Below, piece by piece: positions 1 to 24,915 of a stretch of 24,915 nucleotides of DNA. The position numbers and the translations under genes are program-made. The first letter of the stretch is position 1, and every line of letters starts with the position of its first letter. The stretch is from a virus. The stretch spans positions 1 to 24,915 of the IMG/VR virus record IMGVR_UViG_3300025570_000105. One strand, 5' to 3'. A model generated the notes under the pieces. It searched no databases, was not told where the DNA came from, and worked only from the letters and a program-made list of their open reading frames with translations.

Positions 1-451
1 CAGCTTTTTGTTGGTCTAATAAATAACCACTTTGTTTAACAAGTTTCTTACCTAAATTACCAACTTGTTTACCAACGTCTTTGAATGTAACCGCTAATAA
101 TTTAACTTCTTTAACAGCATCTTCATGAATATTTAACCTTTTTTGAGCTTTAATAATATCCTCATCAAGAAGTTCAATCTCAGTTTTTTTATGAGTAATT
201 AAACGTTCTTTTTTATCAATTTCGCCTTGACTAACCTTACTACCCTTGGCTTTCATCGCAAGTAAAATTGCCTCCTGTTTTTCTAATTTTTCATTTAAAG
301 CAGTACGTTTCCCTGTAATAAAATTTATATTAGATTGTAATTCTTTAGTTTCGTTTAAAAGTTTATTGTAATCACTTAAACTTTTAGAAGCTTCACGAAT
401 TAATTTAACTTTCTCAACATGTGCATTAATGTCATCGTCTTTCTTAGCCAT
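1..451 (-). CDS. Partial coiled-coil virion protein, possible start of the tail tape measure
   Basis: The gene starts with ATG at 451 and stays open to the left edge (150 codons seen), so its C-terminus is missing. The visible part is highly charged and helical, rich in Lys, Glu, Leu and Ile with heptad-like spacing, broken by a short GSKVSQGE turn. It ends with a stretch containing VGKQVGNLGKKLVKQSG. No catalytic motif or membrane segment is visible. Its start overlaps the stop of the 401-aa gene by 8 nt, so the two are translationally linked. In contractile-tailed phages the tape measure gene follows sheath, tube and the assembly chaperones, which is this position. That placement and the coiled-coil character suggest a tape measure N-terminus, but the family was not recognised and another coiled-coil baseplate protein is possible. 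Confidence 0.7.
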   Translation of the reverse strand, partial: MAKKDDDINAHVEKVKLIREASKSLSDYNKLLNETKELQSNINFITGKRTALNEKLEKQEAILLAMKAKGSKVSQGEIDKKERLITHKKTEIELLDEDIIKAQKRLNIHEDAVKEVKLLAVTFKDVGKQVGNLGKKLVKQSGYLLDQQKA

Positions 452-1649
452 TCTTTACTATTTTTATCGCACCTTTACCATATAGTTTACAACTAAGGTC
501 TTTATTACAAAAATTTATTTTTACATTATAAATTGATGGTTCTAACTCTTTTAATATTTCTAATTCCCAATGACCTTGTTTTTTAGTGCCAATTTTAATT
601 ATATTACCTTTTTGAATTTTACCAGTGTATAATTTATTATTTTTAATTAATTTATGTGAAGCGTTAACAATAACACTATTCGTTAATAATTTAAATCTAA
701 CGTCATTTCCTTTAGTTAAGTAAGAGTCGCTGGTTGATTTCTGATTTAAAATTTTATTAATTTGATTAACACCTTTAGGGGATGCGTTTGTTAATGTATC
801 CCAAAAACTTGGTGTTTTTTCAATAGCCTGTAAGAATTCAGGGCTAACTTCAATCTTATCAATTAACTCTTTTTTAGTGAGTTCTCTTTCTTCATCACTT
901 TCTAAATCTTCATCACCTTTATGAACCTCAATTGCTATTATATTATTTATTGGTAATAATTTATTATTTGAATACAGATTCAATACTAAATCATTATTTT
1001 TAAATTTAACTAAATCATTAAAATCTAAATAAATGTTACGATTTCTAAAAATATTAGCTAATTTATCCATTCTACCACTATTAGCATTACCACTTTCACT
1101 TTCAGTTTCAATATCTTCTAACGTACAAGTCAACCGTTTAGGTTCAACCCCAACAACCTTCAATAAGATAGTATTCACTAAAACCACATTTTTACCTTTA
1201 TTTTCTTCCGATGAAATATAAATAACATCACCTTCCCCTGTAGTCTTTAATTCAGAGTTCATATCATCTATTCTTTGAACATTTTCTGGGTCATGTACAT
1301 CAATTACTTCAATATCACCACCACTTTTACCAGTTAAAAATTCTTTTACAGATAATTTCTCTTCTTTACCTTCAAATTTAGAGCTTTTTTTATCACTATC
1401 ATATTCATGTAAAGTGAGTATACTATCTACCATAGCATCTTTAGTAAAAGTATACCAGATTTCACTTTGTTTATCCACCATAACAATCCTACCAGCTAAA
1501 TTTTCAACTATCTCAAATGCCCTTTCAGACCCATCCTTTAAAACAAGTCTAACCATATTGCCATCAGCCATTGATGAAAAACTATCCTTTAACTGAGCTT
1601 CAATCAATAATGAATTGAGAATACTAAAAGCTTTCGTTATATCAACCAT
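444..1649 (-). CDS. Conserved hypothetical virion or assembly protein, 401 aa
   Basis: The product is a soluble 401-aa protein with no membrane segment, signal peptide or catalytic motif that I recognise. The N-terminal 100 residues look alpha/beta, the middle is acidic and low in complexity (runs of Glu, Ser and Asp at about 180-195 and 245-260), and the last 90 residues are Lys-rich and beta-like. ATG at 1649 follows a hairpin terminator and an ATATTTAT box, so it probably opens a transcription unit, continuing into the coiled-coil gene through an 8-nt overlap. Its place between the tail-assembly chaperone ORFs and a possible tape measure suggests a tail or baseplate assembly role. That is context only. 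Confidence 0.75.
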   Translation of the reverse strand: MVDITKAFSILNSLLIEAQLKDSFSSMADGNMVRLVLKDGSERAFEIVENLAGRIVMVDKQSEIWYTFTKDAMVDSILTLHEYDSDKKSSKFEGKEEKLSVKEFLTGKSGGDIEVIDVHDPENVQRIDDMNSELKTTGEGDVIYISSEENKGKNVVLVNTILLKVVGVEPKRLTCTLEDIETESESGNANSGRMDKLANIFRNRNIYLDFNDLVKFKNNDLVLNLYSNNKLLPINNIIAIEVHKGDEDLESDEERELTKKELIDKIEVSPEFLQAIEKTPSFWDTLTNASPKGVNQINKILNQKSTSDSYLTKGNDVRFKLLTNSVIVNASHKLIKNNKLYTGKIQKGNIIKIGTKKQGHWELEILKELEPSIYNVKINFCNKDLSCKLYGKGAIKIVKNG

Positions 1650-1665
1650 AATAAATTCTTTTTAT

Positions 1666-1673
1666 ATAAATAT
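1666..1673 (-). promoter_or_regulatory. ATATTTAT box before the 401-aa gene
   Basis: The core ATATTTAT on the coding strand lies about 17 nt before ATG and just after the hairpin at 1685-1710. It is one of the recurring boxes proposed here as late promoter elements. Confidence 0.45.
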
Positions 1674-1684
1674 CTAATAATAAT

Positions 1685-1710
1685 AAAACCCCTAAAATTT
1701 AGGGGTTTTT
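1685..1710. terminator. Hairpin terminator between the 90-aa and 401-aa genes
   Basis: CCCCTAAA and TTTAGGGG form an almost loopless 7-8 bp stem flanked by AAAA and TTTT, so it can act on either strand. On the coding strand it begins right at the TAG of the 90-aa ORF, and an ATATTTAT box follows. Confidence 0.75.
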
Positions 1711-1711
1711 T

Positions 1712-1984
1712 CTATCTTGGTGTAAATGTCCTTGTTTGGCTATTTTTACCTGTTTTAACTACTTTAGCACCAGAAGATTGTTTTTCTTCTGAATCTAAGT
1801 GTTCGTTTTGTAATGTAATAATAAAGAACCTTCTTTCGTAAGTCGGCATTTTCATTACATCGTCATAAGAAAACCCTAAATGCTTTTTACAAATATAGAT
1901 TTCCTCAAGTAAATGACGTTTATACTCCAAGTTCAGGCCAAAAAAATGATAGGTTAAGGGGAAGAAACGTGTCGATTGACCCAC
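1712..1984 (-). CDS. Small tail-assembly chaperone-like ORF, probably made by frameshift from the upstream gene
   Basis: The frame is open for 90 codons from a GTG at 1984, but it has no ATG until residue 44, and its first 15 codons overlap the end of the 370-aa gene in another frame. The conserved-looking part begins near residue 17 (LNLEYKRHLLEEIY) and continues through FSYDDVMKMPTYERRFF. This resembles the small helical proteins (gpT or gp51-like) paired with tail-assembly chaperones, where an 'mP..ER' segment follows a helix. A run of seven T in the overlap (1940-1946) would allow a +1 or -2 shift from the 370-aa frame, giving a fusion of about 439 aa. The alternative is independent initiation at GTG or TTG, for which I see no convincing ribosome site. 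The TAG stop touches a terminator hairpin. Confidence 0.7.
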   Translation of the reverse strand: MGQSTRFFPLTYHFFGLNLEYKRHLLEEIYICKKHLGFSYDDVMKMPTYERRFFIITLQNEHLDSEEKQSSGAKVVKTGKNSQTRTFTPR

Positions 1985-3032
1985 CCCCAGGAGTCTGAAC
2001 AGTGATATTCATATCAATGCCAGATTCAATTTCATTAACTTTTTTTCTAAAAGTCCTAACGTCACCAATTCTCATTTTCTTATCAATGAAATCACTAACG
2101 ATTTCTTTATCATAATTACCATCAATTGCAATAATTTGCCTTTTCAAAGTATATGTTGATGCATCATTAAATTCGGGGCCAGATTCTTCAGTCATTTTTT
2201 CAATATGCTCTTCAATCTCATCAACATCACCAACATTTAATAATCTATAAGTAACTGTACTTTGACTAATAGGTAATTTATATGTAAAGTGACCATCTTC
2301 ATTAGGTTTTTCAGTTAAATACTTAATACCCAATTTAGACAAATCTATTTCAGCATCAAATTGTTTATACTCATTTTCAGGGTCTGATAATTTAATATTG
2401 TACATTGCACCATAACCAGTAGCACGTAACCAAATCATGATTGCATTCCTGTCTCCAACATGTAAATCTTTATATTTAATTGAAGAATCTAACATTTTTC
2501 TATTAATTAGAATTTCTAAAAATTTTCCTGACTTTAAAAGGTTTGGGTTTGTGATGATATTCTCATCCATAGCGTTTAAATAAGCTACTTTTAATGAACT
2601 TTTACAGTTTTTGTATAATAACCCTTCACTTGGCAATTTTATTAGGTCAAACGGTACGTTTTCTTGTGGTCTACTTAATTCGGCATATTTATCCTCATCA
2701 GGTAACTCAAAATTTTTGTGTGATTTAACTTCGGGTTGTGAATAAGTGATTTTAGCTTTACTTTCATCGATAAAATCCGATTCAATACCTTGAGACTCTG
2801 CTTTTTTCTTAGCAACTAATTCGTCTCTTAATCTTAGCTGTTCAGATAACTTATCAAGACTATCTTTAGTCATTTGGGCTTGAGCATCTAACTCACCATT
2901 AGGTTTATTCTTTTCGATAACACCTATTTCATTACTGGCTTGGGCAGCAATTTTAGTGCCCGTTTCGTTAGCCTCTTTCATAGCGTCAGACATTTTATCT
3001 GATGCTGGAAATACTTGTGGTTTATTTTCCAT
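1920..3032 (-). CDS. T4 gp26/PF12322-like baseplate hub or tail-assembly chaperone
   Basis: The 370-aa product has a charged, Gln/Lys/Glu-rich N-terminal extension (residues 1-115, probably helical or disordered). A globular part follows, with FDLIKLPSEGLLY at 128-140 and LHVGDRNAIMIWLRATGYGAMY-type sequence at 190-211. This LPS.G..Y...D...lR..gYG..Y pattern is what I associate with the T4 baseplate protein family of gp26. T4 gp26 is about 208 aa, so the extension explains most of the extra length. The gene lies after sheath and tube and before a possible tape measure, the usual slot for the tail-assembly chaperone. Its last 22 codons overlap the 90-aa ORF in another frame at a T7 run, recalling the frameshifted chaperone pairs of P2 (E/E+E') and lambda (G/GT). 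The family call is moderate and the chaperone role is inferred. Confidence 0.7.
   Translation of the reverse strand: MENKPQVFPASDKMSDAMKEANETGTKIAAQASNEIGVIEKNKPNGELDAQAQMTKDSLDKLSEQLRLRDELVAKKKAESQGIESDFIDESKAKITYSQPEVKSHKNFELPDEDKYAELSRPQENVPFDLIKLPSEGLLYKNCKSSLKVAYLNAMDENIITNPNLLKSGKFLEILINRKMLDSSIKYKDLHVGDRNAIMIWLRATGYGAMYNIKLSDPENEYKQFDAEIDLSKLGIKYLTEKPNEDGHFTYKLPISQSTVTYRLLNVGDVDEIEEHIEKMTEESGPEFNDASTYTLKRQIIAIDGNYDKEIVSDFIDKKMRIGDVRTFRKKVNEIESGIDMNITVQTPGGGSIDTFLPLNLSFFWPELGV
1938..1949 (-). other. Candidate programmed frameshift site (T7 run)
   Basis: On the coding strand the 370-aa frame reads TCA TTT TTT TGG CCT. The 90-aa frame reads CAT TTT TTT GGC CTG over the same bases. A tRNA-Phe slipping +1 from TTT to TTT re-pairs perfectly, with a TGG codon waiting in the A site. 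A -2 slip would also enter this frame. A -1 slip reaches a TGA within three codons and can be excluded. The sequence shows the overlap and slippery run; use of the site is inferred. Confidence 0.5.
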
Positions 3033-3064
3033 TTTAAAAAACTTGTTTAAATATATTATATACT

Positions 3065-3072
3065 ATAAATAC
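3065..3072 (-). promoter_or_regulatory. GTATTTAT variant box before the gp26-like gene
   Basis: GTATTTAT, one mismatch from the common core, lies about 33 nt before ATG in the 61-nt gap after the 93-aa gene. Confidence 0.38.
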
Positions 3073-3093
3073 TTAAAGTAAAGTTTTTTTTTA

Positions 3094-3375
3094 CTAATCT
3101 AATTCCATATCGGTGATTCTTTCACCATCTTCATCAGAAAACCATTGACTACTTTCAACATCAGTTGGTTCTGGTTGATTTAATAGACACCCACAATCTT
3201 CTTCAATTTCTTCAGTTTCCTCAATAGTTTCCATATCATCACCTAAAAACATCGCTTCATCAATATCTTCTTCATTGGCATACTTCCCATCCCAACTAAA
3301 TGCACTTTCATTACATCTTTGTTCAAAAAGCATATTAGCTTTTTTCATTGCAATTTTTTTATCTTGTCTTCTCAT
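3094..3375 (-). CDS. Small acidic protein with shared MRRxDKK N-terminal tag (copy 3)
   Basis: This 93-aa protein opens with MRRQDKKIAMKKANMLFEQR, nearly the same basic amphipathic segment that starts the two genes upstream. After residue 22 it differs: a very acidic region (IEETEEIEEDCGC around 57-69) with a CGC pair, and an acidic C-terminus. No known domain was recognised. Its first 17 nt overlap the end of the 155-aa gene, so the tag codons double as the upstream gene's last codons, suggesting coupled translation. The cluster lies in the late tail region. The shared tag on different bodies suggests a targeting or binding signal such as loading into the virion, but nothing in the sequence proves this. 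Confidence 0.75.
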   Translation of the reverse strand: MRRQDKKIAMKKANMLFEQRCNESAFSWDGKYANEEDIDEAMFLGDDMETIEETEEIEEDCGCLLNQPEPTDVESSQWFSDEDGERITDMELD

Positions 3376-3826
3376 TGTTTTTTACTTTATCATAAGCTTC
3401 AAACCCATAATGGTCATCAACAAAAGTTTTGATATCATTATCATTATATTCTAACGCTTCCCCATTTTCAATAGCTTCTTCTGGTGAATAATCTGCTAAA
3501 TAACCACCATGTTTTGATGTGATACTATGTAAGTGTTTTGCTTTTTCTAAATCACTGTATAATATATAGGCATCACCATAAATACCATTACCATCTCGCT
3601 TAACAACCATCAAATCAACACTACTATTATCTTTAATGTATTTATTGAACCATTTTTCAATAAATGGGCCAAGAAGAAATGCCACATTTCTATCCCCTTT
3701 TAAAACGGACATCATGGCACCCCAATCAGTGTGAGCGTCACTAGCACTAATTGTTTCATTTAAATATCTTTGTTCAAAAAGAAGGTTTACCTTCTTCATG
3801 TGTATTTTTTTATCGTACCTTCTCAT
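3359..3826 (-). CDS. Small protein with shared MRRxDKK N-terminal tag (copy 2), unknown body
   Basis: The 155-aa product starts MRRYDKKIHMKKVNLLFEQR, matching the N-termini of its two neighbours. The body (residues 25-155) is a mixed alpha/beta soluble domain with segments such as VAFLLGPFIEKWFNKYI, MVVKRDGNGIYGDAYILY and a C-terminal HYGFEAYDKVKN. I do not recognise the fold. ATG at 3826 shares one base with the TAA of the 50-aa gene (TAATG), and its end overlaps the 93-aa gene by 17 nt, so the three genes form one tightly coupled unit. The role is unknown; the position suggests a late or virion-associated protein. Confidence 0.78.
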   Translation of the reverse strand: MRRYDKKIHMKKVNLLFEQRYLNETISASDAHTDWGAMMSVLKGDRNVAFLLGPFIEKWFNKYIKDNSSVDLMVVKRDGNGIYGDAYILYSDLEKAKHLHSITSKHGGYLADYSPEEAIENGEALEYNDNDIKTFVDDHYGFEAYDKVKNNEKTR

Positions 3827-3978
3827 TATTTTAACATTCTAGATAATTCAGGAAATATGTCTGGAACATATGTATACTCTATTTTTTTCTCCTGAATCGT
3901 TGGGTCTTCGGCATTAACCCTTTCTTGAAAACGCTTATTAGCTTCCACCATAGCCGTTTTTTTATCTTGTCTTCTCAT
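3826..3978 (-). CDS. 50-aa protein with shared MRRxDKK N-terminal tag (copy 1)
   Basis: A short complete ORF of 50 codons runs from ATG at 3978 to TAA at 3826-3828. The N-terminus, MRRQDKKTAMVEANKRFQER, aligns residue for residue with the tags of the next two genes (pattern MRRxDKKxxMxxxNxxFxxR). The remaining 28 residues hold a Tyr/Pro-containing stretch and end in SRMLK. It starts 5 nt after the HExxH gene and has an ATATTTAT box at 3986-3993, and its stop overlaps the next ATG (TAATG). The matching tag and tight packing make it a real gene despite its size. The function is not known. Confidence 0.72.
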   Translation of the reverse strand: MRRQDKKTAMVEANKRFQERVNAEDPTIQEKKIEYTYVPDIFPELSRMLK

Positions 3979-3983
3979 AACTT

Positions 3984-4328
3984 TTATAAATATTTAACCC
4001 ATGCCCAGAATTTTCTAGTTTTAAGATAATCTGGGTTTCCTTCATTTGTTTTAGCCTCTCTTTCAAAAGAAAGGTTTTGATATGCTTTAGTACCAAATAT
4101 AAATAATTTAATAAACCACTCTAATGTATAAAAAACATAAAATGGTATTACCAACATTTCAATTTGTTGTTTTATATGAATACTTTCATGTCTAATTATA
4201 TTTTTTGGGTTATTTTTATACTTCTCACGTAAGATTATAAATGGGAATAATGTAATTCCACCTATTGACATAAAAATGCTAAGGTTTTTTAAAAAGTTGT
4301 CGTTGTATTTAATTATTGGTATCTTCAT
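3984..4328 (-). CDS. Small membrane protein with HExxH metalloprotease-like motif
   Basis: The 114-aa product has a hydrophobic segment at about 14-33 and another at about 58-78. Between them lies RHESIH (His47-Glu48-x-x-His51), an HExxH zinc-site motif. After the second segment comes SFEREA (Glu89/Glu91), which could give the third ligand as in gluzincins. The C-terminus ends FWAWVKYL. I associate this arrangement (HE.IH..QQ.E......Y..E.........Y....FE.EA) with short conserved hypothetical proteins of Bacteroidota, so it may be host-derived. At this length it is either a minimal membrane peptidase or a degenerate relative. It has its own box at 4333-4340 and follows a strong terminator. Roles in lysis or envelope crossing are possible but unproven. 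Confidence 0.75.
   Translation of the reverse strand: MKIPIIKYNDNFLKNLSIFMSIGGITLFPFIILREKYKNNPKNIIRHESIHIKQQIEMLVIPFYVFYTLEWFIKLFIFGTKAYQNLSFEREAKTNEGNPDYLKTRKFWAWVKYL
3986..3993 (-). promoter_or_regulatory. ATATTTAT box before the tagged small-gene cluster
   Basis: The core overlaps the last codons and stop of the HExxH gene and lies 8 nt before the ATG of the 50-aa gene. At so short a distance the transcript would be nearly leaderless. Confidence 0.35.
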
Positions 4329-4332
4329 AATT

Positions 4333-4340
4333 ATAAATAG
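4333..4340 (-). promoter_or_regulatory. CTATTTAT variant box before the HExxH gene
   Basis: One mismatch from the core, located between the terminator at 4355-4388 and the ATG, 4 nt from the start codon. Confidence 0.35.
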
Positions 4341-4354
4341 TTTATTAAATAAAA

Positions 4355-4388
4355 AAAACCACTTTAGTAGCGAAACTTAAGTGGTTTT
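4355..4388 (-). terminator. Hairpin terminator after the 49-aa membrane protein
   Basis: AAAACCACTT pairs with AAGTGGTTTT over a 14-nt loop. On the minus strand the stem is followed by eight T, a classical intrinsic terminator. The box for the HExxH gene follows within about 20 nt. Confidence 0.82.
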
Positions 4389-4422
4389 AATAGCCGTTAG
4401 ACTATAATCGGTCCTAAACCGT

Positions 4423-4572
4423 TTATTTTAATTTTTCTTGTTCTTCAATTTCTTGATTATCAATATCTTCATATATATCTTTTAAAGTTTCACCTCTAGT
4501 GACCCTTTTATAAATTATAACCCCAAGTACTAGTGCTATACATGCTATTCCTAAAATATTTTGTATCTCCAT
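4423..4572 (-). CDS. 49-aa single-pass membrane protein
   Basis: ATG at 4572 opens 49 codons ending in TAA. Residues 5-20 (NILGIACIALVLGVII) form one clear membrane helix, followed by a basic stop-transfer YKRVTR and an acidic, probably helical cytoplasmic tail rich in Asp, Glu and Lys. The gene starts 27 nt after the tail tube stop and is followed by a strong hairpin terminator, so it is the last gene of the tube unit. Its size and topology would suit a small holin, a spanin partner or a membrane anchor. No family was recognised. The adjacent HExxH membrane protein makes an envelope-related pair conceivable. Confidence 0.65.
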   Translation of the reverse strand: MEIQNILGIACIALVLGVIIYKRVTRGETLKDIYEDIDNQEIEEQEKLK

Positions 4573-4599
4573 TTATCTTTATTTAATTTTTATAATTAT

Positions 4600-5088
4600 T
4601 TAGAATAATAAAATTGCTCTATCAAATCTTAATGTTGCGTTAACTTCAGCTATCCCATCATCTTCCATTGATAAATCACCAAATCCAACGTTGGTTAACA
4701 TAGTCCCTTGTAATTGCCATTTCTCAACAACAACTCCAGTTGGGTCTAACATTTCTATTTCAACATCTTTTTTATATCCAGCAGCATAACCTTGTCTACC
4801 TGTTACAGATTCAGATTGTAATCTAACCCATTCCATAATAGCTTGAGATGTAGATGGTCCAATAGCGTCTCTAAACACTACTTCAATAGTTTCCCATGTA
4901 AATCTACCAATAACCCACGTTGATGTGTTTAAGAATGGTATTTCAACTTCGCCTTGCGTAATTGAAGGACGTGATGCGCTAGATAACCACCATTGTTGAA
5001 TACCTAATTCAGCTGGAAATCTCATTAACCATCTATTCTTTTTCTTTGGCTCATAAGGTACTGGCATTTTCATTAGTAAATCACTCAT
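4600..5088 (-). CDS. Tail tube protein (T4 gp19-like)
   Basis: The 162-aa product matches T4 gp19 (163 aa) in length and pattern: an N-terminal MPVPYEPKKKNRWLMRFP entry, a beta-rich core with RPSITQGEVEIPFLN and TWETIEVVFRDAIGPSTSQAIMEWV, then YKKDVEIEMLDPTGVVVEKWQLQG and a C-terminal strand ending in LRFDRAILLF. Such proteins form the inner tube of contractile tails as stacked hexamers. The gene follows the sheath gene, as in T4 (18-19). It has an A-rich leader of about 40 nt and an extended TTACATATTTAT box (5127-5138) overlapping a hairpin after the sheath stop, fitting strong separate late expression. Confidence 0.93.
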   Translation of the reverse strand: MSDLLMKMPVPYEPKKKNRWLMRFPAELGIQQWWLSSASRPSITQGEVEIPFLNTSTWVIGRFTWETIEVVFRDAIGPSTSQAIMEWVRLQSESVTGRQGYAAGYKKDVEIEMLDPTGVVVEKWQLQGTMLTNVGFGDLSMEDDGIAEVNATLRFDRAILLF

Positions 5089-5126
5089 AATATTTTTGTT
5101 TTAATTTTTAAATTGTTTATTTAATA

Positions 5127-5138
5127 ATAAATATGTAA
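5127..5138 (-). promoter_or_regulatory. Extended TTACATATTTAT box before the tail tube gene
   Basis: This 12-base form is identical before tube, sheath and the 558-aa protein, each about 40 nt before ATG with an A-rich leader. Here it overlaps the second arm of the post-sheath hairpin. Confidence 0.6.
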
Positions 5139-5164
5139 GGAAAGATTTATTTTCCCTTACATAT
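5131..5164 (-). terminator. Hairpin after the tail sheath gene
   Basis: ATATGTAAGG-AAA pairs with TTTCCCTTACATAT (13 bp, one bulged base, 7-nt loop). It lies 10 nt after the sheath stop. The trailing sequence is AT-rich without a pure T-run, so it may end transcription weakly or protect the 3' end. The tube promoter box overlaps its second arm. Confidence 0.6.
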
Positions 5165-5174
5165 TATATTTTTT

Positions 5175-7580
5175 TTATACGTCTTCAAAAGAAGCACCAG
5201 TATTCATTACAACAAATTCAACAGTTATGAACTCTAAAGCTCTAGTTGGTTTGATGAAAATTCTACCATTTAACTCACCTCTATCAATTGATTCTGGTGA
5301 AGTATCAACTTCCACACGGAAATCTGTAAGACCTCTTTCACTTCTAATGTTTTCAAGAATTGGGTTAACCAATGACTTGAATTGATTTCTTACTACCTCA
5401 TCATTTTGTTCAAATAATAATCTTATTGATACAGCAGAAATTAATTTTCTAGCTTGTAATAATAATCTTCTAACGTTAAGTCTGTTTAATGCAGTTTCTT
5501 TAACTTGTAAGTTTTTATTACCAAATATAATTAAACCTTCAGAAGCAAACGTTGCGATTGGGTTAATTCTACCCTCATACAATGTATCTCTTTCATCTAA
5601 AGTTAATTTTTTTCTTGCTTTGATACCACTTACAACACCTCTTTGAACACCCGCCACAGCAAACCATGGGAATGATACATTATCAGTTAATGCAATGTTT
5701 CTAACAACATCTCTAGTTGGTGGTAAGTAAACTAATACTTCATTATCACTATCTTTTACTTGTATCCAAGGCCAGTATGTTGCAGTATAGTTACTATCTA
5801 TTCCTGTGTTATCTAATCTATTAACTAAATCATCAACCTCAATCACCGCTTCATTTTCATAATCTGGTGTTGTTGCAATATATATTGAATCACATCTTTT
5901 TTCTTCTACCATTTCAATAGTAGCGTCAACTAAATTTGTATTATTTAAAGTATCAATACCTGGTGTTGCTAATACATTAATGTTAATTGCTTCAGGGTTA
6001 TTGAAAGTGTTAATTGCTTCAAAATAAGCATAGTAATCAGAAGTAGTTCCTTCGTCACCAGTACTTGTTATTTTTATATCAATCGCACCACTAGATTCAG
6101 CTAAATCACTTTTAGTTTGACCTTTAGCGTAAGTGTCGGTATTAGTTCTACCATCTCTATATATATCCCATCCATCAAAACCACCGTAAGGTGCCATCGT
6201 GAATTTTCTTGAATAAATTTTATTATAAGTAGTGCCAGTTAAATCTAAATCATCGTCAGTTTTAAATGGATAAAGACCAGCGTCTAATATAGAACCATTG
6301 ACTGTCAATCCACTCGCATCGATATCCATATGGAATCCATTAGTCATACCACTTGTTACCGTAATATCAGTACCTAAGTAGTTAAAGAAATTTTGGTCAA
6401 TACCTACAGTATCAGATAAACCTAAATAGATTTTTCTAATTTTAGAGTAAGGTAAGTATTCGGTATTATAGTTAATTGAAGGTGCTAATTCACCACCACT
6501 GTAAACCCTTGCAGGTAAACCTGTGAAACCAGCTGGAAATGAAGTTGATGTATCTTCATCAATATCCAATTCAAGTAATACGTAATTTGAATTAGATGCG
6601 TAAAAACCATCTAACGTACCGATTCTTCTACCAATAAAATTATCAGAAGTTGGGTCCATAGTACATCTAGAATATCTTTCTAATGTAATTGGATTTGCGT
6701 CAGTATCGTAAAATGCTCTAACTCTAACATCGAATTCTCTAGCGTCAGGTTTAATATTTTCGATAGAAATTTTAACTTCTGAATTTGCAGAAGTACCATC
6801 AGAAATTGTAATTAATCTAAATAATTTTTTAATAACCTCACCATTAACCTCTGAGATAACCCATGGTGTAACAGCTGGTAAATATTCAGTTTTGTAATCA
6901 GAAAATGTAGTTCCATTATCAACCAAAGTTGTACTTAATCCAGTTATTTCTACATTAGTGATTAATTCTTCTAACATATTAGAATAAATTTCTTCAACAT
7001 AAATAGGGGCTTGACCAACATCAGCTTTAGTTCCTAATACTCTAGTAATGAAACTTTTCTTTGTAGAATCAAGTGAAACTGTATAAGAAAACCCAGAACC
7101 ACTAAGAGTGAAATCTGCTTTAGCGTCAGTTGTTGAACCAGTTAAAGTTGGGTCAATTGATAAATCACTTGTACCCCAAATTAGGTTTTCAGAAGCGTCA
7201 TAAGAAGCTCTACTTCTTAAAAGTGCTATTACTTGGTTATTATCGGCTGTTATAGCCCAAGATTGTCCAGCATCATATCCTGAAAAACCTAAAACTCTTG
7301 TTACATAAAGTTGATTTGATTTTGTAAAATATGATTTTGCTATATATGGCAATTCATATTTTGGGTAACCAGTGTCGGTAACTTTTGTTGCGTTTAACCC
7401 ACCAAAGAATGATTTGAACTCGTTAAAGTCAGAAACAAATATTGGTTGGAAAGCTGGACCTTTTGTGGTCTCACCAACTAACCCCAATGTTGTTACACCA
7501 ACTTGACGTGTTACGAATGATAAATCTTTTTCTGAAGTATAAACTCCTGGGCTTACGAATACTCTATTGTTAGAACTCAT
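5175..7580 (-). CDS. Contractile tail sheath protein (T4 gp18-like)
   Basis: The 801-aa product starts SSNNRVFVSPGVYTSEKD, the typical sheath N-terminus (fVsPGVyt.E.D), and has the conserved sheath C-terminus at about 695-801 (LNRLNVRRLLLQARKLI, LFEQNDEVVRNQFKS, RGLTDFRVEVD, GRIFIKPTRALEFITVEFVV). It polymerises around the tail tube and contracts on infection. T4 gp18 is 659 aa, so about 140 extra residues lie mostly in the variable middle, which probably adds surface domains. The downstream gene is the tube. An extended TTACATATTTAT box lies about 43 nt upstream of ATG, followed by an A-rich leader with no Shine-Dalgarno sequence. Confidence 0.95.
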   Translation of the reverse strand: MSSNNRVFVSPGVYTSEKDLSFVTRQVGVTTLGLVGETTKGPAFQPIFVSDFNEFKSFFGGLNATKVTDTGYPKYELPYIAKSYFTKSNQLYVTRVLGFSGYDAGQSWAITADNNQVIALLRSRASYDASENLIWGTSDLSIDPTLTGSTTDAKADFTLSGSGFSYTVSLDSTKKSFITRVLGTKADVGQAPIYVEEIYSNMLEELITNVEITGLSTTLVDNGTTFSDYKTEYLPAVTPWVISEVNGEVIKKLFRLITISDGTSANSEVKISIENIKPDAREFDVRVRAFYDTDANPITLERYSRCTMDPTSDNFIGRRIGTLDGFYASNSNYVLLELDIDEDTSTSFPAGFTGLPARVYSGGELAPSINYNTEYLPYSKIRKIYLGLSDTVGIDQNFFNYLGTDITVTSGMTNGFHMDIDASGLTVNGSILDAGLYPFKTDDDLDLTGTTYNKIYSRKFTMAPYGGFDGWDIYRDGRTNTDTYAKGQTKSDLAESSGAIDIKITSTGDEGTTSDYYAYFEAINTFNNPEAININVLATPGIDTLNNTNLVDATIEMVEEKRCDSIYIATTPDYENEAVIEVDDLVNRLDNTGIDSNYTATYWPWIQVKDSDNEVLVYLPPTRDVVRNIALTDNVSFPWFAVAGVQRGVVSGIKARKKLTLDERDTLYEGRINPIATFASEGLIIFGNKNLQVKETALNRLNVRRLLLQARKLISAVSIRLLFEQNDEVVRNQFKSLVNPILENIRSERGLTDFRVEVDTSPESIDRGELNGRIFIKPTRALEFITVEFVVMNTGASFEDV

Positions 7581-7623
7581 TTAAATTATTTTTATTTTTT
7601 TTGTTGTAATTACTTATTTCTAA

Positions 7624-7635
7624 ATAAATATGTAA
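7624..7635 (-). promoter_or_regulatory. Extended TTACATATTTAT box before the tail sheath gene
   Basis: Same 12-base sequence and spacing (about 43 nt to ATG) as at tube and the 558-aa gene. A palindrome lies 18 bp further upstream, a possible operator over this promoter. Confidence 0.6.
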
Positions 7636-7652
7636 TTTTTTACCAAAAGTTT

Positions 7653-7677
7653 TTATGATGTATGTAATACATCATAA
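7653..7677. promoter_or_regulatory. 11-bp inverted repeat, candidate operator between sheath and RHH gene
   Basis: TTATGATGTAT, spacer GTA, then the exact reverse complement ATACATCATAA. There is no T-run on either side. It sits between the divergent starts of the sheath unit and the small DNA-binding protein gene. Confidence 0.55.
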
Positions 7678-7687
7678 TTAGTAGGTT

Positions 7688-7709
7688 TTTTGTCATACTT
7701 TTGTCATAC
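7688..7709 (+). promoter_or_regulatory. Two 11-bp direct repeats upstream of the RHH gene
   Basis: TTTTGTCATAC occurs twice in immediate succession, one helical turn apart, followed by TTATATAG and the ATG 17 nt later. Ribbon-helix-helix proteins often bind tandem half-sites at such spacing, so autoregulation is plausible. Confidence 0.55.
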
Positions 7710-7726
7710 TTATATAGAAAAGCCTT

Positions 7727-7876
7727 ATGAAGCGGTCTAAAAACTTAAAAATAACTCCTACAACTCACAAAATATTAAAAGATTATTGTGAAGAACATGG
7801 ATTAAAAATGTTCGGCTTTGTTGAGAAAATAATTAAAGATACTTGTAAAAAACCAACTGACTTATACGGTGAATAA
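7727..7876 (+). CDS. Small ribbon-helix-helix-like DNA-binding protein
   Basis: ATG at 7727 opens 49 codons ending in TAA at 7874-7876. The sequence is basic: KNLKITPTTHKILKDYCEEHG (a short strand then helix) followed by LKMFGFVEKIIKDTCKK (second helix). This strand-helix-helix layout resembles Arc/MetJ-type regulators and small phage and plasmid proteins of the form 'T...H..Lk.yc...g.km..fvekli'. It is the only plus-strand gene inside the minus-strand structural block, between the 652-aa gene and the sheath, and is convergent with the former and divergent from the latter. A palindrome (7653-7677) and two 11-bp direct repeats (7688-7709) lie just upstream, good operator candidates for such a protein. 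It may repress itself and the sheath unit; this is inferred. Confidence 0.68.
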   Translation: MKRSKNLKITPTTHKILKDYCEEHGLKMFGFVEKIIKDTCKKPTDLYGE

Positions 7877-7886
7877 CCTCACTTAT

Positions 7887-7894
7887 ATAAATAT
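7887..7894 (-). promoter_or_regulatory. ATATTTAT box downstream of the 652-aa gene
   Basis: The core lies in the 25-bp gap between the convergent ends of the 652-aa gene and the RHH gene. On the minus strand it would transcribe antisense through the RHH gene towards the sheath. It may equally be chance. Confidence 0.25.
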
Positions 7895-7901
7895 GAAATA
7901 A

Positions 7902-9860
7902 TTATGGGTTATTTGGTTTGAGTTTTAATAATTCAGAATTAACATTAACTGAATGTTGAATATCATCACTTTTTGATGTGATATCAGATAATACTTTCCC
8001 AGCTGAATCTGTAGTAGTGTGACCACTTATAACGTTTTCATCCCAAACTGCATCCGAGATACTTTTATTTCTTTCTTCTATTGTTAGGGCTCCATTATCA
8101 GTTAATTTATAAATACCACCTAACCTAACTTTACCACTAGTACAAGAACTATCTATCACGATTTGCCCTTGGTCGAATTCAAATGTGTTATCTTGTGCCC
8201 CCGTAATATTTATCAATTTAACACCACCACCATATTTTCTAAATGCTATTGGTATATCTGAATTGTTAACATCCAATGTCACAGTACCCTGACCTGGTAC
8301 ACCACTAACACAATTAATGAGATGTATATTTTGACCACCAACAATGTTATTTAATTGAATCGCTGGTGTAACGCCCACATCACCCCTAACTATACAATCC
8401 CTAAATATTGTTGGGAAAACTGTAGAACCAACATTCGATATGTTTTGCAAGGCACAACCGTCAATAAATAAATAACCACCAAACTCACCAGATACTATGG
8501 TATTTTTAATGGTGGTCCTATTGGTAGTATTACCTGATACAAACAATACAAAGCTATTTAAATTATTTTCACCAATTAATGTTATATCAGAGACATCTAT
8601 ATCTGTAAGAGATAGCGTACCTTCAAATAATATTTCATGTAACCCACGAGTATTTAATATTGTTAATGCATCAACTATATTATTAACTGGGTGCTGAATC
8701 GTTCCAAGGGGGAATTTAGTACCACTTTCGCTACTATTGGTATTTAGGGTGATATGACCATTGAATGCTGCTAATTGTAATTGGTCAGGAAAAATTACAT
8801 GTGTCACATCTACCAAAGTAGTACCTGTTGAATTGTCCGTTACTTCGGCTATCCCAGTAATTCTAATATTACCGCCAGTAATCGTATTCTCTAGCGTAAT
8901 ATGCCCACCAGTGGCAATATTAATCTCAACATTTTCAAGACCACTTTTATTTCTTAAATGGATATCACCAGAATAATTTCTGATAGCTAAACTATTTCCA
9001 CCACCATTAAAATCAATTGCAGGTGAATTCCCATCAAGAACCAACCCATCATTACAATCTATGAATGACGTAAGACCACTAAGACTACCTAAAGTAATTA
9101 TACCCTCTAATATACAACGTTGAAACGTCCCCTCAACGGTCTCGACATCGATGATATGTGAATCATTAAAGTTGGCTGAATTATCGAATACACCAGTAAT
9201 TGTTGCGTTGAATAAATTAATTTCACTTATTAATGCACCCGTATTAAACGTTAGAAAAGTTTTTTCTGCTGATTGACCAATAATAATATAACCCTCTAAA
9301 TTATCTCCAGTATCAAAAGTATAATCACCCCTTACGTAAATTGTATTAAACCCCCTTAACTCGGCAATCAATACGGCATCAGGTACGTTATTAACAGGTA
9401 ATTGCGGTGTACCTCTAGGGAAAACAGTTCCATTCGTTCCGTTAATAAAATCTAGTGTTACCCCACCGTTATATGAAGAAAATTCAATCGCTTGATTGGA
9501 AATAAGACCAGCAGCATTCGCTGAACGAATAGAAACTTGATTTAAATTAACCACATCACCAAGATTACTATTTGCCCCAATTAAATTAACAGCATATTGA
9601 CCATCTTCAAATGTCATGGTATAACCATTAATAATTTCAATAACTCTAGCATATACAATACCACCCAATAATACCTCAGTATTATGTACATGGGTATTAG
9701 GGTACGCTATTCCATCTTCATTATCTTCTAAAGCCTTTAATGTTAACCTAAAATCGTTGATATTTAATTCTCTAATTTCAATCGGTGTTGTTTGCTTTAG
9801 AGTTAAATCAGCTTTAGGAATATTAATTACTCTAGTTGACCAAGTTATTGTTATTGCCAT
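7902..9860 (-). CDS. Beta-helix tail fibre or virion structural protein with duplicated module
   Basis: The 652-aa product begins MAITITWSTRVINIPKADLT and continues to about residue 120 with sequence I associate with the conserved N-terminal domain of many phage fibre-type proteins (HVHNTEVLLGGIVYARVIEIINGYT, then VNLNQVSIRSANAAGLI). Two copies of a beta-helix module follow, at about 129-345 and 364-585. Each opens with a FPxGTxxxPVNN segment and closes with TDN preceded by a GxI/VRxxGI strand. The C-terminus has SDAVWDENVISGHTTTDSAGKVL, a short domain common near fibre ends. It is the last gene of the unit begun at 12514 and starts 10 nt after the coiled-coil gene. It is probably a baseplate-attached fibre or tailspike; no catalytic site is evident. 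Confidence 0.8.
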   Translation of the reverse strand: MAITITWSTRVINIPKADLTLKQTTPIEIRELNINDFRLTLKALEDNEDGIAYPNTHVHNTEVLLGGIVYARVIEIINGYTMTFEDGQYAVNLIGANSNLGDVVNLNQVSIRSANAAGLISNQAIEFSSYNGGVTLDFINGTNGTVFPRGTPQLPVNNVPDAVLIAELRGFNTIYVRGDYTFDTGDNLEGYIIIGQSAEKTFLTFNTGALISEINLFNATITGVFDNSANFNDSHIIDVETVEGTFQRCILEGIITLGSLSGLTSFIDCNDGLVLDGNSPAIDFNGGGNSLAIRNYSGDIHLRNKSGLENVEINIATGGHITLENTITGGNIRITGIAEVTDNSTGTTLVDVTHVIFPDQLQLAAFNGHITLNTNSSESGTKFPLGTIQHPVNNIVDALTILNTRGLHEILFEGTLSLTDIDVSDITLIGENNLNSFVLFVSGNTTNRTTIKNTIVSGEFGGYLFIDGCALQNISNVGSTVFPTIFRDCIVRGDVGVTPAIQLNNIVGGQNIHLINCVSGVPGQGTVTLDVNNSDIPIAFRKYGGGVKLINITGAQDNTFEFDQGQIVIDSSCTSGKVRLGGIYKLTDNGALTIEERNKSISDAVWDENVISGHTTTDSAGKVLSDITSKSDDIQHSVNVNSELLKLKPNNP

Positions 9861-9870
9861 TTACTTTTTA

Positions 9871-10212
9871 TTATTGTTTGAATTTTAATAATTCTTGTTC
9901 TAAATTTTGTATTCTATTCCTATAATCTTCTTTCATATCATTATTGTTAGTTAATGCACCAATCATTAACTTTTGGTTAATGATATTAGTTTCAGTTAAG
10001 GATGTTATAGATTCCTTTAACTTAATAATCTCGTTTGTTAAATCGACTTCTTTAACTTCTAATTTTTCAATCGCTAATATTGCAGTTTTTTGTAAATTTC
10101 TAAGTACGATATGCTTATACCTTAATTCTTCAATATCCAATAATAAATCATCTTTGATATCATCTTCGATATGTTCTGATTTAATTAAATGTTCCATATT
10201 TTTATCTTCCAT
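9871..10212 (-). CDS. Small coiled-coil protein
   Basis: The 113-aa product is almost entirely helical with heptad-type Leu/Ile spacing from about residue 28 to 110 (IEELRYKHIVLRNLQKTAIL, then LTNEIIKLKESITSLTETN and IQNLEQELLKFK). It has no Cys, membrane segment or known motif. A second ATG at codon 6 is an alternative start. It lies between two fibre genes with gaps of 14 and 10 nt and no promoter box, so it is co-expressed with them. A role as fibre chaperone, trimerisation partner or linker fits that position but is inference. Confidence 0.72.
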   Translation of the reverse strand: MEDKNMEHLIKSEHIEDDIKDDLLLDIEELRYKHIVLRNLQKTAILAIEKLEVKEVDLTNEIIKLKESITSLTETNIINQKLMIGALTNNNDMKEDYRNRIQNLEQELLKFKQ

Positions 10213-10226
10213 AATTTTTTAATTTT

Positions 10227-12056
10227 TTACTCATCAGGAATCATTTGAACATTTAGGTTCAACCCTGATATATTATCTATTGTAGCACTTATTGGTGACG
10301 TTTTATATAAATCACCCGTTGTTGCTCTTCTTACCCTACCTCTAATGGGTTGAGACGAAGCTATTGACCTAGTATCTGTTATCACACCAGAAGCGTTAGT
10401 AACCCCATCTACAAATATAGTGGTAGATGTGATTGTCCCAACTGCTGGAGATGTTGGACTACCAGATGTTGTGTATGTATAAGCATTTACCGTTGTGACC
10501 GTAATCGTTTTAATTCCGTTATATTCATCTAAGGTAGCACCTATTATATTAACTTTATCACCAGTTGTTAAACCATGTGCTGTATGTGTTACTGTTGCTG
10601 TTGTAGCCGCATTGGTGATTGTCACACTTTCTCGATAATTCTCTGAACCACCAGAAAAAGCTCCGACAGCCACTCTAGCTGCATTAACTGCCAATCCAGT
10701 TGAAATATCTGTTACAGTTATTGTTGTTGTAACTTGCCCCGCAACCACATTTACAGTCGCCCCAGCAGTTCTAATTGATGGTATAGTATATCCAGCTCCA
10801 ACATTAATAGTTAATGTACCAGAACCCACGTTTACGTATATCGCTTCATTTCCTGTTGAACTTGTAGAAGCTGGCGAAGCTGAAACTCCAACCACATAAC
10901 CTTCTAATGTATTATCCCAATCCATTGTACCATCACCAACAGTATTCAATTCTACAGCGTGATTAGAACCATCACTAATAAATGAACAATCGGTAATTAG
11001 CCCTAAATCGGTTGATAATACTGACGCAGATGCAGTACAATTATCGAAAGTTGACTGGTCTATTGTTGACCCACCTTGGGTAACTAACTCACATCTAATA
11101 AATGATACGTTATTAATTACCGCATTAGATTGAAATATAAAAGTACTCATATCAGTAAAAGTGCAAGTGTCAACAGTAAATCCAGCGTTATCAATCATTT
11201 CAAACTCACCTTTAGAACGAGTACCTAAAGCTGATATATTTATGGATTCCCATAATACATTTGATGATGCGTTATTAACTTCTATTCTATTAAATGAAGT
11301 TGAAACCATTTCGGTATCTTCAATATTTATTACAACGTTGGAATCTCTCATATCTACCAAAGTACCTGACAACCCTAAACTCATCAACCCTTTCCATAAA
11401 TATGAACCACCTACATCTTGAAACAATCCCCAACGCCCAGTTGTTGGATTATCATTTACTACCGCCATTTCATCGAAAGTTGCATACCCATTTGCCAAAT
11501 CTCCGTTGGTAAATCGTACTTCACCCCTACCATATCTGATTATATCTATTGTATATGAGTTACCCTTTGCTGGTGATTGTGTTGGGCAGTTAACACCCAC
11601 ACCAATGGTATTATATGTTGTGTTTGGTGAACCCTGTGTTTGAGTCGCTAATCCCGTTTCTGTTGGGTCTACTACAAAGTTTAACCAACCACCATATGCA
11701 TAAGTCCCTGAACCACCCACGTACCATCCTCTGTAATTTGCACTCGTATTACCAACCAACATTCGTAAACCACCTTGTGCTTTTGTACCCAATGCGTTTG
11801 GTGCGAACCATTTAAACCACACAAAATAACAAGTTTCACCAGCAGTCCAAGTTGGTTGTGTTCCCGTATAAACCAAAGCACCTAAACCTGATTTTCTCAT
11901 AGCCTCGGATACACACACAGTACCGTAAATTGCTAAATCCGAATCAACTTCACCAGAACCATTTAATTGTAGCATTCCAGTTGGTTCGACTATACCCGTT
12001 ACGGTTGTCATATCTTTATATGTCAACAAATCTGTTGCGTATACTGCTGCTGCCAT
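10227..12056 (-). CDS. Tail fibre or virion structural protein with beta-helix and Ig-like regions
   Basis: The 609-aa product has an N-terminal region of about 230 residues rich in Trp, Tyr and Gly (lectin-like beta-sandwich in appearance). A right-handed beta-helix-like section follows at about 235-390, with repeated short strands containing 'F.nC' and 'F..C' turns. A C-terminal part has VTITNAATTATVTHTAHGLTTGDKVNI-type sequence (about 475-520), a module I have seen in various phage structural proteins. It ends in MIPDE, recalling the RITDE end of the 558-aa protein. ATG shares one base with the TAA of the cysteine-cluster gene. It is probably a fibre or surface protein of the virion. No enzyme motif was seen. 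Confidence 0.75.
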   Translation of the reverse strand: MAAAVYATDLLTYKDMTTVTGIVEPTGMLQLNGSGEVDSDLAIYGTVCVSEAMRKSGLGALVYTGTQPTWTAGETCYFVWFKWFAPNALGTKAQGGLRMLVGNTSANYRGWYVGGSGTYAYGGWLNFVVDPTETGLATQTQGSPNTTYNTIGVGVNCPTQSPAKGNSYTIDIIRYGRGEVRFTNGDLANGYATFDEMAVVNDNPTTGRWGLFQDVGGSYLWKGLMSLGLSGTLVDMRDSNVVINIEDTEMVSTSFNRIEVNNASSNVLWESINISALGTRSKGEFEMIDNAGFTVDTCTFTDMSTFIFQSNAVINNVSFIRCELVTQGGSTIDQSTFDNCTASASVLSTDLGLITDCSFISDGSNHAVELNTVGDGTMDWDNTLEGYVVGVSASPASTSSTGNEAIYVNVGSGTLTINVGAGYTIPSIRTAGATVNVVAGQVTTTITVTDISTGLAVNAARVAVGAFSGGSENYRESVTITNAATTATVTHTAHGLTTGDKVNIIGATLDEYNGIKTITVTTVNAYTYTTSGSPTSPAVGTITSTTIFVDGVTNASGVITDTRSIASSQPIRGRVRRATTGDLYKTSPISATIDNISGLNLNVQMIPDE

Positions 12057-12514
12057 TAGTTAACTTTATTATATTCGTTCATTATTATTTTTTCTATGAT
12101 TTCCTTTTTATGACCTTCAGCTAAAAAGTATTCATTTGGTGTATTTGTAAAAGATGAAATTACTACCGATATACCACTTTCATTCAAACTCTTAATGTAT
12201 TGACTTACAATTGGAGTTTTACAAGAACCTATATCTTTTGGTAATTCAATCCCAAAATATATTTTAGTGGTTACTTTTTCAAAAGTCACCCTACATTCGT
12301 TAGGTCGTAAACTTATATCCATATCATCTGAGTCTAAATATAGACAATTAAAATTTCTACAAGAATTAGGTCTACTATTATAAATACCACAACCTTTACT
12401 TAAGATACAATCACCACACATAACACTCGCTGGTTTATTTATCTCTGGTATTGGTAATAACTCACAACATAACGTGCAATCCCCACATTCTTTACTTTTA
12501 TTTGATTTTTCCAT
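12056..12514 (-). CDS. CxxCxxCC (YkgJ/YcgN-type) cysteine-cluster protein
   Basis: The 152-aa product carries CGDCTLCC at 10-17, then CGDC at 33-36, GCGIYNSRPNSCRNFNC at 41-57 and a further Cys at 74. This is the signature of the PF03692 family (putative zinc- or iron-chelating CxxCxxCC proteins), whose biochemical role is not established. The C-terminal half is a small alpha/beta region without known motifs. The gene opens the fibre unit: its ATG lies directly after the T-run of a 16-bp hairpin, and its TAA overlaps the ATG of the 609-aa fibre (TAATG). The coupling suggests it serves the fibre proteins or modifies the host or virion surface, but this is speculation. Confidence 0.85.
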   Translation of the reverse strand: MEKSNKSKECGDCTLCCELLPIPEINKPASVMCGDCILSKGCGIYNSRPNSCRNFNCLYLDSDDMDISLRPNECRVTFEKVTTKIYFGIELPKDIGSCKTPIVSQYIKSLNESGISVVISSFTNTPNEYFLAEGHKKEIIEKIIMNEYNKVN

Positions 12515-12521
12515 AAAAAAA

Positions 12522-12560
12522 TATCCTTATCTTATTAATAAATATAATAAGATAAGGATA
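12522..12560 (-). terminator. 16-bp perfect hairpin terminator before the CxxCxxCC gene
   Basis: Perfect arms (ATCCTTATCTTATTA and complement, plus one outer A-T pair) enclose a 7-nt loop. On the minus strand a run of T7 follows, ending at the ATG of the cysteine-cluster gene. It ends the 558-aa structural unit. An ATATTTAT box covers the loop. Confidence 0.82.
12538..12545 (-). promoter_or_regulatory. ATATTTAT box in the loop of the hairpin before the CxxCxxCC gene
   Basis: The core lies 24 nt before the ATG and covers the hairpin loop. If it is a promoter, the transcript would start inside the second arm and so escape the terminator that stops the upstream unit. Confidence 0.42.
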
Positions 12561-12589
12561 ATTGTAAAGTATTTTAATTTAATCTCTAA

Positions 12590-14266
12590 TTACTCATCCG
12601 TAATCCTAGAAGCTACCGTTGAACCACCCGCAGCACCCAAAGTACCCGCTGATTCAAACGTTTTAATTGGCGTTACCTTACCATCTCTAACTCTAACAAA
12701 TAAATCTCTTGGAGCATCGAATACCGTTGTGAAGGATTCAGAGGTCGCAGCAACATCTTTATCAATATATGATACATATGCATTAGCACCGTTAGTTACG
12801 TCATCAGGAAGTGTCCCAGTCAATGTAAATGTTGAACCTGCATATGAAGTATATGGTATTCTATTATAAACACCTAAATCACCTAATACTCTGATAGTAC
12901 CAATAGCTGGAGTATCAATAGGGATTGAAGCTTGCATAACAATTGTACCAGCTCCAGAAGAAGCAGCAGTTGAAGCCATTTGGTCTATTTGAAGTACACC
13001 ACCACTTCTTGGTCCTACCAAGATTCTATCTTCAGCTATTTCAAGACTTGAAACAGTAAATGTAACGTTGTTAGGTGGAATTTGTGTACTACCTGATAAA
13101 TCTTGAATTGTATCAGTCGCTACTAAATCTCCATCATCAACACCCACACCAAATGCACCAATAAGTGAACCTGTATATGAACCTAAGAAAGTCTTAGGAA
13201 CCGTTTTAGCTGCGGTTGTACTTGAAATTGCCGTTGCTGTTGATGTTACACCTGAAATTGATTCAGTAGATGGAAGTATACCAGTTAAAAGTTGTACCCA
13301 CATAATTGTACCACTAGTCGTACTATCAATTGCTAATAAGTTTGCAGTACCTGTAGCCCATCCAACCACTTCTGGTTCTTGCCATATTCCTGTTACTGTG
13401 TTTATAAGGATTTCGTGAGTTACACCTAAGAATAATTCACCTGGTTGTCCATAAAGAGTTTCAGTAGTTCCATTACCAGAAGAGTATTTAATATATTCCC
13501 AAAGTCCTTTAAGCCCATCACCTGAAGTGTCAGCACCATAAGTCCATAATGAGTAATAAGGTTGGTCACCCGCACCGTTATTTAAATCAATAAGGTTGTA
13601 ACCTTCGTTTAAGTTTGTTGTGTGTGTATAACCTGTTACACCTGAATAAGCAGTTGTATTTTGTGCATCTGGTGTTGTACCTAGGGCAGCCACCGACTCA
13701 CCTTGTCCAAGTGTCACGTTGAAGAAATCATAAGTATCTCCCCAATGTCTCGCTTGCACTCTAATTCTTTTACCATCAATATCACTACCACCAGTTCTTG
13801 ATTTAATTAAACAACGGAATAAGATACCCGATGGGGCATCACCATTAAAACCACCAGTTGATTGGTCACCCCAGAAAGGAGCTGTATCAGTAGTGGTAAA
13901 TTGGTATAAATCGTTATTTTGGATTACCATTATTTGTGTATTGATGTTATTTACAGCACCTAACACTCTTAATCCTGAATATAATTCAGCACCAGAAGCT
14001 TGAGAAATAGAACCATCAAATAAATGTTCGCCCATCGTATCATCGATGTTATAATTTCCAAGAAGTGTGATAATATTATCCGTACTTCTATCAGAAGGTG
14101 TATCACTTGTGATATCCACAAAATCATCGTTTATTGAAGAAGCATCATCCGCTAATGCGCCTAAAAATCTGTGTAACTCAAGTACTGTGTAATTTGTAGT
14201 CGCACCACCCGTCCATCTAATGTCACCATTTGATGCAATCGATACGTCCGTGTCTAATATTGCCAT
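12590..14266 (-). CDS. Virion structural protein, probable fibre or baseplate surface protein
   Basis: The 558-aa product begins MAILDTDVSIASNGDIRWTG, followed by NYTVLELHRFLGALADDA and ITSDTPSDRSTDNIITL. This N-terminal pattern recurs in structural proteins of many marine and environmental phages. The rest is beta-rich, with short Trp/Tyr/Gly segments and a C-terminal region FDAPRDLFVRVRDG ending in SRITDE. No enzyme motif was found. An extended TTACATATTTAT box with a 39-nt A-rich leader precedes it, the arrangement also seen at sheath and tube, suggesting a high copy number in the particle. The next unit is separated by a strong hairpin. The exact place in the virion cannot be told from sequence alone. 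Confidence 0.8.
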   Translation of the reverse strand: MAILDTDVSIASNGDIRWTGGATTNYTVLELHRFLGALADDASSINDDFVDITSDTPSDRSTDNIITLLGNYNIDDTMGEHLFDGSISQASGAELYSGLRVLGAVNNINTQIMVIQNNDLYQFTTTDTAPFWGDQSTGGFNGDAPSGILFRCLIKSRTGGSDIDGKRIRVQARHWGDTYDFFNVTLGQGESVAALGTTPDAQNTTAYSGVTGYTHTTNLNEGYNLIDLNNGAGDQPYYSLWTYGADTSGDGLKGLWEYIKYSSGNGTTETLYGQPGELFLGVTHEILINTVTGIWQEPEVVGWATGTANLLAIDSTTSGTIMWVQLLTGILPSTESISGVTSTATAISSTTAAKTVPKTFLGSYTGSLIGAFGVGVDDGDLVATDTIQDLSGSTQIPPNNVTFTVSSLEIAEDRILVGPRSGGVLQIDQMASTAASSGAGTIVMQASIPIDTPAIGTIRVLGDLGVYNRIPYTSYAGSTFTLTGTLPDDVTNGANAYVSYIDKDVAATSESFTTVFDAPRDLFVRVRDGKVTPIKTFESAGTLGAAGGSTVASRITDE

Positions 14267-14305
14267 GTTTTAATTGTTTTTAATTTTTACTTTTTTATGT
14301 TTATT

Positions 14306-14317
14306 ATAAATATGTAA
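14306..14317 (-). promoter_or_regulatory. Extended TTACATATTTAT box before the 558-aa structural gene
   Basis: Same 12-base form as at sheath and tube, 39 nt before ATG. Together with the bases upstream it makes a small palindrome (ATAAATAT, TAC, ATATTTAT). Confidence 0.6.
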
Positions 14318-14323
14318 TATTTA

Positions 14324-15694
14324 TTAAAAATACAAATAACTTAACCTATTTGACCATAATTTATCTAACGTCTCTTCTCCATTTGACCAAAATGCTGTAT
14401 ATGTGGACCCAGAAATAGTGTCCATTTTTCTTATCTTACAAGCATTAATTTCACCATAACCAATGTAAGTTGTAGTGCCAGAGGTTTCACATGAAAATGT
14501 TATTGGTCCACCAATAAAATACCTATCATCTAAATTTACTTGAACGGTACCACCTGATAATCTATTAAATTCTAATACACCATCAGATGTATTAAAGGTA
14601 GCCCCAGTTAAATAATCATCAGTATTAGCACTTGTATCACCTGATAACGCATATCTATTATCTAAATTATAAACAACAGTACCACCTGATAACATAGTCA
14701 AAGTTACATCACCAGTAGTTATATTAAAATCACCACTAGTTACATAATCATCGGTATTTGTACTTGTATCACCTGATAAAGTATATCTATTATCTAAATC
14801 AACTTGAACTGTCGAACCTGAAATTCTAGTCAATTCAAGAATACCGTTTAAGGCATTAAATGATGCTGAAGTTACATAATCATCGGTATTTGTACTTGTA
14901 TCACCTGATAAAGCATATCTATTATCTAAATCAACTTGAACTGTTGAACCTGATAATAAATTTAAACTCAATACCCCATCATTTGGGTTAAATGTGGCTC
15001 CAGTTAAATAATCGTTATTATTAGTGTCTGTAAATCCTGTTATAAAACCTGTGTCATTATTTAATGATGATAAGTCATGTGTATGTCCTGTTAGGCTATA
15101 TCTATCATCTAAATCTACGTTAAATGTACCGCCAGATAATCTAGTGAATTCTAATAACCCATTTGAAGTGTTAAAAGAAACCCCTGTAACATAATCATCG
15201 GTGTTTGTACTTGTATCACCTGATAAAGCATATCTACCATCTAAATCTTCGGTTATTGTATCACCTGATAACGTTGTTAATGCCAACACTCCTGTTGCAG
15301 TATTAAATGTCATTCCCGTAACTACGTCACTAGAATCATTTGAATTATCGGTGAAATTAGTGGTTAATATATTACCGTCTCTTTGTTGAAGAGTAATTGT
15401 TTTTGTGTTAGTACCACTTACAGTTATACCAGTAATTGAGTCGTCATAAGCTATATCCCAATTAATTGAATTATCTGTGAATCCAGTTATTTCAGATATA
15501 TTATGTGTGTGACCTGTTAAAGTGTATCTACCATCTAAAGGTACGTTAATTGTATTTCCAGAAACAGTTTCTAAAATTAAGTCACCAGACCCAGTATTAA
15601 ATGTAGCACCTGTTATGAACTCAACTGTTGTCCCAGTTGTACCACCACTAATTAATACAGTCTCAAATACAAATGTCTTATTAATATTACTCAT
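14324..15694 (-). CDS. Repeat-containing tail fibre protein
   Basis: The 456-aa product is built mainly from repeats ending in LDxRY (Arg-Tyr at 56, 154, 198, 259, 303, 347 and 391). The regular unit is 44 residues: YxLSGDTSTNTDDYVT, then an xFNxxxGxLxL strand, then LSGxTxxVDLD. Two units carry GHTHN/D, a motif of long tail fibres. The last 65 residues are non-repetitive, with Cys and Trp (SCETSGTTTYIGYGEINACK), and probably form the tip or a trimerisation end. ATG shares one base with the TAA of the 343-aa gene. The N-terminal 20 residues may attach it to the particle. The repeat number may vary between relatives. Confidence 0.85.
   Translation of the reverse strand: MSNINKTFVFETVLISGGTTGTTVEFITGATFNTGSGDLILETVSGNTINVPLDGRYTLTGHTHNISEITGFTDNSINWDIAYDDSITGITVSGTNTKTITLQQRDGNILTTNFTDNSNDSSDVVTGMTFNTATGVLALTTLSGDTITEDLDGRYALSGDTSTNTDDYVTGVSFNTSNGLLEFTRLSGGTFNVDLDDRYSLTGHTHDLSSLNNDTGFITGFTDTNNNDYLTGATFNPNDGVLSLNLLSGSTVQVDLDNRYALSGDTSTNTDDYVTSASFNALNGILELTRISGSTVQVDLDNRYTLSGDTSTNTDDYVTSGDFNITTGDVTLTMLSGGTVVYNLDNRYALSGDTSANTDDYLTGATFNTSDGVLEFNRLSGGTVQVNLDDRYFIGGPITFSCETSGTTTYIGYGEINACKIRKMDTISGSTYTAFWSNGEETLDKLWSNRLSYLYF
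14519..15616 (-). repeat. 132-bp tandem repeats inside the fibre gene
   Basis: Seven related copies encode the LDxRY units. Four intervals between Arg-Tyr positions are exactly 44 codons, while the first (98 codons) and the third (61 codons) contain insertions. At DNA level the TDDYVT/LSGDTS portion is nearly identical among copies, so recombination or slippage here could change fibre length. Confidence 0.85.
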
Positions 15695-16725
15695 TATTTA
15701 ACTAATCCTTTAATTTCAAATTTAGCTTCTTTTGTATCATCTCTATCAACAGTTAACACCATTTCTTCATTAGCTGAGATGTTAAATGGAAATGTTTGTT
15801 GGATACCATTAATTGCTATATTTACATTTGTGACATTTATCACATAATTTATTGATGTTATAAGTGCGTCATATGCACAATTAATAATAAACTCATCAGT
15901 AAAATGATTCGCTTTTATAATCACATTTAAAGATATCTCATCAATATCTTTAAATGACCTAATAACCACTTTAGGTTTAATTACTTTATCTATTATTTCA
16001 GTAAATATGATAGCTCTATTAATTGTTGGAACGAATTCATAATCATCTTCATCTAAAATATATCCCAATACTTTCATTTCGAAATTTTGAACGTAAAACC
16101 TTCTTCTATCAAAATCGTTTATTTGACTTTCATCACCAATTTTTTCTAAATGAATAGGCATTGGATGTCCATTCACATTGATATAGTATTGCCTTGATTG
16201 AAATGTTAATTGAGACTTTCGATTAAACATATTCAAATCTTTCATTCTATTACAAAAGAATCTAACTTCATATGTAACGTCAACTGACGTAGGTTGTGGA
16301 ATTTTATATAAATCACCACCCTTACGACCCCCGTTAAAAGTAGGTACTTTCATATATGTATATAACTTATTACCTGGTATATTCCATATACCAGCTTGGT
16401 TAGTACCAACTTGGATGTCAGGTTTTCTGACTATAGTAATGAAGGGTATTTTAACATTTTTAAATTTATCTGAAGTATCCCATAATTTAGAAAATTCAGC
16501 CCACCTTTGAATTGTTAGAAAAATGACTGGGACTTTCACTCCATTAACCTCTATTTCTAAAATATCATCAACAAATTCAATAAAAGTCTTGTCAATATCC
16601 TCATAATAGATACTTTTTGGTAAATAACTTCCTTTATAATCTATATCATCAAGATAATCTTGTCTCTTTTCAGGTCCAACATTCTGATTTATAAATTTTA
16701 CATTTTTTTTATATCCTTGTGACAT
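15694..16725 (-). CDS. Virion structural protein, tandem paralogue with extra C-terminal domain
   Basis: The 343-aa product is about 235 residues of a domain shared closely with the adjacent 247-aa protein, plus about 105 extra C-terminal residues that look like a beta-sandwich. Shared stretches include VKFINQNVGPEKRQDYLDD, TIVRKPDIQVGTNQAGIWN, SVDVTYEVRFFCNRMKDLN and DFDRRRFYVQNFEMKVLGY. I see no catalytic motif. Position between a possible neck protein and the fibres, upstream of sheath and tube, would suit a tail completion or sheath-stabilising (T4 gp15-like) or connector protein, but I cannot confirm this from the sequence. It starts 6 nt after the 247-aa gene and overlaps the fibre start by one base. 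Confidence 0.75.
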   Translation of the reverse strand: MSQGYKKNVKFINQNVGPEKRQDYLDDIDYKGSYLPKSIYYEDIDKTFIEFVDDILEIEVNGVKVPVIFLTIQRWAEFSKLWDTSDKFKNVKIPFITIVRKPDIQVGTNQAGIWNIPGNKLYTYMKVPTFNGGRKGGDLYKIPQPTSVDVTYEVRFFCNRMKDLNMFNRKSQLTFQSRQYYINVNGHPMPIHLEKIGDESQINDFDRRRFYVQNFEMKVLGYILDEDDYEFVPTINRAIIFTEIIDKVIKPKVVIRSFKDIDEISLNVIIKANHFTDEFIINCAYDALITSINYVINVTNVNIAINGIQQTFPFNISANEEMVLTVDRDDTKEAKFEIKGLVK

Positions 16726-16731
16726 ACAATA

Positions 16732-17475
16732 TTATTCTTCTTTAAACTTAACATTACCTCTATTAATTGTTGGAATGTGTTCATAATCATTTTCATCTAA
16801 AATATATCCCAACACTTTCATTTCGAAATTTTGAACATAAAACCTTCTTCTATCAAAATCGTTTATTTGACTTTCATCACCAATACTTTCTAAATGAATA
16901 GGCATTGGATGTCCATTCACATTAATATAAAATTGTCTGGAATTGAAAGTAGTTTGAACCACTTTATGTAATTTATTTAAATCTTTCATTCTATTACAAA
17001 AGAATCTAACTTCATATGTAACATCAACTGATGTAGGTTGTGGTATTTTATAAGTGTCCATACCTTTACGACCATCGATGAACGTAGGTACTTTCATATA
17101 TGTATATAATTGCTTACCAGGTATATTCCATATACCAGCTTGGTTAGTACCAACTTGAATATCAGGTTTTCTAACTATAGTAATGAAGGGCATTTTAGTA
17201 TTTTTAAATTTATCTGAAAAAGTCCATGTTTTAGAAAATTCAGCCCACCTTTGAATTGTTAGAAAAAGAACTGGGACTGATTCACCATCGATAGATATTA
17301 TCATCTCTTTATCAACAAATTCAATAAAAGTTCTATCAATATCCTCATAACCAACACTTTTTGGTAAATAACTCCCTTTATAATCTATATCATCAAGATA
17401 ATCTTGTCTCTTTTCAGGTCCAACATTCTGATTTATAAATTTTACTTTCTTAATAAAACCTTTAGGTAATCCCAT
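16732..17475 (-). CDS. Virion structural protein, shorter tandem paralogue (possible gp15-like)
   Basis: The 247-aa product matches the first 235 residues of the neighbouring 343-aa protein almost throughout, including identical blocks QNVGPEKRQDYLDDIDYKG and IGDESQINDFDRRRFYVQN. They differ mainly at about 55-65 (EMIISIDGESVPV versus ILEIEVNGVKVPV) and about 165-180. It is beta-rich and ends shortly after the shared domain (NRGNVKFKEE), so it is probably the ancestral form and the longer copy gained a C-terminal domain. It lies 30 nt after the 173-aa gene with no promoter box between, so one transcript is likely. Role as tail completion or neck protein is inferred from gene order only. Confidence 0.75.
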   Translation of the reverse strand: MGLPKGFIKKVKFINQNVGPEKRQDYLDDIDYKGSYLPKSVGYEDIDRTFIEFVDKEMIISIDGESVPVLFLTIQRWAEFSKTWTFSDKFKNTKMPFITIVRKPDIQVGTNQAGIWNIPGKQLYTYMKVPTFIDGRKGMDTYKIPQPTSVDVTYEVRFFCNRMKDLNKLHKVVQTTFNSRQFYINVNGHPMPIHLESIGDESQINDFDRRRFYVQNFEMKVLGYILDENDYEHIPTINRGNVKFKEE

Positions 17476-17505
17476 AATATAATTTTAATTTTTATAATTT
17501 AACTC

Positions 17506-18027
17506 TTAAATCCCGTTAAATTCATCTTCGTTAGCAATTGTGCAATTTATTATTCTATAAGCACCCTTGTAACCTATTATTGTATGTGCATTATCATAGT
17601 TTTTTTCGCCAGCATCAGTCACGTTATAGTAAACAACATCGGTTTCATTAATATAATAGCCAACATAATCACCAAGCGAAACATCAACTCTAAGTTCATT
17701 TAAATGTTGAGAATAAACAATAAATTTTAAATTACCATCTTCTAAATAACGCATTGAACTTGAATTATAAGTTTTATTTTCAGCCTTTTCAATAATTGGC
17801 ATAACATACAACTCAATTGGTGGTAGGAAGTTTATTTCACTAGCACTAGCTTCATTATAAATATCATCGGATTGCGTAGTTTCTCTATCAATTCTATATA
17901 ATATAACGGTAAAATTACCATCACCTTCTATGGCTTCACGACCCATTTGTATTTCTAAATCATAATCCCTACTAGAAAAGAATTTATTTATTCTTTTAAT
18001 TGGTATTCTCCTTTTATTTGACTCCAT
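17506..18027 (-). CDS. Possible neck or head-closure protein
   Basis: The 173-aa product starts with a basic segment (MESNKRRIPIKRINKFFSSRDYD) and continues as a beta-rich protein with SLGDYVGYYINETDVVYYNVTDAG, NYDNAHTIIGYKGAYRIINCT and an acidic EDEFNGI end. A GDyv.y.....yyeV....N..HtI.G....yr.i.Ct pattern near the end is of the type I associate with T4 gp14-like neck and head-closure proteins, though I hold this loosely. It is the first minus-strand gene from the divergent region and has an ATATTTAT box at 18047-18054 about 20 nt before ATG. The following paralogues, then fibres, sheath and tube, fit a neck-to-tail gene order. Confidence 0.65.
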   Translation of the reverse strand: MESNKRRIPIKRINKFFSSRDYDLEIQMGREAIEGDGNFTVILYRIDRETTQSDDIYNEASASEINFLPPIELYVMPIIEKAENKTYNSSSMRYLEDGNLKFIVYSQHLNELRVDVSLGDYVGYYINETDVVYYNVTDAGEKNYDNAHTIIGYKGAYRIINCTIANEDEFNGI

Positions 18028-18046
18028 ATTAATTAACTATATAATG

Positions 18047-18054
18047 ATAAATAT
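18047..18054 (-). promoter_or_regulatory. ATATTTAT box before the 173-aa gene
   Basis: The core lies about 19 nt before ATG in the divergent region and would start the first leftward structural transcript. Confidence 0.42.
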
Positions 18055-18109
18055 TTAATAATCACTAAATAGTTCTAAGCTATTCACTTTTTCATGAAAA
18101 TAAAGTATA

Positions 18110-18132
18110 TTAACAATATAATATATTGTTAA
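18110..18132. promoter_or_regulatory. Perfect 23-bp palindrome, candidate operator
   Basis: TTAACAATATA is followed by one A and then its exact reverse complement TATATTGTTAA (11-bp arms). It lies 21 bp before the TTG start of the SNF2 gene. No T-run follows on either strand, so it is not a standard terminator. A dimeric repressor site is the simplest reading. Confidence 0.55.
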
Positions 18133-18153
18133 AGTTCAAAAAAATATACCATT

Positions 18154-20007
18154 TTGATAAATTTAGAAGACATTAAAAGTAGAGGTGCAATAACCCTACT
18201 ACAAACATATAATGGAATTAATCCATACCTAAAAGCGTTGAAGAAAAAACTCATTAATAATGATAAAGTTGCGTTAACTGAGGGTCAGGTTGAATACATT
18301 AATAAGTTCTATGATGTAGAACCCCAAGTTATAAATCGTGTAGTCTCTATAAACCCCTTGTTAGGTGAATCACTTAAAGACAAACACAAACTTTCTTTTT
18401 TACCTGAAAAAATGCTTATACAGGCTATGCTTGCCGACCAAGAAAAGACATACCATGTATATGGAAAACTAAAAAAAAATCAAAAGAATGCGGAGATGTA
18501 TTGGTTACCAAAAACATTAGTTTTAGATGACCCATATTTTACTGAATGTGAAGTTGAAGTTAATTGGGAGAAATATGAGGAAATGGATGTAATGGGTAGA
18601 CACCCTTACGAACACCAAAAAGAAGGTATTAAATTTTTAGTATGTAGGAAAGGTGCTATATTAGCTGATGACATGGGATTAGGTAAAACATATCAGTCAA
18701 TTGTGGCCGCTTTAGAAGTTGATGCTAAAAAAGTTTTAGTTATTTGTCCAGCTAGTGTTAAAATATCTTGGCAAAGAGAAATTGAAAGTTTTGACCAAAA
18801 AGCAATCATAGTAAGTGGTAGTAAATGGCCAGAAGTTGGTAGGTTTACTGTTATTAACTTTGACATACTCAAAAATTTTCATACAATTGGTGAACCAACG
18901 AAGGATAAAAACGGTAACTTTAACCCACATAATAGGAATATAGTTAATGAGAAATATGATTTGGTGATAATTGATGAGGCACATAAAATTAAAGACCATA
19001 AAACCCAAAGAGGTCAAATAGCTAACGAAATTGCGTTGACTTATGGAATTGAAAGAGTTTGGGAGCTTACAGGTACGCCAATCGCTAACAGACCAATGGA
19101 TTTCTTTAATATATTAAAAATGATTAAATCACCTTTGGCTGACAATTGGAAATTCTTTGCTCAAAGGTATTGTGATGCTAAACGATTTCATAAAACACTT
19201 AAGAATGGTCAAAGAAGACAAATTTGGATTACCAATGGTGCGTCTAATCTTGATGAATTGGCAATTAGAACCAAAAACTCACTTCTTAGAAGATTGAAAA
19301 CTGAGGTGTTAGATATGCCAGATAAGACAGTCTCAACTATTTACCATAAATTAAGTAAACGTGGTGAAAGAGAATATGAAAGTATTTGGGATGAATACAT
19401 GGAGAAACGAGCCGAAGAAGGTAAACGCAAAATTAGTGATTTATCTAAAGATATTGTTGAATTGGGACTTCTTAGGAAATTTATAGCAATGGAAACAATC
19501 CCAAATACAATCGAATTAGCTAAAGATGCTATAGAACAAGGTCAAAAAGTGGTTATTTTCACCACATTTACAGACGAATTGAATGAAATAGCCGATAATT
19601 TCACTAATAGTGAGTGTGTTATACATAATGGCAAAATGACAGCAAACGCCAAACAAAAATCAGTTGATAGTTTTCAAAATAATAAAAAATGTAAAGTTTT
19701 TATTGGTAATATAACATCTGCTGGTGTTGGTATTACATTAACTGAAGGTACTGTAGTTATCTTTAATTCATTTAGTTGGGTACCAGGTGATAATGAGCAA
19801 GCTGAGGATAGATGTTATCGAATAGGGCAGAAATCTAATGTTTCGGTATATTACCAACTATTTACTGGTACAATTTCATTAGTAATGTGGTATACACTAA
19901 TGAGAAAACAAGAAATAATTAATAAAATCATCAATAAAAAAGATGAACATGGGGATAGATTGAAAATGTTATTGGATGATTTAGAAGAAAATGGATTAGA
20001 ATTATGA
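18154..20007 (+). CDS. SNF2-family DNA helicase/translocase
   Basis: The 617-aa product has the full helicase set in order: ADDMGLGKT (Walker A, about 171-179), DEAH (274-277), LTGTP (305-309), a SAGVGITLTEG motif V (about 522-532) and QAEDRCYRIGQK (motif VI, 549-560), typical of SNF2/SMARCAL1-type translocases. These hydrolyse ATP and remodel DNA; in phages they may help replication fork repair or strand annealing. The N-terminal 140 residues are not recognised. The best start is TTG at 18154, since no ATG lies in frame before residue 87; an ATT just upstream is also possible. The stop overlaps the glutaredoxin start (ATGA), so both are co-translated. The gene begins the rightward replication block. 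Confidence 0.92.
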   Translation: MINLEDIKSRGAITLLQTYNGINPYLKALKKKLINNDKVALTEGQVEYINKFYDVEPQVINRVVSINPLLGESLKDKHKLSFLPEKMLIQAMLADQEKTYHVYGKLKKNQKNAEMYWLPKTLVLDDPYFTECEVEVNWEKYEEMDVMGRHPYEHQKEGIKFLVCRKGAILADDMGLGKTYQSIVAALEVDAKKVLVICPASVKISWQREIESFDQKAIIVSGSKWPEVGRFTVINFDILKNFHTIGEPTKDKNGNFNPHNRNIVNEKYDLVIIDEAHKIKDHKTQRGQIANEIALTYGIERVWELTGTPIANRPMDFFNILKMIKSPLADNWKFFAQRYCDAKRFHKTLKNGQRRQIWITNGASNLDELAIRTKNSLLRRLKTEVLDMPDKTVSTIYHKLSKRGEREYESIWDEYMEKRAEEGKRKISDLSKDIVELGLLRKFIAMETIPNTIELAKDAIEQGQKVVIFTTFTDELNEIADNFTNSECVIHNGKMTANAKQKSVDSFQNNKKCKVFIGNITSAGVGITLTEGTVVIFNSFSWVPGDNEQAEDRCYRIGQKSNVSVYYQLFTGTISLVMWYTLMRKQEIINKIINKKDEHGDRLKMLLDDLEENGLEL

Positions 20008-20261
20008 TACAAATATATACAAGTGAAAATTGTGGTTATTGCAATGAATTACAAAAAAAATTAACGGAATTAGATATTAAATTCACCAAAATTGATATTG
20101 ATGATAAAATTAATGAAATTAATGTGGAAAGTGTCTTTGAATTCATCGGTGAACCTGTAATTCCTATCATAATTTTAAAACCACATATATTAGCACCCAA
20201 AAGAAGTTTCAATACAATTGATGAAGCTGTAAAATTAATATTATCTTTAATTGAAGATTAA
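20004..20261 (+). CDS. Glutaredoxin
   Basis: The 85-aa product has the CGYC redox centre at residues 10-13 (SENCGYCNELQKKL), a beta strand KFTKIDID, and a GEPVIPIIIL stretch in which Pro provides the cis-proline next to the active site. The length is that of classical glutaredoxins and of the phage T4 NrdC group. Such proteins reduce disulfides, and in phages commonly supply electrons for ribonucleotide reductase; none is visible in this window. It overlaps the SNF2 stop by 4 nt (ATGA). Its end is followed by an ATATTTAT box that may start a separate late transcript. Confidence 0.93.
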   Translation: MIQIYTSENCGYCNELQKKLTELDIKFTKIDIDDKINEINVESVFEFIGEPVIPIIILKPHILAPKRSFNTIDEAVKLILSLIED

Positions 20262-20262
20262 T

Positions 20263-20270
20263 ATATTTAT
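20263..20270 (+). promoter_or_regulatory. ATATTTAT box on the plus strand before the 120-aa virion-like gene
   Basis: The core lies directly after the glutaredoxin stop and 14 nt before ATG. It is the only box found in the sense orientation of the plus-strand block, and the gene behind it looks structural. Confidence 0.42.
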
Positions 20271-20284
20271 AATAAAAGAAACTA

Positions 20285-20647
20285 ATGGATTTTTATATAA
20301 ATAGAACTGCAACTTTACCTATCTTAAAGATGGAATTAATAAATGATGGGAGAAATGATTTTAATAAATTCTATGATATGATTCAAAATTCACAAATCAC
20401 TTTTTGTATGGTTGACACAAATACAGGTGTTAAAAGGATTGGTGATAAAGAGGGTTTGTGCATACTTAAAGGACCTTCAAGTGATTGTAACGGTGAAGAA
20501 TATTTTATTGGTTATCAATTCACATCTAAGGAAACTAAAAAAGCTGGTACATTTGTTGGTGAATTCAAAATAGTTTTTAATGATGGTTCAGGTACTCTTA
20601 TAGTGCCAATTAAAAATGAGTTAAATATCCATGTCCTTGAGAATTAA
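20285..20647 (+). CDS. Probable virion protein, BppU-type N-terminal domain-like
   Basis: The 120-aa product is a compact beta-rich domain: TATLPILKMELINDGRND, ITFCMVDTNTGVKRI, EEYFIGYQFTSKETKKAGTFVGEFKIVF and SGTLIVPIKNELNIHVL. This pattern (ItF.m.D..TG..., iGYqft..dT...GtF.geF.i.F....G.liVPi...l.i) is what I associate with small phage baseplate or fibre-attachment domains of the BppU type. It lies among replication genes on the plus strand, but has an ATATTTAT box at 20263-20270, 14 nt before ATG, like the structural genes on the other strand. This suggests late expression despite its neighbours. The assignment is tentative. Confidence 0.65.
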   Translation: MDFYINRTATLPILKMELINDGRNDFNKFYDMIQNSQITFCMVDTNTGVKRIGDKEGLCILKGPSSDCNGEEYFIGYQFTSKETKKAGTFVGEFKIVFNDGSGTLIVPIKNELNIHVLEN

Positions 20648-20810
20648 ATCCCTATAAATTTATTGATATCTGTAATACAATCTCCTTTATTTGCTATACA
20701 AATAAAGAAGATAAAGCCCTGGTAAAGAACGAATTATTTTAAAAAAAAGCAATAAAAACTTTGATTTTTGGTTAAAATTGTGTTTTTTTGCGTAAAAGTA
20801 TATAAGTTTT
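20648..20810 (+). promoter_or_regulatory. Intergenic leader before DNA polymerase with short palindrome
   Basis: This 163-bp gap has no ORF. It contains an inverted repeat, CTTTATTTG/CAAATAAAG, with a 5-nt spacer at 20685-20707, without a T-run and so possibly an operator. Near the gene it has a T-rich stretch and TATATAAG about 15 nt before ATG. It lacks the ATATTTAT box, consistent with a different (early or middle) promoter for the polymerase. Confidence 0.4.
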
Positions 20811-23800
20811 ATGGTTAATGAAGAAGTAATATCTAGATTCCTAGAAGGTAGAAATCAAAAAAAATATATCGTAGGTGTTGAAATTCCTTATGGTAGTCCT
20901 GAAGTTTCACTTATAATTAATGACCCAGTAAGGGGTAAATATATTTCAAAAGACCACGTAACATCCTTTTTATGGTTTAAAGAAGAAGTTACTAAAATTA
21001 TGTATGGGGGTAAAAGAAATTTAATTAAAAAAGCCATCGAAAAATATGGTATCACCATAACAAAGTTAAAAACTTCCATAGGTGGGGAGGCTGAAACCTT
21101 CAGAATGGGTGATGGTTTCAAATACATGGCAAAAACCAAAGGTTCTAACACCAGATTATTAAAATTCTTTAAAGAAGGTGGTGTTGATGTGTATGGTGAA
21201 TCAACTAAGAGTTACTTCATTGCTATAAACCCAATTGAACAATATCTAATTGCATCTGGTAAAAGATTATTCAAGGGAATGGATGATTATAATGATGTTC
21301 ATAGACTTCAATTTGATTTAGAAACAACGGGATTAAAACCAAAGGGAGGTTTATTATCCCCAGAAGAAATTAATGATATTAAATCAAGGATGTCCACTGG
21401 TGAAGATTTAACAAAATTATACGAATTTGACGCTGGTAATAACCCAACTAGACATAAAGATGCTAGAATATTCCAAGTTGGTATTAGAGATAATAAAGGT
21501 TTCGAAGAGATTATAGAAGTACCACAAACTGGGAGTAGAAAGGAATTAAGGGACTTAGAAGCGTATTCAATACTTAAATTCTTTGACATAATAAATACTT
21601 TAAGACCCGATGTAATTGCAGGTTATAATTCCGAGAATTTTGATTGGGACTTTATCTTTACTAGATGTGAAATTTTAAATATTGATATTGAATTAATTGC
21701 CAAAACTTTAGATAAGAGTGGTAAAAGTAATATTAGACGGGTTGATAAAAGTATAAAATTTGGTGGTGAAAGTGAATTTTATAAACAAACAATGATGTGG
21801 GGTTATAACATTATTGATGTTTATCATGCTGTTCGTAGGGCAAAAGCTATTAACTCGAATATTAAAAGTGCTGGATTAAAATACATTACTAAATACTCAA
21901 AACTTAATAAAGATAATCGTGTATATGTTGAAGGTAATAAAATATACTCCATATGGGCTGATAAAGACACTAATTACGCTTTTAATGATGCCGATGGTAG
22001 TTACTACCCAATAACAGAAGAAAGGTCCTTAGAAGATGGTTATGAAGAAGTTATGGGTGATGTGATTATTAGACGTTATTTACTTGATGATTTATGGGAA
22101 ACTGAAAAAGTTGATGGAGTTTATAATCAAGCATCTTTTTTATTATCTAAAATCATCCCAACATCATATATGCGCTCCACAACGATGGGTACTGCTGGTA
22201 TTTGGAAATTAATTATGTTAGCGTGGTCATATGAAAATAGATTAGCAATTCCAGCTGTTAAACCTAGAAAGACATTCACAGGTGGGTTATCAAGATTGCT
22301 TGAAGTTGGGTATGCTGAAGACGTTGCAAAATTGGATTTTGCTGCCTTATACCCGAATATTGAGATTACGCACGATATATTCCCAGATACTGATATAAGT
22401 GGTGTGATGAGAGGTATGTTAATTTATATCGCATCAACAAGGGATAAGTTTAAAGGTTTGATGAATGACCATAAAGCTAAATTAGGTAAATTAAAAGAAC
22501 TTAAGAATAATAACATTGATAAAATTTCTAAAGAAGATTTGGAATTATTGAACTCTGAAATTGAAAAAGAAAGTGGGTTAGCGAGTATGTACGATAAGAA
22601 ACAATTACCAATTAAAATTTTAGGTAATTCATTCTTTGGTTCATTAGGTGCGCCTAACATTTTCAATTGGGGTGATATCAACTGCGCTGAAGAAACTACT
22701 TGTAGAGGTAGACAATACTTGAGGTTAATGGTTAAATTCTTTATGGATAAAAAATTCAGACCACTTGTAGGGGATACAGATGGGTTTAACTTTGCAATTC
22801 CGAAAGATATTGATACTAATTATTATACACCTTTAGGTACTCATAGATTTACTGAAAAAGATAAGGGTGTTACTTTAGTAGGTTTAGATGCTGTTGTAGG
22901 TGAATTTAATGAATTATACATGATTGGTAGAATGGGGTTAGATATTGACGATATTTGTGAATCAACAATTAACTTCTCTAGAAAAAACTACGCTAACTTA
23001 ATTGGTGGTAAAATTAAATTAGTTGGTAACACGATTAAGTCATCAAAAATGCCAGGTTATATTGAGGATTTTTTAGCTGAAGCAATCGATTATCTATTAA
23101 AGGGTGATGGGGATAGTTTTATAAAAATTTATAATAAAACCGTTGATGATATTTATAATTTTAGAATACCATTGGTTAAAATAGCTAGTAAGTCTAATGT
23201 TAAGGACACCGTGCCATCGTATATAAAGGATATGAAAACTAGAACAAAATCTGGTAGTTTAAAAGCTAGAAAAGCGCATATGGAGTTATTAATAGCTAAT
23301 GATGTTAATGCTAATTTGGGTGATACGGTTTATTATGTTAATATTGGTGCAACTAAATCAGTTGGTGATGCGCAAAAAATTTACCACCCCACAGATGAAC
23401 AAAAGGCCCATAAAAAAGCCTATGGCACTTATGGTAGTGAAGTTAATTTCGAGATTAAACTTAATTGTAAATTAATACCAACTGACCAAATAGAAAATAA
23501 CCCTAATTTAACAACTGATGAATATAACGTACCAAAATATTTGGCCGCATTTAATAAAAGAATTCACGCATTGTTAGTTTGTTTTAAACCTGAAATTAGG
23601 GCGGGTATTTTAATGGATATGGTTAAAAATAAAAAAAATAAAGAAATGGAGTTGACTGAAAGGAAAGTTTTTAGTCAAAAAGATTGTGAAATGCATCGTG
23701 GTGTTGCTTTTAAAGATGGTGACCAAAATACATTAGGTGAGTTGATGGATATGGAAGATAAGGAAATTGAATTTTGGCTTAGAGTTGATAAAACCCCTAA

Positions 23801-24386
23801 TAATCTAGAGGAATTAAATATGGATTGGGAATCTATAAAAGTTGACTATGATGAGCGTATGAAAATTGAAAGAATTGAGGGTATTAAATTTGAAAAATCT
23901 AAAGTACTAGAATTAATAAAAAGAATGGAGGTTGGTGACATTGCTAATATGAAAGTTACTAATGAATTACCTAAATCGATTTCTTTATATGGTTCATTTA
24001 TAGTACATAATGATAAAAATGGAGAGCCAAATATTTTCATTAAATCTGAGAAATGGGAGGTTGATTTAGCTTCAGTTCAAGACATCTTTAAATATGAGAC
24101 ATGGGCTGAACAACGTCACCTTTATTATCAAACAGTTGATAATAAAGCGTTAAAAACATTTGAGTCTTGGTTAACACATGTGTGGGTTGAAGCTAAAAAA
24201 GAAGGTAATAATGATAAAGCATTAAAAATTAAAAAAGAATTAGATTTAGCTGGTGTCACATTAGTTTTAGATGATTATAAAGATTCGTTAAAAGAAGTTT
24301 TAGAAAGGGAAAGTGTAGAACATAAAGTGAGTTTAGATTCTGAAATAGAAGAACATGGTGGAATACGTAGAGATTCTAGAGGATAA
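20811..24386 (+). CDS. Family B DNA polymerase (T4 gp43-like) with 3'-5' exonuclease
   Basis: The 1191-aa product has Exo I FDLETTGL (Asp169, Glu171), Exo II GYNSENFD (about 271-278) and a YLLDD (423-427) fitting Exo III. Polymerase motif A is DFAALYP (509-515), motif B KILGNSFFG (602-610) and motif C VGDTDG (653-658). Thus both proofreading and polymerase sites appear intact. Motif A has Ala for the common Ser and motif C ends in Gly instead of Ser, both outside the two metal-binding Asp. T4 gp43 is 898 aa; here about 530 residues follow motif C, so there is a long, charged C-terminal extension of unknown role. The gene closes the rightward block with a strong terminator. It would replicate the phage genome with sliding clamp and helicase encoded elsewhere. 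Confidence 0.96.
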   Translation: MVNEEVISRFLEGRNQKKYIVGVEIPYGSPEVSLIINDPVRGKYISKDHVTSFLWFKEEVTKIMYGGKRNLIKKAIEKYGITITKLKTSIGGEAETFRMGDGFKYMAKTKGSNTRLLKFFKEGGVDVYGESTKSYFIAINPIEQYLIASGKRLFKGMDDYNDVHRLQFDLETTGLKPKGGLLSPEEINDIKSRMSTGEDLTKLYEFDAGNNPTRHKDARIFQVGIRDNKGFEEIIEVPQTGSRKELRDLEAYSILKFFDIINTLRPDVIAGYNSENFDWDFIFTRCEILNIDIELIAKTLDKSGKSNIRRVDKSIKFGGESEFYKQTMMWGYNIIDVYHAVRRAKAINSNIKSAGLKYITKYSKLNKDNRVYVEGNKIYSIWADKDTNYAFNDADGSYYPITEERSLEDGYEEVMGDVIIRRYLLDDLWETEKVDGVYNQASFLLSKIIPTSYMRSTTMGTAGIWKLIMLAWSYENRLAIPAVKPRKTFTGGLSRLLEVGYAEDVAKLDFAALYPNIEITHDIFPDTDISGVMRGMLIYIASTRDKFKGLMNDHKAKLGKLKELKNNNIDKISKEDLELLNSEIEKESGLASMYDKKQLPIKILGNSFFGSLGAPNIFNWGDINCAEETTCRGRQYLRLMVKFFMDKKFRPLVGDTDGFNFAIPKDIDTNYYTPLGTHRFTEKDKGVTLVGLDAVVGEFNELYMIGRMGLDIDDICESTINFSRKNYANLIGGKIKLVGNTIKSSKMPGYIEDFLAEAIDYLLKGDGDSFIKIYNKTVDDIYNFRIPLVKIASKSNVKDTVPSYIKDMKTRTKSGSLKARKAHMELLIANDVNANLGDTVYYVNIGATKSVGDAQKIYHPTDEQKAHKKAYGTYGSEVNFEIKLNCKLIPTDQIENNPNLTTDEYNVPKYLAAFNKRIHALLVCFKPEIRAGILMDMVKNKKNKEMELTERKVFSQKDCEMHRGVAFKDGDQNTLGELMDMEDKEIEFWLRVDKTPNNLEELNMDWESIKVDYDERMKIERIEGIKFEKSKVLELIKRMEVGDIANMKVTNELPKSISLYGSFIVHNDKNGEPNIFIKSEKWEVDLASVQDIFKYETWAEQRHLYYQTVDNKALKTFESWLTHVWVEAKKEGNNDKALKIKKELDLAGVTLVLDDYKDSLKEVLERESVEHKVSLDSEIEEHGGIRRDSRG

Positions 24387-24391
24387 AAAAA

Positions 24392-24419
24392 AGAGAGCTA
24401 TTATTAAGCTCTCTTTTTG
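24392..24419. terminator. Bidirectional terminator between DNA polymerase and the partial gene
   Basis: AGAGAGCT and AGCTCTCT form an 8-bp stem with loop ATTATTA, flanked by an A-run on the left and TTTTT on the right. It sits in the 35-nt gap between two convergent genes, so it can serve both. Confidence 0.88.
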
Positions 24420-24421
24420 TT

Positions 24422-24915
24422 TTAATGGAAATAAAATCCAAGGGGACGATAACGAAGGTGTTTATTTAAATTTTCAGCTTCGTTAGCAGCTCTTTCTAAT
24501 TGTTGTTGACTACCTAACCTTAATAACCGCTCATCTAATTTATCCAATGCATCCCTTTTTTCTTCATTACCTTCAGAAACTAACGACTCGTAATCCATAG
24601 TTCTCTCAGCCTCTGGTGGCCCAAGAACACCACTAAATTTACCTCTAACCCTACCTAAAGCTTTTTTAGCTTCAGCCATAAATAATTGTCTCACCAATAC
24701 TTTGGTTGGGAAATTAAAATCCTCAAATTTTAATTCAGCTAAAGGAACTTCATTTGGTAAAGTAATTATATCTGAATTTAACTTTCTACACTCATCAATA
24801 TCTTCTGGGTCAGTTCCAGTGTCATAATAGTGATACCAAACTTTACAACCTTGTAAACCTACCGCAGTTGGTCCAGCACCAGCACCAGCACCAGCACCTA
24901 CACCAGCACCACCGA
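24422..24915 (-). CDS. Partial C-terminal part of a hypothetical, probably virion-associated protein
   Basis: The frame is open from the right edge to TAA at 24422, so the start lies outside the window and a TTG at 24697 is not the true start. The visible 163 residues begin with a Gly-Ala repeat (GAGAGAGAG), then VGLQGCKVWYHYYDTGTDPEDIDE, a Pro-containing linker, and a charged helical C-terminal half (LFMAEAKKALGRVRGKF, then KRDALDKLDERLLRLGSQQQ) ending in RYRPLGFYFH. No domain was recognised. The Gly-Ala stretch looks like a flexible linker. It converges on the polymerase gene, with a bidirectional hairpin between them. A virion role is guessed from strand and style. Confidence 0.72.
   Translation of the reverse strand, partial: GGAGVGAGAGAGAGPTAVGLQGCKVWYHYYDTGTDPEDIDECRKLNSDIITLPNEVPLAELKFEDFNFPTKVLVRQLFMAEAKKALGRVRGKFSGVLGPPEAERTMDYESLVSEGNEEKRDALDKLDERLLRLGSQQQLERAANEAENLNKHLRYRPLGFYFH
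24873..24912 (-). repeat. 6-bp tandem repeat encoding Gly-Ala
   Basis: CCAGCA is repeated four times exactly, then with one imperfect copy, giving (Gly-Ala)n on the coding strand. It is a low-complexity, slippage-prone stretch within the partial gene. Confidence 0.8.

Follow-up and report, generated by a model that had tools for sequence, protein, structure and literature searches.

The window analysed here is the whole 24,915 bases of virus record IMGVR_UViG_3300025570_000105 (IMG/VR), from an uncultured phage. Its minus strand carries a 370-codon gene resembling gene 26 of phage T4 (3032..1920) and, overlapping the end of this gene in another frame, an ORF of 90 codons (1984..1712). The question raised by this pair is whether the small ORF is translated by itself or as an extension of the gp26-like protein and, if the latter, in which direction the ribosome shifts. 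Judging from sequence comparison, the locus very probably specifies a programmed +1 frameshift, which would produce a pair of tail assembly chaperones (TACs) of the λ G/GT type.

The overlapping reading frames

The gp26-like ORF ends LNLSFFWPELGV*, and its product is read as the short tail assembly chaperone (G or TAC-N type). The small ORF lies in the +1 frame relative to it, which is equivalent to -2; the two overlap by 65 nt, and the first ATG of the small ORF is its residue 44. Within the overlap a run of seven T residues (1946-1940, minus strand) is found inside the sequence TCA TTT TTT TGG CCT GA, where a tRNA on the P-site TTT would meet TTT again after moving by +1. The slip site itself, TTT TTT TGG, occupies 1938..1946 (minus strand). 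Past the shift lie 75 codons beginning with GLNLEYKRH, plus the stop (1712..1939, minus strand), so that the predicted fusion comprises 364 + 75 = 439 residues. The -1 frame meets TGA immediately at this junction. Our check of the ORFs agrees on all of these points with the sequence-only reading, which had given the ORF sizes, the overlap, the late ATG, the T-run, a fusion of about 439 residues and the exclusion of a -1 shift.

That reading had also named a sequencing error in the T-run as a danger, since a one-base mistake in a homopolymer could equally split a truly continuous gene into two frames. An identical gp26 with an identical junction is encoded by four further IMG/VR contigs (L002-L005), the junction recurs in diverged relatives, and the same frame relation is seen in GenBank isolates; the probability of an assembly or sequencing error is next to negligible.

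Four of the diverged relatives belong with the window in one clade: L006 (69% identical protein), L017, L230 and L240. All four retain the T7 run within TCA TTT TTT TGG, and also TTTCTTCCCCTTAAC followed by four free bases and then CATTTTTTTGGCCTGA. The sequence CTTCCCCTTAAC (1953..1964, minus strand), directly upstream of the slip site, is the same in five divergent genomes, as is GGGGGTGGGTC (1978..1988, minus strand), a region in which no significant fold was found. When these five genomes are compared at positions where the residue is the same, the codon agrees as well in 113 of 121 pairs within the final 18 columns of gp26, versus 1461 of 2114 elsewhere; two 12-column blocks near the start of the gene are also high (45/50 and 56/64 codon pairs). 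The nucleotides around the slip site are almost frozen in this clade.

Gene neighbourhood and protein matches

Upstream of the pair, on the same strand, are genes for a tail tube protein (4600..5088, minus strand; phrog_4542, E 1.3e-27) and a tail sheath protein (5175..7580, minus strand; phrog_23, E 1e-60). A 401-codon gene (444..1649, minus strand) follows the chaperone genes; its product has no PHROG match at E ≤ 1. The order tube, gp26, C-terminal domain, annotated tape measure is found in Flavobacterium phage immuto, Listeria phage LIS04 and Bacillus phage SP-15 (L019, L021 and L127, respectively). The λ G/GT genes sit between the tube and tape measure genes, and this is the placement observed here, with the tube gene in the window and the tape measure gene in three relatives. 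The position after sheath and tube, ahead of a possible tape measure, had been proposed from the letters alone; for the window, these matches bear out the sheath and the tube.

In the window, small ORFs lie between the tube gene and gp26. Several share an N-terminal tag of approximately 20 residues like MRRxDKKxxMxxVNxLFEQRxLNE; the tag-bearing ORFs start at 3978, 3826 and 3375 (minus strand) in the window, and at 3335, 3687, 4112 and 4569 in L017. The tag is possibly a virion-targeting or cleaved leader, such as T4 internal proteins carry. Also between tube and gp26 is a small protein (3984-4328, minus strand) whose PHROG match is to a protease (phrog_15610, E 1.4e-26) and which has an HExxH-like stretch, RHESIHIK. 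Elsewhere in the window, near fibre-like genes, two adjacent genes (15694-16725 and 16732-17475, minus strand) form a tandem duplication, their products being 82% identical over 238 residues.

The 370-residue protein has no Pfam match at E ≤ 1. It matches the baseplate hub family phrog_150 at E 9e-4, a family that also takes T4 gp26. The AlphaFold model of the window gp26 (mean pLDDT 80.7) was used for the search of viral folds (BFVD), and the model of a T4-like gp51 for the search of PDB folds. The top BFVD match (1.8e-23) is an unnamed phage protein, and the best named one is a baseplate hub subunit of Bacillus phage SP-15 (6.2e-18); the matches include baseplate hub subunits and a "baseplate hub assembly protein, bacteriophage T4-like." PF12322 is matched by the relative L020 (4.3e-15) and shows no match in L019 and L041. 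Two of five records match the gp26 family, L230 barely (24.6 bits versus a cut-off of 24.5), and those of L045, L109 and L006 do not.

A +1 relation conserved among relatives

For the survey we took the best 80 of 594 relatives, together with matches in named phages that were a chosen part. Profile searches placed the gp26 ORF in 121 of 124 loci, and all of these 121 but three, which end at a contig edge, have the downstream domain (118 loci). In 116 of the 118, a count that includes repeats of the same contigs, the domain lies in the +1 frame and overlaps gp26; in the remaining two (L036 and L040) it is a separate gene with its own ATG behind the gp26 stop. Further +1 loci are L125, L126, L127, L129, L137, L230, L240, L245, L248 and L251. 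Named members of the +1 group include Flavobacterium phage immuto, Microcystis phage Mel-JY01, Listeria phage LIS04, Streptococcus phage GXN1, Bacillus phage SP-15 and the Streptomyces phages BRock and GiJojo. The sequence-only reading had called a +1 shift in a gp26 setting unusual; among the relatives examined it is instead the usual arrangement.

The last 60 nt of gp26, with repeats removed, gave 104 distinct +1 3′-ends; left out were L013-L016 (the same contigs as L002-L005), L036, L040, the three truncated loci L043, L044 and L074, and repeated ends. Every one of the 104 possesses a codon capable of +1 re-pairing (TTT followed by T or C, or CTT followed by T) within the part of gp26 where the +1 frame is open. 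The commonest core is that of the window, TTT TTT TGG (64 ends), followed by TTT CTT TGG (16), TTC TTT TGG (8) and other forms (16). Where the second slip position encodes Leu, the codon is CTT in 19 of 21 cases; in the remainder of these genes CTT accounts for 257 of 1497 Leu codons. A stop in the +1 frame no more than 9 nt upstream of the slip codon is present in 11 ends, including most of the L025 group, and in these the shift must happen at or after the slip codon. What is conserved is apparently an overlapping out-of-frame ORF joined at a slippery site, a start codon being wholly absent in just 23 of the 104 ends.

Over the stretch that begins where the +1 frame opens and ends at residue 20 of the domain, these 23 ends contain none of ATG, GTG and TTG; in 74 ends the stretch lacks ATG. 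The 23 ends bear on the possibility that reinitiation or a non-ATG codon lets the small ORF be translated by itself, with no fusion being made. Such translation would be natural for L036 and L040, and it could use the start codon found between the slip codon and residue 20 in 27 of the 104 ends, which is TTG in the window clade. At 75 of 77 cyanophage-type loci of the -1 kind described below, the small ORF has an ATG within its first 13 codons (absent in L192 and L199), so separate translation is possible there as well. It would explain neither the retention of the slip codon in all 104 ends, nor the 23 ends that offer no start, nor the 11 in which the frame is closed just upstream of the slip codon. 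We regard separate translation as very unlikely. Relatives with a start of their own and no slippery run had been named in advance as the outcome that would speak against a frameshift; own starts do occur in L036 and L040, and possible ones in the 27 ends; the slip codon is present in all 104 distinct +1 ends.

A second possibility is that the ribosome passes from one frame to the other by slipping -2 on the T-run, as in phage Mu. The net frame is identical to that reached by +1, and under a permissive rule -2 re-pairing is possible in 92 of the 104 ends, the T7 run of the window included. The remaining 12 ends (the eight with TTC TTT TGG, plus L022, L051, L129 and L137) allow +1 re-pairing and no -2 re-pairing; if all members of the family share one mechanism, it must be +1. 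We regard a -2 shift as very unlikely. The T-run might also act at transcription, RNA polymerase slipping on it to give a mixed mRNA from which the fusion is made. The run of seven in the window would suit this, but the run is broken in the relatives with TTT CTT TGG (16 of 104) and TTC TTT TGG (8 of 104). Ordinary polymerase slippage needs longer runs than these, and the explanation is highly improbable.

The +1 frameshift joining a gp26-like chaperone to the small ORF, as first suggested from the window, is supported by comparison of the genomes: the frame relation in 116 of 118 loci, the re-pairing codon in every distinct end, the 12 ends closed to -2 and the 23 without a start.

Homologues with a -1 relation

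In eight of 12 chosen records gp26 carries T_TTT_TTC, a classic -1 slippery heptamer, at its end or close to it, and the small ORF is in frame -1: KVP40, S-CAM9, S-SM2, Serratia phage BF, E. coli phage 121Q, Vibrio phage 2.275, Pseudomonas phage Paride and Agrobacterium phage Atu_ph07. Of the remaining four, three are +1; L128 (LR756511.1) fits neither class, with an extended, Arg-rich C-terminus on its gp26 and a +2-frame ORF that has an early ATG.

The cyanophage-type set was made up of the best 80 of 598 relatives, 79 of them with the 3′-end (L222 is without it), giving 67 distinct 30-nt ends. All 67 contain T_TTT_TTC in frame. The heptamer is preceded by a Ser codon, always AGT or TCT, in 73 of 77 distinct 60-nt ends; elsewhere in these genes 635 of 1052 Ser codons end in T. 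At the -1 loci L130-L136, L138 and L149-L228 the heptamer leads into a gp51-like ORF, and the records that annotate this ORF give it as a separate gene. By these sequence criteria, a -1 shift appears to take place in the homologues of cyanophages, KVP40 and some jumbo phages, at the Phe-Phe codons that mark the site in the +1 family. Slippage by -1 had been set apart from this locus, which is right for the window but apparently does not extend to these homologues.

T4 gp26 and gp51

PF12322 is matched over the whole profile by both T4 gp26 (residues 1-206, E 8.8e-64) and T4 gp51 (1-201, E 3.9e-52), and phrog_634 is matched by gp51 147-246 and by the small ORFs of KVP40 and S-SM2. We therefore take gp51 to be a paralogue of gp26 with the C-terminal domain attached. 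T4 gp51 would then be a hard-wired long form, T4 having two genes in place of the frameshift; no +1 ORF was found behind gp26 in T4 itself. In a quick, unrooted tree of 49 gp26 and gp51 rows, T4-type gp26 and gp51 each make one starred group; the two are joined with support 91, inside a set with KVP40 and the cyanophages. The labels need four changes in all on this tree.

In profile comparisons the +1 domain scores 92 and 95.5% against the -1 domains. The score between the -1 domain and T4 gp51 is 93%; the direct comparison of the +1 domain with the gp51 C-terminus is weak (9.8%). The +1-type gp26 profile scores 95.5% against cyanophage gp26 and 1.0% against the gp51 N-terminus. In the model of a T4-like gp51, a helix at 196-203 leads into three C-terminal helices, and by the order of elements in the models this helix would be equivalent to the last helix of the window protein (361-364, LSFF). 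The PDB fold search with the gp51 model and PDB sequence searches returned nothing useful.

Searches with some of the +1 domains brought up no strong family of their own in Pfam or PHROG. The window domain matches DUF6760 (PF20546), which we take to be a family of contractile injection systems, at E 9e-4 with 19.6 and 20.2 bits, below the curated cut-off of 27 bits. We do not adopt this identity; two genomes and 14 controls gave no match, in a search that cannot show absence, and no paper naming DUF6760 was found in the literature search.

A review of T4 counts gp26 and gp51 among the chaperones of hub assembly, and describes gp51 as essential and as missing from the completed particle (PMC3004832). 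The same review cites genetic studies that place gp26 in the finished hub, a poor fit to a pure chaperone (PMC3004832).

Search for stimulatory elements

Downstream of the +1 sites, folding is barely stronger than in the control (mean z -0.55 versus 0.15; 109 ends, five of them repeats), and the flanks in the window fold no better than shuffled sequences. For the -1 family the mean z is -1.52 versus -0.91 in the control (28 chosen loci). Folds downstream and upstream being weak or mixed in both families, we make no claim for a stimulatory RNA structure.

Where Gly occurs four codons (12 nt) before the slip codon, it is encoded by GGG in 43 of 72 distinct ends, versus 66 of 875 Gly codons elsewhere. 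SD-like tetranucleotides are present at -12 in 28 of 109 ends (five repeats included), and no enrichment of an SD-like element was seen close to the slip codon. GGG was rejected as an SD-like stimulator; its spacing is unlike that in RF2, and the window, with AAC at -12, has no Gly at that position.

Comparison with known frameshifts

Most long-tailed phages apparently slip backward (-1) at their tail chaperone genes; the λ-type frameshifts were reportedly described by Xu et al. in 2004. Vladimirov, Gautam and Davidson are said to have dealt in 2022 with the chaperone genes of T4-like phages, probably including the identification of T4 gp26 and gp51. Frameshifts in tail chaperone genes are already known, and probably so are the T4 gp26/gp51 and -1 parts of the present finding; the broad +1 form looks new. 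A literature search, with most subscription papers outside its reach, found no title on +1 frameshifting in gp26-type genes.

The window would resemble λ gpG/gpGT in pairing a short chaperone with a form extended by frameshifting, an arrangement described in a review as widely conserved in long-tailed phages "except T4" (PMC5009743). It differs in that λ shifts by -1 and the window family apparently by +1 at YTT_T, in a gp26-family protein. With T4 gp26 and gp51 the likeness is one of homology, both matching PF12322 and gp51 carrying the extra domain; T4 has two genes, KVP40 and the cyanophages appear to be -1, and the window and its relatives are +1. Two other systems are comparable as tail chaperone frameshifts. 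A 2025 paper that cites Vladimirov et al. reports conserved -1 sites in Vandenendeviridae; there and in Andersonviridae, the chaperone frameshifts (at a conserved GTTTTT) are argued for by conservation and the downstream ORF is a C-terminal extension, as here, but the shift is -1 and the phage families are others (PMC12846349). The halovirus HSTV-2, a myovirus of Archaea, has a tail chaperone frameshift described as very likely +1 (PMC5009743).

In the window the slip codon is TTT, followed by TGG; most relatives likewise have T after the slip codon, and some have TTT before C. The site most like this is that of E. coli prfB (RF2), where CTT before T re-pairs in the +1 direction; prfB also has a stop codon in the A site and an SD-like element approximately 3 nt upstream of the slip codon. 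By contrast, none of the 104 ends has a stop in the A site, TGG following the slip codon in 88 of them, and no Shine-Dalgarno sequence is found at the RF2 spacing. To our knowledge, +1 programmed frameshifting outside RF2 genes has been little reported in bacteria and phages. In a 2024 tool paper, CUU before stop codons is among the recorded forward shifts, and a general motif for such shifts is said to be yet unidentified (PMC10885494).

Proposed mechanism and implications

With the +1 frameshift as the preferred reading, most ribosomes would stop at the gp26 stop codon and yield the 370-residue protein. A minority would move one base forward at TCA TTT TTT TGG, tRNA-Phe leaving one TTT and pairing anew with the TTT that overlaps it, or a Leu tRNA re-pairing in the relatives with CTT, and would read on in the +1 frame to give a 439-residue protein resembling a fusion of gp26 with the end of gp51. 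From homology and from λ, we infer both the shifting and its efficiency, and the roles of the two forms: by analogy with λ, the short form would coat the tape measure protein, which the long form would link to the tube subunits.

For the family, we think it likely that the gp26 genes arrive at a common fusion, at a shared Phe-Phe pair, through recoding in opposite directions: one group would shift +1 at YTT_T and the other -1 at T_TTT_TTC, with duplication (T4) or splitting (L036 and L040) elsewhere. The product would be kept while the direction flips. As part of this reading, and likely to the same degree, the +1 YTT_T group would be a large one, of aquatic, Bacteroidota and Gram-positive phages, and the -1 group would comprise cyanophages, KVP40 and several jumbo phages. 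The annotations of immuto and SP-15 give just the end of the +1 ORF (frame checked), and those of LIS04 and GXN1 have nothing there, suggesting that a conserved protein is overlooked in phage records. With 104 distinct +1 sites in one gene, and homologues seemingly shifting the other way, what sets the direction of the shift becomes testable.
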